Shown one piece after another: positions 1 to 64,000 of a DNA stretch of 64,000 nt. The stretch's first letter is position 1. Every line of letters begins with the position of its first letter. Both the position numbers and the translations under genes were made by a program. This DNA is from Methanobrevibacter ruminantium M1 (GTDB lineage: Archaea; Methanobacteriota; Methanobacteria; Methanobacteriales; Methanobacteriaceae): the NCBI RefSeq assembly GCF_000024185.1, contig NC_013790.1, positions 1,821,501-1,885,500 of the forward strand, written 5' to 3'. The notes beneath the pieces were generated by a model. It was given only the letters and a program-made list of their open reading frames with translations. It made no database searches and was not told the origin of the DNA.

Positions 1-413
1 GTGTTTTCAGCATCATAAGGACCATAATTTTTAGCTTCGAGAGTCCAAGTAACCAACTCGCCAATCTTGACATTTTCCTTATCAGCATCGTTATCCAATT
101 CTAAATTAGTAGCTACACCTTCATTTGGATTAGAAGAGACATCAGATTCATTATTTTCATCACCTGATGAAAGAGTTTCAGTTTCATTGCCGGAATCGCC
201 ATCTGATTCCCCATCACTTAAAACTTTTTCATCAATATTAGACTTTTCTAAATCATCTGATTCTACAGAATCAACTTGAATGTCTTCAATTTCAATAGAA
301 TTTAGATTATCTGCTTCAATGGAATCGTCAATTGAATTCAAATCGTTTGCACTAACAATAGACAAACAGGATAAAGAGATTAATAAGATTAAAAGAATAA
401 CTGCTCTTTTAAT
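1..413 (-). CDS. Adhesin-like secreted protein, N-terminal part (AUU start)
   Basis: The first 137 codons of a larger protein are visible; the rest lies beyond the left edge. A signal peptide (KRAVILLILLISLSCLSIVS-A) is followed by an acidic Asp/Glu/Ser/Asn-rich linker (about residues 25-110). A segment reading KIGELVTWTLEAKNYGPYDA then begins, typical of DUF11 surface repeats. The frame has no ATG, GTG or TTG at the signal peptide start. An in-frame TAA lies seven codons upstream, and the first plausible codon is ATT at 411-413, 5 nt after GGAGGAG. The next TTG lies inside the hydrophobic core of the signal peptide. I take ATT as the start. Family role (cell-surface adhesin) is inferred from architecture only. 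Confidence 0.75.
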   Translation of the reverse strand, partial: MKRAVILLILLISLSCLSIVSANDLNSIDDSIEADNLNSIEIEDIQVDSVESDDLEKSNIDEKVLSDGESDGDSGNETETLSSGDENNESDVSSNPNEGVATNLELDNDADKENVKIGELVTWTLEAKNYGPYDAEN

Positions 414-738
414 AAAATCTCCTCCGAATTTTTAAATCTAATAATTATGAAAGTAAATTAAAAATCACATTTCAATCATTTGAAAGTAATATTTAATCAA
501 AATTTATCAAAACTCTAGATTTATTAAACAAATTGATAAAGAATTAATCTTTAATGAATATTATATAAAAACATATATTTAAACTTATTCTAAACTAAAC
601 AAAGCACGATTTAAAGATTTTTATGAAAATCATACAATTTAACTTATAATATTTCAAATTAAAAATTATGAAAATCATAGAATATATCGAATTTGAATTT
701 ATGAAATTAAACCTTAAAATCAAATATAAAAATTATTC
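414..738. other. Intergenic region, AT-rich
   Basis: Apart from the ribosome binding site of the adhesin-like gene I see only AT-rich sequence. It should hold that gene's promoter (TATA-like runs around 560-600). I found no RNA gene or convincing small ORF. Confidence 0.5.
419..425 (-). promoter_or_regulatory. Strong Shine-Dalgarno before an ATT start codon
   Basis: GGAGGAG lies 5 nt before the ATT at 413-411. It is one of four such sites in the window and decides the start of the adhesin-like gene. Confidence 0.7.
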
Positions 739-2193
739 CTAGAACTTATAATGAATATTATGCAATTTATACAAACAAACAGAACTGCTTGAAGGGAATG
801 CATAAATCATATTATCAAGCTCTTCAAGAGTAATCTTTTGATTGATTATAAAAGTAAACATATTTGCCACGTTTTCAGCATCTGCAGCATATATTTCAGC
901 ACCAACTATATTTAAATCCTTATCTACAATGACCTTTGCCTCTGATCTTGTGTCATTTTTAAGCTCAAGGGAATATGACTTTCCATATCTTATCCTATGG
1001 ACATCATATTCATCGCTTTGTTCTGCAATATAGGCTGGAACACCTACTGTTGCTATTCTAGGGATTGTGTATGCAACTGCCGGAACAACAGGATAGACTA
1101 TTTCCTCAGCATCCCCTAACAATGCCTTTCCAAGATATTTGGACTGATGGATTGCAACAGTCACAAGCTTTGCAATTCCAGTATCTGCAATATCTCCGCA
1201 TGCATAGATATTAGGTACAGCAGTCTGCAAATAGTTATTTACCTTTATTCCGGCTTTTGTATAATCCAAGCCAACATTCTCAAGGCCTATTGTATCCACA
1301 TTGGCTGTTCTTCCCATAGCTGCAATAACATAGTCGCCGGTTAAGCTAAGTCCGCTATCACAGTTGACAGTGAATGCATTTTCATAAGCCTTATTGTCCA
1401 CCTTTGCATCTGGGTCCCTTAAATCATCATCAGTATTCTGAGCGTTTTCGAAGATATTAACTCTCTCCTCTGGATTTTCAATGACCACAGAATCATCCTT
1501 AATGACTTCATTTACAGTCTCATTGAAGTGGAATCGAATGTTCTTTTCCTTTAGGATCTCGATTACATTTTGAACATAAGGCTGATGGAAGAATTTCAAG
1601 GCCATGTTTCCTCTGATGATCACATCCGCTTCAAGCCCTGCCTCAGCAAGGATTGATGCAAACTCCATTCCAACAAAGCCTCCTCCAATAATGATTGCAT
1701 GTTTAGGAAGCTCTTCAATGTCTAAAAAGTCAGTGCTGTCATGAAGATACTCCTTTCCCTTAATGTCAGGAATGATTGGCTTTAAGCCAGTACAGATTAC
1801 TATCTTATCTGTTGTGAATGTCTTATCACCAACTCTCACTGTATGCTCATCCACAATGTATCCTTCCCCATGGGCAACATCCAAATCATATTCCTTATAT
1901 TTGCCGTCCAAGAAAGGAGCCATGTTTGCTATTCTTTTTCTTTTGAGCTTCATAAGGGCAGGCCAATCCACTTCAAAATTGCCAGACTTGCCATAGCCTT
2001 CAAAGTTATCTGCAAATGCCTTGATTTCATATGGAGCATCAAGCAAGGCCTTAGAGTTACAGCCCCTATTAGCACATGTACCACCATATAAGCTTTTTTC
2101 TATAATTAGAATCTTCAGACCCTCTTTTCTCAAGAACCTAGCACCTTGCCAAGATGCATTTCCGCTTCCAATGTATATTACATCATAATCCAT
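739..2193 (-). CDS. FAD-dependent pyridine nucleotide-disulfide oxidoreductase
   Basis: The 484-residue protein has the layout of the dihydrolipoamide dehydrogenase / mercuric reductase / glutathione reductase family. It has an N-terminal FAD-binding region (IGSGNASWQGA), a redox-active disulfide C40-x4-C45 in GGTCANRGC, an NAD(P)-binding motif IIIGGGFVGMEFAS near residue 170, and the second FAD motif YACGDIADTG near residue 330. The usual C-terminal His-Glu pair (HxxPTxxE) is not present; the region reads YAFPSSSS instead, so the acid-base step must differ from classical family members. No lipoamide or mercury genes are adjacent, and the substrate cannot be told. The start is ATG with AGAGGAA upstream. 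Confidence 0.88.
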   Translation of the reverse strand: MDYDVIYIGSGNASWQGARFLRKEGLKILIIEKSLYGGTCANRGCNSKALLDAPYEIKAFADNFEGYGKSGNFEVDWPALMKLKRKRIANMAPFLDGKYKEYDLDVAHGEGYIVDEHTVRVGDKTFTTDKIVICTGLKPIIPDIKGKEYLHDSTDFLDIEELPKHAIIIGGGFVGMEFASILAEAGLEADVIIRGNMALKFFHQPYVQNVIEILKEKNIRFHFNETVNEVIKDDSVVIENPEERVNIFENAQNTDDDLRDPDAKVDNKAYENAFTVNCDSGLSLTGDYVIAAMGRTANVDTIGLENVGLDYTKAGIKVNNYLQTAVPNIYACGDIADTGIAKLVTVAIHQSKYLGKALLGDAEEIVYPVVPAVAYTIPRIATVGVPAYIAEQSDEYDVHRIRYGKSYSLELKNDTRSEAKVIVDKDLNIVGAEIYAADAENVANMFTFIINQKITLEELDNMIYAFPSSSSVCLYKLHNIHYKF

Positions 2194-2293
2194 AATATTC
2201 CTCTTAACTATTTTTATTTATAAACTCTTATTAGCAATTGGTTTGATTAAATAAGTATGAATTTAAATTATTCTGAATAAAAAGAGAATAAAT

Positions 2294-3487
2294 TTATTTA
2301 ATAAGCTCCTCAAGAGCATTCTCAAACTTATCGGTAATGGCTTCCCAATCGTTTGACTTTACATATTCCCTTCCTTTTTTAGAAATCTCCTCATATCTTC
2401 CCTCATCAAGTATCCTTTGAGCTGTCTCGAGAACCTCCTCTGCCTTTTGAACATACTCTATTCCATTTCCATATCCAAACTCCTTGGAAATGCCCGGAAG
2501 CTCACTTGCTATAACAACCTTTTCCATAGCTAAATACTCATAAAGCTTGATTGGAACGATATCCTGCATGATTTCCTCATCAATATAAGCCGGAAGAAGA
2601 CAGAAATCTGCAGAGGCTAAAAATTCAGGTATCCTCTCATAAGGCTGCTTTCCAGTGAGAATCAATTGGTCACCAAGATCATACTCCTCCTTTATCTCCA
2701 CCATCCTATCATAGGCATCGCCGTCCCCTACAATTAGAATCTTCATATGAGGATATTTTTCCTTATTCTTTCCAAGCTCCATTGCAAGCTCCTTCATTCC
2801 TGCAAATTCATAGATCCAACCCATAAAGAATAGGACTGTGTCATCTTCACTTATATTATACATATTTCTTATGTTGGAATCATCAAGCTGAGGGTCAAAG
2901 TCATTTAAATCAATTCCAGCATCAATCAAAATGGTAGTTTCTGGTTTTGAACCTAGTTCCATTGCCAGTTCTTTAAGCTTTTGATTGATAGTGATTACAA
3001 GGTCTGAGTTCTCTATCGCTTTCATGTTTACCTTCTTGCCGAATGACTGAAATGCCTTCTCTGGAATAAGTGCATATAGCACATCAATAAGGTAGTATAC
3101 GAATGGAATGCCATGCTGCTTAGCAAGCTTTGAACCTGTGTATGCATTTAGAAGCCCTAGGCTCATGATGATATCTGGCTTGAACTCATCTATCTGCTTT
3201 TTGATTTCCTTTTTATGTGTGAAGTATAGGGAGGCATAGTTAAGCCCTGGCTCCTTTATGAAGGAAGGACGTATAACCTCTATGTCTGCCTCTGGCTTTA
3301 CCTTAGAGACATTTTCGTGGACTTCCCTATGAAAGATAAGTCCTTTTGAGTCTTCTTTAGGCCAATCGATTGGATAATCGATAACTTTTACTTCATGTCC
3401 ACGTAGCACCATGCGATCCATTAGATGGTGCTGCTGATGAGGGTTTCTCTTAAGCCAGTCTGATTCCTGCACTACCAATATTTTCAT
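2294..3487 (-). CDS. Glycosyltransferase, GT4 family
   Basis: This 397-residue two-domain GT-B protein has an N-terminal acceptor domain (ILVVQESDWLKRNPHQQHH). Its C-terminal nucleotide-sugar domain shows FFMGWIYEFAGMKELA, KILIVGDGDA, LTGKQPYERIPEFLASAD and PIKLYEYLAMEKVVIAS, the last being a variant of the family's E-x7-E region. It probably transfers a sugar from a nucleotide donor during cell-surface polysaccharide or glycolipid assembly; donor and acceptor are unknown. The start is ATG with AGGTGA at good spacing. It stands alone between the reductase gene and a divergently transcribed gene. Confidence 0.85.
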   Translation of the reverse strand: MKILVVQESDWLKRNPHQQHHLMDRMVLRGHEVKVIDYPIDWPKEDSKGLIFHREVHENVSKVKPEADIEVIRPSFIKEPGLNYASLYFTHKKEIKKQIDEFKPDIIMSLGLLNAYTGSKLAKQHGIPFVYYLIDVLYALIPEKAFQSFGKKVNMKAIENSDLVITINQKLKELAMELGSKPETTILIDAGIDLNDFDPQLDDSNIRNMYNISEDDTVLFFMGWIYEFAGMKELAMELGKNKEKYPHMKILIVGDGDAYDRMVEIKEEYDLGDQLILTGKQPYERIPEFLASADFCLLPAYIDEEIMQDIVPIKLYEYLAMEKVVIASELPGISKEFGYGNGIEYVQKAEEVLETAQRILDEGRYEEISKKGREYVKSNDWEAITDKFENALEELIK

Positions 3488-3636
3488 AAATTCACCTGTT
3501 ATTCCAATTATTAAATTAATATTTGTTAGTTTTTATTTAAATATATAAAGAATTTAGGGTGTGAAAAAGGTAATAAAACTATTTATAATAAAAGATATAA
3601 AATAAGTTTTTAGGAGAATAATAAAGGAGCAATATT

Positions 3637-4176
3637 ATGAGAATTTGCGTTTATGGTGCTGGAAGCACTCAAATAAAATCAAAATATACAGATGAAGCAT
3701 ATAAGTTAGGGGAGGAAATAGCTAAAAGAGGCCATGATCTTGTATTCGGAGGAGGCTCTACAGGAATTATGGGAGCTGTATCAAAAGGAGCCATAGACAA
3801 TCATGGAAAAGTCTTGGGAATAGCCCCTGAATGGATGGAAGAGTTTGAAGGAATCTGCAAGGATTGTGATGAGTTCATCTATACAGAATCAATGGATGAG
3901 AGAAAGAAGCTCTTTTTGGAAAATTCAGATGCATTCATTATAGCCCCTGGAGGAATAGGAACCCTTGATGAGTTTTATGAAGTAATCGTGCTAAAGAAGC
4001 TAAATAGGCATGATAAGAAGATTGTGATATTTAATATGTTTAATTATTATGATCATATGCTTGAGATGATTGATTTTATGATAGAAGAAGGAGTCATTAG
4101 GGCTGGAAGAGATAAGAAGACTTTTAAAATAGCTGATTCAATTGAAAAGGTCTTTAAAATCTTGGAAAGAGAATGA
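3637..4176 (+). CDS. LOG-family (TIGR00725/TIGR00730-like) Rossmann-fold protein
   Basis: The 179-residue protein carries the LOG / putative lysine decarboxylase signatures GGGSTGIMGAVSKGA (residues about 39-53) and PGGIGTLDEFYEV (about 105-117). Characterised relatives are phosphoribohydrolases that release a base from nucleoside 5'-monophosphates. Older databases call the family lysine decarboxylases, which is probably wrong. The physiological substrate in archaea is unknown. A GGAGCAAT ribosome site precedes the ATG. Confidence 0.85.
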   Translation: MRICVYGAGSTQIKSKYTDEAYKLGEEIAKRGHDLVFGGGSTGIMGAVSKGAIDNHGKVLGIAPEWMEEFEGICKDCDEFIYTESMDERKKLFLENSDAFIIAPGGIGTLDEFYEVIVLKKLNRHDKKIVIFNMFNYYDHMLEMIDFMIEEGVIRAGRDKKTFKIADSIEKVFKILERE

Positions 4177-4346
4177 AAATTGTTAAAAAATAAATAATTA
4201 TAATAAAAAAAATAGAACTATAAAAAGAATAAATAAAAAAAACAAGCCTAAAAACAAGAAAATAAAAAAAATAGAACTATAAAAGAATAAATTAAAAAAT
4301 AAGAAATTTAAGAAAAATAATTTTAAATTAAGGGAAAAAGAATCAT

Positions 4347-4838
4347 TTAAAAAATAAAGTTTTGCTTTTTCTTATGCTGATAAGAGATTTCAAAGGAATC
4401 AAGAGCTATTCTCTTTAAAGCTTCCAAATCATTATCATCAATGTGGACAACTTTTTCCCAATCCTTCTCAAGCCTATCGATATCATCTAAAACTTCTTTT
4501 CCTTTTTCAGTTAAAGCGCAGTCATAAGGAAGACCGTTTTCAGGATCTTCATCGATTTCAATCAATCCTTTCTTAGCAAGCTTCTTATAATTATTCAAAT
4601 ACAAATCCAAATGCAAATTGAATAAGTCTGATTTTTCCGCTTGCTCATAACGTTTAACTCTAATGCGTTTATGATGAGGCTTTTCATGTTTTCTAACCTG
4701 CTTTAACAGTTTTATCTGACTAGCATGCAAATGAATATCCAGATTTTCACGTACATAAGTAATTTTAGACTCTTCCATAATGCCAATTAAAGAAGAGGCG
4801 TTCATATTGTTTATTGACTCAACATGTGGATGTGACAT
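4347..4838 (-). CDS. Winged-helix (MarR-like) DNA-binding protein
   Basis: The 163-residue protein has a helix-rich core ending in YLNNYKKLAKKGLIEIDED, then a wing and a C-terminal helix (ALTEKGKEVLDDIDRLEK). This recalls MarR/PadR-type winged-helix regulators. Transcriptional regulation is inferred and the target is unknown. The start has a strong AGGTGATAAT-ATG context. Its 228-bp upstream region separates it from the two carboxymuconolactone-decarboxylase-like genes, which are transcribed in the same direction. Confidence 0.55.
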   Translation of the reverse strand: MSHPHVESINNMNASSLIGIMEESKITYVRENLDIHLHASQIKLLKQVRKHEKPHHKRIRVKRYEQAEKSDLFNLHLDLYLNNYKKLAKKGLIEIDEDPENGLPYDCALTEKGKEVLDDIDRLEKDWEKVVHIDDNDLEALKRIALDSFEISYQHKKKQNFIF

Positions 4839-5065
4839 ATTATCACCTTTTTGATTATAAAATAACTTTAAACTTTAAAAAAGCCTTTATCATTCAAATC
4901 ATACCAACCATACCAACCATACAAATCAATAAAGACTTAAAACATTAATAGTAATACTTAAGTTATTTTAGTTATTACTATATTAATCTTAATTAATATA
5001 AATAATTTAAGATTAAAAAAATAATGAAAATTAAAATAAATAATTTTTCTTCTAAATATTAATGA

Positions 5066-5386
5066 TTAGTCATATAACTTATTGACCACTTCTAAAGCCT
5101 TATTAAAGGGCATCATCCCAGATGTCAGAAGAACTACCTTTAAAACATCCATAACTTCATCACGACTGATATCAAGCTCTTTTTTAGCCTTGGATAATTG
5201 CTTTAGGAATGAAGAACTTTCAGGATTTGTAGCTGAAATTGCTATTGCAATCAACTTTTGAGTCCTATAATCCAATGAATTGGCATTCCAAATATTCTTA
5301 TCCAAGTTTTCAATAGAATCATATAATTGAGGGTCTTCTTCCTTGATTCTGCGAATCCCTTTTCCATAAAAAACCTTTTCGCCCAT
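5066..5386 (-). CDS. Carboxymuconolactone decarboxylase-like protein, copy 2
   Basis: This small helical protein of 106 residues has the CMD/AhpD-like pattern: DYRTQKLIAIAISA in the middle and DVLKVVLLTSGMMPFNKALE at the end. It contains no cysteine, so the AhpD-type CxxC peroxidase chemistry is absent. It is a close paralogue of the gene at 5473-5793 directly upstream and probably arose by tandem duplication. Physiological role unknown. Confidence 0.8.
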   Translation of the reverse strand: MGEKVFYGKGIRRIKEEDPQLYDSIENLDKNIWNANSLDYRTQKLIAIAISATNPESSSFLKQLSKAKKELDISRDEVMDVLKVVLLTSGMMPFNKALEVVNKLYD

Positions 5387-5472
5387 AGTCTTACATCCAT
5401 TAAAAGATAAAAAAAATAATAGTAAATAAAATTAATAAATAAAAAATTAATACAAACTAAGGAACGCCCCAA

Positions 5473-5793
5473 TTATTCAAATACCTTATTTGCAATCTGC
5501 AAGGCTTTGTTGAATGGCTGCATGCCAGAAGTCAATAAAACAACCTTCAATACATCTACAACTTCATCACGAGTGACTCCCAATTCCTTTTTAGCGCTCA
5601 TAATCTGCCTTTCAGTTGCACGGCTATCTGCATTGGATGCGGCTATTCCAATTGCAATCAATTTTTGAGTCTTATAATCCAAGACTTTTCCATTCCATAC
5701 AGCTTCGTTTAATCCTACAATAGCTTGATATAAACCTTCATCTTCTTTTTTTACTCTTTCCATGCCTTTTCCGTAGAATACTTCTTCTTTCAT
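5473..5793 (-). CDS. Carboxymuconolactone decarboxylase-like protein, copy 1
   Basis: Cysteine-free CMD-domain protein (DYKTQKLIAIGIAAS, DVLKVVLLTSGMQPFNKALQ), paralogous to the following gene; the two share the MxxxVFYGKG-R-x-KxED opening. An upstream in-frame ATG at 5808 exists, but AGAGTGAG lies directly before the ATG at 5791-5793. That ATG also gives the same N-terminus as the paralogue, so I start there. Function unknown; the two copies may form mixed oligomers, as is common in this family (inference). Confidence 0.8.
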   Translation of the reverse strand: MKEEVFYGKGMERVKKEDEGLYQAIVGLNEAVWNGKVLDYKTQKLIAIGIAASNADSRATERQIMSAKKELGVTRDEVVDVLKVVLLTSGMQPFNKALQIANKVFE

Positions 5794-6060
5794 AATACTC
5801 ACTCTCATTAAATGGATAAGCTTAATCTTGCTTAGAATCCTTTAAGTATATCTTTAAATAAGATATTATTTAATAATTTTGCTAGTTAAAATGTAAAAAT
5901 TAAGACTGAGGATAATTCAAAAATCCATAGAAAAATAAGTTAAAAAAAATGAGCAAATAAGTGAAAAATAAGTTAAAAACTAAAAAAAGTAAATGAATAA
6001 AAAATGAGTTAAAAACTAAAAAAAATAGTAAAATAAGTTAAAAAGAATGTATATAGCTAA

Positions 6061-6816
6061 TCAAGGTTGACATGCCTTACAAGGAGCATAACCCTGACTT
6101 ATCGCATCAGACCTGCTATTGAAAGTCACCCTATTCTTATCAGAGATCTTCTTTCCCCATTTGCAAGTGGAATAATGGAACTTATGACTGTTTGCACTTC
6201 CAACATAAGGAGCAGAGACTGTAGAACCGCTTGTAAAACTGCTTGATGAATAGGACCCTCCGCTATTTGAAGAGCTGCTGCCTGACGTATAGGATGAGCT
6301 TGTAGTGGAGTCTGAAGACCAGTCATATGGATAGAACTCACTTGGAGGAATGTACATGATCTCAGCAAGGCCTTCCTTTAAAAGCATTTCATTCAGGTTC
6401 TTGCCATCTACAATGACCACCGCCAATGTTCTTCCATATCTATCGTTTCTCTTAGAGTCATCTACATCCAGGCTGACTTCCTTATTCAGACAGAACTTTT
6501 GAACAAAACGCTTGGAGCAGATATATGCTGTGACGCCACGTTCTGGAGTATTGACACCTACAAAACGAACTCTCCCAACACCTTCAACATCGATGGTGTC
6601 CCCATCTGCCACATAAGTACATATTCCTTTGATTTCGCTATGGCAATCTGTATTATTGTATTTATTTAGGATATCACTGTTTGACTGGCTTGAGTATTTG
6701 GAAAATGGAATGTCATGAGAAAATCCAGTTCCAGTATAAGCAAATGAAGCAGAGATTATGCTAAATGATAATATTAAAATAAGAAATAAAACAAGATATT
6801 TTCCCTTGGAATTCAT
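6061..6816 (-). CDS. Secreted thermonuclease-family protein with C-terminal Cys motif
   Basis: A signal peptide (about residues 1-27) is followed by a staphylococcal-nuclease-like domain (about 60-160): VADGDTIDV, RVRFVGVNTPE and DRYGRTLAVV. These supply the Asp, the two Arg and the Glu expected at the active site. A Ser/Thr/Gly-rich linker leads to a C-terminal module with FHYSTCKWGKK and YAPCKACQP, a Cys-rich motif often found after such nucleases and related to the Ada metal-binding fold. It probably degrades nucleic acid outside the cell. The ATG is preceded by AGGGGGA. Confidence 0.88.
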   Translation of the reverse strand: MNSKGKYLVLFLILILSFSIISASFAYTGTGFSHDIPFSKYSSQSNSDILNKYNNTDCHSEIKGICTYVADGDTIDVEGVGRVRFVGVNTPERGVTAYICSKRFVQKFCLNKEVSLDVDDSKRNDRYGRTLAVVIVDGKNLNEMLLKEGLAEIMYIPPSEFYPYDWSSDSTTSSSYTSGSSSSNSGGSYSSSSFTSGSTVSAPYVGSANSHKFHYSTCKWGKKISDKNRVTFNSRSDAISQGYAPCKACQP

Positions 6817-7043
6817 AATTTTCCCCCTTTAAATATTGTCTAATATTATTTTAAAATTAGTCATATTAAAAGGTTTTTTAATTTTTAATAAAATGGAATT
6901 TTAAAATAAAGGGATGCTTTTTAAAAAACAATTCATAATGATATTGAAGAGAATCTAAAAAAATAGCATTTCAAGAAAAGATTCAATCAACAATTTTATA
7001 AAAATTAAAAGACATAAATAATATTTGAAATGGAGATTCGATT

Positions 7044-7457
7044 ATGAAGATGCCTGAAAAGATAGACAATATGATGTTTGCACCTTGCGGAATGAATTGC
7101 AAGCTTTGCATAAAGCACATATCCAAGTCAAACCCATGCCCTGGATGCCTGATTGACAGTCCAAACAAGACAAAGAATGCCTTAAAATGCAAGATAAAAA
7201 AATGTCTGGAGACGAAGAGGGTAAAATACTGTGGCAGATGCAGTGAATTTCCATGCAAGCTTATGAAAAAGCAGGACAAGAACTATAAAAAACGCTACAA
7301 TTACTCAACATTGGATAATGCAAAAAGAATCACTTACACTGGAATAAATAGGATAATGCTTGAAGACAAGTTAAATTGGGAATGTCCGTCATGCGGAGGC
7401 ATAATAAGCATTCAAGAGAGAGTTTGCAGCGATTGTGGATTGAATAAGGAAGATTAA
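7044..7457 (+). CDS. Cys-rich DUF3795-like protein with C-terminal zinc ribbon
   Basis: This 137-residue protein has many cysteines: APCGMNCKLC (C15, C19, C22), NPCPGC, CGRCSEFPC and a terminal ribbon CPSCGG...CSDCG. The N-terminal pattern matches what I remember of DUF3795, a metal-binding family of unknown function in anaerobes; the final ribbon would bind zinc. The start has GGAGATTCGATT-ATG. A single gene, with no operon partners visible. Confidence 0.7.
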   Translation: MKMPEKIDNMMFAPCGMNCKLCIKHISKSNPCPGCLIDSPNKTKNALKCKIKKCLETKRVKYCGRCSEFPCKLMKKQDKNYKKRYNYSTLDNAKRITYTGINRIMLEDKLNWECPSCGGIISIQERVCSDCGLNKED

Positions 7458-7658
7458 TATTGCTTTAAAAAATAGGTCCGAACAATTTACTATATAAAAC
7501 CATATTAAAATTATAAAAATTTATAAAAAACTTTAAATCATATAAAAATTAAATTAATAACGTAACTAAATATTTGAAAGTATTACAACAAATAAGTCAA
7601 AAAAATATATCTAAAAAAATTGTAAAAACAAAATAATATTAAGCAAGTAGTGATAAAG

Positions 7659-8171
7659 ATGGCAGCTATAATATGTCCAAGATGTGGAAAAATGAATGAT
7701 GGAAGCTTAGATTTCTGCATCTATTGTGGAACTTACTTTGATGATTATAATGAAGAAGACAACAATGACAATCTCTTTTTTATAAGATCAATGACCAATG
7801 ATGGGAGACCTGGCAAGAAACAAGTGGTCAGATTAAATGAAATGCCAGATAATCTCCAAAAACCTAAACATAGGCTTGCCATACTTTTAGGATACCTGTT
7901 TGCAATATTAGGCGGACTTATAGGATTTGTCTTTGCAATTTATCTAATTACAAGAAAAGATAAGAATGCCAGAAGGCATGGACTAATCCAATTGGTTATT
8001 CTATTAATAGAATATGCTTTAATAGGTGTTTTAATCTTAAATGGACAATTGGATATAAATATGGTTTTAGATCCTTTCAATATGACTCGCATGAATAATA
8101 TAACTCAATTATATAATTCCAGCCAAATGAATGTTAGCGGGTCTAATATCTCAAGTTTATTTGGCTTTTAA
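7659..8171 (+). CDS. Zinc-ribbon membrane protein
   Basis: An N-terminal zinc ribbon (CPRCGKMNDGSLDFCIYCG) is followed by a charged stretch, two transmembrane helices (about residues 72-95 and 104-125) and a short Asn/Ser-rich tail. An upstream GTG at 7650 is in frame, but GTGAT there serves as the ribosome site for the ATG at 7659. Proteins of this kind are common in Methanobrevibacter-like genomes and uncharacterised. T-rich tandem repeats directly follow the gene. Confidence 0.7.
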   Translation: MAAIICPRCGKMNDGSLDFCIYCGTYFDDYNEEDNNDNLFFIRSMTNDGRPGKKQVVRLNEMPDNLQKPKHRLAILLGYLFAILGGLIGFVFAIYLITRKDKNARRHGLIQLVILLIEYALIGVLILNGQLDINMVLDPFNMTRMNNITQLYNSSQMNVSGSNISSLFGF

Positions 8172-8178
8172 ATCATTT

Positions 8179-8301
8179 AACTCTTTTTCTATTTTTATTT
8201 TTATTAAATAATTAATAATCTTACTCTTTTTCCATTCTTATTTTATTAAATAATTAACCTTACTCTTTTTCTATTTTTATTTTTATTAAATAATTAAAAT
8301 C
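8179..8301 (+). repeat. Three T-rich tandem repeats (about 40 bp), likely terminators
   Basis: Three imperfect copies start at about 8179, 8221 and 8260. Each has CTCTTTTTCTATTTTTATTT-like T tracts ending in TTAAATAATTAA, immediately 3' of the zinc-ribbon gene. Archaeal transcription stops at T tracts, so the array probably works as a reinforced terminator. Confidence 0.6.
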
Positions 8302-8593
8302 TTATCCTTTTTTCTATTTTATAAATTATCAAATCATATCCTAACTTTTAACTTGTTTCAATGTGAAACTATTTATTATATTCTTAATGAAATGATAATT
8401 TTATTTAAAAAAGTAAATAAACTAATTTAACTAAAATAAAAAGAAAAATAAGCAAATCCAGTGAAATAAAAAGAATAAAATAAATCTAACTAAAAGCAGA
8501 TAATACAAATAATTTAAAAAAGAACCCTAATAAGTTTAAAAACCTTATAAAGAATTAAAAAAAGATAAAAACAGTGATTAAAAAAATTAAATA

Positions 8594-8655
8594 TTGTCTT
8601 TTTAAAAAAGCCATAATAATTGAATTTTAATAAAAATGGAATTTAAAAAGACAAT
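8594..8655. repeat. Perfect 14-bp inverted repeat, stem-loop 3' of adhesin gene
   Basis: ATTGTCTTTTTAAA (8594-8607) pairs perfectly with TTTAAAAAGACAAT (8642-8655) across a 34-nt loop. The loop itself has complementary CCAT/ATGG. It sits 17 bp after the stop of the minus-strand gene at 8673, so a terminator or RNA-stabilising hairpin is likely. A tiny MITE-like element is the alternative. Confidence 0.55.
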
Positions 8656-8672
8656 TAAAAATCTTCAAATAT

Positions 8673-10514
8673 CTATGCCACTTTTATAGAAGTGGTCTTT
8701 GATACCAGATATCTTTTATCCTCTGATGTTATTTGAATCTTATGACTTCCTTTTGAAAGGATTTTGGTATTTATCTTAACCATTCCATTCTTATCTGTCT
8801 TTAAAGTGTAGGTCTTGTATTTTTTGCCTGTGTAAACCTTTACCTTAAGTTTTAAGCCTGAAATGGCTGTTTTTTTAATCTGGTTTTTGATGGATATTTT
8901 AAGATTGTCTGATTTCTTATATTTGAAGCTTGTTTTTGAAAGCTTAATGTCTGTCTTTGCTTTGGAAATCTGGACAGTGAACTCTTTCTTGCTTAAGTCA
9001 TAACTCTTATCAACAGAAATGGTCACCTTATGTTTTCCAGCGTCATATATTACGCTTGGGAGTGTGAACTTATCAAAGGTGGCTATTCCTTTATTATTGG
9101 TTTTGACTGTATAAGTCTTGACTTTCTCGCCGTTATAGACATTCAAGTTTACTTTCATGCCACTTATAGGCTTTTTGGTCTTGGCATTGATAAGCTTAAG
9201 AGTGTATTTGGCGCCGGAGTAATATTGGGCCTTGAAATCCGGTGCTGAAACGCTTACAGTAGCTTTATTAATCTTTACAGTGGTATTTGAACTGATATTG
9301 TTTTTGCCATCATTGAATCCCACTATAAGATTGTAGCTTCCAACGCTTAAGTTTTTAGGCAAGTTAAACTCAAAATTTCCATTTTCATCAGAGAAAACAT
9401 TAAATGTATAGTTATATTTCTTTGAAAGGATGCTGAGTTCAAGACTTTCATTGACGAAGGACGCATTGCCATGATTCAAGTTAAATGAAATCTTTTTGCC
9501 TTCACCATAATATGAAGTGACATTTTTAACATCCAAATTAGGCAAAACATTTAAGGCCACATCAAGAAAATACACATTTCCTTCAATATTGCCATAATAA
9601 ACCCCATGAGGAGAAGTATCTAAAACCTTTCCTTCAGACTTTTGCTGATAGCCAACAATTCCCCAAGGAACAAAAAAATGATGATACTCATTAGACACCA
9701 TAAATGTATTAATTATTCTTCCGCCAGTTCCAAGCCAGGATACGGCTTTACCTTCCCCAATATCATTAGCATAATCAATCTTATTATTTAAAATTGCAGA
9801 GTCAATCAATGTCCCATTGTTTCCAAGCCATTTAATAGCAGGACCCCAACCATATTCAATATCATCAGTTGAATTAAGAGGAGGGACACTATAATCAAAG
9901 AACTCCTGAGTTAAAGCAGGGGCATTATCAAAGTTTTTACTATCATATGGCCTTAACTTATAAGAATCATAAGCTCTTTGATAGCCATGAATAAGTTCTA
10001 AATTTTTTAATACTACATTATCAGACAAAATGCAGAAAATTCTAGATGAATAGTTAGCGTCTAAAGTATGGCCATTTCCTTCAATGACTACACTCTTATT
10101 AACAATAATCGGTTTTCCTTCACCCAACATATTACAAATTAGATATATTGTATAATTATCTGAAGCATAATCAATTGCATCTTGCAAATCTTGAAAATTA
10201 CCTCCTAATACTGTAATAGAAGATTCGTTAGGACGTATGATAAGAAAACTCTCTGATTTACTATTATTGGAACTTATAACCTTTTCCTCATCGGATCCAT
10301 TATTTGAATTAGAGTTTTCATCAGACATTAATGGCTTTTGATAGCTTATCTCTTTTTCATCAGATAATGTGTCTGCCATGGCATTATCATCTATTAGATT
10401 GTTATCTCCTGTTGTATTTAAATCTTCTGTTGCAAATGAAGATCCTATGCTTAATACAAAAAGGAAGATTAATGATAAAATTAAAATATTTTTTAAGCTT
10501 AAATTTTTCTTCAT
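8673..10514 (-). CDS. Adhesin-like secreted protein, beta-helix plus Ig-like repeats
   Basis: A 613-residue protein with a signal peptide (about 1-28) and an acidic Asn/Ser-rich linker. A region of beta-helix character (about 100-300; DLQDAIDYASDN, VVIEGNGHTLDANYS, VVLKNLELIHGY) follows, then about three Ig-like repeats with the pattern G-x-K-x-K-x-Y-x-V-K-T-x-x-x-G. No membrane anchor is seen at the C-terminus, so it may bind the pseudomurein wall non-covalently. It starts immediately after the stop of the cysteine protease gene, whose last codons contain its GGAGGT ribosome site; the two genes are therefore translationally coupled. Confidence 0.82.
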   Translation of the reverse strand: MKKNLSLKNILILSLIFLFVLSIGSSFATEDLNTTGDNNLIDDNAMADTLSDEKEISYQKPLMSDENSNSNNGSDEEKVISSNNSKSESFLIIRPNESSITVLGGNFQDLQDAIDYASDNYTIYLICNMLGEGKPIIVNKSVVIEGNGHTLDANYSSRIFCILSDNVVLKNLELIHGYQRAYDSYKLRPYDSKNFDNAPALTQEFFDYSVPPLNSTDDIEYGWGPAIKWLGNNGTLIDSAILNNKIDYANDIGEGKAVSWLGTGGRIINTFMVSNEYHHFFVPWGIVGYQQKSEGKVLDTSPHGVYYGNIEGNVYFLDVALNVLPNLDVKNVTSYYGEGKKISFNLNHGNASFVNESLELSILSKKYNYTFNVFSDENGNFEFNLPKNLSVGSYNLIVGFNDGKNNISSNTTVKINKATVSVSAPDFKAQYYSGAKYTLKLINAKTKKPISGMKVNLNVYNGEKVKTYTVKTNNKGIATFDKFTLPSVIYDAGKHKVTISVDKSYDLSKKEFTVQISKAKTDIKLSKTSFKYKKSDNLKISIKNQIKKTAISGLKLKVKVYTGKKYKTYTLKTDKNGMVKINTKILSKGSHKIQITSEDKRYLVSKTTSIKVA

Positions 10515-13472
10515 TTAAATACCTCCTATCTTTATTTGATTTAAATCATGAATATTTAGCTTATTTTCACAAATGTATAAATCTTCATTTTCGGTTAATG
10601 AATCTTTCATATAATAATGTTCGAGATTATAAAGATTATCGTTATAATAATCTGTTTTATCAAAATCAATATATTCTAAAAGATTTAAATCAAAGCATAT
10701 ATCGTTTTGATCATTATTCAATAGTTCTAAAAGATTTAAATCAGAGTATATATAGTTTTGATCATTATCCAATAGTTCAAAATTGATATCATTTGAATGA
10801 TTATTATAATAACCTTTATCTTCATTAATTATATTATAATATTGAGTGTCATTATACATATACATTATGTCATTATTCACTACATCCGAACTTTCAAAAG
10901 TTTCATTATTAATTATAATGTTCTCATCAATGTTCTTTCCATCATAATCATCTATGCCCATTTCATAAGATTGTCCTGATTTGGCACTGAGAACTGTTAG
11001 ATTGAAAGTTTTGTTGCATGCATAGTAACCTGCTGTTCCGAAGAATTTTAGAGTGAATGTGTATTTTCTTGGATTTAATCTTATTAAAAGCTTTGCTTTT
11101 CCAGCGCTATCTGTAGTTCTGTTGTAAGTGACACTGAGGAGACAGAATGCAACTTTTTGTCCGGATAATGCTTTTCCATTGCTATCTTTTAATATTAAAC
11201 CTAAATATTCTCCTTGATGAACCGTACTGACATTTTGATTAATGTTTGTATGCATCTTATTTACTTTTACATTGACAAGACGATTGGATTTATGGTAAAT
11301 GCTATCCCCTAGGAAACTTATTAAAAATTTATATGATCCCGGATTTAAATGTATTGGCAAGCTTACTTTACCATTACTATCTGTAGTTCTGTTATATGTC
11401 ACATTTAATAGTTTAAAGTATATTAGTTTATTTGCTATAGGATTTCCTGATCCGTCAACAAGGGTTGCATTTAAACTGCTGGTATTAAAATAAGTAACCA
11501 GATTGTTACTACGAACATGAGTTTCAAGCAATCCTTCAATACATTCAGTATAAACATGCAAACAGATATTGGCATTATCCACTTCAGTCTTTAAATCCAC
11601 CCATTGATCTACACCATTTTTTCTTAACCATAAAAATGATTGATTGTATCCGGAAACAACATTGGAATAATTTTCAATTCTTTCCTCAAGAGGAATATAA
11701 GTATGTGAAGACCCGATATGTTGTAAAGTAATTTCAACCCTAAATGTTTGACCTACATTAACATATGCTGCTTGATTAAATAGAATAGTATGAAAACCTG
11801 CACTAGATAAATAACTTGTAGTGTTTCCAATAGAAATTCCATTAACAATCAAATTAGCTGTACAAATAGATGGACTTACAACATATAGACCAAAAGATTT
11901 TAATGTTCCGCTTTTTAATGCAGCCCATTGGTTAGCAAATTTCGCACTAGTGCTGTTAACAGGAAAAACATTTGTAAAGCCTAAAGGATTGTAGTTATAA
12001 TTATAATCATAATTTGTCACATTTTCAACATTTGTAAAAGCAAAGCCGGCATATGTATTATCAAAACCTAACATTTGATCATAATAGGAAACATAATAAT
12101 AACCATTATTCCCCGCATTTGTGCCCCAACTATTTTTAATTATAAATGCTCCATTACCCATACCTTCAGATTGTATTAAAAAATTATTTTTAGGATAATT
12201 ATCATCCCAACCAACAATAGTTACAGCATGCATATAATTTGAATTAAAATTATAACCACTTCCATTATAAAAATAATATGCATCATTCTTTTCAAAAAAA
12301 GAATCCCAATACATACTAATATAAACTGCCCCATTTTCTAGGACTGATTCTTTTATATAATCATTATCCAAATAATTTTGACGATTAGGAATGAATTTTA
12401 CTCCTTGAACATGCTTTAATGGATAAACATCCTCACTAATGTTAGTATAGTTAGAATTATATGGATCATCTGATTCATTTATAGGGCCACTCCAACGAAT
12501 AAGATATGCTAAAGACATTAACATATTCCCCCCACTATTTACTAACTTATCTGTACCGTTTCGTCCAAGGGAACTCATCACATTCTTCAAATTATTTTCA
12601 GAGAAATCCCATTGAGGGGAAAGGGTATATGATGTATTTTCAGTTTTTAAGAGATGTGACTCTAAAGCAGCCATTGTGGCAAAAGCCCAACAATTAGCAG
12701 TATTTCCCTGATCTTTCACTGGAGTTACAAATCCATAATCCCTTAAATCATAAGAACTTGGTAGATTGCCACTTTTAGGAGATCCTCCCTTTTCAGGATT
12801 GACTACTGAGGAGATATCAACTTTATCTTCTATTGAACCTGACACGAAAACTTTTTTATAGTTAGCGTTCCACATCAGCCATCCTAAGAATTCTTCATCC
12901 AGATAATAGTTATATTCATGGTAATATATTATATCATCGTAAAAACTCTCATTTACAAAATAGCCTGATTTTTCAGCGGTTGAAGCAAAATAATAATCAT
13001 CTTTTAAAATAGTGTAATTTACACCATCCCATAACCGAAGAGTATAGTTCTTAGTTGCATAAAGAAAATAACCGTCTTCACTTAAGGAATTTTCTCTAAA
13101 TTCAAATGATTTATTGTTAATCAAGAAATTAATGAATTCCCCATACTTTTGGGAATTAGAATTCATTATATCCTCATAATACTCATTATAATTTGATTCC
13201 TTAAATTCATTTTCAGGTAAATTACTTTTAAGAACATCATTATTATCTGACAATCCATTCTCCTTGATTTCATTTTCAAGCATATCGGATTCAATATCAT
13301 CATAATCTATATCCGAAATGCCCATTTCAGAATCAGAAAGTTCTAAATATTCATCAGAAACTATTTCATCATCAATATAAGAGACATCAGCATCATTTGC
13401 TGCACTAACAACACTCATACTGATTAAAAATAGTGTAACTAATAAAATAATAAAATAAATATTCCTTTTCAT
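10515..13472 (-). CDS. Secreted papain-like (C1) cysteine protease, adhesin-like
   Basis: 985 residues: signal peptide (1-24), acidic pro-region, and a C1 peptidase domain starting near LPSSYDLRDYG. The catalytic Cys is C261 (QGNTANCWAFAT), His is H415 (YMHAVTIVGWDD) and Asn is N447 (IIKNSWGTN); the oxyanion Gln precedes the Cys. A lectin-like beta domain follows (about 490-650), then two Ig-like repeats (NRTTDSNGKVSLPI, NRTTDSAGKAKLLI). The last about 150 residues are Asn/Asp/Tyr/Leu-rich and contain a 17-residue duplicated unit. The triad is intact, so peptidase activity is expected outside the cell. The gene is coupled to the following adhesin gene. Confidence 0.9.
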   Translation of the reverse strand: MKRNIYFIILLVTLFLISMSVVSAANDADVSYIDDEIVSDEYLELSDSEMGISDIDYDDIESDMLENEIKENGLSDNNDVLKSNLPENEFKESNYNEYYEDIMNSNSQKYGEFINFLINNKSFEFRENSLSEDGYFLYATKNYTLRLWDGVNYTILKDDYYFASTAEKSGYFVNESFYDDIIYYHEYNYYLDEEFLGWLMWNANYKKVFVSGSIEDKVDISSVVNPEKGGSPKSGNLPSSYDLRDYGFVTPVKDQGNTANCWAFATMAALESHLLKTENTSYTLSPQWDFSENNLKNVMSSLGRNGTDKLVNSGGNMLMSLAYLIRWSGPINESDDPYNSNYTNISEDVYPLKHVQGVKFIPNRQNYLDNDYIKESVLENGAVYISMYWDSFFEKNDAYYFYNGSGYNFNSNYMHAVTIVGWDDNYPKNNFLIQSEGMGNGAFIIKNSWGTNAGNNGYYYVSYYDQMLGFDNTYAGFAFTNVENVTNYDYNYNYNPLGFTNVFPVNSTSAKFANQWAALKSGTLKSFGLYVVSPSICTANLIVNGISIGNTTSYLSSAGFHTILFNQAAYVNVGQTFRVEITLQHIGSSHTYIPLEERIENYSNVVSGYNQSFLWLRKNGVDQWVDLKTEVDNANICLHVYTECIEGLLETHVRSNNLVTYFNTSSLNATLVDGSGNPIANKLIYFKLLNVTYNRTTDSNGKVSLPIHLNPGSYKFLISFLGDSIYHKSNRLVNVKVNKMHTNINQNVSTVHQGEYLGLILKDSNGKALSGQKVAFCLLSVTYNRTTDSAGKAKLLIRLNPRKYTFTLKFFGTAGYYACNKTFNLTVLSAKSGQSYEMGIDDYDGKNIDENIIINNETFESSDVVNNDIMYMYNDTQYYNIINEDKGYYNNHSNDINFELLDNDQNYIYSDLNLLELLNNDQNDICFDLNLLEYIDFDKTDYYNDNLYNLEHYYMKDSLTENEDLYICENKLNIHDLNQIKIGGI
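10674..10775 (-). repeat. 51-bp tandem duplication inside the protease gene tail
   Basis: Two copies (10674-10724 and 10725-10775) differ at a few positions and keep frame. They encode a repeated unit around LNLLELLNNDQN in the low-complexity C-terminal tail. Confidence 0.75.
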
Positions 13473-13999
13473 AATTTCACCAAAAAGTAAAAATATTTAA
13501 TAAAATTTTATTCCTATAAAAAATAGGACACATTATAATATATGATAATGCATATATAAATTTTTCTAAATATTTATAGTTTAATTATGTCTCTTAAAAA
13601 AAAATTTTAAGATAGGAAAAAATATGTTGGTGGATAAAAATCGTTAGTATAGTTTATTATTTTTTACCAAACATTCTTTTATCTTTAAGAGAAATATTCA
13701 TTTATTTTTTTCTTTTAAAACTATAATGCATCCATAAAAACATAGTTTACAAAAATGTTTCACCATTAAATAATTAATAAGAAGTCTTAACTTTTAATCA
13801 TAAAATTAAAAAAAAATTAAAATAAATGATTTATATAAAAAAATAATCCAAATACTAAATTATAAAAAAGCTTAAAAAAGAAAAAAATAAAAATAAAGAC
13901 ACATATGAAAAAATAGAATCTTAAAACAAAAAAAGAAAAAATAAGTATTTTCAAAAAGAAAGGAAAAATAAATTTAAAATAAAAAATAAAAGAGACTAC
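13473..13999. other. Intergenic region with protease promoter
   Basis: 527 bp, very AT-rich. On the minus strand a TATA-like TTTATATATG lies near 13553-13562. A CCTAT-A5-ATAGG inverted repeat (13511-13525) sits between it and the protease start, in the likely 5' leader. The left part is simple A-rich DNA downstream of the protease promoter region and of the convergent-side epimerase upstream DNA. No gene seen. Confidence 0.4.
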
Positions 14000-14995
14000 T
14001 TAAAATTCAGCATCTCTTTCAATGTCTTCCCAGTTGTCTGTAAACCAACCGTAAACTCTTTCTAAACCATCATCAAAGGATACGGTAGGCTTATAACCAA
14101 GAATGTCCTTTGCCTTATCAATTGAAGATAAAAGCTTGGTCTTAGCATCCCAGTTACGTCTTGCAACATAGGCGATGCCCTCTTCATTTCCAGTGAGTTG
14201 GTTGACCTTGTTTGCCATGTCAATTACTCTGTGATCCTTACCTGAACCTAGGTTTATCGCTTCACCTATCGCTTCCTCTTCAACTCCCATTGACAAAAGG
14301 CCGTTGACGATATCTCCAACAAAGGTCCAGTCCCTTGTTTCGGTTCCGTCTCCTGTAATAGGCAATGCCTGTTTGGTCATGGACCAATAGAAGAAATTAG
14401 GAATTACATTTCTGTATTTTCCTGGAACTTCCCCTGGGCCGAATACATTAAAGAACCTTGCATTTACAATAGGCATGTCATATAGGTTATGGAAATAATT
14501 GGTATATAATTCACCAAGAAGCTTAGTAACCTGATATGGGGTGTGCAAGGAAATGGATATGTCATGCTCTTCAAAAGGCATCTTAGAGTCAAGCCCATAT
14601 ACTCCACAGCCAGAGGATGAGTATACAAATCTTTCAACACCAGTGAGCTGTGCATATTGAAGCACCTTTAGAATGCCTATGCCGTTAACCATCAAGTCGG
14701 TTTCCGGATTGTCCACACTGTTTTGATTAGCGAAGTGAGCTGCCAAATGGAATACATAGTCCGGCTTCATCTTAAATACGCGCTTTAACTCCTCATCATC
14801 AAGGATGTCCCCTTGAATAAGCTCAACGTTTTCGTTGGTTGGCACATTCCATTCATATGCAGAGGACATATTATCTAAAATGATCACTTTCTCTGCACCA
14901 AGCTCTGCTAATTTTCTAGTTAAGTTGCTGCCTACACAGCCTGCTCCACCAGTTACTAAAATAGTTTTATCTTGATATTCGTTATATTTGGACAT
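14000..14995 (-). CDS. NAD-dependent sugar-nucleotide epimerase/dehydratase
   Basis: An extended SDR enzyme of 331 residues. It has VTGGAGCVGSNL (NAD binding), the YQVTK catalytic Tyr/Lys pair, RFFNVFGPGE and TETRDWTFVGDI, the layout of UDP-glucose 4-epimerase-like enzymes. The exact sugar is not determinable. An in-frame GTG at 15004 is part of the GTGAT ribosome site, so the ATG at 14993-14995 is the start. It probably supplies an activated sugar for surface glycans, fitting the adjacent polysaccharide-type methyltransferase. Confidence 0.88.
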   Translation of the reverse strand: MSKYNEYQDKTILVTGGAGCVGSNLTRKLAELGAEKVIILDNMSSAYEWNVPTNENVELIQGDILDDEELKRVFKMKPDYVFHLAAHFANQNSVDNPETDLMVNGIGILKVLQYAQLTGVERFVYSSSGCGVYGLDSKMPFEEHDISISLHTPYQVTKLLGELYTNYFHNLYDMPIVNARFFNVFGPGEVPGKYRNVIPNFFYWSMTKQALPITGDGTETRDWTFVGDIVNGLLSMGVEEEAIGEAINLGSGKDHRVIDMANKVNQLTGNEEGIAYVARRNWDAKTKLLSSIDKAKDILGYKPTVSFDDGLERVYGWFTDNWEDIERDAEF

Positions 14996-15370
14996 AAAAA
15001 TCACTTAAAATTCCAGTTAATTGATAAATAATTATAATAGTTTATATGTTATTAAATATGTTTTTATGATTAATAAAAGTATTTAAAAACCATTGAAAAA
15101 AAAATTTAAAAAATCAACACCGCAAAATAATAAAACAAATCATAAAACAAATCATAAAACAAATCATAAAACAAATCATAAACATCATATTAAAAAATTA
15201 TATAACAATGCAAATAAATATTATAATATAATTAAAGTATAATTAAAGTTTAAATAAAACTAAAAAATAATCTTAAAAAAATAGCTTAAAAAAATAAAAA
15301 ATAAACTTAAGATAAGCTTAAATATACTCATAAGATAAACTTAAGATTTTACTTGGCAAATGGTGTTATA
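14996..15370. other. Divergent intergenic region
   Basis: AT-rich DNA that must carry promoters in both directions. The 12-bp tandem array at 15132-15179 is its only clear structure. Confidence 0.5.
15132..15179. repeat. Four perfect 12-bp tandem repeats
   Basis: AAAACAAATCAT is repeated four times without a mismatch in the divergent gap between the epimerase and methyltransferase genes. Confidence 0.9.
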
Positions 15371-16144
15371 ATGGAGATAGAACATACACACGAACTTATC
15401 AAAGATGTTTTTGGAATGAATATGAAAGAGGCAAGGCTTTTAGACGATCTCTTAAAGACTAACGACCTATCCGAGATATTGGAATTAGGCTTTGCACATG
15501 GAGTGTCCTCCTGTTACTTTGCATCCACACTTAAGGATATGGGAAAAGGTCACTTGACAACCATAGACAATACTACAGCTAAAACCCGTAATCCTAACAT
15601 AGAGGAATTATTAAAAAAGACAGGGCTTGAAGAATATGTGACCTATTATTTTGAAGCGGTTTCATACAATTGGAGATTGATGAAGCTGATTGAGGAAAAT
15701 AACGGACCTATATTTGACTTTTGCTATATTGACGGCGCCCACGATTGGAACAATGACGGATTTGCATTCCTTTTAGTGGATAAGCTATTAAAGCCTGGAG
15801 GAATTATAATATTTGATGATTATAACTGGAGCTTTTCACGAAGCCCCTCTATGAGCCAGTCTCCAAGAGTTCTTGCCATGTCAAAGGAAGAACAGGAAAC
15901 CCCTCAAATTAAAAAGGTATATGATATGCTAGTTAAGACCCATCCTAATTATCATAATTTCAAGATCTTAAATGACAATAGCTGGGCATTGGCTCAAAAG
16001 AAGGAAGAAGAGGACCTTTTTGAAAACCAAGTAAATAAGCTCGAATCTGAAAACAGGAAATTGAGAAAAAAGCAAAAGGAGATTATGTCTTCAAACAGTT
16101 GGAAGATGACAAAGCCATTAAGACAGCTTAGAAATAAAAAATAA
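15371..16144 (+). CDS. SAM-dependent methyltransferase with glycan-type C-terminus
   Basis: A class I methyltransferase of 257 residues resembling Methyltransf_24: ILELGFAHGVSS (SAM binding), FDFCYIDGAHDWNND, KPGGIIIFDDYNWSF. The C-terminal about 45 residues form a charged coiled coil ending in SNSWKMTKPLRQLR. This motif (SxSWRxTxPLR) is known from the ends of many bacterial glycosyltransferases and methyltransferases of surface polysaccharide assembly. I infer that it methylates a glycan or its lipid-linked precursor. A TTG at 15353 is in frame, but GGTG precedes the ATG at 15371. Confidence 0.82.
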   Translation: MEIEHTHELIKDVFGMNMKEARLLDDLLKTNDLSEILELGFAHGVSSCYFASTLKDMGKGHLTTIDNTTAKTRNPNIEELLKKTGLEEYVTYYFEAVSYNWRLMKLIEENNGPIFDFCYIDGAHDWNNDGFAFLLVDKLLKPGGIIIFDDYNWSFSRSPSMSQSPRVLAMSKEEQETPQIKKVYDMLVKTHPNYHNFKILNDNSWALAQKKEEEDLFENQVNKLESENRKLRKKQKEIMSSNSWKMTKPLRQLRNKK

Positions 16145-16359
16145 CTTTTCTAAACTGGTTAAAAAAAATATAATAAACACTTTATAAAAATAGGCATCTT
16201 CTTCTTTTTATAAAAAAAATTGAAAATAAAAAAAAGTATCTAAAACACAGTGCATTATAAAAAAAGTATAAAAATAAATTATATAATAAAAAAAACATTA
16301 ATAAAAGACTAAAAAAGAAAAAATAAGGAGAAATTAAAAGATCTAAAGAGATTTTAAAT

Positions 16360-16995
16360 CTAGCGTCTTGCACGGCCTACTTTACGTGCAATTACAATTT
16401 CTCCAACTGAAATAAGACCTGCAAAGAACTTTTCAAGTCCACCAGTTGCCCAAATCGCTTCACCGAAAGTGGCATTCTGAATATTCTTCTCATATTCTTC
16501 AGCAGTGATCTTTACCCCTGTGGTTCTTGTACTGATTTTAGCAGAAGCCTCCATCAATTCATCCCAAGTAACCCCTTTAAGCTCTTTTTCCATAGCTTCA
16601 TAAATCTTGCTAACCTTAATGTCATAAAGGGAAGACATTGAATCAACCACATCTACAGATCTGCATACTCCAATGACCTTATTTTCATCATCAATGATAG
16701 GAACGCTGATTAGCTTATGCTTTGAGATTTCAATAACCGCATTCTTTGCAGCCTCATCTTCCTTAATGGCCAATATGTTCTCAACAGGATCCATTACCTC
16801 TGAAATCAGTTTCTTGCCTTCGCGCAAGCCTTTTGTAATGTTGAATGAAGTAATCCATCCTTCCAATTTCATGTCCTTATCTAAAACAGGGGCAGTGAAT
16901 CTTTTAGATTCTTCCATTTTTATAGAAACAGCTTCTATTGTATCGTCTTTTGATACATAAACAAATTTCTTATCCATCATCTCTTTAGCTTTCAT
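16360..16995 (-). CDS. CBS-domain protein downstream of the eha cluster
   Basis: Two CBS domains (about residues 1-60 and 65-125; VSKDDTIEAVSIKMEES and IKEDEAAKNAVIEISKHKLISVP) precede an 85-residue C-terminal region without a recognised domain. CBS pairs usually bind adenine nucleotides and act as energy sensors. Lying in the same direction after the polyferredoxin gene, it may report nucleotide state to the hydrogenase-associated module. This link is inference from position only. Confidence 0.75.
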   Translation of the reverse strand: MKAKEMMDKKFVYVSKDDTIEAVSIKMEESKRFTAPVLDKDMKLEGWITSFNITKGLREGKKLISEVMDPVENILAIKEDEAAKNAVIEISKHKLISVPIIDDENKVIGVCRSVDVVDSMSSLYDIKVSKIYEAMEKELKGVTWDELMEASAKISTRTTGVKITAEEYEKNIQNATFGEAIWATGGLEKFFAGLISVGEIVIARKVGRARR

Positions 16996-17020
16996 TTAAA
17001 ACACTTCTCCATTATAAGAT

Positions 17021-17120
17021 TTAAAAATCTGTAAATATTATTTTTTTAAAAATCTGTAAATATTATTTTTTTAAAAATCTGTAAATATTATTTTTTTAAA
17101 AATCTGTAAATATTATTTTT
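17021..17120. repeat. Four perfect 25-bp tandem repeats
   Basis: Copies begin at 17021, 17046, 17071 and 17096. The unit contains AAAAATCTGTAAATATTA followed by a T run. On the minus strand it is A-rich and lies between the polyferredoxin stop and the CBS gene start. Confidence 0.9.
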
Positions 17121-17206
17121 TTAAATATAAGGTTTTAGACTTTAGTAAATTTACAAATTGAATAAATTACAATTGAATAAAATCAATAATTAAACAAATT
17201 ACAAGC

Positions 17207-18034
17207 CTAATTATCTGAAACCAAATTCAAAGCACCTACAGGACACCTTGAACTGCATTCCTTACATCTTATGCATTTGTCATTATTAAGAACTATCTCA
17301 CCATCAACCACCTTTATGGCGCCGACGGGACAGTTATCCTCACATAGCTCACAGGCCACACAGATGTCCTGATTTACATCAAGGTGGCTGTAAATAACCA
17401 CAGGACCTAAATCTCTCTTAAGAGTGATTGCTCCCTGAATGCATAAGTTTGCACAAGATCCGCAACCGCAGCAGCGGTCCTTATCAATATATGAATACAT
17501 ATGACCATGTTCAGAGTCAATGGCTCCAACTTCAGGGCATTCCTCTCCATGGGCTTCAATAAACTCCTTGCTTCTAAGGGATATTGCATTAGTAGGACAA
17601 TACTTCAGGCAAGAGCCACAGCCAATGCAGACTTCACGATTTATGGAAATGTCTTCCATTTTAAGATTTCTATGGGGAACCTTAAGCTCTTTTAAGGTGT
17701 ATTCTACAGAATCATCCTCTTTAATTACAGTTTCCCCATCCCATACATAAATGCATGAAACAGGACAAGTCTGAGCGCAGATTTCACATTGCACACAGCC
17801 TTCGCCAATCTTAGCCCTTTTAAGCCAAGTGGAAGAACTGATTACATTAATGGGACATTCCTCTACACAAAGATTGCATCTGACACAGCGAGGTGAAATG
17901 GTAATGAGCTTGTCATTATCTTCATAGCTATGAATATCCACATTAAAATCTTCAATATCTTCATCTAAATCTACAGATTTAAGAGTTATTTCCCTCTCTA
18001 AGGTTTCAATCTGCTTTTTTAGTTTAATTTCCAT
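17207..18034 (-). CDS. Polyferredoxin with six [4Fe-4S] motifs
   Basis: 275 residues with six CxxCxxCxxxC motifs (CVRCNLCVEECP, CVQCEICAQTCP, CIGCGSCLKYCP, CCGCGSCANLC, CVACELCEDNCP, CIRCKECSSRCP), i.e. up to six [4Fe-4S] clusters for electron transfer. It follows the eha genes and the kinase in the same direction but across a 306-bp gap, so it may have its own promoter. It probably shuttles electrons between Eha and a ferredoxin-dependent partner; the partner is not shown by the sequence. Confidence 0.88.
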   Translation of the reverse strand: MEIKLKKQIETLEREITLKSVDLDEDIEDFNVDIHSYEDNDKLITISPRCVRCNLCVEECPINVISSSTWLKRAKIGEGCVQCEICAQTCPVSCIYVWDGETVIKEDDSVEYTLKELKVPHRNLKMEDISINREVCIGCGSCLKYCPTNAISLRSKEFIEAHGEECPEVGAIDSEHGHMYSYIDKDRCCGCGSCANLCIQGAITLKRDLGPVVIYSHLDVNQDICVACELCEDNCPVGAIKVVDGEIVLNNDKCIRCKECSSRCPVGALNLVSDN

Positions 18035-18340
18035 TTTAATTCCCCATTATAGAGTAAATTTTAATCTAATAATCACGGTCAAATAAATCTTATTAATACT
18101 TCATTAATTAGATTTAAACTATCAAAATTTTAATAACTTTTAATCTAGCATAAAAACATTATAATTATATATTTTTATAAATTAATTTAAATAATTTATT
18201 ATAATTTTTCTCTATTATACAATCAGTCAATTATTTTATAAACTATTGTACAAAAACTTAAATTTCATATAGAAAACATTATAAATTTTTACTATTTTTT
18301 CACAAAAGAATTATTTTCACAAAAGAATTAATCTCACTAA
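18035..18340. other. Intergenic region before the polyferredoxin gene
   Basis: AT-rich, with TATA-like TTATATATTT/ATAAATTA runs around 18150-18190. A TTGTACAA palindrome near 18247 resembles the centre of the palindrome at 53587-53600. It probably holds a separate promoter for the polyferredoxin and CBS genes. Confidence 0.4.
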
Positions 18341-19369
18341 TCATAAGGAAGATATGAACTCTTCCAGCTCTTCCAGATTAGGCAATCCAGATATTCCAAT
18401 TGCCTGAACAGACCTAGAAGCCACCCAATTAGCAATCAGACATGATTTAGCCAAATCATAGCCCTTAAGATATGAATACAGGAAGCCTGCATTAAAGGAA
18501 TCTCCAGCAGCAGTTGTATCAACTGCCTCACACTTGAATGCAGGTGCCTTAACCTCATCATCATCTTTATTTATTGCATAGACTCCATTTTCTCCCCTTT
18601 TTACAACAACTGTATCAATGCCATCATCACGGATGAAAACTGCCAAGTCCCTAAAGGTCAAATCCTTAGAGACAGATAATTTTTCCTTATAATGATCTTC
18701 AAAGAGGATTTTCAGTTCATTTTCATTAATGAGAAGAATATTAGTTCTTTCAAGAATTTCCTTAAGTTCTAAGACTCCCTTTTTAACATATAGCATTCCA
18801 GGATCAAAGCTTAATACAATATCATCACCTAAGACATTGAGCAATTCCTTTTGAGCATTAAAGGAATCCCCTACAAAGGAGGTGTAATGAAGTATCTTGC
18901 AGGCATTTACATTCAATGGATTAATCTCATCAATAGTTATGTCATCGTTTACTCCAGGGTCGACATATAATGCCCTATCTCCCTCATCTGAGACAAATCC
19001 AAGTACTTTGCCTGAATTGCCACTATCGGCATAGATAAGATTTGTCAGATAGACATTATTGACCATAAGGTTATATTCCAATAGGTCTCCTTCCTCATCA
19101 TCTGCTATCTTTCCGATATAAGATGTGGAGCATCCAAGCTTAGATAGGCCGATTATTGTATTGGCTGCAGAACCACCTGGAGATTGCTCTTCTCCTTTGA
19201 TGAAGCTTTCTTCATCAATCTCTGCAATATGGCCAACACGGTAAAGCTTATCCACATTCAATGCGCCAAAGCCGATGACATCTACATTGATTGCATCATA
19301 GACTATCTCATCAACGCCTAAATCCTCAGCAGTCACATTATTTGAAGATTTTAAATCCTTTTCATCCAT
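18341..19369 (-). CDS. PfkB-family carbohydrate/nucleoside kinase of the eha cluster
   Basis: 342 residues of the ribokinase/PfkB fold, with N-terminal substrate motif GGSAANTIIGLSKLG and C-terminal DTTAAGDSFNAGF. The catalytic Asp is present, although the usual DTxGAGD reads DTTAAGD. It phosphorylates a sugar or nucleoside that cannot be identified. A kinase gene occurs at the end of eha operons in related methanogens (from memory, Methanothermobacter), so linkage is conserved; why a hydrogenase operon carries it is unknown. Confidence 0.85.
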   Translation of the reverse strand: MDEKDLKSSNNVTAEDLGVDEIVYDAINVDVIGFGALNVDKLYRVGHIAEIDEESFIKGEEQSPGGSAANTIIGLSKLGCSTSYIGKIADDEEGDLLEYNLMVNNVYLTNLIYADSGNSGKVLGFVSDEGDRALYVDPGVNDDITIDEINPLNVNACKILHYTSFVGDSFNAQKELLNVLGDDIVLSFDPGMLYVKKGVLELKEILERTNILLINENELKILFEDHYKEKLSVSKDLTFRDLAVFIRDDGIDTVVVKRGENGVYAINKDDDEVKAPAFKCEAVDTTAAGDSFNAGFLYSYLKGYDLAKSCLIANWVASRSVQAIGISGLPNLEELEEFISSL

Positions 19370-19461
19370 TTAAGTCACTTCTTAACTTGTTTTCGAAGAT
19401 AATTAATTTTTATTCATTCTGAGAAAGTTTAATCCATTTTAAGGGAAATACATAACCCAAT

Positions 19462-20352
19462 TCATTCCTTTAAGATATCAAGCAAATTGGTCTTATGCTC
19501 TCCTAACTGGCCCTCAAAGTTTCCAGCGGAAATCCTTTCAACACCACCTATGTCAATAATGGCATCAACAGCCTTCTTAATAGCCAAGTTCATAGCTTCC
19601 TGACTTACTGCATTAATAACAATCTCTGGAATATAGTTTACTCCTTCTGGAACCTTTGACTCCTTGCCAAGTCTTTCCCTTAAAGAAGGACAATAAGGAT
19701 GATTAGTGCTTGGACCAATCTCTGGGAAGTTTGTTTCAGGCTTGCTGGCTGCAGAGCATATTCCAAATGGAGTGCAGACCCCATCAACTTCCATAATGGT
19801 GTCTATTATTATTCTTCCTGCCTTCAATACAGCTTCCTTAGTGGAACACATATACCAGAAGTTTCCTCCCATGATTCCTTCTGCATAAGCAAGCTCTGAC
19901 TCGATTTGAAAATCGGGAACTGCAATAGGAACATTGATCATCTTTCTTCCATACTCCTCGATTTCCCATTCATAGCCGTCACCGCAATGGCCTACGCTTT
20001 CCATCATAGGAATTGAACCTACCGGATTTTCAGTTATGCTGAATACCCTTGTAAATGGCTTTACAAGAATGTCCTGGCGAATCCTATAGGACAGTTCCTT
20101 TTCAAACTTAGCCAAGTCATCGGTAAGCCAGAACTGAACAATGGCTCCAGGCCTTCCGTCTGGAGTCTTATCTCCACTTACAAAGGACTCTACACCTGCT
20201 TCAACCCTGCCAATAACTGCACTTGGAGTAGCTGTAGCATCATATGCTGCTTCCTTTACAGTCAATTCGTCTTCTGCTGTAATCAATGCTCTTATATACA
20301 TTCCATCAAATGATTCAAAGAAGGTATCTTCAACCTTATCATAATTTACCAT
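19462..20352 (-). CDS. Formylmethanofuran:H4MPT formyltransferase (Ftr) paralogue of the eha cluster
   Basis: 296 residues, almost the length of true Ftr. Recognisable stretches include [53 protein letters not shown] and [13 protein letters not shown]. Ftr moves the formyl group from formylmethanofuran to tetrahydromethanopterin. Eha operons of other methanogens carry a second Ftr-like gene whose activity is unproven, so this may be structural or regulatory. The first ATG (20359-20361) has no spaced ribosome site, so I start at the second (20352). It sits 64 bp after ehaR. Confidence 0.85.
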
Positions 20353-20416
20353 AAAATTCATCTCTTTTTGTCTTTATCACAAATGTCTTACCGCGAATAT
20401 AATTTTTCATCTTTAT

Positions 20417-21523
20417 TTATCCTAATCCGCCAATATCCTTACCCCGAATGCCATTTCTCATCTTCTTGCTTAATCCAAGCAGATAATCCCTATTCTCATC
20501 TGTAATTATATCAATTATAGGGGCCTGCCTATTATAAAATATCTTTTCAAACTCTTCAACAAGTGAATAATCAACTTCAAAATCCTTGAATGCATCATCT
20601 GGACCTTTTTCAGCATATGCTTTCACAAAATCAATTACATAATCCTTATCAAATCTGGAATGAAGATCAATAAGAATTGAGCTTACAATTGTATTGTCTG
20701 AAATAACAGCTATCTCTGCCACATTCAAAGGATACTCGTTACCGTTAAAACTAACAGATAAACCACCATTGTCCCTTGCATACTGCAAAGGCTCTACATC
20801 GGTTATGCTGTCACCCATATAGATTATGGAACCTTCCTCAAGAGATAATCTCTCCACTATATCCTCAACTGCAATCTGCTTGCCCTTTCCTCCAACAGTC
20901 TTAACACTTTGGATATACTTGTTTATTTCAAGCTTTGGAAACTCATTAAAGAAAATGTCATACAATACATTGAAGTCATCCTCATTTTCATCACCATGCT
21001 CAAGAATTATCTTTCTAAATTCCTCCACTTTCTTAAGCTCTTCAATAAACAATGGAGACTTGACTCCAATTGTTGATGATTTTTTATCAGATTGGTTAAA
21101 ATTAGTAGCCCCATCTATATCTAGTTGTGTGTGATATGTGTTTTCAAATGGAAAGTTCATATAATTGCATAGAGCTTCAATATATTGGCCATAACTTGTA
21201 CTAACTATATAAGAATCCATAAGCTCATTTGCTAATTTAAGGGTGTCCTTAGAGCCATCAACAATATAGATATTATTTCTTGAAAATTCAATCATCTTTT
21301 CGTTTGTAAGCCCTGCTAACTTATAGAATGGAACGATAAGCTTGAGAGTGTCCCCTGCATGATAGTTTTCAAGATGAACCTCATCAACTAGGTAGTCGTC
21401 AAAGCGACTGATGATCTTGAATAGCTTATCTCCATCTTCAATAAATTCAGCAGCTAGTTCATAGGCGTTGTCATTTAAAGTCAATGGACCTTCACAATCT
21501 GTGATAAAAACCTTTTTTACCAT
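20417..21523 (-). CDS. ehaR: Eha hydrogenase-associated HAD-like protein EhaR
   Basis: 368 residues with a HAD-like N-terminus (KKVFITDCEGPLTLNDNAYE) and a C-terminal MGDSITDVEPLQYARDNGG loop typical of HAD phosphatases. The nucleophile position reads ITDCEGP; the aspartate is present, but the second Asp of DxD is replaced by Glu. Proteins like this are annotated as EhaR in eha operons. Substrate unknown. It lies 258 bp after ehaQ and directly upstream of the Ftr paralogue. Confidence 0.85.
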   Translation of the reverse strand: MVKKVFITDCEGPLTLNDNAYELAAEFIEDGDKLFKIISRFDDYLVDEVHLENYHAGDTLKLIVPFYKLAGLTNEKMIEFSRNNIYIVDGSKDTLKLANELMDSYIVSTSYGQYIEALCNYMNFPFENTYHTQLDIDGATNFNQSDKKSSTIGVKSPLFIEELKKVEEFRKIILEHGDENEDDFNVLYDIFFNEFPKLEINKYIQSVKTVGGKGKQIAVEDIVERLSLEEGSIIYMGDSITDVEPLQYARDNGGLSVSFNGNEYPLNVAEIAVISDNTIVSSILIDLHSRFDKDYVIDFVKAYAEKGPDDAFKDFEVDYSLVEEFEKIFYNRQAPIIDIITDENRDYLLGLSKKMRNGIRGKDIGGLG

Positions 21524-21780
21524 AATCTATCTTCCTGTCTTTGGATAATACTCTTTTGAATAAATAAACATCATATTTTGATTAATCTCTTTAATTAACA
21601 GATAAAATTCATTTTTCATATAATATTTTTTATGAATCATTTTTGAATAATAATTTTTTAAGAATAATTAATAAGCCATCATAGGTTTATTAAGCTGTTA
21701 AACTAATAAAATCTTTTTAATAAATCAAATAAGAATAATAAATAATAAATAAATAAAAATAAATAAAAAATAAGTTAAAT

Positions 21781-23232
21781 CTATAAGAACTGCCATATTG
21801 TAGAGACTCTAGCTGCATTTACCGGACAGATTCCCTCACAGTTTCTGCAGGAAATACATTCATCATGATTTACAGTTATCATATCATCTTCAACTGACAT
21901 TGCATCAACCGGACAGTTCTTAATGCAGACCTCACATAATTGGCAAGCGGAATGATTTATCTCTACAGTTCCGTTTCTTCTTCCCCTAAGGTCTCTTTTA
22001 ATAAAGAATATCTCATGGTTTCTGTTTGTAAAGAACTCTTCGGCAAGCTTGATTGCCTCAAAATTACAGGCCTCGGCACATAATCCGCAGTATACGCATG
22101 AATTGTCTGTATCTATCTTAATTGGATTAGGTCCGTCAAGGCTTATTGACTTGGTTGGACATACATCCATACATAATCCGCAGCTTATGCAGTTTTCCTC
22201 CACCACTTCAATTCCTAATGAAGGCGGGAAGAATTCCACAAGGTCCAATACCTTTACAACATCCAAATCCTTATTCAACTGGGCATTCAAACGCTCGTTC
22301 AGGTATTCTGTAACATTAACTACAATGGATCTGCAGTTTGTGCATGTGAATATCTCAACATCTGAAAACTCCATTCCCCTTGGAACGTCTCGAATGTCCA
22401 TTGAGTTTTCATAGTCAAAGTCATCGAAATGATAATCCTTAGAGATGTCATCAAGGAGCTTCACCAAAACATTGTCAATATTGGTTATGCCTTTGGATAT
22501 CTTATTTATATCCCTATCCAATATCTCAGATGCTATCTCCAATGTCTTGATTTTATTGAATGACTCAAATGCCTCCTCCCTTTCAACATAGTCTATTGCA
22601 TATGTAGGGCAGGCATGCATACATTCTTCACATCTTGCACAGTAGGCAGGGTCAATGAACGGCAGCTTATTGGTCTTTCCGACATTTATAGCTCCCTTGG
22701 AAGGGCATATCCTTGTACAGGTCATGCAGCCTATGCATTGGTCATGGTCAATGCAGAGAGTCTTACCTTCCTTAACTGTCTTTGGAAGAATCTCTCCATA
22801 CTTGATTGCATCAGTTGGGCAAGCCCTGAAACAATATCCGCAGCGGATACACTTATTCTCATCTATTTCACTGTGCATCTCCTCTCCTCCAGTGGACTTG
22901 AGATGGATAGCTCCAGACTTGCATGCGTTAACGCATGCTCCACAGGCTCTGCAAAGCTTTTTATTAATGTTTGGAACATTTTCACGGATAGGTTCAGATA
23001 AGGTCTTCTTTATGTGAATTGCATCATAAGGGCATGCATTGCTACATAATACACAGCCAAAGCAGTGCTCATCTAACTTGATTAATTTGGTGTTTTCATC
23101 CTGATAGACTGCATCAATCGGGCAAACGCCTAAGCAAGGTTTATCACTGCAATTTATGCACTTTTCATTATCAATCTCATATTCTATATGAACATCACGC
23201 AATGGTCTTGGTATAGGGTTGACAGTTACCAT
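21781..23232 (-). CDS. ehaQ: Polyferredoxin EhaQ, ten [4Fe-4S] motifs
   Basis: 483 residues. I count ten cluster motifs, six before and four after a central 120-residue insert that holds an isolated CxxC (TCTNCRS). The first motif is expanded (CINCSDKPCLGVCP). This agrees with the ten-cluster polyferredoxin described for eha operons. It should carry electrons from the EhaN/O catalytic core. The start ATG lies 1 nt after the ehaP stop and its AAAGGAGGG ribosome site is in the ehaP end, so the two are coupled. Confidence 0.88.
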   Translation of the reverse strand: MVTVNPIPRPLRDVHIEYEIDNEKCINCSDKPCLGVCPIDAVYQDENTKLIKLDEHCFGCVLCSNACPYDAIHIKKTLSEPIRENVPNINKKLCRACGACVNACKSGAIHLKSTGGEEMHSEIDENKCIRCGYCFRACPTDAIKYGEILPKTVKEGKTLCIDHDQCIGCMTCTRICPSKGAINVGKTNKLPFIDPAYCARCEECMHACPTYAIDYVEREEAFESFNKIKTLEIASEILDRDINKISKGITNIDNVLVKLLDDISKDYHFDDFDYENSMDIRDVPRGMEFSDVEIFTCTNCRSIVVNVTEYLNERLNAQLNKDLDVVKVLDLVEFFPPSLGIEVVEENCISCGLCMDVCPTKSISLDGPNPIKIDTDNSCVYCGLCAEACNFEAIKLAEEFFTNRNHEIFFIKRDLRGRRNGTVEINHSACQLCEVCIKNCPVDAMSVEDDMITVNHDECISCRNCEGICPVNAARVSTIWQFL

Positions 23233-23233
23233 C

Positions 23234-24268
23234 TTAAGCCCTCCTTTCCGCTAATTGAGAAGCTTTTACAGAGATGTGAATAACCTCTTCATCATTATCG
23301 TTTTTATCTAGATTAAACTTAGCTAAGAAATACTTGATTACTCCAAACGGACAGGTCTGATAGCAGATGCTGCACCTTAAGCACTTTTCCTTATCCCTCA
23401 CTATGGTGTCCTTGTCATAATCAAAGGAGATTGCTCCGGTAGGACAGTCTGGAATGCACATTTGACACTTTTTACAGTTCTCACTGTCCCAGGTTATGAT
23501 TCTGATTTTCAATCTGTTGATTGCATCCTCTAAAACCTCGTGAACCACTTCCTTATCATTTAGGATATTCAGTGACTTATCAAAAATAGGTTTAAAAGGT
23601 AATTCATCTAAAAATAGCTTGTCAGTGCCTAATTGAATCAAATCATCCTGCTTTGATTCTATATAATCCTCTAAAGTAGTTACAGCAAGGTTGATGATTT
23701 TCTTTTGCTCTTCCAGGTTATTTACAAATACTCCTCTCATAGCACCTTTAACAGGACATGCCTCTAGGCATTTGCCGCAGGAAATGCATTTGGACTGATT
23801 TACAGAAACCCTATCATCAAACTCTTCGATTGCTCCCACTTCACAGGCGTCCATGCACTTATGACATCTTATGCATAGGTAATCGTCTACAATGTATTTT
23901 CTCTTAGATGGAATGATATTGAACTCTTCACGGATAAAGTGATTCTCTCCGCATTCCAAGGTCTTTGGAGTGGATGGGCATACTTCAGCGCAGAACCCGC
24001 ATCTTATGCAGGATGCCTTATTGATTACAGGATAGATTAGGCCAAAGGCGTCTTCTGTATCTGAATCCCTGATTAATTTGATTGCATTTGGAGATGGACA
24101 GGATGCTGTGCATGATCCGCAGCCAATGCAGTTTTCCTTGATTACATTAGGAAAATCTCTGAATCTGTCTGGCTTATGGGCTATGTCCTCTTTGGATTTT
24201 GCATCAAAGAAGCCATCTATCCAAGTCTTTCTTGCAAATTCATAAATATACCAAATAATTGAGGACAT
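23234..24268 (-). CDS. ehaP: Polyferredoxin EhaP, six [4Fe-4S] motifs
   Basis: 344 residues with six cluster motifs (CIGCGSCTASCP, CIRCGFCAEVCP, CIRCHKCMDAC, CISCGKCLEACP, CKKCQMCIPDCP, CLRCSICYQTCP). This matches the six-cluster polyferredoxin of eha operons. A strong GGAGGTGA precedes the ATG. It is placed directly after the large subunit gene and coupled to ehaQ. Confidence 0.87.
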   Translation of the reverse strand: MSSIIWYIYEFARKTWIDGFFDAKSKEDIAHKPDRFRDFPNVIKENCIGCGSCTASCPSPNAIKLIRDSDTEDAFGLIYPVINKASCIRCGFCAEVCPSTPKTLECGENHFIREEFNIIPSKRKYIVDDYLCIRCHKCMDACEVGAIEEFDDRVSVNQSKCISCGKCLEACPVKGAMRGVFVNNLEEQKKIINLAVTTLEDYIESKQDDLIQLGTDKLFLDELPFKPIFDKSLNILNDKEVVHEVLEDAINRLKIRIITWDSENCKKCQMCIPDCPTGAISFDYDKDTIVRDKEKCLRCSICYQTCPFGVIKYFLAKFNLDKNDNDEEVIHISVKASQLAERRA

Positions 24269-24337
24269 CTATTTCACCTCCTCAAGAGGCAAATTGAAAT
24301 AAAAAGAATAATGATTTTCTAAAAAAGACTTATCCAT

Positions 24338-25465
24338 CTATTTCACCTCAAAAAAGTCTTTAGTGGTATATTTGCCAGAATCAATATCAGTTATAGCCAC
24401 CCTTTCAGTACAGGCAATGCAAGGATCAGATGATGCATAGGTTGAAACAGCATCAGCAACTGTAGCAACGTCCTTAAGCATATATCTTGCACATGAATCA
24501 ATATTCATAATACTTGGGGTTCTAATTGAAATCCTCTTGATTAAATCGCCATTGGTTTCAGCCATATATCTTACCTCTCCACGAGGGGCCTCATTTCTCC
24601 ATTCCCCATATCCTGAAGGGATGTCTACAGGAGTTCTTATATCTCCTTTTGGCATGTTTTCAATGGCCTGCCTTACCAAGTCAATGGATTGCTCCACTTC
24701 ATAAAGCCTATTTAAAGTACGGGCATAATTGTCTCCCTCCTTTCTCCAAATAGGCTTGAAGTCAAAATGATCTTTATAAGTATAATGTTCCTCTCTTAAG
24801 TCATGCTTGATGCCTGAAGCCCTTCCGATAGGACCTACTGCATGGCCTTTTATGGCCTCTTCCTTAGTCATGACTCCGACTCCTTTTGCCCTTAAGGCAA
24901 CTATAGGAGCCTCTTCAAACAATGCAACGTGTCTGTCGAATCCATCTTCGATTTTCTTCATGTTTTCAAGGATAGCGTTAAAATGACGCTCATCGGCATC
25001 CATTCTAACCCCTCCAACAACATTCCAGCCTAGATTGACCCTGTTTCCAGTTAATAGTTCAAGAGAGTCCATTGCATATTCCCTTAAGGCAAGTACATGC
25101 ATGAACAATGTCTCATGGTCAAGGGTCTTGAAGAATGTTGAATTTGCAAGCAGGTGAGACTGGATTCTGTCTATCTCGTTTGTGATTACACGTAAATATT
25201 GTGCCCTAAGAGGAGCTTGTACACCAGAGATTCCTTCTAAAGTCTCTGCAAATGTTTGTGTGTGTTCATATGAGCAGATACCACAGATTCTTTCAGATAA
25301 GTAAATACATTTCTGCCAAGTCTTTCCTTCCATAATCTTTTCAATACCCCTATGAACATAACCATAATCAATCTCAGCTTTTATAACCTTTTCACCTTGA
25401 GTTTGAAGCTTAAGCCTTAAAGGTTCCTTTAAGCCTGGATGAATTGGTCCAATTGGTAATATCAT
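24338..25465 (-). CDS. ehaO: Eha [NiFe] hydrogenase large subunit
   Basis: 375 residues of the energy-converting [NiFe] hydrogenase large-subunit family, related to complex I NuoD. Both nickel-binding Cys pairs are present: [11 protein letters not shown] near residue 60 and [10 protein letters not shown] near the C-terminus, followed by a short extension. It should form the H2-activating centre with EhaN on the cytoplasmic side of the membrane. The extension after the last Cys is long enough that processing may or may not occur. Confidence 0.93.
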
Positions 25466-25597
25466 AATATCTGACTCCTTATTTACTTATCTAATACTTT
25501 TTCAACAGCTTTGTTAAACAATTATTAAAATGACTTTATCTGATCTTTCAACAACTTCTTTTAGTAACAATAAATATGATTAATTAAAATGCTTTAT

Positions 25598-26059
25598 CTA
25601 ATCTTTTCTTGCATCTTGAGCTCTTCCTTTAGCTGCAATAGCTCCAGGAGCAACTGTCAAGACTGCCTCTAGAATTTCACTTGGTCTTGGAGGACATCCA
25701 GGAATGGCTGCATCCACTGGAATGAAGTCTGAAACCGGAGCAAGAACTCTTCCCCCTTCCTGTGCGAAGACATCTCCGGACTGAGGACAGTTTCCAACTG
25801 CAACCACAATCTTAGGTTCAGGAGCCTTTGCATAGATCCTTCTTAAATTGTCTCTCCATTGTTCTGTAACTGCACCAGTCACTAAAAGAACATCAGCTTC
25901 ACGAGGATTATTGTGAACATAGATTCCATACTGTTCAAGGTCGTATCTTGGGGACAAAAGTGCAACTAACTCTACATCACAGCCATTGCATCCTCCGCAG
26001 TTTACTATACAGACATGAATTGAACTTTTTCTCACAATATCTTTAAGTTTCTTAAGCAT
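25598..26059 (-). CDS. ehaN: Eha [NiFe] hydrogenase small subunit
   Basis: 153 residues of the NuoB-like small-subunit family, with [11 protein letters not shown] (two cluster ligands), [11 protein letters not shown] and [10 protein letters not shown] supplying the remaining Cys of the proximal [4Fe-4S] cluster. It passes electrons between the NiFe site of EhaO and the polyferredoxins. AAGGTAAT precedes the ATG. Confidence 0.93.
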
Positions 26060-26195
26060 TTTAATTACCTTAATTCTGTTCTTTTAATAATGATTTAGTA
26101 AATATAATTACTTAAATAATGATTAAAACTTTATTTAAGTTTTTAATAATGATTTTAATAAATATAAATTTTCTTTATTTATCCTATGAACTATT

Positions 26196-26579
26196 TTATT
26201 CTCTTAATAATTCAACTATTTGAGCTCTGCCTTCATCTAAGGCATCTTCGTATTTTTTGCCATGCTGAATAACATCCTTTGTCAATTGATGGCAAATTCT
26301 ATCTGCATCCTCTTCAGATATTAATTTAGCAACATCGCTTAGCCAATAGAGTCTTAAATCAAGATGCATCTGTCTTTTTATCTTTTCTCTATTTGCTATT
26401 TCAAATGTAGCATGCATATTTTCCAAATCACTCATGTCAAAACGATTCATAAGAATTTCTTCAAATTCCTCTTTGGAAATTCCAAATTCTTCAGATAATG
26501 GAATGGTAAGATCCTTTTCCCATTTAAAACTATGAAGAACTCTTAATTTCATCATTTCGTATTTTTCTTCACTATTCAT
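26196..26579 (-). CDS. ehaM: Eha subunit M (DUF1959-like)
   Basis: A soluble, helical, charged 127-residue protein in the position of EhaM between the membrane subunit ehaL and the small subunit ehaN. No cysteine cluster motif is seen. Function in the complex is unknown; assignment rests on position and on similarity to remembered DUF1959 proteins. Confidence 0.78.
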   Translation of the reverse strand: MNSEEKYEMMKLRVLHSFKWEKDLTIPLSEEFGISKEEFEEILMNRFDMSDLENMHATFEIANREKIKRQMHLDLRLYWLSDVAKLISEEDADRICHQLTKDVIQHGKKYEDALDEGRAQIVELLRE

Positions 26580-26668
26580 TTAAATCACTTGAGCAATTTA
26601 GTTAGATAAACAATAAATATAAATTAGATTTAAATATTTAAAGTTAAATCTTTTAATTTAAAAACTTT

Positions 26669-27001
26669 CTAAAATTTAAATATGACTCCAGATGTTAAAA
26701 TCCAGACAATTACTGCAACCAAAATTCCGATTGCAGTTTCCTTTCTACCATATCCTGGCCTTCTTCCTATTGCAAGACCAATGCAGAAGAATGCTATGGT
26801 GAGAAGAATTACAGAACTAACAAATCCAATCAAGCCATGGTTTAATAATAAAAACCATCCGACTATAGCTAAAACTAAGGTTAAAACATCAATTTCAGAT
26901 ATTATAAAAGGTTCCATATGCTTCTTATAGCTTAATAATAGGCCAAGAATTGATCCTACTATAAAAACTATAATATAAATCATATAATATAATTCTTCCA
27001 T
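26669..27001 (-). CDS. ehaL: Eha membrane subunit L
   Basis: 110 residues with about four transmembrane helices (YIIVFIVGSILGLLL, TLVLAIVGWFLLL, SSVILLTIAFFCIGLAIG, IGILVAVIVWILTSG). Position in the operon gives the EhaL assignment. AAGGTGA precedes the ATG. Confidence 0.8.
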   Translation of the reverse strand: MEELYYMIYIIVFIVGSILGLLLSYKKHMEPFIISEIDVLTLVLAIVGWFLLLNHGLIGFVSSVILLTIAFFCIGLAIGRRPGYGRKETAIGILVAVIVWILTSGVIFKF

Positions 27002-27079
27002 GATTTCACCTTGATTTTAATTTTCTTGAGTTTTCTTAAATTGGATAGTAATTCTAATAATTATAAATGTTTATTTTAG

Positions 27080-27338
27080 TTAAAATGGTTTGTATAAACA
27101 AACAAAAGCTATGCAAATAATTATAAATGTTACAAAGAAAGCTATTTTTTCTAGATTTTCAGCTAAATGGGCTGATTTTTCGCTATTTTGCATCAATATA
27201 AATGGAACGAATATTAAACCTATTATAGCCATAGGAAATGCTAGAATGCTTTGGAAGTATGCTGCTAAACCTGCAACAATAAAGACTCCTAAAGCAACTA
27301 ATGAAAGTTAATACTCTCATTCCTTTTTCATCATTCAT
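27080..27338 (-). CDS. ehaK: Eha membrane subunit K, split by an apparent +1 frameshift
   Basis: No single ordinary reading frame covers this gene. From the ATG at 27336-27338 the first frame gives MNDEKGMRVL and then a nonsense soluble sequence. The +1 frame from about 27308 gives LSLVALGVFIVAGLAAYFQS, continuing through three hydrophobic segments to LYKPF and the stop at 27080. Skipping one A in TTAAC (27307-27311) joins them into an 85-residue small membrane protein expected between ehaJ and ehaL. Alternatively, translation begins at ATT (27278-27280), 5 nt after GGAG, giving an unshifted 66-residue protein. A sequencing error is the third option. Confidence 0.65.
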
Positions 27339-27406
27339 TTTAAAGCCTTCTTTTTTGAGTTTTTTTAAATAAATAAATATTATAATAATTCTTTTAAAAT
27401 TTTAAG

Positions 27407-28267
27407 TTAAATAATAATCATGATAATTGAACCAACAACGCAAATAACTGCAATGGATATTTGAGCCATTACAGAATGGTTTGGATTTAACATAGGAGTT
27501 GTAGCATTGATAAATCCTGTAATCACACATATCAAAATCATTCCTATAAGGTATCCCACCACTCCTATCGGTGCAAAGAATATTGTCAAGAAGAGCCATA
27601 GCAAGATATACCAAGCGATTGACTCTGAAAACATTATATATCCTCTAAGCATACCGAAATGCTCGGTTTCAAATCCTGTAATGATTTCCTTTCCTTTTGT
27701 TATTGCAAAAGGAGAATAAGGGGATTTTGTAACTATCAATGTAAAGAACATGATTGCTGCAAGAGGGATTTTAAATGCCAAAGGACCGTTTGCTGCTTGA
27801 TATTGTATTATTCCACCAATATCCATGGTTCCAGTTAGAAGGAAGACAACAGCAATTACTGCAAAGAGAGGCAATTCTCCTGCCGCTGAGAATACAGCCC
27901 TTACACAGCTTAGCTTACCGTAAGGGGAACCTGATGAGGATCCTGCATTATGCTCTACAATCTTATGGATTGCATAGATACCGAATATTATCATTAAGGA
28001 ACCCTTGCAAACCGGACCAACAATTACTCCGGTAACCCAAATACCTGCTAGGATTACTGTAATTCCCACATAAAATGGCATTGAAGCAGTTTTAGGGAAG
28101 CTTGTTTCCTTAAAGAAAAATTTCAATGAATGCAATAGATATTGAATAATAGGAGGTCCTGGCCTTAATTGGACTCTCGCCATGACTTTTCTATGGAAAC
28201 CTAATAAAAGACTACCTGCAAGGAAAGCTATTACTACATTGATTAAAATCTGAGCCATTAGATTCAT
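27407..28267 (-). CDS. ehaJ: Eha membrane subunit J (NuoH/HycD-like)
   Basis: 286 residues with about eight transmembrane helices, homologous to the NuoH/HycD subunit that links the catalytic arm to the membrane part. It has [31 protein letters not shown] (cytoplasmic loop) and [11 protein letters not shown]. The conserved acidic loop residues are present. This is the best-conserved Eha membrane subunit and a likely part of the ion path. Confidence 0.9.
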
Positions 28268-28306
28268 AATATCTGCAAAGAGACATATTTAACCATTTAA
28301 ATCAAA

Positions 28307-28522
28307 TTAATAACCTGTAAATGGTTCTTCTCTTCTTTCCTCCTCTTCTTCTTTTATTGGTTTAGACATGGTTAATAGACCAAATGAAAGAACTAAAAAT
28401 GGTATGCATACAATAGCTATAGCATAGACTATCCAATCAGCTGGATTAAATATTAATGCATAAAGTATAGCTAATACAGATGCAATTAAGATAATATAAC
28501 TAGCCATTTCCATTTTTTTCAT
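28307..28522 (-). CDS. ehaI: Eha membrane subunit I
   Basis: 71 residues with two transmembrane helices and an acidic tail (KEEEEERREEP). Position between ehaH and ehaJ gives the name. AAGGTC precedes the ATG. Confidence 0.75.
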   Translation of the reverse strand: MKKMEMASYIILIASVLAILYALIFNPADWIVYAIAIVCIPFLVLSFGLLTMSKPIKEEEEERREEPFTGY

Positions 28523-28663
28523 TTTATCGACCTTCTATTTTAATAATAAATTAATAAACATGATTTTATTTGAATTAAACTAATAATCCGATTCTATTTG
28601 AATTAAATTAATAAATATGAACTAAATTTTTAATATAAAACTTTTAAAGCATTTAATAGATAA

Positions 28664-29332
28664 TTACAATATAGTCAATAGGATTTCAATAAATCTAACT
28701 ATAAGGAACAATGAACTTAAGTGAATAATCAAAATGAATGGAGATCCTGGAGTTCTAAACATCTCTGCCTTGCTTGCAAAGAATGGAGCTATACCGCTTT
28801 CACCGCAGACTCCAATTAGCATAACAAGTGCTCCAAATATCATCATAGGATTTGCTGGAATGCTTGCAAGCTCAAACAAGCTTAAGGTACCTGTAGCTGC
28901 CAATATTATAGCTGCTCCACCAAACAATGGCAATCCACACATCATGGCAATCAATCCATACTGATAAGCTGAATTTAAGACTTCCACTTGCTTTACAGCT
29001 GAAACGATACCAATATTGACAATACCAATCAAGGCCATAAATAGGGTGAAGTTAAAAAGGTCCCCTGTAATCATAGCTCCCGCTGTTGCTATACCACATA
29101 TTATCGCTAAGAATCTTCTATGCTTAAACTCCTTCAGTCCCACTGCAACCTTATTCTCATCAAGTGAGCCAAACATAGCTTCAACTTGTGTTTCAGTACG
29201 ACTGATTGCTATTAGAGCTGTAAATAGAAGTATAGTAACAAACAGGAATATATGGAGCGGGTTTAAGTATAGAACAATATCTCCAAGAGGGATTGTTCCT
29301 AAAAAGTCTCCACCTAAGTTCTCTATAAGCAT
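28664..29332 (-). CDS. ehaH: Eha membrane subunit H
   Basis: 222 residues with about six transmembrane helices. It resembles part of the antiporter-like (HycC/NuoN-type) subunits of energy-converting hydrogenases: [21 protein letters not shown] and a later [20 protein letters not shown] loop. It is probably part of the ion-translocating module. TTGGAGAT precedes the ATG. Confidence 0.82.
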
Positions 29333-29342
29333 TATTTATCTC

Positions 29343-29466
29343 CAATAATTATTTTCTTCCATATTCTCTCATAAGAGACAATATTATATTCTCCCATAAG
29401 AGACTATTATTATTTCTCTCCCATAAGAGACCATTATTTTCTTCCATATTCCTCTCTCATAAGTAT
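29343..29466 (-). repeat. Degenerate repeats of the ehaG 3' end in the ehaG-ehaH gap
   Basis: The last ehaG codons (CTTATGAGAGAGGAATATGG..., ending MREEYGRK-stop) recur as three further degenerate copies downstream. The copy nearest ehaH again reads CTTATGAGAGAATATGGAAG. The repeats fill most of the gap, in minus-strand order ehaG then ehaH. Confidence 0.7.
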
Positions 29467-30111
29467 TCCAATCAATCCGATCTTTGAAGCAACCTTTAAT
29501 AAAAGTCCTAAAGCTGCAAGGAATAGGCTTAAAAGCCAGTATTGCGGAAGGATGAAGAAGAATATGAAACCGATTATCCATAAACACCAGGAAATACCTG
29601 ATATTGCTCCTACGCCATCAAGAACAAATATCGGCAATCCTCTAACCTTTCTACTAAGTACATAAATGACGATACCTCCGCCAGCTACTGCACCGCCGGT
29701 AAAACCAGACAGGAATATGCCGTATCCGATTAGAAGCAATGCAATGAAGTTAGGAGCAGTTGTCATAATCTCCATATCAATATCTAAAGGCATTGGGCTA
29801 AATGAGGTATCTTTATCAGCCTTTCTCATCTCACGAGATATCAATATCTCTGAAATTGCCATGATCTCTGCCAATTCAACTACCAGACCTGGAAGGATCA
29901 ATGCTTCAGACAAGTCAGTTCCAACTGCAGCTACGACGATAAGCATAGCCAATCCAACTATATCTGTTAGAATAAGAATCTGAATGTCTCTCTTTTCCAT
30001 TGCCACTCCAATCAAGCCAATAAAAGCTACAATCAAACCACCATATAAGGCTGTGGTATACATTGAGCTATAGAAAGCCGGAACAACTTGAGGGATTACG
30101 CTTGCTACCAT
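29434..30111 (-). CDS. ehaG: Eha membrane subunit G
   Basis: 225 residues with about six transmembrane helices and a central charged loop (REMRKADKDTSF). Assigned by order in the operon. GGGAGGAT precedes the ATG. The C-terminal coding end is part of a degenerate tandem repeat that extends towards ehaH. Confidence 0.8.
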   Translation of the reverse strand: MVASVIPQVVPAFYSSMYTTALYGGLIVAFIGLIGVAMEKRDIQILILTDIVGLAMLIVVAAVGTDLSEALILPGLVVELAEIMAISEILISREMRKADKDTSFSPMPLDIDMEIMTTAPNFIALLLIGYGIFLSGFTGGAVAGGGIVIYVLSRKVRGLPIFVLDGVGAISGISWCLWIIGFIFFFILPQYWLLSLFLAALGLLLKVASKIGLIGILMREEYGRK

Positions 30112-30157
30112 TTAAATCCTCCCTTAAAAAGTGATTTAATTCTTAAAATCATTTAAA

Positions 30158-30757
30158 TCACCTAAACTCCTTTTTGGCTTGTTTTTCACGAGCCTTTCTA
30201 TTGCTTTCTTCAACCTCATTGGCTAGTCTGTCAGAACTGGCAATGGCTCTTTTTACATCTTCAGCAATATCCCTTTCATCCTTTGTCCTATCCATTGTAA
30301 AGTTGATTGCAAGCCATGAAGCGATTATGAATGCCATCATGAGAATGGAGGATTCAAGGATTGTATCGAAACCTCTTGTATAATAAAGGATTTCATCAAT
30401 AAGACCACCTGGAGATGAACAGATACTTGTTCCAAAGTATGGGGATATTCCCTTGAGCATCTCTGCTATTGGAGTCATATATGAGTTTATCCAGCCAAGA
30501 TTCTCTGCATTTTCAGGATATTGGGCTTCTGTTATGCCTGGAGACTCTAAAACCTCTCCTCCCCTATCGTATGGCGCAAGAGGAAGTCCTGCATCCATCT
30601 GACTTTGAGGTGCCGGACGAGTGTAGATTTGATCTGTATTCAATCCCATAGGGATTAGGAATCCGGCAATGAGAAGCAGACCTAAAATTACAGCAAACAG
30701 CCTAGGAATGTTCTTTGGATCTGCTAGCTTATTCCATAATTTTGCAATTTTAGGCAT
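30158..30757 (-). CDS. ehaF: Eha subunit F
   Basis: 199 residues: one N-terminal transmembrane helix (LFAVILGLLLIAGFLIPMG), a large polar domain with the proline-rich TRPAPQSQMDAG, a second helix (SSILMMAFIIASWLAINF) and a charged helical tail. Assigned by operon order and resemblance to remembered EhaF proteins. CTGGAGGAA precedes the ATG. Confidence 0.8.
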   Translation of the reverse strand: MPKIAKLWNKLADPKNIPRLFAVILGLLLIAGFLIPMGLNTDQIYTRPAPQSQMDAGLPLAPYDRGGEVLESPGITEAQYPENAENLGWINSYMTPIAEMLKGISPYFGTSICSSPGGLIDEILYYTRGFDTILESSILMMAFIIASWLAINFTMDRTKDERDIAEDVKRAIASSDRLANEVEESNRKAREKQAKKEFR

Positions 30758-30813
30758 TTAGATTCCTCCAGTTTCTTTAGGGCTCAAAACAAGAGCCAAT
30801 AATTTAATGAACA

Positions 30814-31074
30814 TTATACATCAGCCCCTATCTCTTCTAAGCGAGAAATAGCTCTAAACAAGATTAAGGTAACAATGATTGTAGTTGCAATCAATGTCAA
30901 AAGAGCCAATGTAGAATTATAACAAAGTAAAATTAATGAAACTCCTACGGATGCAACTTCTGTGTTTATTGTTCTAATAACTGGATCCTTTACTCCAGGA
31001 CCCCATACAGTTGCGAGGCTTCCAAAAATAGCTAATGCCAAACCTAAATAAACCCAAATAGCCAGATTAAACAT
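30814..31074 (-). CDS. ehaE: Eha membrane subunit E
   Basis: 86 residues, three transmembrane helices. The ATG overlaps the ehaD stop (TAATG) and its GAAGGAGG ribosome site lies inside the ehaD end, so translation is coupled. EhaE resembles MrpF/MnhG-like small subunits in size and topology. Confidence 0.78.
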
Positions 31075-31415
31075 TATTTGCCTCCTTCAGAGTTTTTATC
31101 TAATGATTTTTCTTCTAGATTTTCAGTGCTTATATTAAGCTTGTCTAAAGTGGAATAGTCCTCTAATTTAGACTTGCGCACTTTATTGATTTTAATTAAA
31201 GCAAGTAAGAATACAATGATGGATAATGGATCGAGAACTGCAGTTAGGAAGGCCACATCAAGGTATTTAAAGCTAACGATAGCTAAAAACAGACCTGCTT
31301 CCAGAACTGAAACCATAATAATTTTATCCAATGGTTTTTTAAGAAGAACAACTCCAATGGCACCTATAATCATTAAGGCCATTGATATTGTTTCTATATT
31401 TATAAATTCCAACAT
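31074..31415 (-). CDS. ehaD: Eha membrane subunit D
   Basis: 113 residues, about three transmembrane helices and a charged C-terminal tail ([15 protein letters not shown]). [22 protein letters not shown] recalls MnhC/NuoK-like small subunits. Coupled to ehaE. Confidence 0.78.
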
Positions 31416-31467
31416 TCAAATCACATTCTTGCTTTTTACTTCTTTAACTATGAACTGATAAATATAA

Positions 31468-31746
31468 TTAATTCTCTTCATCCCTTTCTTCCATATCCTT
31501 ATCATAGCTTATCTCATCTTCCAAATCCTTTAAGCTATAAGCAATTGCATTTGAACCGATTGTAGAGGAAATGAAGAAAGCTGCAGCTAATACAAAGCCA
31601 AATGTAGTTTTAATATATAATGCAATGATAGCAGATACACAGAAACCTATTACATTTATGTAAAGTAACTTTTCTGCTCTGTTTTTAGTTATTACTGCTC
31701 TTAAAGCCATTAAAATTGTAATAACTCCTATGATTTCTATATACAT
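31468..31746 (-). CDS. ehaC: Eha membrane subunit C
   Basis: 92 residues, three transmembrane helices and an acidic tail (DEISYDKDMEERDEEN). Assigned by order; CAAGGTTA precedes the ATG. Confidence 0.77.
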   Translation of the reverse strand: MYIEIIGVITILMALRAVITKNRAEKLLYINVIGFCVSAIIALYIKTTFGFVLAAAFFISSTIGSNAIAYSLKDLEDEISYDKDMEERDEEN

Positions 31747-31821
31747 ATTTTAACCTTGTATTAACTTTTTATATAACTTTTAAACTGATTTAAACTACTT
31801 TAATTTTATTTATTTAATTAT

Positions 31822-32322
31822 TTATTCATATTTAGTATACCTGCCAAAGGACTTAGCAATCTTTCCAAGCAATCTGGAACTTGTAGGATGATGAATTCCT
31901 TGAATTGTAAATATTGCAATCACCATTCCGCAAATGAACATCTCAACTTCGATTCCAACAAATGAGAAAATGAATATCAATAGTGTCATGGTCAATGCTC
32001 CGCAGGTTCCGGCATATCCTGGATCTGCACATAGCCTGTTTCCAATATAGACAAGCAATGCTGCAATAAGCCCTCCTTGAATTCCTAAAGCATAGACTCC
32101 TATTGCTGCTATCAAGGTTCCTGCTGAAGCATCTGGAGAACATAAAATGTTTCCTTGGAAGAAACCTCCAGCCAAATCTCCTTTCCTTTCCTTGATTGAA
32201 TAGCCAACAGTCTCTGCACCCTTAACTCCTGGAGCCTCAGGCAAGCCTAGGAATGTGTCAACAACTACAAAATTAATCCAAGAGATAACTGCAGCTAATA
32301 TTATTCCAATGATCATATCCAT
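31822..32322 (-). CDS. ehaB: Eha membrane subunit B
   Basis: 166 residues, four to five transmembrane helices. The soluble loop reads [20 protein letters not shown], and [23 protein letters not shown] follows. The start overlaps the ehaA stop (TAATG) with GGGGGGAA in the ehaA end, so the pair is coupled. Confidence 0.8.
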
Positions 32323-32648
32323 TAGACATTCCCCCCGTCTTCGATTTGAGGAGGCTTTGGGAATATGTAGTCAAATCCATACTTTACAAAGAGAGCGGAA
32401 GCTAATCCGACAATCACGCTTAAGATGAGACCGTCATAAATCCAATAAACATTTAATGAATAAAATATTGCCAATATTCCTATAGCAAAAATAGGGGTTG
32501 GAAACAGTGCGCTAGTAGTCCAAGAGAACCTGATTGGCCTTTCGGGAAGAAGTGGCAATCTTAAGGCAAAAGCGATAATGACTGCAACTACTATAGCCAC
32601 TATATAATTTATCAACAATTGAAATCCATTAGCACCTATACTAATCAT
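32322..32648 (-). CDS. ehaA: Eha membrane subunit A, first gene of the operon
   Basis: 108 residues, three transmembrane helices with [19 protein letters not shown] between the first two, and a Gly-ending polar tail. It opens the eha operon. Unlike nearly all other genes here, it has no Shine-Dalgarno before ATG. A TTTATAA box lies about 28 nt upstream, so the operon mRNA is probably leaderless at ehaA. Confidence 0.82.
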
Positions 32649-32685
32649 AATAATAAATATGTTATATTATAGTTATAAATGTTAT
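32649..32685 (-). promoter_or_regulatory. Putative eha operon promoter (leaderless)
   Basis: Minus-strand TTTATAA (about 32673-32679) sits about 24 nt before the ehaA ATG, the distance of an archaeal TATA box from the start site. No ribosome binding site lies between them. Confidence 0.5.
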
Positions 32686-32809
32686 TACTTATTGACAAGC
32701 CGAAAATCTGACAAAATTTAATAAAGAAAATTAAATTTAAAAAATTTTTAATCGAATAATACTAAAAAAACGAAATATTATTACTAAAATGAAAATTTAA
32801 AGAAAGGGG

Positions 32810-32841
32810 AATGATTTTTTTAGGCACTCCTAAAAATCATT
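32810..32841. promoter_or_regulatory. Stem-loop in the eha/epimerase divergent region
   Basis: AATGATTTTTTTAGG (32810-32824) faces CCTAAAAATCATT (32829-32841), a 13-bp stem with a two-T bulge and a CACT loop. It is about 160 bp upstream of ehaA. It could be an operator-like cruciform or a terminator of an unseen transcript. Confidence 0.4.
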
Positions 32842-32962
32842 TAGAAAAGAAACCATCACTAAATTATTCAAAATATTAAAATAGTATTAAATTAAAAAAT
32901 TATAATAATATGAAATAGATTTAATTATGAAAATTAGTTCATAATTATTTTTAAGACGATTC

Positions 32963-33055
32963 AAATTAATTTATAATTATGTTTTAAAAATGGTTTAAAT
33001 TAATTTATAATTATGTTTTAAAGATGGTTTAAATTAATTTATAATTTTTTATAAA
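32963..33055. repeat. Three 34-bp tandem repeats
   Basis: Copies start at 32963, 32997 and 33031; the unit begins AAATTAATTTATAATTATG and ends TGGTTT, and the third copy is truncated. They lie upstream of the epimerase gene and could carry repeated TATA-like boxes. Confidence 0.85.
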
Positions 33056-33132
33056 ATTTCATAATTATCTTAAGATTTAGAAGAAATCAAAACAACTCTT
33101 TATATTCAATTAACTAAAAAAGGACCGATATA

Positions 33133-34068
33133 ATGAAGGATAAAAACGTTGTAGTAACAGGAGGGCTTGGATTTATAGGATCCCACATTGTAGATGCTCT
33201 TATAGATGACAATAAAGTCACAATAATCGACAATCTATCAAGCGGTAAGATGGAAAACCTAAACAATCCGAATCACGAGAACTTGACAATCATCAAAGAG
33301 GACTTGATGGACGCAGACTTAGAAAAGATATTAAAGGATAAGGACTATGTCTTCCACCTTGCAGCACTTGCAAGCGTTCCAGGAAGCGTAGCAGAGCCTT
33401 TAAGATACAATCAAAACAATATTGACGCTAGCTTAAAGCTATTTATAGCCTGCAAAAACAACAATATCAAAAAAGTGATCTTCTCATCTTCCTCTGCAGT
33501 CTATGGGGAAAATCCAAACATGCCTCTTAAAGAGAGCGAAAACTTCCTTCCTTGCTCCCCTTATGCAGCCCAAAAGGCAAGCTGCGAACTATATTTAAAG
33601 TCATTCCATGAATCCTACGGATTGGATTATGTAGCATTAAGGTATTTCAATGTCTTCGGTCCTAGACAAGATGAAAACTCACCTTATGCTGCTGTAATTC
33701 CTAAATTCATATCTGCAATCCTTAACGGAGAAAGTCCAGTTATTTATGGTGACGGCGAGCAAAGCAGAGACTTTATTTATGTTAAGGAAATAGCTAAAGC
33801 AAATATCCTCTCAGCAGAATCAGACTACAATGGAGTCATCAATGTTGCCCTCGGCAAGTCAATGACAATCAACAGGCTATTTGAAATAATCAGCGACGTT
33901 CTAGAATCAGACATTGATGTAAAATACCTTGATGAACGTCCAGGAGACATTAAGCATTCCCTTGCAGACATTAGCAATTTGGATAAGATTAGTTTCAAGC
34001 CAGATGAGGACAAGTTTGAAGAACAATTGAGGGAAACTGTAAAATGGTTTATAAGCCAGATGGAATAA
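33133..34068 (+). CDS. NAD-dependent UDP-glucose 4-epimerase-like enzyme
   Basis: 311-residue extended SDR: VTGGLGFIGSHIVDAL, YAAQKASCELY (catalytic Tyr and Lys), RYFNVFGPRQDENSPYAAVIP and GDGEQSRDFIYVKEI. These are strong marks of UDP-hexose 4-epimerases. The sugar is not certain. It is a second epimerase beside the one at 14000-14995, only distantly similar, and the first of three plus-strand genes that may be co-transcribed. Confidence 0.9.
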   Translation: MKDKNVVVTGGLGFIGSHIVDALIDDNKVTIIDNLSSGKMENLNNPNHENLTIIKEDLMDADLEKILKDKDYVFHLAALASVPGSVAEPLRYNQNNIDASLKLFIACKNNNIKKVIFSSSSAVYGENPNMPLKESENFLPCSPYAAQKASCELYLKSFHESYGLDYVALRYFNVFGPRQDENSPYAAVIPKFISAILNGESPVIYGDGEQSRDFIYVKEIAKANILSAESDYNGVINVALGKSMTINRLFEIISDVLESDIDVKYLDERPGDIKHSLADISNLDKISFKPDEDKFEEQLRETVKWFISQME

Positions 34069-34170
34069 ATAAAAGCTAAAAATACCTACAAAAAGAATAG
34101 AATGGAATACTAAATGAATAATACTTTTTAAAAAAAATTTTGCTATTTTCAAGCAAATCATGGTGGAATA

Positions 34171-35664
34171 ATGAAAATAGAAGTACTGGATACAACACTT
34201 AGAGACGGAGAGCAAACCCCTGGAATATCTCTAAACACTATTAAAAAGTTAAGAATAGCCACAAAACTAGATGAGATAGGAGTCAATTCAATAGAAGCAG
34301 GATCTGCAATAACCTCCGAAGGGGAAAGGGAAGCAATAAAGGCAATCACCTCCCAAGGACTGAATGCTGAAATCGTAAGTTTTTCAAGAACCCTAATAAA
34401 GGATGTAGATTATTGCTTAGAATGTGATGTGGATGCAGTCAACATTGTTGTTCCAACTTCTGACTTGCACCTTCAATACAAACTAAAAAAGACCCAAGAT
34501 GAAATGCTTGAAGATGCAGTGAAGGTAACAGAATACGCTAAAGACCATGGAGTCAAAGTGGAGCTTGCAGCTGAAGACTCAACAAGAACAGACATCCAAT
34601 ACCTAAGAAAAATATTTAAGGCAACAATCGATGCCGGAGCAGACAGAATCTGCCCATGCGACACTTTAGGAATCCTAACACCACTTAAGTCCTTTAACTT
34701 CTATAAGCAATTTACAGACTTGGGAGTTCCAGTAAGCGCACATTGCCATAATGACTTTGGCCTTGCAGTTGCAAACACCTTATCCGCTATCGATGGGGGA
34801 GCCAGCAGATTCCATGCAACCATAAACGGACTTGGGGAGAGGGCTGGAAACGCCGCCCTTGAAGAGGTTGTAGTCTCACTATACACATTATATAAAGACG
34901 AAAGCAATGAAAGAAAATACGAAACAGACATTAAGATAGATCAGATTTACAGCACTTCCAAATTGGTTTCAAGATTAAGCAATGCATATCTTGCTCCAAA
35001 TAAACCGATTGTAGGTGAAAATGCGTTTGCACATGAATCTGGAATCCATGCAGACGGAGTCATTAAAAACAGCGCAACATATGAACCTATCATGCCAGAG
35101 CTTGTAGGACACAGAAGAAAATTTGTAATTGGAAAGCATGTGGGAACAAAAGGCTTAAACAACCGACTGGAAGAGCTTGGCCTTGAAGTAAACAAGAAGC
35201 AATTAAATGATATTTTCTATAAGGTAAAGGACCTTGGAGACAAGGGAAAGACCGTAACAGACACAGATTTGGAAGCGATAGCAGAGCATGTCCTAAACAT
35301 AGAGCAGGAAAAGAAAATCAATCTTGATGAGCTGACCATCGTATCAGGTAACAAGATCAGACCAACAGCCTCAATAAAGTTGAACATTGAAAATGAAGAG
35401 GTAATAGAGGCTGATGTAGGTATAGGTCCTGTAGATGCTGCAATAAATGCTGTGAATAAGGGAATTAAAAGCTTTGCAGACATTCAGCTTGAAGAGTACC
35501 ATGTAGATGCAGTTACAGGAGGTACAGATGCACTCATTGAAGTAATCATCAAGCTCAGCAGCGGAGATAAGATCATATCAGCAAGAGCAACAGAGCCAGA
35601 TATTATTAATGCAAGTGTAGAGGCTTATATAGATGGTGTTAATAGGTTATTGGAGAATAAATAA
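34171..35664 (+). CDS. cimA: Citramalate / 2-isopropylmalate synthase family enzyme, probably citramalate synthase
   Basis: 497 residues: [12 protein letters not shown] at the N-terminus (catalytic Arg and metal Asp), [40 protein letters not shown], then a C-terminal allosteric (LeuA dimer) domain from about residue 370. The [13 protein letters not shown] stretch resembles archaeal CimA as I remember it, while LeuA proteins usually read EAGFP. CimA condenses acetyl-CoA with pyruvate for isoleucine synthesis. LeuA or the homocitrate enzyme AksA cannot be excluded. A GGTGGAATA ribosome site precedes ATG. Confidence 0.85.
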
Positions 35665-35771
35665 TTAAATAACCCCAATAGCTTAAAAACATGATTAAAT
35701 AAAAAAAAGCCGCAGAAATAATTATTATCATACTCTATTTTTATAATTTTCAAACATTTAAGAGAGATTCT

Positions 35772-36296
35772 ATGAAATACAATAAAGAATTAGCTAATTT
35801 AGACAATGTAGAAATATTAGGCTTTAAAGGAACTATAGAAAGCATTCCAAAAACATTGGAAGAGATAGACAATATCAGAAATAGCTGTTGTGATGTTGGA
35901 ACCATCCAACTTATGAATGCAGATGCAATAGCTGGGCCTAAACACCTTGAACATGGAACAATCCATGCAATGAATGCATTTGAAAGGGGAGACAATCTAG
36001 CTAATGATTTAGGAATAGAGATCTTACTTAGAACATCTGCCCAAAGGCAAATATCCAAGGCCTTTAAGATACTTGGACTGAAGGAAGGGGAAATGAACAT
36101 AGCCGTTGTAATGATAGATTGTCCAGATTACTTTATCGATGAATTATCTAATATATTTATAAGAGATGATAGCGTTTTAGAAGCCGACGAATCAAAATTA
36201 ATGAAGATATATGATATTCCTGAAAAAGAATTAAAGACCATACATCTTAGCGACATATTAATTGATAAAACAAGCAAATTAATCATTGCCCAATAA
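35772..36296 (+). CDS. KEOPS complex subunit Cgi121
   Basis: 174 residues with the Cgi121 core: IQLMNADAIAGPKHLEHGTIHAMNAFERG and EILLRTSAQRQISKAFKILG, including the conserved R-x-S-A-x-R-Q-I. As part of KEOPS it helps Kae1/Bud32 make the t6A37 base in tRNAs. A CCD motif in the N-terminal part (SCCDVG) adds two cysteines. ATG after GAGAGATT. Confidence 0.9.
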   Translation: MKYNKELANLDNVEILGFKGTIESIPKTLEEIDNIRNSCCDVGTIQLMNADAIAGPKHLEHGTIHAMNAFERGDNLANDLGIEILLRTSAQRQISKAFKILGLKEGEMNIAVVMIDCPDYFIDELSNIFIRDDSVLEADESKLMKIYDIPEKELKTIHLSDILIDKTSKLIIAQ

Positions 36297-36468
36297 AAGA
36301 ACCATCACACTGATTTACACCATTATTAATAGTAATTTGCACCACAGATAGTCAAAAATAGGATTTTAGTTAAATTTTATAAGAACTATTAAAAAAAAAG
36401 AAATATTATAAAAAATTATTAAAAAAAGAAATATTATAAAAAAAACTACTCAAAAAAGAAAAAGAGAA

Positions 36469-36498
36469 AAATATGGCAATTGACCATATTTTTTTTAA
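36469..36498. terminator. Bidirectional hairpin terminator
   Basis: AAATATGG and CCATATTT (36469-36476 / 36484-36491) with a 7-nt loop, followed by a T run on the plus strand and flanked by A runs on the left. It lies between the convergent Cgi121 and adhesin genes. Confidence 0.6.
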
Positions 36499-36515
36499 TT
36501 AAAAATAATTTAAAC

Positions 36516-37997
36516 TTATTTTATATTAATATAGCTAGTAGCGCTAGCTGCATTATAATTTGCACTTGCCTTAATATTCACAATAACCTTATGGTTTGCC
36601 TTAGTCAGGGATTTGGTATTAAAGCTAGCAACTCCTTTGCTGTTTGTCTTTACATTGTATGTCTTAAACTTCTTGCCAGTATAAACCTTTAAGCTAACTT
36701 GAACTCCGCTAAGAATTTTTTTAGATGCCTTATTCTTTACGGTTACCTTGAAAGTTGAGCTGCTCTTATATTTGGCTGTGACTTTCGGAGCAGAAATCGC
36801 CCTGCTTGCTTTAGAAATCTTAATGGAACTTGTTTTTGAACTTGCAGAGACATATTTTGTATCCTTTACGGTTACAATTACCTTATGAGTTCCTACAGAT
36901 AAGGTGGAAGCGGAAAATTTGGCAATTCCATTTGATCCGGTTGTTACTGTAACTGTCTTATACTTTTTACCAGTATATACCTTCAAGTTAAGCTTAACTC
37001 CACCAATGGCTTTTTTTGTCTTGGAATTTGTCAATTTGATTTGGAAATACTTTCCAGAAGCATAAGTGGTTGACAATGCAGTAGGGCTTAATGTGCCTGG
37101 AGCCTTAATGATCTTGATGTTTTTCAAGCTGGACTTATTGGCTTCAACAATGCCATCGGAAACCAAAGCTGCTGTAACTGAATAGTTTCCAGGTGCAAAT
37201 TTAAGGGCATAGTTTGCAATTCCTTTGGAATTAGTCTTCACTGTGGCTTTCTTACCATTTGAAAATGTGAGATTGATTTTTTGATTTGATAAGACTTCCT
37301 TAACAGAACTGACCAAAGAAACCTTTAATACTGTATCATTATAATAAGTGCCTGTTTTTGTAATCTTTATTGAAGCTGGAACAGTTGGAATTGAGACATT
37401 TAATTTTGTAAAGTTACATACCATGTCATCCAATTCATTAACAACCATCATATCCTCATAAAATCCTATGACAATAGAGAAATCTCCAACTTTAACAGGG
37501 ATAGGATATACTACAACACCATCCTCATCTGTGAAGAATGAATAGACATCATAATCATAGGAATCCTGAAGGCCTAAATTAACATCAGGTATTGGAAGGC
37601 CTGTATTCAAATCGATTAATCTAAATGAAATGTTGTCATCACCATAATGGCTAGGGACATTCAAGACTTCTATTTTAGTTAATATAGCATCTTCACTAAT
37701 TAATTCAGGGTCGTAATCCTCATAGTTTGACCAGTCATCACCTGGAGAATCGTCATAGTAGGAATCATAGCTAGTATCATCATCCCCATCATCAATTTCA
37801 AATTCAACACTAATGTCCTCTTCATCCATCAGTTTATGAGAACTGTCCTTTTGTGCAATATCGTCAATAGCAAGAATATCAGAGTCAGAGTCATCAGCAA
37901 GGGAACTTGAAAAATCATCGCTTGCGCTGACTGCAGATAGGCTTACTATAGCGAACAAAAATATTAATAATAAAATTGAATATTTTTTCCTTAAAAT
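36516..37997 (-). CDS. Adhesin-like secreted protein with Ig-like repeats (AUU start)
   Basis: 493 residues: signal peptide (LRKKYSILLLIFLFAIVSLSAVSA), a long Asp/Ser/Glu acidic segment (about 28-110) and about four Ig-like domains ending in repeated VYTGKKYKT-V-T and NSKGVASF motifs. The frame has a stop upstream. The only conventional in-frame codon is a TTG in the middle of the signal peptide. ATT at 37995-37997 stands 7 nt after GGAGG and restores LRKK before the hydrophobic core, so I use it. The protein is probably surface-attached; partner unknown. Confidence 0.82.
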   Translation of the reverse strand: MLRKKYSILLLIFLFAIVSLSAVSASDDFSSSLADDSDSDILAIDDIAQKDSSHKLMDEEDISVEFEIDDGDDDTSYDSYYDDSPGDDWSNYEDYDPELISEDAILTKIEVLNVPSHYGDDNISFRLIDLNTGLPIPDVNLGLQDSYDYDVYSFFTDEDGVVVYPIPVKVGDFSIVIGFYEDMMVVNELDDMVCNFTKLNVSIPTVPASIKITKTGTYYNDTVLKVSLVSSVKEVLSNQKINLTFSNGKKATVKTNSKGIANYALKFAPGNYSVTAALVSDGIVEANKSSLKNIKIIKAPGTLSPTALSTTYASGKYFQIKLTNSKTKKAIGGVKLNLKVYTGKKYKTVTVTTGSNGIAKFSASTLSVGTHKVIVTVKDTKYVSASSKTSSIKISKASRAISAPKVTAKYKSSSTFKVTVKNKASKKILSGVQVSLKVYTGKKFKTYNVKTNSKGVASFNTKSLTKANHKVIVNIKASANYNAASATSYINIK

Positions 37998-38004
37998 ATT
38001 AAAA

Positions 38005-38009
38005 CCTCC
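38005..38009 (-). promoter_or_regulatory. Strong Shine-Dalgarno before an ATT start codon
   Basis: GGAGG, 7 nt before the ATT that starts the adhesin-like gene ending at 36516. Confidence 0.7.
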
Positions 38010-38296
38010 AAAATATTGAATATTTTGAATAGAACGATATCCTTAAGAATAATTTTTAAAAAAGCTAAACAAAATAATATATTATTCTAATTTTCCTATA
38101 TATAATAATATTTTATTATAATATACTTAAATAAATTTCTATAATCTTATTATATTTTTAAATATAAATTAACAAAAAGGAGTTAAATTGTAAAAAATCT
38201 TAACAATTAAATAAAATAAGGCATAAAAATTAGTAAAAAAAACTGAACAAATAAAAAGAAAAAAGTGAAAATAAATAAAAAATAAAAAAATAAAAG

Positions 38297-38315
38297 TTAA
38301 GTGCAAAGCACTTAA
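38297..38315 (-). terminator. Hairpin terminator after adhesin-like gene
   Basis: TTAAGTGC-AAA-GCACTTAA, a perfect 8-bp stem. On the minus strand it is followed by CTTTTATTTTTTTATTTTTT. It ends transcription of the gene at 38507-40261. Confidence 0.65.
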
Positions 38316-38400
38316 TATGAAAAAAAACTTTTTTAAAATTATTTAAATAATAATCCAATTAAAACAATTTAGAAAAATAATTAATCAAATCTAATTACCT

Positions 38401-38519
38401 CCTTCTAGCAAGATAAAAATAGATTCTGAATTATTACCCCTTCTAGCAAGATAAAAATAGATTCTGAATTATTACCCCTTCTAGCAAGATAAAAATAGAT
38501 TTTGAATTATTTCCTCTTT
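38401..38519 (-). repeat. 38-bp tandem repeats derived from the gene 3' end
   Basis: Three copies begin at 38401, 38439 and 38477. A fourth, partial copy is the end of the adhesin coding sequence itself (CTTGCTAGAAAGAGGAAATAA on the minus strand, with the stop). The unit carries a CTATTTTTATC T-rich stretch, so three extra potential terminators follow the gene. Confidence 0.8.
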
Positions 38520-40261
38520 CTAGCAAGACCCACTAAAAATACAAGCAATATAAATGCTAGAACTGCAAAATATCTAATGTCAGTTGATTTGGACGCACTA
38601 GGATTGTCTTCAAATAGCTCCACCATCTTTTGATAATCCTTTGGAGAGACAAATGTTGAATTGTCTTTTTTCTCTAAACCTCCACCAGCTGTTGAATTGG
38701 AAGAAGAGGAGTTATTATGATTTAACAAGGCAAATCCATTTGAATTATTCAATATACTACCTTGCTCTTCTTTAGAATCGTCATTTGTCTTGTTCTCAGT
38801 ATCAAATTTTAAACCGCTGCTATTAGTTTTTGTATCTGAATTTGCTTTAGAGTCGGATGAACTAGATTTTCCATAATAATCATCTAAAACATCAGTATAT
38901 CTATCTAATAAACCCCAGTTTAACTTGTCATAAAGAACTGTAATTCTTTTAGTTCGCTCAGGGATTATCCTATCTGAAACATTATTAGGGTCAACCACAT
39001 CAGGGCCTGTAGGGTCCTCGTCTCCCCAATCGTTATTGTTGAAATTAGGGAATAATAATTGGGTAGCGTTCCATTTTACAAAGATTTCCTTTCCTAAAGG
39101 AGATGAATTATTTGTAATAATGTTGTTATTTACATTTATGACCGTCTTTGCATCAAACATAGGCTGCTGAATATAGAAGGAACCTCCTGTTTCGCCTCCG
39201 GTGTTATTTACGATTAAGGAATTGGTAAGATTAAGGCTTCCGGAAACCATTACAGCACCGCCATTTGTTCCTGCAGTGTTGTTTAGAAATATGCATCTGT
39301 CAATGCTTGAATTTCCAGCCCAGCTATAATAGGCACCTGCCCATTCATCTGCATGATTTCCAATGAATATGCAGTCCTGGACATTCCCATAGCCATAAAC
39401 GCTTACACGGATTGCTCCGCCATCCCTTACAGCTGAATTATTAATGAATACAGAATTATAGATATCGGAAATTGCATAGCATGTTGTAACGGCACCTCCA
39501 TCATGATCTGCATGGTTTCCAATAAATAATGAGTTGTTTATAAATAAATAACTCCTATTGGTTTCATTTCCATAATTGGAGATAGCTCCACCATTGGTTA
39601 TATTCAAAGCAGTGTTATTTATGAAGATACAATTATCAACATATGTATTTCCGGTTTCAATACAAATTCCACCGCCAAAATTATCTGATAACCCATTTAT
39701 TATAGTTAAATTGTAAAATTGAGCTGTGACATTTATATCATTTATGAAAAAGACACTTCCTAATTGCTCACCGTCTATAATCACTTCTCTTGGGTCGCCA
39801 GTTCCTTGCAGAGTTATGTTTTTTGTAAGATGGACCTTGTGTATCTTATAGGTTCCAGGCTCGATTAATATTATTTCATTTTCCTTTGCATTTATGATTC
39901 TATTGTATAAGTCTTGAGACAACTCATCAGAGGCATGCTCGTAATCGCTATCCTTTAAGGCTTTAGAATTGATTGAATTATCCTTAAAATCAATTGGATT
40001 CTCTTCCAAATTGATAGAACTATCATTTAACTCATTTTGATTAATCTTTAAATCATTTGAATTATCCTTTGAATTAAATGAATTTTCCTTTAAATCGATA
40101 GACTTATCATTAATTTTAAAGTCAGAAACATCTATATTATCATCGATATAAATAGAATTATCTATAATATTATCTGAAGCAACTGCACTTACAGAAGGAA
40201 TTATAATTAAAATAACTAATAAAAAAGCAAAAAATGATAATTTTTTTAGTTTTTCCTTGAT
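38507..40261 (-). CDS. Adhesin-like beta-helix protein with C-terminal membrane anchor (AUC start)
   Basis: 584 residues: signal peptide (KEKLKKLSFFAFLLVILIII), Asn/Asp/Ser linker with repeated SIDLKEN/NSKDNSND-like units, then a right-handed beta-helix of parallel rungs (about 150-380: CIFINNTA, SLFIGNHADHDGGAV, CIFIGNHADEWAGAYY). A Ser/Asn-rich stalk and a C-terminal transmembrane helix (YFAVLAFILLVFLVGLARKRK) follow. Conventional callers would start at TTG 40007-40009 and lose the signal peptide. ATC at 40259-40261, 6 nt after GGAGG, gives an ideal one. It projects from the cell surface. Confidence 0.83.
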   Translation of the reverse strand: MKEKLKKLSFFAFLLVILIIIPSVSAVASDNIIDNSIYIDDNIDVSDFKINDKSIDLKENSFNSKDNSNDLKINQNELNDSSINLEENPIDFKDNSINSKALKDSDYEHASDELSQDLYNRIINAKENEIILIEPGTYKIHKVHLTKNITLQGTGDPREVIIDGEQLGSVFFINDINVTAQFYNLTIINGLSDNFGGGICIETGNTYVDNCIFINNTALNITNGGAISNYGNETNRSYLFINNSLFIGNHADHDGGAVTTCYAISDIYNSVFINNSAVRDGGAIRVSVYGYGNVQDCIFIGNHADEWAGAYYSWAGNSSIDRCIFLNNTAGTNGGAVMVSGSLNLTNSLIVNNTGGETGGSFYIQQPMFDAKTVINVNNNIITNNSSPLGKEIFVKWNATQLLFPNFNNNDWGDEDPTGPDVVDPNNVSDRIIPERTKRITVLYDKLNWGLLDRYTDVLDDYYGKSSSSDSKANSDTKTNSSGLKFDTENKTNDDSKEEQGSILNNSNGFALLNHNNSSSSNSTAGGGLEKKDNSTFVSPKDYQKMVELFEDNPSASKSTDIRYFAVLAFILLVFLVGLARKRK

Positions 40262-40267
40262 ATTGCA

Positions 40268-40272
40268 CCTCC
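40268..40272 (-). promoter_or_regulatory. Strong Shine-Dalgarno before an ATC start codon
   Basis: GGAGG (continuing to GGAGGTG), 6 nt before ATC at 40261-40259; it decides the start of the beta-helix protein. Confidence 0.7.
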
Positions 40273-40557
40273 TATAAATTTTTTAAACATATATATTTAA
40301 TTAAGTTTTAAATAATAACTTATAGTTTAAATTTATATTTTAACAATATATAATACTTTTCATATCATTCTTGTAAAAATAAGTTTAAAATAAAAAATAA
40401 TGAAAAAATAAGAAATTTAAATAAATAAAAAGAAAAAATAAAAATCTAAATTAAATAAAAACTAAAATAACACAAGTAAATCAAATAAAATATAAAATAA
40501 AAGAAGAATAATGAAAATAAAATTAATCTGAATAAAAAATTGAACCCTAAGAAAAAA

Positions 40558-41571
40558 TTAAGCAAAATCTTCGTATTTTTTAATAGTGTTGAATATTTGA
40601 TTAGAATTATGCTCATTTAAGCAGGAAATATCAAGATTTTTTATCTCAATAGCTACAGCCTTTTCCTTCAATCTATTGTAATTAGGACATTTAGTAATCA
40701 TTCCATGGCTGTCTAGAGCAAACTCCTGTCTTAGCTTATATGATAATGATTTAGGGTCGTTTGTCTTTAGAATAAGATTGATTCCTCTTTTATTTGAGTG
40801 AAATACTTCAAAATCAGTGCTATCATTTAATTTTTCCTTAAGATTTAAGGTGAAATCAATTGTTTTATTCAAATTGTCCTTTGCATATTCTATTTCATGA
40901 GATATTCCACAGGCTGTGATATTTGAGCATTTTGAAGTTTTTAAAATAAGTCTTGACTTTTCTAGGAGAGAATTATCATTTGTTGTAATAAATCCACCAT
41001 CTTCGACATTGATTATTTTTGGAGAGCCTGTTGATCCAATGATAATGTCTGAGTATTTTCCATTGGCCAAATCTCCTTTCATATCACAAATGGCTCCTGA
41101 GGCATCTTCTGCAAGGAGAATATTGTATTTGTGAAGGAACTTTGCAATTTCCTTTATGTCCTGCTCTGCAGTATAAGCTGCAAAGCTTGTTAAAAATAGG
41201 GCAGACTTATTGTTTTCATCATCCAAATCAATATTGTCGTCATTTTGATTAATGGATTCTTGCAGATAATCCAAATCAATAATGCATTGATTTGTAGTGA
41301 CTGTTATCAAATCCTTATTTAAAAAATTAGCAATCTGCTTAAAGCCATTCCAGGCTCCTTGATCGGGTATTAAAATTGCTCCATCAATAGAATTCATGGC
41401 TGTTAAAATAGCTGCATTTCCACTATTTACCAATTTAGCATATTGATGATTAGTGGCATTGGATAGCTTTTCCTCGGCCATATTGTGATAATCAATATTA
41501 TCTTCACCAATAGCCACTTTAGACATGGCCATTTGACTTTCTCTTGATGGTTTTTTAAATTTAAGATTCAT
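40558..41571 (-). CDS. PLP-dependent enzyme, DegT/DnrJ-like
   Basis: 337 residues of the aspartate aminotransferase fold type I. LVNSGNAAILTAMNSI binds the PLP phosphate, LAEDASGAI carries the Asp that contacts the pyridine nitrogen, and GSTGSPKIINVEDGGFI holds the presumed Schiff-base Lys. This resembles the DegT/DnrJ/EryC1 sugar-aminotransferase group but is shorter and diverged. Substrate unknown. It lies upstream of nothing on its strand within 290 bp; NreA precedes it. Confidence 0.72.
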   Translation of the reverse strand: MNLKFKKPSRESQMAMSKVAIGEDNIDYHNMAEEKLSNATNHQYAKLVNSGNAAILTAMNSIDGAILIPDQGAWNGFKQIANFLNKDLITVTTNQCIIDLDYLQESINQNDDNIDLDDENNKSALFLTSFAAYTAEQDIKEIAKFLHKYNILLAEDASGAICDMKGDLANGKYSDIIIGSTGSPKIINVEDGGFITTNDNSLLEKSRLILKTSKCSNITACGISHEIEYAKDNLNKTIDFTLNLKEKLNDSTDFEVFHSNKRGINLILKTNDPKSLSYKLRQEFALDSHGMITKCPNYNRLKEKAVAIEIKNLDISCLNEHNSNQIFNTIKKYEDFA

Positions 41572-41700
41572 GTTCTAACCCATTATAAAATATCTTTATT
41601 TTCATTAGGATGGTAATTAATTAAATAAAATAAAATAAAACTAAATAAAATAAAATTAAATAAAATAAAATTAAATAAAATAAAATTAAATAAAAATTAA

Positions 41701-42894
41701 CTATTGCAAATCTGGAGATTTCTTAAAGAATGCATCCAATGTAGTCTGCTGTGAATGCAAAAGCTCATTTAAGAGATTGCTCTGCTTTACATACTTGCTT
41801 ATAGGTATCTTAAGCTTTGTTGAGCAATAAGCTAAAGAGTCCTTCAAGGATTCAAACTCCTTATAATCGCCATTCATTGCATATTTAATGTTTTCCCTCA
41901 CATTGAACACTCCAAGAGGGACATAACCTGAATATGCTTCCCTAAGAATGATAACACCTGACTGAAGCTTAAGCTTGGCCAGCTTATCCAGCACAGCCAT
42001 CTTAGCTGTGTAATAGCATCCTCCAACACAGCTATACTCTCTCTTATCAGTGTTTGTCTCATAATCTGAAAAGATCATCTCTTCCTTTCCAAGAATCTTA
42101 ATGAATGCCTCAAACCATTCATACTGCCACTCAGTTGGGGTTAAGATGATTGCATAATAATTCTTAAGGCTTGAAAACTCATAGACCCTATATGAGTCCA
42201 TTATATTATAATGCCTCACTTCCTTTAAAAGGCTATCTGCAATGGTGCTGTCACAGGCTGTGATTGACCATCGGGTAGGTACAAGTCTCCTGTTTTTCTT
42301 TATACCAAATGCCCCTACAGAGAATGCCTTTTGCATGGCAGAGAATGGAACATCCTTATTGTGGAGATTCATCACCGCATCCCTTGCCTTAAGGTCAGTG
42401 TCATAAAAGCTTTTTTCCAGTTGCCTGTCCCATTTAACTGCATCTATATCAAACTTCTCGATAACAGCGCTAGGGCCATGAGGCATGCTTTCCTCATTGA
42501 ACATTGCACCGCTTGGCCGGGACCCAAAGGTTGCTTCGCTGTCAATTGACTTTGCAGCAAGGGAAATGTCCTGAAGCTTTTCAACAAAAGGATTTTCCAA
42601 ATCCTTAATGCTGATTAGCTGTTTTCCTCTAACTAAATTCATCCTATAGCCAATAATATCCTCTTGGGTTTTATTCTGACCAATCCAACTCTCTGGAGAG
42701 TCCATAATAGCTGTATCTCCAGTTTGGGCTACCATCATAGGTCCGGCATATACCTTAGGATAGCTCCAGCGCCCTATGAACACTGAGGGAGGAGTGCTTC
42801 CGTCAAGGTCGCGACCTACATTAACTGACTGCATCTGTATCTTTTCAGTTAATTTAGCCAGATATGCATTTTTAGTAGCTTTTGATGTTCTCAT
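41701..42894 (-). CDS. nreA: Archaeal DNA repair protein NreA
   Basis: 397 residues of the archaeal Nre family: [13 protein letters not shown] near the N-terminus, [37 protein letters not shown] and a Cys pair in [14 protein letters not shown]. The C-terminus carries a PCNA-interaction motif QTTLDAFF, as reported for NreA of haloarchaea and others. NreA helps resist DNA damage through PCNA; its enzymatic activity is unknown. AGGTTTT-ATT precedes the ATG. Confidence 0.85.
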
Positions 42895-43121
42895 AATAAA
42901 ACCTGATGTTTATTGATTAAAAAAAGGACAATAATTGTTATGGTGAATTAATTGAAGTTTGATTAAGTTCAAATAAGTTTTTTAAAGAAAAAAATATTTG
43001 ATTTATGGTTATGTATAAAAAAATAATAATAAATATAAAAAAAAAAGTTAAATTTTAACTTATTAGGATAAATAAATAAAGAAAATTATTTATTAAAATC
43101 AATAAGCAAAATTAACTTAAA

Positions 43122-44048
43122 TTAACAGAATTCAATAGTGCTTGGTGGTTTATCACTAATGGATAAGGCAACATGAGTGACTTCAGAAACTTCAGAAGTG
43201 ATTCTTTTTGAGATGGTTCTAATAACTTCCCAAGGCATTTCAGGAACGGTTGCAGTCATTGCATCAATGGAACTGATCAACCTAATGATAACAAGATAGC
43301 CAAAGTCTCTTTCGTCTCCTTTTACACCGGTAACCTTAGTGTCGGTAAGCACAGCAAAGTATTGCCATAATTCCTTATCCAAGCCTGCCTTTTCAACCTC
43401 TTCCCTGACGATTGCATCAGCTGCTCTGCAGACAGCCAGGTTTTCTCTGGTAAGGTCTCCTACAACCCTTACACCAAGACCAGGACCTGGGAATGGTTGT
43501 CTTTGTACAATGCTGTCTGGAAGACCTAATTCAGTACCTACAAGCCTTACTTCATCTTTATATAAGTCTCTGACAGGTTCAACTACCTTTAAGACCATTC
43601 CGCTTGGCAATGCCATGTTGTGGTGGGTCTTGATTTCCCCTTCAGTTTCAATCCAGTCAGGAGCAATGGTACCTTGAACTAAGTATTTAGCGTCAACAGC
43701 TTGTGCTTCTCTTTCGAATACTTCAATAAAGACTCTGCCGATGATTTTCCTTTTCTCTTCAGGATCTTCTACACCTGCAAGTTCGCTTAAGAACTCATCG
43801 GAAGCATCTATATATTTGAAGTTTAACCTTTCTTCGAAAACACTGCAAACCTGTTCTGCTTCACCTTCTCTAAGCAATCCATGATTTACAAAGACAGCAG
43901 TTAAGTTATCGCCAATAGCCTCTTGTGTAAGCACAGAACAAACTGAACTGTCTACACCGCCAGATAAAGCGATAATGGTTTTTTCATCACCAATTTCCTC
44001 TTTGATCTTTGCAATCGCATCAGAAATAAATTCTTTTGGTTCTAACAT
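43122..44048 (-). CDS. guaAB: GMP synthase subunit B (ATP pyrophosphatase)
   Basis: 308 residues: the PP-loop SGGVDSSVC (about residues 29-37), [28 protein letters not shown], and a C-terminal dimerisation domain ending KPPSTIEFC. It adenylates XMP and uses ammonia from subunit A to make GMP. In archaea the two activities are separate genes, as here. It is 142 bp after a small conserved-looking protein and in the same direction as subunit A. Confidence 0.94.
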
Positions 44049-44190
44049 ATGAATACCTTTAATATGAATAAATTCGCTATAAACTATTAAATAGTTAAAT
44101 AATTCGCCAATATTGCCAAATAGTAAAATAACTAACTATAAACTATAAAATAGTCAAATAACAATATTTAACTACCAAATAGCCAAATAT

Positions 44191-44430
44191 TTAGTATTCT
44201 TCTACAAACTTCATGATAACTGCTTCTAAACCTTCTTCCTTGCCAGATTCAACAGCATCTACCATGTCATCATATTTTACGTATTTTTCAATTTTGATAG
44301 CTTTTTCACCAATTCCAGAGATTCTGAAACTTTGTTCGTCTTCTCCTATAGGAATGTTGATGTATTCTCTTTTTAATTCGTCTTTGTTGTCGAGTGCTTT
44401 CTTTTTGAAGTCATCTGCATTATCAAACAT
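44191..44430 (-). CDS. Small protein between the two GMP synthase genes
   Basis: 79 residues, charged, no membrane segment. DFKKKALDNKDELKREYINIP is followed by a short beta-rich core (QSFRISGIGEKAIKIEKYV) and an acidic end. I do not recognise a family. Lying between guaAA and guaAB on the same strand, it may take part in purine synthesis or its control, but this is only position. TTGATATT precedes ATG. Confidence 0.65.
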   Translation of the reverse strand: MFDNADDFKKKALDNKDELKREYINIPIGEDEQSFRISGIGEKAIKIEKYVKYDDMVDAVESGKEEGLEAVIMKFVEEY

Positions 44431-44561
44431 AATATCAACCCAAAATATTTACTAAATAATAAAACATAAATTTATCAGTTTAAATTTTAAAAAACCTGCT
44501 AAAAAAAAAATCATTTGAAAAAAATAAGGCAGGATTTTAAAAAACTCTTAAAACAATAAAT

Positions 44562-45128
44562 TTACTCATTATAATTTTGACAAATTTCATAAAAGTTTTT
44601 AAAGATATACTCACCTTTTGGAGTGTGATGAACCTCAGGATGGAACTGAATTCCATAAATCTCTTTTTCTTTATGCTTCATTGCTTCAATATCGCAAAGA
44701 GAAGACTCTGCAATGATATCAAAGTCCTCCGGAAGAGAATGAACTTCATCCTTATGTGAACTCCATACATCCATAGGTGATGTGAGACCTTTAAAAAGTG
44801 GATTTTCTTCATTAATATTAATTTTTACTTGAGCATAGCTTTCAGTGTCTGAAGTGGCAACTTCTCCACCAAAAGTTTTAGCTATTAACTGATGGCCTAA
44901 ACATATTCCTAAAATAGGAATGTCAAAATGTTTTATATACTCTGCTGCATTACCTACACCATCGATTGAAGGTCCTCCCCCTAGAATCAATCCTATAGGC
45001 TCCTTTTCTTCAATCTCTGAAATGGATAATTTATTTTTTACAAGCTCAGATGGAATCTTTAAGTTCTGTAAAGTTCTCTGAATCCTGTGATTGTACTGCC
45101 CTTTATTATTAATAACTAAAATTTTCAT
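44562..45128 (-). CDS. guaAA: GMP synthase subunit A (glutamine amidotransferase)
   Basis: 188 residues of class I amidotransferase: [14 protein letters not shown], the nucleophile Cys in [17 protein letters not shown], and the His-Glu pair in [11 protein letters not shown]. It hydrolyses glutamine and supplies ammonia to subunit B. An in-frame TTG (45140) overlaps the GAGCGAT ribosome site, so the ATG at 45126-45128 is the start. The 18-bp palindrome at 45246-45263 lies in its promoter region. Confidence 0.93.
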
Positions 45129-45523
45129 ATAATCGCTCAAAACTTCTTATTAAATAAAAATCATTACCTTTTAATTAAAAAATTAAATTCATTAAAATTA
45201 TAAATACAATATATAATAATTTAAAAAATTTAAATTTTTATATATAATATACTATAGTATATTCGATTATATATATTAACTTTATTATTTTTTTAAATAG
45301 TTTTATTAATACAAAACAAATTTTTTATTATTTTTTAAATAGTTTTGTTATTATAGAACAAATTTTAAATCTAATGATCATGATTTTTTGACATTTTTAA
45401 AAATGAACAAAATATAATTCAAAAATGTTTTAAAAAGCAAAAAAGATAAAATAATGAGCAAATTTTAAAATCCGAAGAAGATAACAAAAAAATTATATAT
45501 ATGAATCATAGAAAAATAAATGC
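45129..45523. other. Divergent region between guaAA and a small membrane protein
   Basis: 395 bp of very AT-rich DNA with the 18-bp palindrome, TATA-like runs for guaAA and, near 45493-45501, a TTATATATA box for the small plus-strand ORF. Nothing else seen. Confidence 0.45.
45246..45263. promoter_or_regulatory. Perfect 18-bp palindrome upstream of guaAA
   Basis: AATATACTATAGTATATT is its own reverse complement. It is about 118 bp upstream of the guaAA start and next to TATA-like sequence. A dimeric regulator binding site is likely, though the AT content makes chance palindromes more probable than in GC-rich DNA. Confidence 0.45.
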
Positions 45524-45670
45524 ATGGAAATCGATGAATTAATTACTTACTTAATCATTATTGCAGTTGTTGCGATTTTAATAAAAATATTTTCATGGCT
45601 CTTGCCTATCTTTGTAATATTGGCTGTAGCCTATGTAATTTATTTATATATTACTGAAAACAATGCATAA
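45524..45670 (+). CDS. Small membrane protein, 48 residues
   Basis: Short ORF: MEIDELITYLIIIAVVAI, then a second hydrophobic stretch (WLLPIFVILAVAYVIYLYI) and ITENNA. It would span the membrane twice. There is no Shine-Dalgarno, but TTATATATA lies about 25 nt upstream, which would make a leaderless mRNA. The even hydrophobic composition and intact frame favour a real gene. Function unknown. Confidence 0.55.
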   Translation: MEIDELITYLIIIAVVAILIKIFSWLLPIFVILAVAYVIYLYITENNA

Positions 45671-45838
45671 TGAGATAAATAAGGAAATAAAATAAATAAA
45701 TAAATAAATTAAATAGTTAAATAAATAGATAAATAAAATATATAAATAAAAACCAATAAAGAAAAGTCTTTGACTAGGTTTTTATATTATTTTATTTAAT
45801 AATATCGACTAACTAAAATAAATTTAGGGCTGTTTCTT

Positions 45839-47284
45839 ATGAAAAGAAGATATAAAGTTTTATTTCTATTGGCCATCTTAACTATAATAAGCATTAATGC
45901 CATTTCAGCTAGCGAAATTGGCTTAGATGACAATAATGCAATAGATGAGAATGATGGATTTAAAATTAAGCAAGACATAATGTCTGAAAAGATAATCTCT
46001 GATAATGAGGATGCAGATTCAAATAATGCAAATGATGTGAATACAGACTCATCCGATGAAGTAAATGAGGATAATGTAATAGAACAAAATACAGACACTG
46101 ATACAGTTGATGAGGATGAAGAAGATCCAATCATTCCAGTAGACACTAGATTATTCAATCCAGATTCTGTTATAAAAGGAAACGATTTAAACATTGTTCT
46201 AAAAGACATCGACAACAATCCTCTTGCCAATCAGACAATCAAATTTAACATAAATGACAAACAGTACCAAAGAACTACGGATAAAACTGGAACTGCCAAA
46301 TTAAAGATTAACTTAAGCCCAAAGACTCACACTTTCTTTATAGAGTATGACGGATGCGATGAATACTATCCGACCAATTTGGTATTTGACTTAAAAGTGA
46401 TAAAGCCAGTTCAAACAAAATTAAGCGTAAAGTCAACAATTGTGTATAAAAACAATAAATTAATGGTTTATTTAAAAACCAGCGACAATAAGGCACTTGC
46501 AAACCAGAAAATAAAAATTGGATTGCCGAAAAAAACATACACAAGAACAACTGACAAGAACGGGCTTGCAAGCTTGAATATAAATTTAAATCCAAAAACA
46601 TACAGCATAAACCTTAGCTATGACGGCAAAGGCAAATACCTCCCAACAAGCAAGAAAATAAAGATTCATGTCTTTGAAAACGAATTGCTTGGATCCACAT
46701 ACTATGGAAAGGTGGAATTGCTTAAGGGAATTGGAAACTCATCATCAAAGGTTAAAATAGCTTATGTGGTTGGACTTCATGTTTTGGAACATCAGATACA
46801 CGATGAAGTTTACAATATCATGAAGCAGAAGACTTCAATGCATTATTCATATAATGTCTATAAGATTACCTTGACAAAGAAATCCGGAAACTACAATACA
46901 GACAGGATGAGAGGGCAAATACTTGCCAAAAACTATATTGTGCCTCATGTTAACAAGCAAAAGTATAATTTGGTCGTTGACGTTCATTCCACAACTGGAG
47001 TCTATTATAAAAAATCCTACTTCATACATGTTCCTCAAAACAGGCATAAGCCCTCCTTAAACTTGGCGAATAAAGCAATTAAAATAATAAACACTCTTGA
47101 TAAGCAATCAAAGATTGTATATTGGTCTCCAGACTCACAGACAAGTCCGCCATATCTTACTTTGCCTATCATGAAAGCTGGAACTCCTACATTTGTCTTT
47201 GAGACCTTGACCTCAGAGCCAGTCTCCAGATCAAAGTATAGAGCAAATATTTTAATTAATGCTGTGGATAAGTTATTTGGTTAA
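45839..47284 (+). CDS. Secreted protein: Ig-like repeats plus M14-like metallo-hydrolase domain
   Basis: 481 residues: signal peptide (1-24), acidic Asp/Asn-rich linker, two Ig-like repeats (YQRTTDKTGTAKLKINLSP, YTRTTDKNGLASLNINLNP; about 100-275), and a C-terminal domain (about 285-480). That domain has GLHVLEHQ (H314, E317), VVDVHSTTG (H383) and FVFETL (E455). This His-x2-Glu...His...Glu order is that of zinc carboxypeptidase/aspartoacylase (M14-like) enzymes. I infer a surface zinc amidase or peptidase, perhaps acting on peptides or pseudomurein; this is not proven. Confidence 0.75.
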   Translation: MKRRYKVLFLLAILTIISINAISASEIGLDDNNAIDENDGFKIKQDIMSEKIISDNEDADSNNANDVNTDSSDEVNEDNVIEQNTDTDTVDEDEEDPIIPVDTRLFNPDSVIKGNDLNIVLKDIDNNPLANQTIKFNINDKQYQRTTDKTGTAKLKINLSPKTHTFFIEYDGCDEYYPTNLVFDLKVIKPVQTKLSVKSTIVYKNNKLMVYLKTSDNKALANQKIKIGLPKKTYTRTTDKNGLASLNINLNPKTYSINLSYDGKGKYLPTSKKIKIHVFENELLGSTYYGKVELLKGIGNSSSKVKIAYVVGLHVLEHQIHDEVYNIMKQKTSMHYSYNVYKITLTKKSGNYNTDRMRGQILAKNYIVPHVNKQKYNLVVDVHSTTGVYYKKSYFIHVPQNRHKPSLNLANKAIKIINTLDKQSKIVYWSPDSQTSPPYLTLPIMKAGTPTFVFETLTSEPVSRSKYRANILINAVDKLFG

Positions 47285-47384
47285 AAATTAGTTGATTAGT
47301 CTGTATTTTTCTTAAAAAAAGTAAATTAGTCAAATTGGCTAAAACTAATCAGATGTCAATTTAAAAAAATAGTAAAAATTAATA

Positions 47385-47418
47385 AATATTTGGTTAAAAT
47401 AACCAAATATTCTTTTTT
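47385..47418. terminator. Perfect 12-bp hairpin, bidirectional terminator
   Basis: AATATTTGGTTA-AAA-TAACCAAATATT (47385-47411), followed by a T run on the plus strand and preceded by A-rich DNA that gives T runs on the minus strand. It separates convergent genes. Confidence 0.75.
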
Positions 47419-47461
47419 TCTTTTAAAAAAAATATTATTTAAGTGTTTATTTTTTCTTATT

Positions 47462-48400
47462 TTACAAATTCAAATCATTATAAGCAGATATAGCAGCTAC
47501 AGCACCTTCTCCACAAGCTACAACCCACTGTTTCACTCCACCAGTTATATCGCCTGCGGAATAAACATGCTCCACACTTGTTGCCTGCCTCTTATCGGTT
47601 ATGATATAGCCATCCTCATCAAGGTCGATTCCTAATTCCTTAGCAATCTCATTGGAAGGATCATCACCGATTGCAATAAAGACGCCATCTGTCTTATAAT
47701 CTTCCTCTTGGCCATTTCTATTAAGTCTTACTGATTCTACGACCATATCTCCTTTGATTTCCTCTACAGTTGCATTCCAGATAACCTCTATTTCCTTTTC
47801 TTCAAGAGCTTTTTGAAGATGATGCTCACATCTCAACTGATCACGTCTGTGAACGAGCTTTACATTGCATCCAAGGTTTTTTAGATAAAGTGCCTCTTGA
47901 GCTGCACTGTTTCCTCCGCCAACCATCAATACAGTCCTATCTATAAAAAACATTCCATCACAGGTAGCGCAATAGGCCACTCCACGACCTAAAAATTCAG
48001 CTTCCCCTGGAACATTCAAGTGTCTGTGAGAGGCACCAGTTGCTAAAATGATTGCCTTTGCTTTAAACTCCCTTATTTCATCACTTTCTTCAGACATCAA
48101 TAATGGAGAAGTTCTGGTTTTAAGCAGGAAACCATCTTCAGTTTTTTCTATAGATTGAATGGTTTCATTTTCCTTTATTTCACAATAATTCTCAGTTTGT
48201 GCCTTCATCTTTTGAATGAGCTCCATTCCAGAAATCAAATCAAAACCTGGATAATTCTGCATCAAAGGCACTTCAAGACCTAAGCCTCCAGCAAATCCCC
48301 TATCGATTATTAGGGTTTTTGAATTCTGCCTACCGGCATACATGCCAGCAGTTAGGCCTGCAGGCCCTGCCCCAACAATTATAATATCATAATTTTCCAT
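47462..48400 (-). CDS. trxB: Thioredoxin-disulfide reductase
   Basis: 312 residues: [19 protein letters not shown] (FAD), redox centre YCATCDG near residue 140, [15 protein letters not shown] (NAD(P)H), and [22 protein letters not shown] at the end. It reduces thioredoxin-like proteins, with NADPH or F420H2 as possible donor. The GTG at 48409 overlaps the ribosome-site region, so I start at the ATG 48398-48400. Confidence 0.93.
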
Positions 48401-48455
48401 AAAAATCATTCCAAAACGGTTGAAATACTTTACAATAGTTAAAAATACATAATAT

Positions 48456-48512
48456 AATAGTAAAAATACCTAATAATAGTAAAAATACCTAATAATAGTA
48501 AAAATACCTAAT
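48456..48512. repeat. Three 19-bp tandem repeats
   Basis: Copies begin at 48456, 48475 and 48494, with part of a fourth; the unit is AATAGTAAAAATACCTAAT. They lie between the gatE stop and the trxB start (both on the minus strand). Confidence 0.85.
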
Positions 48513-48559
48513 AATAGTAAAATAGTTAAAAAGAGTTATTATATATAATAACTATTCTT

Positions 48560-50516
48560 TTAACCATTTAAAATATTCTGAATCTCTTCTCTAACTATCT
48601 TATTAACCAAACTACCATCTGCTTTTCCTTTTAGCTGTTTCATGCTCATGCCCATTAAAGGACCCATAGCACCCATATTACGCTCTTTAATCATGGATTC
48701 ATTATTTTGAGCTATCTCATGAATTATCGCTCTAACCTCTTCCTCACTTAAAAGGGTAAGGTTAGCATCTTCAGCTATCTTTTCAACATTTTCATCTGGA
48801 TTTTTACAGACTTCCACAAGCAGGTCCTTTAAAGCATCTTTAGAAATTTTATTTGCCTCTAAAAGGGAGAACACTTCTACAAGTTTGTCTTCAGTCAATA
48901 CATCAACATTATATCTTTCCCTCTTTAAATCCCTAAGGTCTGATACAAGGACTGAAGCAACAGTGGTTGGATCCACTTTAACCCTAGCCAATAATGACTC
49001 AAAAGTGTCTCCTAAAAGTCTTCTGACTATTTGGCTAGCTAAATCTTCACTGAGCTTATACTCTGCTTTTATTCTTTCTTTTTTAGCATCTGGAAGCTCT
49101 GGAAGGTTGTTTTTAATTGGCTCAACCATATCATCAGTAATCTGGAACAATGGAATGTCTGTTTCAAGATACATCCTGTTTGCAGTTGGAAGCGGCCTCA
49201 TATATTCTGTGTTTCCATCATCCAATGCCTTTCTTGTCTCCTCTACAACGCCGTCAAATGCCATCTCTGCCCTTCTGATTACCTCATTTAAGGCATTTAT
49301 AGCGATATCCTCATCGTGGGCTACAATGATGATTGCATCTTGAGGGCCGATTTTAAGGAACTCTTTCATAGCATCCACTTCATCTGCCTTGATTCCATAA
49401 GCAGGCAATTCATCTGTATGGAAAAGACCTGAAACACCCATCTTTTTAGCATAGCTAGAGAGCTCTGTTCCGAATCTCCTTCCAGGCTGGACCTCTTTTC
49501 CAATGAGGCCGTCAAAGCCTCTAAGAATTATACCTTTTATGCAGTTGGCCTTTGACAATATCTTAGATGAGGTGTCCTTAAAGACCTCATCAAGGTCGTA
49601 GATTGTATCATCAACGCTAGCATTCCTTGCAATAAGCTCATCCTTAATGTCTGCAAGTGCCAATTGCCTTTGAACCTCTCTTTCAACAATCTCAGGCATA
49701 AGGTCCAAGTCCTGAACACCCTTGATTTCAACCCTTGCACCTCTTGTGATACTGATGTTAACATCCTGTCTGATAGTTCCAAGGCCTCTTTTAACATTTG
49801 TGCTTCTTAAGACCTGTCCGATCATATATGCAACTTCCTTAATCTGTTCCGGATGGTGCATGGAAGGGTCTGTAGTGATTTCTGCAAGTGGAATTCCCAA
49901 TCTGTCAAGCCTAAATTGGGTAAACTCATCATCTGAGTCGATTCTTCTTGCTGCATCCTCTTCAAGGCCTAATGACTCTATAGCCACTCTGCCGTATGGA
50001 GTGTCAAGGTATCCGTCAGTTGCTGCAAGACCTGTTCTTTGGAATCCTCCAGTGTTACTGCCGTCAATAACCTGCTTTCTCATCGTATGGAACTCATCCA
50101 CCATTTTCATATTTAAAAGTGAAGCGATTGTGATACATATGTCAAGAGCTTCCCTGTTTAATGCATGTGGAGGCTCATCATCCATCTCAACAAGACAGGT
50201 GTGATTGTTAAATGATTCGTACTTAAATGTCATGTGTCTTAGAGACTCTTGAAGAGCAGCTCTGTCGATTTGGCCTAATTCACTTTGGGTAGGCCTTAGG
50301 TTTCTGATGATACCGTCATCAAATTCATCATCGGTAAGTTCGGTAGAACATGGACAGAAAAGCTTGTGTTTTGTATTCAATTGCTGGTGAATCTCTAAAC
50401 CCATCATAAGTCCAAGCTCTTCCCAATTTCTTTCTATTTTAGGAGCTTTAGATTTTTTAGATGACTTATTATCTCCTTTACTTTTATTTCCTTTTTTTAG
50501 ATTTATTTTTAGCCAT
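48560..50516 (-). CDS. gatE: Glu-tRNA(Gln) amidotransferase subunit E, with N-terminal +1 frameshift
   Basis: Main frame (from 50407): [19 protein letters not shown], a GatB/E core with a GAD-type insert, and a C-terminal YqeY-like tail ([20 protein letters not shown]), about 615 residues. It works with GatD to turn Glu-tRNA(Gln) into Gln-tRNA(Gln). The only start with a good ribosome site (GGGGGAATAAGT-ATG) is at 50514-50516. It gives MAKNKSKK and then stops after two more codons. One base fewer in the seven-A run (50492-50498) joins it to a Lys-rich extension and [16 protein letters not shown]. Either a slippage site or an indel is present. Confidence 0.85.
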
Positions 50517-50527
50517 ACTTATTCCCC

Positions 50528-51835
50528 CTAGTTCAAGAAATACTTAAGTGAAGAACTTTCATTCAATTCTCCAGCAATATTGGTTTGAATAATCTTTTTA
50601 ACTTCATCTAAACTATCGCTTTGACCAAGAGCCCAAGCCAATTTAACATAAGCGCATTCTGGAGTCATATCCACACCGGAAATAACACCAGCATCCTGCA
50701 ATAGTCTTCCTGTACTGTAAACGTTCATATTGATTGTACCATATAGACATTGTGAGGTCATTACAACAGGAATGCCTTCGTCATTTGCCCTTTGCAATGA
50801 ATCAACCATATAATCTGGAACATGTCCAAGTCCTGTTCCTTCAATGAGCAATCCTTTGTATCCCTTATCGATATGATAGTCAATTATATCAGAGCTTATC
50901 CCAGGGAAAGACTTGATAAGTGCAACCTTGCTTTCAATGTCTGTATTCAATTCCAATTCATTTTCCCCACGTTTGACATATGGGAGATTGACTGATTTTA
51001 CCTTTCCATCCCTTAAAAGAGCTATTGGTTCACTATCAATGCTTCTGAAGGTGTCTCTTCTGCTTGTGTGCATCTTCCTTACCTTTGTACCCTTATGAAG
51101 TGCGCAGTCTCCGTCATCCAATGAGTTATGCATAAGCACTGTAACCTCTGCAATGTCTGATAATGCAGCGCCACATGAGTTGTAGATGTTGAGGAATGCA
51201 TCTGTTGAAGGTCTGTCTGAACTTCTTTGAGCACCTGTAACAACTATAGGAACAGGAGTCTTGATCATAAAGCTCAATGCAGCTGAAGTGTAATGCATAG
51301 TGTCTGTTCCATGTGCAATTACAATTCCGTCAGCCCCACTGCTTATATCGTCAGCAATTGATTCTGCTGCCTTAACCCAGTATTCAGGCTTCATGTTTTC
51401 AGATAATATGTTGTATAATGCCTTCACATCATAGTTTGCAAGGTCTAAAAGCTCAGGGTTTGCTCTAAGAAGGTCCTCTGCTGTGAATTTAGGGTGTACC
51501 GCACCTGTCTTATAGTCAATGATTGAAGAGACTGTACCTCCAGTGGAGATGATTGATATGTTCTGTTTGTTTGGGTCTTTTTCAATTGTATCTCCTTCAA
51601 ATCCTATTTTAGGTTGGTCTCCCTTTTCAATAAGTTCAATAGTTGCAGATTCAATGTTTACTCCAACATTGTAACCGCTATCAAGTTTAATTACAATATA
51701 AGCGTCCTTTGCGTCTTCGGATCTGTCAAGCAATATTCCTTCATAGGAAATATCTTCCTTTGTCACCTTGATAACATCACCAATGGTAACATTTGCCTTA
51801 TCCAAAAACTCTTTAGAAATTTCTTTATAAGTCAT
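50528..51835 (-). CDS. gatD: Glu-tRNA(Gln) amidotransferase subunit D
   Basis: 435 residues: an N-terminal SH3-like domain (about 1-85) followed by an L-asparaginase domain with ISTGGTVSS (catalytic Thr), [13 protein letters not shown] (Thr-Asp pair) and [10 protein letters not shown]. It releases ammonia for GatE. It is the first gene of the gatDE pair; gatE starts 11 nt after its stop. GAGGAATTAA precedes the ATG. Confidence 0.94.
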
Positions 51836-52023
51836 TTAATTCCTCATCTTTTTGTTTTATAAGTTTATTAAAATTATAATTCTTATTCGTTGATTGTAAA
51901 AATCAATATGAATTGTTATAATAAAAATAGATTTGTAATCATTTAAAAATCCATATTATATTTAATTATATTGATTAAAGTATATAATAGTTAGTTTGAA
52001 AAAACGAATTAAAAATAAAATTA

Positions 52024-52163
52024 CTAAAAATAATTAATTCAAAAAAAGATTCAAAAAAGAATTAAAGAAATAGCAATAAAAAAAAAAAAATTCCTAAAAA
52101 TAATTAATTCAAAAAAAGATTCAAAAAAGAATTAAAGAAATAGCAATAAAAAAAAAAAAAAAA
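52024..52163. repeat. 70-bp direct duplication ending in long A runs
   Basis: CTAAAAATAATTAATTC at 52024 recurs at 52094, and about 60 bp match exactly. Each copy ends in an A run (13 and about 19). Confidence 0.85.
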
Positions 52164-52229
52164 AAATTACACGAAAAAGACTAAAAAAGTAAAAAATTCA
52201 CAAAAAATCTAGTTAAATAAAAATTCATA

Positions 52230-52295
52230 AAAAAAAGTCTAATAAAAAAAGAATGGCATAATTGAGCAATTATGTGAATTAATCACAAAATTGCT
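52230..52295 (-). terminator. tRNA-Ala terminator region
   Basis: An imperfect hairpin (AGCAATT..GTGA / TCAC..AATTGCT, 52265-52295) is followed on the minus strand by CTTTTTTTATTAGACTTTTTTTT. Confidence 0.5.
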
Positions 52296-52314
52296 TTTAT
52301 TTAAATTTTTTAAG

Positions 52315-52387
<73 letters not shown>

Positions 52388-52402
52388 AAAAAATTTAAAT
52401 CA

Positions 52403-52415
52403 ACATATATAATAT
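52403..52415 (-). promoter_or_regulatory. TATA box of tRNA-Ala
   Basis: Minus-strand TATTATATATG, about 16-28 nt before the mature 5' end. This is typical for archaeal tRNA genes that start just ahead of the mature end. Confidence 0.55.
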
Positions 52416-52588
52416 TTAACTTTATACTATAAAACTATTTGCTTTCTAAAAATTATGATTTAATACTTATAGATAAAAACTATTTAAATATCACTAATGA
52501 AGACTTTGAATCTTAAGTGACTTAAGAAAATATATAAAAAGTTACAAATAACATATCTATTAATAATAAGCCAATATTAAGTGAAACC

Positions 52589-53428
52589 ATGGAATTAACT
52601 AGCTACTTAAGTCAAATAATCATTTCAGTGATAATATTTATCATCCTATGCCTCCTAGCAAATCAAGTGAAAAAAATAATAGAAAAGCATTACGGAATAC
52701 ATTTAAATCCTAATGATTTTCTTCCTATTGAAGAGATTAAATCATTAATGCAGCTTTATTTTTTGCTCATAATACTGCTTATTTACATATGCATCATGAA
52801 CTTCTTTTTTAACAATTTTGGAATAAGCGGGGAATTGATCTTTATCAATTCATTAATAGACATTATCTTATCAGTATTTCTAGTGACAATATATTATGAC
52901 GGCTCTACAAGAGGCAAGATAATTAGCATATTCCTTTTGCCTATTGTATCCATATCCTATATCCTCTTTGGAGGATCATTAATTAGATATTGGGATTTCA
53001 TCCGCATCCCTATACTGCTCTATCTGGTTGTGATTTTCTATAACAAGTTTATAGATTATACAGAAAGAAATAACCTTGGAAAAACAATTCTAATCCTATT
53101 AAGCATTATCTATACAGGAATTCTCTTAACAATAGTCTTAGAAAAACAAAATCCTATAGATGCAGTGGCAATGGTTACAAATGCAATTACAAGCAATGGA
53201 TATGCCGCTTTAGGAGACAGCGAAGGAGGAGTCTTGACTAGCGTATTCCTAGCTTGGGGAGGATATATTATTTCAGGAGTCGCTACAGCCACATTAGCTG
53301 CAGATATCATTCATAGAAACTCTAGAAAGAAATTTAGGAATATGGAAACTAAGATAGACAATCTTGAGAATAAGATTGATAATCTGGAACGGATAATTGT
53401 TGAATCTCAAAAGGAGAATGAAGAATAA
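52589..53428 (+). CDS. Ion-channel-like membrane protein with C-terminal coiled coil
   Basis: 279 residues with about six to seven transmembrane helices. The last third looks like a pore module: VAMVTNAITSNGYAALGD (P-loop, residues about 194-209), then helix VLTSVFLAWGGYIISGVATATLA, as in two-helix K+ channels. The filter position reads T201-S-N-G-Y-A instead of TVGYG. A coiled coil (NMETKIDNLENKIDNLERI) ends the protein. I call it channel-like; selectivity and even transport are unproven. AAGTGAAACC precedes ATG. Confidence 0.6.
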   Translation: MELTSYLSQIIISVIIFIILCLLANQVKKIIEKHYGIHLNPNDFLPIEEIKSLMQLYFLLIILLIYICIMNFFFNNFGISGELIFINSLIDIILSVFLVTIYYDGSTRGKIISIFLLPIVSISYILFGGSLIRYWDFIRIPILLYLVVIFYNKFIDYTERNNLGKTILILLSIIYTGILLTIVLEKQNPIDAVAMVTNAITSNGYAALGDSEGGVLTSVFLAWGGYIISGVATATLAADIIHRNSRKKFRNMETKIDNLENKIDNLERIIVESQKENEE

Positions 53429-53586
53429 AAACAAGTCCGAAAAAGCGAAGTTAAAATAAAATCTTTAAAAATAGTTAAAATAATAAAAAAAGCAAAATTA
53501 CAAAAAGAATTAAAGAATTAAGTTTTTAAAAAACTTAATTAAAAAAACAAATTAAAACAACAGTTACATCTATTGTCTAATGAAAA

Positions 53587-53600
53587 TGTACAATTGTACA
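53587..53600. promoter_or_regulatory. Perfect 14-bp palindrome beside a TATA-like element
   Basis: TGTACAATTGTACA is self-complementary, 10 bp before ATTATATATA. The arrangement is that of a regulator operator next to a promoter, in a gap where neighbouring genes need none. Confidence 0.4.
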
Positions 53601-53639
53601 TGAAAGTATCATTATATATAGCTTATATATAATCGAGGA

Positions 53640-53775
53640 TTATGTCTCCCTCGTTTAGGACAATTAACATTCCTAAAAATACTAAAAAACTAAAAAATAC
53701 AGTCATAAACATTTAGCGACTCCATTTTTAAAGTTCTATAATATGATAGAACCAATTATTAACATGACTTTTTTT
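53640..53775 (+). ncRNA. Candidate small RNA (low confidence)
   Basis: The stretch starts about 25 bp after the TATA-like ATTATATATA. It contains two small stem-loops (CGAGG/CCTCG partly at its start, GTTCTAT/ATAGAAC near its end) and finishes in a T run, as expected of an archaeal terminator. Only weak sequence evidence; it is not a known family to me. Confidence 0.25.
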
Positions 53776-54111
53776 ATAAAAAAATCATATCTTATCTAAT
53801 ATTATAAATGAACTAGTATATAAATACATACTATTTAAATCCCCTAATCGTTCGTATTTTCTCGATTAAACTACGAACAATCTTTTATTTTTATAAAAAA
53901 ATCATGACAAATCATTATAAACAATTATAAATTATTACAAATCATTATGAATCATTACAAATAGTTATAAATCATTATAAATTATTACAAACTAGGGCAA
54001 ATTAGACAAATAGTAATATCCATAGTCCTCCAAGAAAAATAAAAAGAAAAATTAATAAAAATAATAATAAAAATAAAAAATAAAAATAAAAAAAGTACTT
54101 AAATAAATGGA

Positions 54112-54540
54112 TCAGTCCTCATCCTCAGAGATTATCTGATTGTAGAGCTCAAAAAGAGTCTTTTCACGCTTATCCTTTTTCAGATTGCATTCCCAAACTG
54201 TAATCACATTCCACCCCATATCTTCAAGCTCCTTCTTATTGCGCTTATCACGATCCCTGTTTCCATAAAGCTTCTTTTCCCAGTACTCAACATTTGACTT
54301 TGGAATCTTAGCATGCTTGCATCCCTCATGGAGATGCCAGAAGCAGCCATGAACAAAGACAACAGTATTGTATTTAGGCAGAACAACATCTGGACTGCCA
54401 GGATATCGCTTGTCATTCTTTCTAAAGCGAAGCCCTTTAGAGAACAGGTAGCTTCTAACAAGGATCTCAGGCTTGGTGTCCTTGCCTCTAATCCTTGACA
54501 TGATATAACTCCTCTTCTCTTTGCTAAACTTGTCTGCCAT
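54112..54540 (-). CDS. vsr: Very short patch repair endonuclease (Vsr), orphan
   Basis: 142 residues of the Vsr family: SYIMSRIRGKDTKPE, PGSPDVVLPKYNTVVFVHGCFWHLHEGC (the metal Asp and zinc-binding Cys/His) and DMGWNVITVWECNL. Vsr nicks T:G mismatches made by deamination of 5-methylcytosine, and its gene normally lies next to a cytosine methyltransferase. No methyltransferase gene is in this window. The ATG at 54538-54540 follows the GTGAT ribosome site; the GTG at 54549 is not used. Confidence 0.92.
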   Translation of the reverse strand: MADKFSKEKRSYIMSRIRGKDTKPEILVRSYLFSKGLRFRKNDKRYPGSPDVVLPKYNTVVFVHGCFWHLHEGCKHAKIPKSNVEYWEKKLYGNRDRDKRNKKELEDMGWNVITVWECNLKKDKREKTLFELYNQIISEDED

Positions 54541-54608
54541 AAAAATCACTTTAATGGGAATACATAATGACTTATTTTCAATTAATCAAAAACAGTTTTT
54601 ATCTTGAA

Positions 54609-55355
54609 TCACTTATATTCAAAGCTTGGCATAAGCTCCAACTTGAACTTATTCAAATCATGGAGGTAATCGATTCTTTCTTTTGTAGTTTTGTCCTCAA
54701 TTTCGCCAGTTCGTATATACTTATCCAACACATCATAAGTAAATCCAAGCTTCTCTTCATCAGATTGGTCAGAGAGTCCATCAATCGGTACCTTATCCAC
54801 TATCTCACTCGGTAAATTAAGGCTTCTTCCAATTTCCTTAACTTCACTTACTGTCAGGTTTGAAAGTGGGCTGAAGTCACCGGCACCATCCCCATATCTT
54901 GTGGCATATCCCACCCAATCTTCTGAAAGATTGCAGTTGTTTGCCACCCTTCCGTTGTTAGACTGGCTTATGGCATATAAGGTGGACATTCTAATCCTTG
55001 GAGGAAGGTTGATTCTTGTCTGTTCGGATATTTCAATGCCAGATTTGGTCATTTGACTTAATACACCATCTACAGCATCCCTTATATTTATTATGTAATG
55101 CTTTATGTCTAAATGACTTACAAGAAGCTTTGCATAGTCAATGTCTGATTGCACTCCATTAGGCATAAGGACTCCGATAACCCTGTCCTTTCCAAGTGCC
55201 TCTGTGCATAAGGCTGCCACCACTGCACTGTCCTTTCCTCCGGATATTCCTATAATTGCATTGCAGCCCTTGCCGTTTTCTTCAAAAAAAGCTTGAATCC
55301 ATTTAATGCATTGGTTTTTAGCATCCTCTGCATCAAAATTGTTATTTTCAGTGAT
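54609..55355 (-). CDS. nadE: NH3-dependent NAD+ synthetase (AUC start)
   Basis: 248 residues once the start is corrected. The ammonia-dependent NadE fold shows IIGISGGKDSAVVAAL (PP-loop) and later YATRYGDGAGDFSPLSNLTVSE; no glutaminase domain is present. The first GTG in frame lies at the end of the PP-loop, so it cannot be the start. Upstream codons run ITENNNFDAEDAKNQCIKWIQAFFEEN. ATC at 55353-55355 sits 5 nt after GAGGAG, and a TAA lies seven codons before it. Confidence 0.88.
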   Translation of the reverse strand: MTENNNFDAEDAKNQCIKWIQAFFEENGKGCNAIIGISGGKDSAVVAALCTEALGKDRVIGVLMPNGVQSDIDYAKLLVSHLDIKHYIINIRDAVDGVLSQMTKSGIEISEQTRINLPPRIRMSTLYAISQSNNGRVANNCNLSEDWVGYATRYGDGAGDFSPLSNLTVSEVKEIGRSLNLPSEIVDKVPIDGLSDQSDEEKLGFTYDVLDKYIRTGEIEDKTTKERIDYLHDLNKFKLELMPSFEYK

Positions 55356-55360
55356 ATTAT

Positions 55361-55367
55361 CTCCTCT
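55361..55367 (-). promoter_or_regulatory. Shine-Dalgarno before the nadE ATC start
   Basis: AGAGGAG, 5 nt before ATC at 55355-55353; an ATG just upstream (overlapping this site) is out of frame and stops at once. Confidence 0.65.
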
Positions 55368-55455
55368 TATACATTATTAAAATGTGAATTTTGATTAATG
55401 CCTCTAGATAATATTTTCAATTTTTTATATAATAAAGGTTTTTAAAAAATATCCG

Positions 55456-55556
55456 TTAAAAAAAAGTGGTTAAAAAAAGTGGTTAAAAAAAGTGGTTAAA
55501 AAAAGTGGTTAAAAAAAGTGGTTAAAAAAAGTGGTTAAAAAAAGTGGTTAAAAAAA
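55456..55556. repeat. Seven 13-bp tandem repeats
   Basis: The unit GTGGTTAAAAAAA is repeated with exact 13-bp period (GTGG at 55466, 55479, 55492, 55505, 55518, 55531, 55544). Confidence 0.92.
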
Positions 55557-55659
55557 TAAAAAAAATAAAATTATAAAAAGAGAATAAAGAATTCTTTAAA
55601 ATTAAAATAATAAAAAGAAAATTGAATAAATCTTTAAAAATAGTGAAAAGTGAGAGAAA

Positions 55660-57153
55660 TTAATTAATGTTTTCTCTCAACCATTTAGCCCCTGCATCCA
55701 ATACCTTTAGATTTATATCAATAAGCTTTGGCTTAGCTGCAAAGGTTTCCTTAATACCTTCGGCAAAGGCATCTTGAGATAGTATAGGGCTGTCCTTTCC
55801 AAGCTCCATAAGAGCACCTAAAATGGCAGTGTTCATAGCCTTGGCATTGCCTATTTCAGTTGCTATCTCTCTTGCTGGAATGGAAATAATCTTTACGTTA
55901 TCCTTAACATCAAGATTGTCATTTGTGTAGTTTCCTGCTCTTGAATCATAAAGAATGGTTCCGCCCTCTTTTACATCGATTGAATACTTTTCAAGGGATG
56001 GCTTGTTCATTGCAATTAGAACGTCACATTCCTCTACAACAGGAGATCCGATAGTCTTTGCTGAGATTGTTACAGAACAGTTGGAAGTTCCTCCCCTTTG
56101 CTCCGGACCGTAGCTTGGATACCAAGACACTTCTTTTCCCTCACTGCATGCAGCTTGAGCAAGGGTAAGACCTGTGCTTAAGACTCCTTGGCCTCCGAAA
56201 CCGACTATCTTTACCTTGCAGTCTTCAAAGTCATCTTCAACTTCAGCGATTTCTTTTGTTCTGTCTACGCCAAATGCCTTATCCAATGATTCAATAGAGA
56301 AGTCACTCACATTCCTTTCAACAGGAGCCCTTTCCTTAGATAGGTCTCTGAATCTCTTTACTGGAAACTCTTTACCCATCTCATTGATTAGGAAGTCTTC
56401 AACTCCTTTTACATCCCTTCTTATATTGGTTGGGCATGGAGACAATACTTCAACAAATGAGTATCCTTTTCCTTCCTTTTGAATCATAAGGGCTTTTTTA
56501 ATAGCTATCTTTGCCTTTCTAATAAGCTTAGGGTTTGCAAGAGACACCCTTTCAATAAATACAGGTGCCTTAAGATTGTCTACAAGCTCACACATATGTA
56601 ATGGATATCCTGCATAATGAGGGTCCCTTCCGTTTTGGCAAGTCACTGTTCTCTCTCCCACAAGTGTGGTAGGTGCCATTTGGCCCCCTGTCATTCCGTA
56701 AACTGTATTGTTTACAAAGAAAACAGCAATCTTTTCTCCACGGTTAGCTGCCTGCAATGTTTCATTAAGACCGATGGATGCTAAGTCTCCATCTCCCTGA
56801 TAGCTCATTACAATTGCATTGTCTTCAGCTCTAGATATGCCTGTAGCAACTGCTGGAGCTCTACCGTGAGCAGTCTGCACATTTCCGCAGTTGAAATAGT
56901 AGTATCCGAATACTGAACATCCTACAGGAGAAATCATGACGCATCTATCTTGTATATTGAGCTCATCCATGACTTCTGCAATTAGCTTGTGTAAAATACC
57001 GTGACCGCATCCTGCGCAGTAGTGGGTATTGTAAATGTCATTTCCCTTTCTTGGGAAGGAATCATATAAGGATTCTGGCTTTTTAATAACTCTTTCTTCT
57101 ACTTGGCTAGATTTTGCCTTTTCTACGTTTTTATCTACCTTAATATCAGTCAT
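55660..57153 (-). CDS. vorA: 2-oxoisovalerate:ferredoxin oxidoreductase, fused TPP and gamma subunit
   Basis: 497 residues with a beta-type TPP domain ([38 protein letters not shown]). A gamma-type domain is fused behind it from about residue 310 ([29 protein letters not shown]). This fusion is that of methanogen VorA. The complex interconverts branched 2-oxoacids and acyl-CoA with ferredoxin. The gene is third in the vorCBA cluster, and its GGGAGGC site lies in the vorB end region. Confidence 0.88.
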
Positions 57154-57165
57154 CTTAAAGCCTCC

Positions 57166-58332
57166 CTAATCTACCATCCTGTGATTGTGATAGTTGTCAT
57201 TATCCAATTCTTCCTTATAGTCCTTATCTGAGAGGTAGGATTTGTCAAATTCCTTGTCTTCACTGTCAACCTTATGGCGTTCATCGCTTCCTACCATTTG
57301 GTATATTTCATTTAGAATGTCCTTAAGCTCTATAACGTTTCCGCCCATTCTGTTTACCAAATGGACCTCGTCGTAATTTGCAGCTGCCTTAATATCTTCT
57401 CTTAATTGACCGTTACTCATTTCAACAGAGATGAATTGGACACCTTCATCTGCTAATTCCTTGATTCTTTTTTCTGGGAATGGGAATAATGTGATTGGTC
57501 TAAGTAATCCCAACTTAATTCCCTTTTCTCTTGCAATGTCAACAGCAGTTCTGGATAATCTGCTGCTTGTACCATAGGAAACGATTACATATTCTGCATC
57601 ATCAAGCATATACTCTTCATAGACAACTTCATTCTCTCTGATTTTTTCATACTTTTCCTGAATTTGGAAATTAAAGTCCTCTAGTTGATTGAAGTCTAAA
57701 AAGATTGAAGTTACAAGGTTATTCATGGTTTCCTTGCTTCCCCTTACAGACCAGGAATTGTCAATTACAGGTTCAACAGCTTCCTCTGGGAATTTCAATG
57801 GCTCTGCCATCTGTCCAAGAACAGCGTCAGCAAGGACAACTACAGGGTTTCTGTATTTGTTTGAAAGCTCAAATGCCTTCATTGTCAAGTCACACATTTC
57901 CTGTACGCTGTTTGGTGCAAGGACAATGTTTTTGTAGTTTCCATGGCCTCCACCTTTGACTATCTGGTTGTAGTCCCCTTGTTCAGGGCCGATGTTTCCA
58001 AGACCAGGACCTGCTCTCATAACGTCAACGATAACTGCAGGAAGCTCAGCACCAGCTAAATAGGTGAATCCTTCTTGCATAAGGCTTATTCCAGGACCTG
58101 ATGAAGCGCTCATTACCCTGTGACCTGTGGAAGCTCCGCCATATATCATATTGACAGATGCCTCTTCACTTTCAGCCTGGACGAATTTTCTTCCAAGCAT
58201 TGGAAAGTATTTGGAAGCCTCGTGGAGGATTTCGCTTGCAGGGGTGATCGGATAACCGAAGAAGCAATCACAGCCAGCATACAATGCACCGATGATTACA
58301 GCAGTGTTTCCTTTAACTATTTGATTAGACAT
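57166..58332 (-). CDS. vorB: 2-oxoisovalerate:ferredoxin oxidoreductase alpha subunit
   Basis: 388 residues of the alpha-type pyrimidine-binding chain: [35 protein letters not shown] and a C-terminal [10 protein letters not shown]. The start overlaps the vorC stop (TAATG) with GCAGGTGAT in the vorC end, so the two are coupled. Confidence 0.88.
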
Positions 58333-58586
58333 TAGGCATCACCTGCTGATTTTCTTAATCTTTTAGGAATATGAACTTCAATGGCTAATGGTTCCGGGCA
58401 GGTGTAATAACAGTCCCCGCAACCGATACAGCCTTCTCCTGTATATTCTGCATATTGATATCCGCTATCATTAATCTCTTCACTTAACTTAAGGCAGCCT
58501 TCCTTACATGCAGTTATGCATCTTAAGCATGCCTTACAGTTGTTTTTGCTAATGATAGGGTATGGTTTGATTTGATTTACTTTCAT
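58332..58586 (-). CDS. vorC: 2-oxoisovalerate:ferredoxin oxidoreductase ferredoxin (delta) subunit
   Basis: 84 residues with two [4Fe-4S] motifs ([15 protein letters not shown] and [12 protein letters not shown]) connecting the TPP site to ferredoxin. It is first in vorCBA and separated from the upstream acyl-CoA synthetase only by a tandem duplication (58601-58735). Confidence 0.88.
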
Positions 58587-58600
58587 TTACACACTATCCA

Positions 58601-58735
58601 TAAAATTGATTTCCTTATTTTTATAATTCATTTAAGGTTTTAATGATTAATTAGCCTTAATAAAATTGATTTCCTAATTTTTATAATTCATTTAAGGTTT
58701 TAATGATTAATTAGCCTTAATAAATTGATTTCCTA
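58601..58735 (-). repeat. 60-bp tandem repeats carrying the end of the synthetase gene
   Basis: Units at 58601-58660 and 58661-58720, with a partial third to about 58735. The third contains the last synthetase codons and its stop (RKSIY on the minus strand). The copies are nearly identical, with single-base changes and one inserted T. Confidence 0.88.
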
Positions 58736-60381
58736 GTTCTGATTATTTTTCTTTGAATTTTACCGCTTATGGTTTTAGGAAGCTCTTCGACAAATTCTAC
58801 CATTCTTGGATATTTATAAGGAGCGGTCTCATGCTTTACATGATCTTGGATTTCTTTTTTAAGCTCTTCACTTGGCTTGTATCCTTTTGCAAGAACGATT
58901 GTTGCCTTAACAATCTGGCCTCTTAATTCATCATCAACACCGGTTATGGCGCATTCCAAGACTGAAGGGCGGGAAATTACTGCATTTTCCACTTCATATG
59001 GTCCGATACGATAACCTGAAGACTTGATAATGTCATCATTTCTACCAACAAAGGTGTAATATCCGTCTTCATCCACATATGCAGTGTCTCCACAGTGGTA
59101 ATATCCATTGTACCAAGCTTCATCGGTCTTTTCTTGGTTTCTATAATACTCCTTAAACAGACCTACAGGTCTTCCTCCAGATACATCAAATGATATTTCT
59201 CCTTCAGAACCAATATCCACAGGATTTCCTTCCTCATCTAAAAGGCCTATCTTGAATGCCGGTGAAGGCTTGCCTACACAACCTGTTTTGGATTCCATCC
59301 AAATGAAGGTTGCAAGGGAGAGAGTGGTCTCTGTCTGACCGAATCCTTCCTTGATTTCAAGGCCAGTGAACTCTTTAAATCTTTTAAATACCTCTGGAGG
59401 CAATGGCTCTCCAGCGGTAGTTGCATATTGAATGTCTGAAAAGTCAAATTGGGACAAGTCCTCCTTAATGAGGAACCTATAGATTGTCGGAGGTGCACAG
59501 AAGGTATTTACCTTGTTTTCAATGATCTTTTCCATTAAATCCAAACCATTGAACCTTACATAGTCATAGATAAATATTGCAGCGCCTGCAATCCATTGTC
59601 CATAAAGGTTACCCCAAACAGCCTTTCCCCAACCTGTATCGGCAGAGGTATGGTGGACACCGTCTTCAACGACATTATGCCAGTATTTTGCAGTTATGAG
59701 GTGTCCGATTGCATAGGTATGAGCATGTGCAACCATTTTAGGGTTTCCAGTGGTTCCGCTTGAGAAATAGATAAGGAATGTCTCATCCTCATGGGTTGCC
59801 TCATCTCCAGTTGGCCTTTCAAACTCCTCGCTCATTTTAGCGATTTCATTATCAAAATTAAACCAGCCATCCCTAAAGCTATTCACTAAGACTTTCTTAA
59901 GCTCTATGTCCAATTCTTTTTCGCACTGCTCAAAATCAGGAAGCAATTGGTCCTCTTCAACTGTAACCACCATCTTTATGCTTGCGCTTTCAACACGGTA
60001 GACTATATCATGAAGCTTTACCATATGAGTAGTTGGGATAGCTATAGCACCTATCTTATGAAGTGCAACCATACAGATCCAGAATTCATATCTGTTTTTA
60101 AGTGTAAGAAGCACTGCATCTCCCTTATTGATTCCTTGAGACTTAAAGAAGTTTGCAGTCTGATTGGATAATTTCTTCATATCTAAAAAGGTAAAAACCC
60201 TTTTTTCATAATCGTCACACCAGATTAATGCTTTTTTATCCGGATCTATTCTTGCATACTCATCCACTACATCAAAACCAAAGTTGAAGTCCTTTGGTAC
60301 ATTAAATTCAAAATTATCGTAAAAATCCTTATAGGATTTAAAATCAACTCTGTTTACAAAGTTTCCTATTAAAGATGTCAT
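58717..60381 (-). CDS. AMP-forming acyl-CoA synthetase
   Basis: 554 residues of the acyl-adenylate family: [15 protein letters not shown] (ATP P-loop), [26 protein letters not shown], and the catalytic Lys in [12 protein letters not shown]. It activates a short or branched fatty acid with ATP and CoA. Standing directly before vorCBA, it suggests uptake of isobutyrate, isovalerate or 2-methylbutyrate: the acyl-CoA is reductively carboxylated to a branched 2-oxoacid. This role is inferred from the cluster. GAGTGATAAA precedes the ATG. Confidence 0.88.
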
Positions 60382-60527
60382 TTTATCACTCTTTTAAAAA
60401 TTAAACGCCATACTCCCCTTGAGCATAGCTTAAAACAATTCATAATCTATTAAAATAAATTTGAGTTTATTAATCTTTTTAATTATAACTAAAATTTGCA
60501 TCAATATCCGATTAATAAATAAACCAA

Positions 60528-61079
60528 TTACATAATAACAGCTAAAAATTTAGCGGTTTCATCATTTAAAGCAACCATAGCATGTTCACAAGTTGCATCG
60601 AAGAAAATAGAATCTCCTTCGTTTAAAATAATTTCATTGTCCTTAATGAAAATCTTCACAGTTCCTTCAAGGATATAGTTGAATTCCTGTCCGGCATGTG
60701 AATTTAAGGAAGGCATAGCATCTTCTTTAGGATCAACAGTTACAATAAACATTTCAGCTTTTTTATGAACGAATTTCTTGCATAAGTTTTCATACTTATA
60801 TTCTTTCCTTCTGTCAACAGCAAAACCCTTATCTGCTCTTGTTACATCAAAATAAGTCATGCGAGTTTCTTCACCAGTAAGAATCAAAGCTAAATCAACT
60901 TTAAAAATATGTGCAATTTGGTATAAGAAACTAGCTGGAATGTCAATAATACCGTCCTCATAGGAAATATAAGTTTCTTCATCTACATCAAGTTCATTAG
61001 CCATATCTTCTGTTGTAATATCGGATAATTCTCTTAATTCTCTAATTCTCATACCGATATCTTTGTTTACGTCACTCAT
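60528..61079 (-). CDS. XRE-type HTH regulator with cupin sensor domain
   Basis: 183 residues: an N-terminal helix-turn-helix ([23 protein letters not shown], residues about 10-65) and a C-terminal cupin (about 115-180: [39 protein letters not shown]). It probably senses a small ligand and controls the acyl-CoA synthetase/vor operon just downstream (inference). The in-frame GTG at 61088 is part of the GTGAT ribosome site; the start is ATG 61077-61079. Confidence 0.85.
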
Positions 61080-61656
61080 TTCAATCACATTTTGATATAT
61101 TTTAATTATTTTCGTTTTTCAAATTTTTTTATTTTTTCAAACCGTTATATATTAGGAATATTAAGAATATTAAAAAAAAAATTAAAAATATTAAGAAATA
61201 TTGATATTTTATTAATATTAAATATTGTAATACTATAACATTAATTAAATATGTAATTAAACTAATATAAAGATTATGGTAAAAAGCATTGCCAATCAAA
61301 GAAAAAAATAAAAATAATGTCCAAAATTGTCCAATGAAGAATATAAATAACAAAAGTTTTAATTTGAATAAAAATAAAAAGTTAAATTAGTTAATAAAAA
61401 ATTAAACATAAGATTTGACTTAAAAATGAAAAAAATAAAAACTTATAAAAAAGTTTATATTATATGAAACAATAATATTATTTAAAAATGAAATTCATGG
61501 AATATTTTTAATCAGAGAAACATTAAATAAACTACTGATTTTAGCTGATAAATTCAAAATAATTGAAATTTTTATTATCTATGAAATTTTATTAGCTAAT
61601 GAAATTATGATTAAACTAAAGATTATTACTAGAAAAAACCATTTGGAGGGAAATAG
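61080..61656. other. Divergent intergenic region
   Basis: 577 bp of extreme AT content with promoters for the regulator (minus) and the unknown gene (plus). TTATATTATATG near 61455 is a likely box for the latter. A 74-residue hydrophobic ORF on the minus strand is judged spurious. Confidence 0.45.
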
Positions 61657-62025
61657 ATGGTAAATAGAGAAGACTGTGTTATCTTTAAACAGGAATACGG
61701 TAATGAATTATTAGTAAACCAACAATATGTTAAAATCAGAGCTAAGGAAGAAGGATTCATGTCTTTTAACCTTAGAGTCCCTAAAGAAGATATGGAAGGT
61801 ATTGAAAACTTCTTTAAAGGGTTTAAAATCCCAGAACCAATTCTTATAGACATTGCATGTACAGGCAATATTCATTGTTACTTTAAAGGAATTTCACCAA
61901 TCATAAATAAGCCGGAGTATTCCTTTATTTCCGTTAGCGTTCAGGAATTGAAAAAGGAAATTGTTGAAGAGGAACAAGAGATTGGCATCCCTGCACATGA
62001 ATGTGTTGGCTGTGGGCTTCACTAA
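61657..62025 (+). CDS. Uncharacterised protein with C-terminal CxxC
   Basis: 122 residues, soluble, moderately basic start and acidic tail. A central pattern IENFFKGFKIPEPILIDIACTGNIHCYFKG and the end HECVGCGLH (two Cys two apart) could bind metal. I do not recognise the family. GGAGGGAAATAG precedes the ATG; monocistronic in appearance, followed by a hairpin terminator. Confidence 0.6.
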   Translation: MVNREDCVIFKQEYGNELLVNQQYVKIRAKEEGFMSFNLRVPKEDMEGIENFFKGFKIPEPILIDIACTGNIHCYFKGISPIINKPEYSFISVSVQELKKEIVEEEQEIGIPAHECVGCGLH

Positions 62026-62484
62026 TTCAAGCTTTTTGAGACCTTCGCCCAAGCTTTTTTGAGCCTTCGGCTCAAAAAACCTTGACCAAAAATTTTATTT
62101 TTTTTTAATGTTTTAACTCCCTAATAAAATCTTATTTTGCTCAATAATTTATGAAAACTATTCTTAAATTATTTAAATCTTTTTTTTAAATGTTTTTATG
62201 AAAAACTAATTTTTTGACTCTCTTTCTTAAAATCCAACTGATATCCACTTTTTAAACTTATTTTTCTCAAAATCCAACAGATGAAAACAAATACTTTTTT
62301 AATTTATTTTTCTTAAAGATCCCTTAATTTTATCCAAGTTTTTAAAGAGATGCAAAATCAAATAAAAAATTATTATTATACTAAAGTCAAATATTTATAT
62401 AACTTTATTAACTTAATCAATTAACAAGTTTATATAAATAATTATTGATTAAACTATTGATTAAACTATTTTTTAAGGGATAAC
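62026..62484. other. Intergenic region before the ABC transporter
   Basis: After the hairpin comes AT-rich DNA with a duplicated AAAATCCAAC(T/A)GAT unit (about 62228-62285). Two TATA-like boxes (ATTTATATAACT near 62392, TTTATATAAATAA near 62430) probably drive the permease gene. Confidence 0.5.
62044..62110 (+). terminator. Strong hairpin with T-rich tail
   Basis: TTTTTTGAGCC-TTC-GGCTCAAAAAA, preceded by a degraded partial copy of the same element (AAGCTTTTTGAGACCTTCGCC, 62030s). A T run follows at 62095-62107. Good terminator for the unknown gene; the tandem copies suggest a repetitive element family. Confidence 0.65.
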
Positions 62485-63582
62485 ATGTCATTTTTAACAT
62501 TAATATTAAAAAATCCTTTTAGGAGCAAAAGCCGAGCCATACTTGCAATCATAGGGATTGGAATCGGTATAGCCACAATCATCGCATTGGGAGCAATTAC
62601 CGACGGAATGATTGCAAGTGCAGATGACACACTGCATGCCGGAGGATGTGATTTTACAGTAAGCGGAAAGATAGAGAGCACATCATCACAAATGGCTACA
62701 TTCGGTACAAGCACCATTGATGAGGATTATATAGATAAGATAGCCAATGTAACGGGTGTAAAAGATGCTATAGGAATGTATATGACCGTCCTTATGACAA
62801 CAAATTCCCCATATTTTGCTGTTGTAGGATTGGATCCAGAAGACTATCAGGTTTCCGACTTGACAATTACAGAAGGACGGATGTATAAAAACGACACTAA
62901 CGAGATAGTGATTGGAAAGATTGCATCTGAAAATGAAGAGAAGGGAGTTGGAGACACAATCACACTTGATGACAAGAAATTCAAGATTGTGGGAATCTAT
63001 GAGTCAGGTAACACCCTTCAGGACCAAGGAGGATTTACAGCCATTAAAAACTCCCAAAAACTCTCAAAGGATGAAGGCAAGATCAGTTCCATCTATATCA
63101 AGGTAAATGATGGAGAGGATGTTGATAAGGTCAGAGATAGAATCACCGACAAATATGGAGACAATCTGACAACAATAAGCTCATTATCCGACTTGGAAAT
63201 GACTAAGAACATGATAGACATGTTGAACGGAGCAAGCTTAGCCATATCCCTCTTGGCAATCATAATTGGAGCTGTCGGAATCATAAACACTATGCTTACA
63301 AGTGTATTTGAAAGGACAAGGGAGCTTGGTGTCTTAAAGGCAGTTGGATGGTCTGACGAAAAGATTCTATTAATGATTGTAGGTGAATCAATAGTCATTA
63401 CAATTGTTGCCGGCATAATCGGGTCCATTGTAGGAGTCATTGGAGTGGAACTCCTTGCAGCGTCTAAGATAATGCAGCTTCTAAACCCTGTATATTCAGT
63501 TGACATATTTGTAAAGGCATTTGCAATTGCACTCTTTGTTGGAATAATAGGAGGAATCTATCCTGCATTAAAAAGCCACTAA
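62485..63582 (+). CDS. ABC transporter permease, MacB/FtsX type
   Basis: 365 residues: an N-terminal helix (AILAIIGIGIGIATIIALGA), a large extracytoplasmic MacB-like domain (about 45-240), and three C-terminal helices with LGVLKAVGWSDEKILLMIVGE. The layout is that of LolC/MacB/FtsX permeases that move lipids, peptides or signals rather than small ions. The ATPase gene follows after 45 bp. Substrate unknown. Start after TTAAGGGATAAC. Confidence 0.88.
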   Translation: MSFLTLILKNPFRSKSRAILAIIGIGIGIATIIALGAITDGMIASADDTLHAGGCDFTVSGKIESTSSQMATFGTSTIDEDYIDKIANVTGVKDAIGMYMTVLMTTNSPYFAVVGLDPEDYQVSDLTITEGRMYKNDTNEIVIGKIASENEEKGVGDTITLDDKKFKIVGIYESGNTLQDQGGFTAIKNSQKLSKDEGKISSIYIKVNDGEDVDKVRDRITDKYGDNLTTISSLSDLEMTKNMIDMLNGASLAISLLAIIIGAVGIINTMLTSVFERTRELGVLKAVGWSDEKILLMIVGESIVITIVAGIIGSIVGVIGVELLAASKIMQLLNPVYSVDIFVKAFAIALFVGIIGGIYPALKSH

Positions 63583-63627
63583 ATTGCCTCCTACAGAGGC
63601 TTTAAGGTATGAATAGGGGGAATTGAT

Positions 63628-64000
63628 ATGGCAAATATAATAGAGATTAAAAACCTTGTGAAATCTTATGAAAATGGTAACATCAAGGCTTTAAATGGCA
63701 TAGACTTGACAATAGAGGAAGGAGAGTTTGTATCAATAATCGGACCTTCAGGGTCTGGAAAATCCACATTATTAAATATGCTAGGGGCTTTAGACATAGC
63801 AGATAGCGGAAGCATAAATGTGGCAGGCTATGACTTGACAGTCAACAAGAATCTAAACAAGTTCAGGGGAGAGAAGATAGGATTTATCTTCCAGCTTCAC
63901 AATCTCATTCCAAACATCAGTGTTGTTGAAAATATTGAGATTCCTATGTACTCTCAAGGAAAATCATCTAAAGAAATGAGAAAAAAGGCTCTTGAGCTAT
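63628..64000 (+). CDS. ABC transporter ATP-binding protein (partial)
   Basis: The first 124 codons are seen; the gene continues past the right edge. Walker [20 protein letters not shown] (residues about 39-57) and the Q-loop region ([12 protein letters not shown]) are visible; Walker B and signature lie outside the window. Partner of the preceding MacB-type permease. AGGGGGAATTGAT precedes the ATG. Confidence 0.92.

Follow-up and report, generated by a model that had tools for sequence, protein, structure and literature searches.

What does the gap between two convergent genes at positions 53429-54111 of the window encode, if neither neighbour needs a promoter there? The window is the whole 64,000-nucleotide stretch of DNA that was analysed, positions 1821501-1885500 of the 2,937,203-bp chromosome (a single contig) of the archaeon Methanobrevibacter ruminantium M1, and the gap, with a GC content of 19%, lies among archaeal genes, namely gatD, gatE, nadE, genes for 2-oxoacid oxidoreductase subunits and a tRNA-Ala gene. 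An earlier note on this DNA had read a palindrome, TATA-like boxes, stem-loops and T-runs in the gap as a regulated small RNA gene on the plus strand. Based on comparison with related genomes, we consider that the gap most likely holds one small conserved gene on the minus strand. Our literature search found no papers that treat small RNAs of M. ruminantium or its transcript starts. An Rfam covariance-model search of the window returned only tRNA-Ala at the gathering score, and the best match below that score, potC on the wrong strand, had 18.6 bits and E=0.94.

The product of the plus-strand neighbour (52589-53428) is a multi-pass membrane protein of 279 aa that contains a pore-like stretch, TSNGYAALGD, and has a coiled coil at its C-terminus; searches of Pfam, NCBIfam, PADLOC and the PDB gave nothing above cut-off for this protein, and among the relatives inspected it was not seen at the corresponding position. 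The minus-strand neighbour (54112-54549) encodes a Vsr-type mismatch nicking endonuclease, which adjoins the small gene in most relatives, with G011 as an exception. Farther on, the minus-strand nadE frame (54609-55376) has an N-terminal stretch without ATG, GTG or TTG, while its relatives have a TTG start.

A DNA search with the gap retrieved 10 further genomes with 81-86% identity over 440-530 nt and, as an eleventh, G011 with 72% identity, so that the conservation proposed as a check in the earlier note was strongly borne out. The identity profile of the oriented copies and the DNA search together defined a conserved block at 53492-53962 on the minus strand, approximately from ATG-250 to ATG+220, that is common to these 12 genomes of the genus; mean pairwise identity was 0.69-0.98 within the block versus 0.45-0.59 beyond it, with a sharp fall at both edges. 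The block was present in 12 of 19 Methanobrevibacter genomes, as was the ORF described below, and the named carriers belong to Methanobrevibacter, including M. olleyae. It lay upstream of gatD in all 11 carrier genomes in which gatD was found, with tRNA-Ala or inserted genes in between in some genomes, neither in others, and 4.8 kb of other genes in G016. The nadE-gatD stretch was present and the block missing in G008; the block was also missing in G013, G014, G017, G001, G003 and G007, a group in which several genomes are incomplete or are split into short contigs at this place. The gatD tree was compatible with a single gain of the block in the clade. A covariance model run against 139 genomes of the family recovered the 12 known loci and three weak matches in other genera; the two strongest of these were rejected as lying inside an unrelated coding gene, and the third as also appearing to be coding sequence. 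An order-wide profile search (151 genomes) gave, outside the clade, nothing better than chance matches (best E 0.012), and a profile search of viral contigs found no relative of the peptide. By these sequence searches the small gene is lineage-specific, and all comparative evidence comes from 12 sequences of one clade.

Within the block, a 29-codon ORF at 53623-53712 (minus strand, stop at 53623-53625) encodes the peptide MFMTVFFSFLVFLGMLIVLNEGDIILDYI and is open in all 12 genomes, ending in TAA or TGA in each. ORF search matches had E values of 1e-14 to 5e-20, and the peptide consensus across the 12 genomes was M(F/V)MTVF(F/S)SFLVFLG(M/L)L(I/F/V)(V/F)LN(E/D)(G/V)D(I/V)(I/L/V)L(D/V)YI. The ORF had no internal indel in any of the 12 genomes, with many indels in both flanks, and its own internal starts aside it was the sole ORF of at least 12 codons with a start and stop shared by the 12 genomes. 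A Shine-Dalgarno sequence, GGAG (53720-53723, minus strand), stands 7 nt before the ATG and was invariant in 11 of 12 genomes; in G011 its position in the alignment differed by 1 nt. Variable columns of the ORF numbered 7/3/12 at codon positions 1/2/3 and pN/pS was 0.23, although the third-position signal taken alone was modest (P=0.04). Because the RNA is also structured, we conditioned the coding test on pairing state, placing the 26 observed changes randomly on columns of the same base and the same paired or unpaired state; with mutation type and pairing class fixed in this way, 13 synonymous changes were observed versus 6.7 expected (P=0.00025).

Residues 2-19 of the peptide are hydrophobic, with a Kyte-Doolittle mean of 2.68 that was reached by 1.9% of stop-free shuffles, and the product is predicted to be a single-pass membrane peptide with an acidic C-tail. 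No family of Pfam or NCBIfam applies to it. A match to DUF5976 (PF19401; 13.1 bits, E=0.095, versus a curated cut-off of 25 bits) was rejected as noise; in a scan with this family no genome scored above the cut-off and control genomes matched equally often. Synonymous divergence was 0.19-0.21 for the ORF versus 0.48-0.50 for gatD, in which no 29-codon window was as low, and a second, nucleotide-level constraint therefore acts on the ORF, which seems to be due to RNA structure. We also rejected a gatD leader peptide, because a terminator-like element follows the ORF and other genes intervene before gatD in G016.

Over 391 nt, the minus strand reached a folding energy of -90.5 kcal/mol (z=-5.5 versus dinucleotide shuffles), and the consensus fold of the 12 sequences reached -60.7 kcal/mol on the minus strand versus -33.4 kcal/mol on the plus strand. 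The variant pair types comprised 33 G-U versus 10 C-A on the minus strand, and 14 versus 17 on the plus strand in its own best fold. According to this modelling, the structured RNA is that of the minus strand. Pairs changed on both sides numbered 14 versus 5.5 in shuffles. The alignment that supports the structure is also the one from which it was built, and both the opposite-strand control and a control with partners slid favoured it, 95.5% of cells being paired versus 39-53% after sliding. In the ORF, paired columns were less variable than unpaired ones (P=0.0026), and synonymous recoding gave a weaker fold in each of the five genomes tried (z -1.5 to -4.2); the native fold was at or below 1.7% of recodings in every tested genome except G011, which showed the weakest effect and alone was not below 5%.

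The predicted structure bears directly on the start site. RNAalifold placed a start-codon hairpin, AAAAAUGGAGUCGCUAA[AUGU]UUAUGACUGUAUUUUU, at 53693-53729 (minus strand), in which the Shine-Dalgarno sequence lies in the stem, paired with codons 3-9, and the AUG in the apical loop. The probability of being unpaired was approximately 0-0.02 for the first G, the A and the last G of the Shine-Dalgarno sequence in 11 of 12 genomes, with the bulged second G free; pairing was predicted in 12/12 genomes, more loosely in G004 than in the other 11. The hairpin energy was -8.7 kcal/mol at 37 C, -8.1 at 39 C and -7.3 at 42 C. An RNA thermometer was judged unlikely, since the minimum-energy fold was predicted to be unchanged and still at -7.3 kcal/mol at 42 C.

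Downstream of this hairpin, a four-way junction at 53605-53683 (minus strand) consists of the closing stem AGUAUU/(A/G)AUACU and three abutting hairpins without unpaired linkers, with 97-100% of cells paired per helix in the 12 genomes. It takes in codons 10-29, which make up the last two-thirds of the ORF, and continues through the stop codon for another 18 nt. In 10 of the 12 genomes it was the fold of lowest predicted energy; in the other two it came within 1.4 kcal/mol of the minimum. The TATA dyad at 53611-53633, taken in the earlier note for a TATA-like box, forms a stem in the RNA that spans the stop codon: compensated UA to CG changes in two genomes kept the pairing and spoiled the TATA sequence, which argues against a box, although this dyad showed no RNA wobble preference.

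Behind the stop codon, the 16-bp palindrome ATGTACAATTGTACAT (53586-53601, minus strand) forms a covarying 3' UTR hairpin with compensatory GTAC to GCAC/GTGC changes. Its core, TGTACAATTGTACA at 53588-53601, is the perfect palindrome that the earlier note had described, correctly to within one base; dinucleotide shuffles gave 0.25 perfect palindromes of at least 14 bp per such gap, and 1.3% of the shuffled sequences included one with at least 4 G/C. Its reading as an operator did not hold up, the sequence having a single exact copy and covarying as a hairpin. The 2.94-Mb genome contained three TGTACAATTGTACA sites at one mismatch or less, just one of them exact, and therefore no regulon. Two further hairpins follow on the minus strand, ACAATAG..CTGTTGT at 53555-53578 and then a T-rich stretch (98% of cells paired, two compensated pairs), and a terminator-like hairpin, AATTAAGTTTTT..AAAAACTTAATT with CTTTAATTCTTTTT, at 53501-53540 (94.7% of cells paired, T-rich tail conserved).

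On the 5' side, a minus-strand UTR hairpin GUUCUAU..AUAGAAC (53733-53752) had 97.6% of cells paired, and its G-U changes fit the minus strand only. It is preceded by a covarying minus-strand hairpin at 53761-53791, the presumed 5' end of the transcript, with 8 G-U versus 0 C-A variant types and an outer pair that is UA, CG, GU or GC in different genomes. This hairpin begins approximately 25 nt past TTTATATA (53817-53824, minus strand), which from its constant distance to the hairpin in 11 of 12 aligned genomes is presumed to be the TATA box; in a flank count around TTTATATA, the sequence before it was a poor match to the local A-rich usage. A 14-codon mini-ORF (MYLYTSSFIILDKI in this genome; 53780-53830, minus strand) runs across the TATA box and has the same length in 10 of 12 genomes; it is probably a by-product of TATA conservation, because it has no conserved Shine-Dalgarno sequence.

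Upstream of the TATA box lies an inverted repeat, ATTGTTCGTA..TACGAACGAT (53846-53882, minus strand), which covaries (6 G-U versus 1 C-A variant types) and for which a genome search found no second copy. It could be an operator, or an RNA stem if transcription starts further upstream, as it may because the pre-TATA element fits poorly and the inverted repeat is RNA-like. Still farther upstream, Tandem Repeats Finder reported AT-rich repeats phased at 10 bp (53899-53991; period 10, 9.3 copies), of which the gene-proximal copies were kept, with approximately 90% conservation (identity 0.80-0.92 at ATG-240 to -180); the repeats could make the DNA curve, position histones or serve as a binding site in several copies. 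The inventory of TATA-like boxes, hairpins and T-runs in the earlier note was accurate as to location. Its degenerate repeats likewise exist as an array, with a period of 10 rather than 11 bp, and its second box, hairpin and T-run set at 53814-53890 is real but reads in reverse, as a likely TATA box with the inverted repeat upstream.

We therefore favour, as the probable reading, a minus-strand gene whose mRNA of approximately 285 nt is translationally occluded and encodes a 29-aa single-pass membrane peptide, similar in this to the mRNAs of bacterial type I toxins or small membrane proteins. This model combines computed conservation, coding signal, structure, strand and Shine-Dalgarno occlusion with an inferred promoter, transcript ends, regulation, membrane location and function. 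Transcription would probably start near 53791, at the expected distance from TTTATATA, and end near 53505. In the default fold, the Shine-Dalgarno sequence would be paired with codons 3-9, the AUG would sit in the hairpin loop and the remaining ORF and stop codon would lie in the four-way junction; with the ribosome site inaccessible and the ORF sequestered in this way, translation would be low. Opening of the hairpin by an RNA, a protein, a ligand or a processing event would allow translation, and the peptide would then insert into the membrane, where it might either regulate a membrane complex or limit growth. Of the regulated small RNA proposed earlier, a conserved, structured and probably regulated transcript thus stands, with a different strand, order and kind.

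Three other explanations were weighed against this one. If the minus-strand transcript were a non-coding structured regulatory small RNA, its ORF would be a by-product of fold-held sequence; the very strong fold, the gathering of variation in loops and the burial of the Shine-Dalgarno sequence in every genome (looser in G004) would suit such an RNA, but the synonymous excess was found conditional on pairing class, GGAG is conserved at good spacing, the stops alternate between TAA and TGA, the ORF loops are without indels and the product has an 18-residue hydrophobic stretch, and we regard this explanation as unlikely. It is also conceivable, though quite improbable, that the locus is an ordinary small membrane protein gene in which RNA folding is a side effect of AT-rich inverted repeats and of palindromes that serve as protein-binding sites in the DNA. 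Palindromes can indeed be protein sites, and the TATA dyad without wobble preference would agree with this, whereas the fold z-score against dinucleotide shuffles, the synonymous recoding control, the bias of G-U variants to one strand and the covariation all speak against this explanation.

One or more plus-strand small RNAs driven by TGTACAATTGTACA and the TATA boxes, the model of the earlier note, would account for the order of box and hairpin in this one genome and for the T-run at 53769-53775. The consensus fold of that strand is much weaker and without wobble support, however, the T-run after the hairpin is missing in all the other genomes, the TATA dyad is spoiled in two genomes with its pairing kept, and the palindrome covaries as a hairpin. 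Since fold and variant pairs favour the minus strand, which carries the conserved 29-codon ORF, we consider the plus-strand model highly improbable.

If the occluded micropeptide mRNA is correct, it would be a new gene in a rumen methanogen lineage relevant to methane emission, and an archaeal stretch of approximately 90 nt would be under three constraints at once, as a peptide code, as a start-site switch and as an RNA junction. Keeping micropeptide mRNAs translationally occluded is a theme of bacteria; with an archaeal example, one could test how general it is. The case also illustrates that a conserved gene can lie in a gap that size cut-offs leave as non-coding.

Several known systems resemble this arrangement in part. 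In RNA thermometers, too, a hairpin close to the AUG pairs the Shine-Dalgarno sequence; the hairpin described here, by contrast, should remain folded at the temperature of the rumen (predicted energy of -8.1 kcal/mol at 39 C). Dual-function small RNAs such as SgrS/SgrT and RNAIII are structured RNAs that also encode a small peptide, whereas the ORF described here lies inside the structured core. The mRNAs of bacterial type I toxins (tisB, dinQ, hok) encode peptides of approximately 20-60 aa with one transmembrane stretch, comparable to the 29-aa peptide, and are stable and structured with a buried ribosome site, as predicted here; they also lie between genes, each with a promoter and a terminator to itself, as appears to be the case for our locus. 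An archaeal type I toxin-like design, in which the mRNA of a membrane-active micropeptide is silenced by the Shine-Dalgarno-burying hairpin and four-way junction and released by an RNA or ligand, is a speculative extension that we consider rather doubtful. The host is archaeal and the peptide is acidic instead of basic; an antisense partner on the plus strand was not found at the locus, where hairpins lack a conserved T-run after them and the TATA dyad is spoiled in two genomes. According to a 2025 paper that reported a cyanobacterial case (PMC12390103), type I systems had until then been known from three bacterial phyla only, and DinQ is an example of a growth-limiting peptide (PMC3567139). 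Among methanogens, the Methanosarcina mazei small proteins sP36, which inhibits ammonium transport (PMC10714827), and MtrR, which modulates the Mtr complex (PMC13370731), are examples of membrane-complex regulators. The gene described here differs from these in its length of 29 aa and its occluded start site, and no sequence relation is expected; sP36 and MtrR are products of unannotated methanogen sORFs and have other proteins as their targets, and the present gene is likewise a methanogen sORF.
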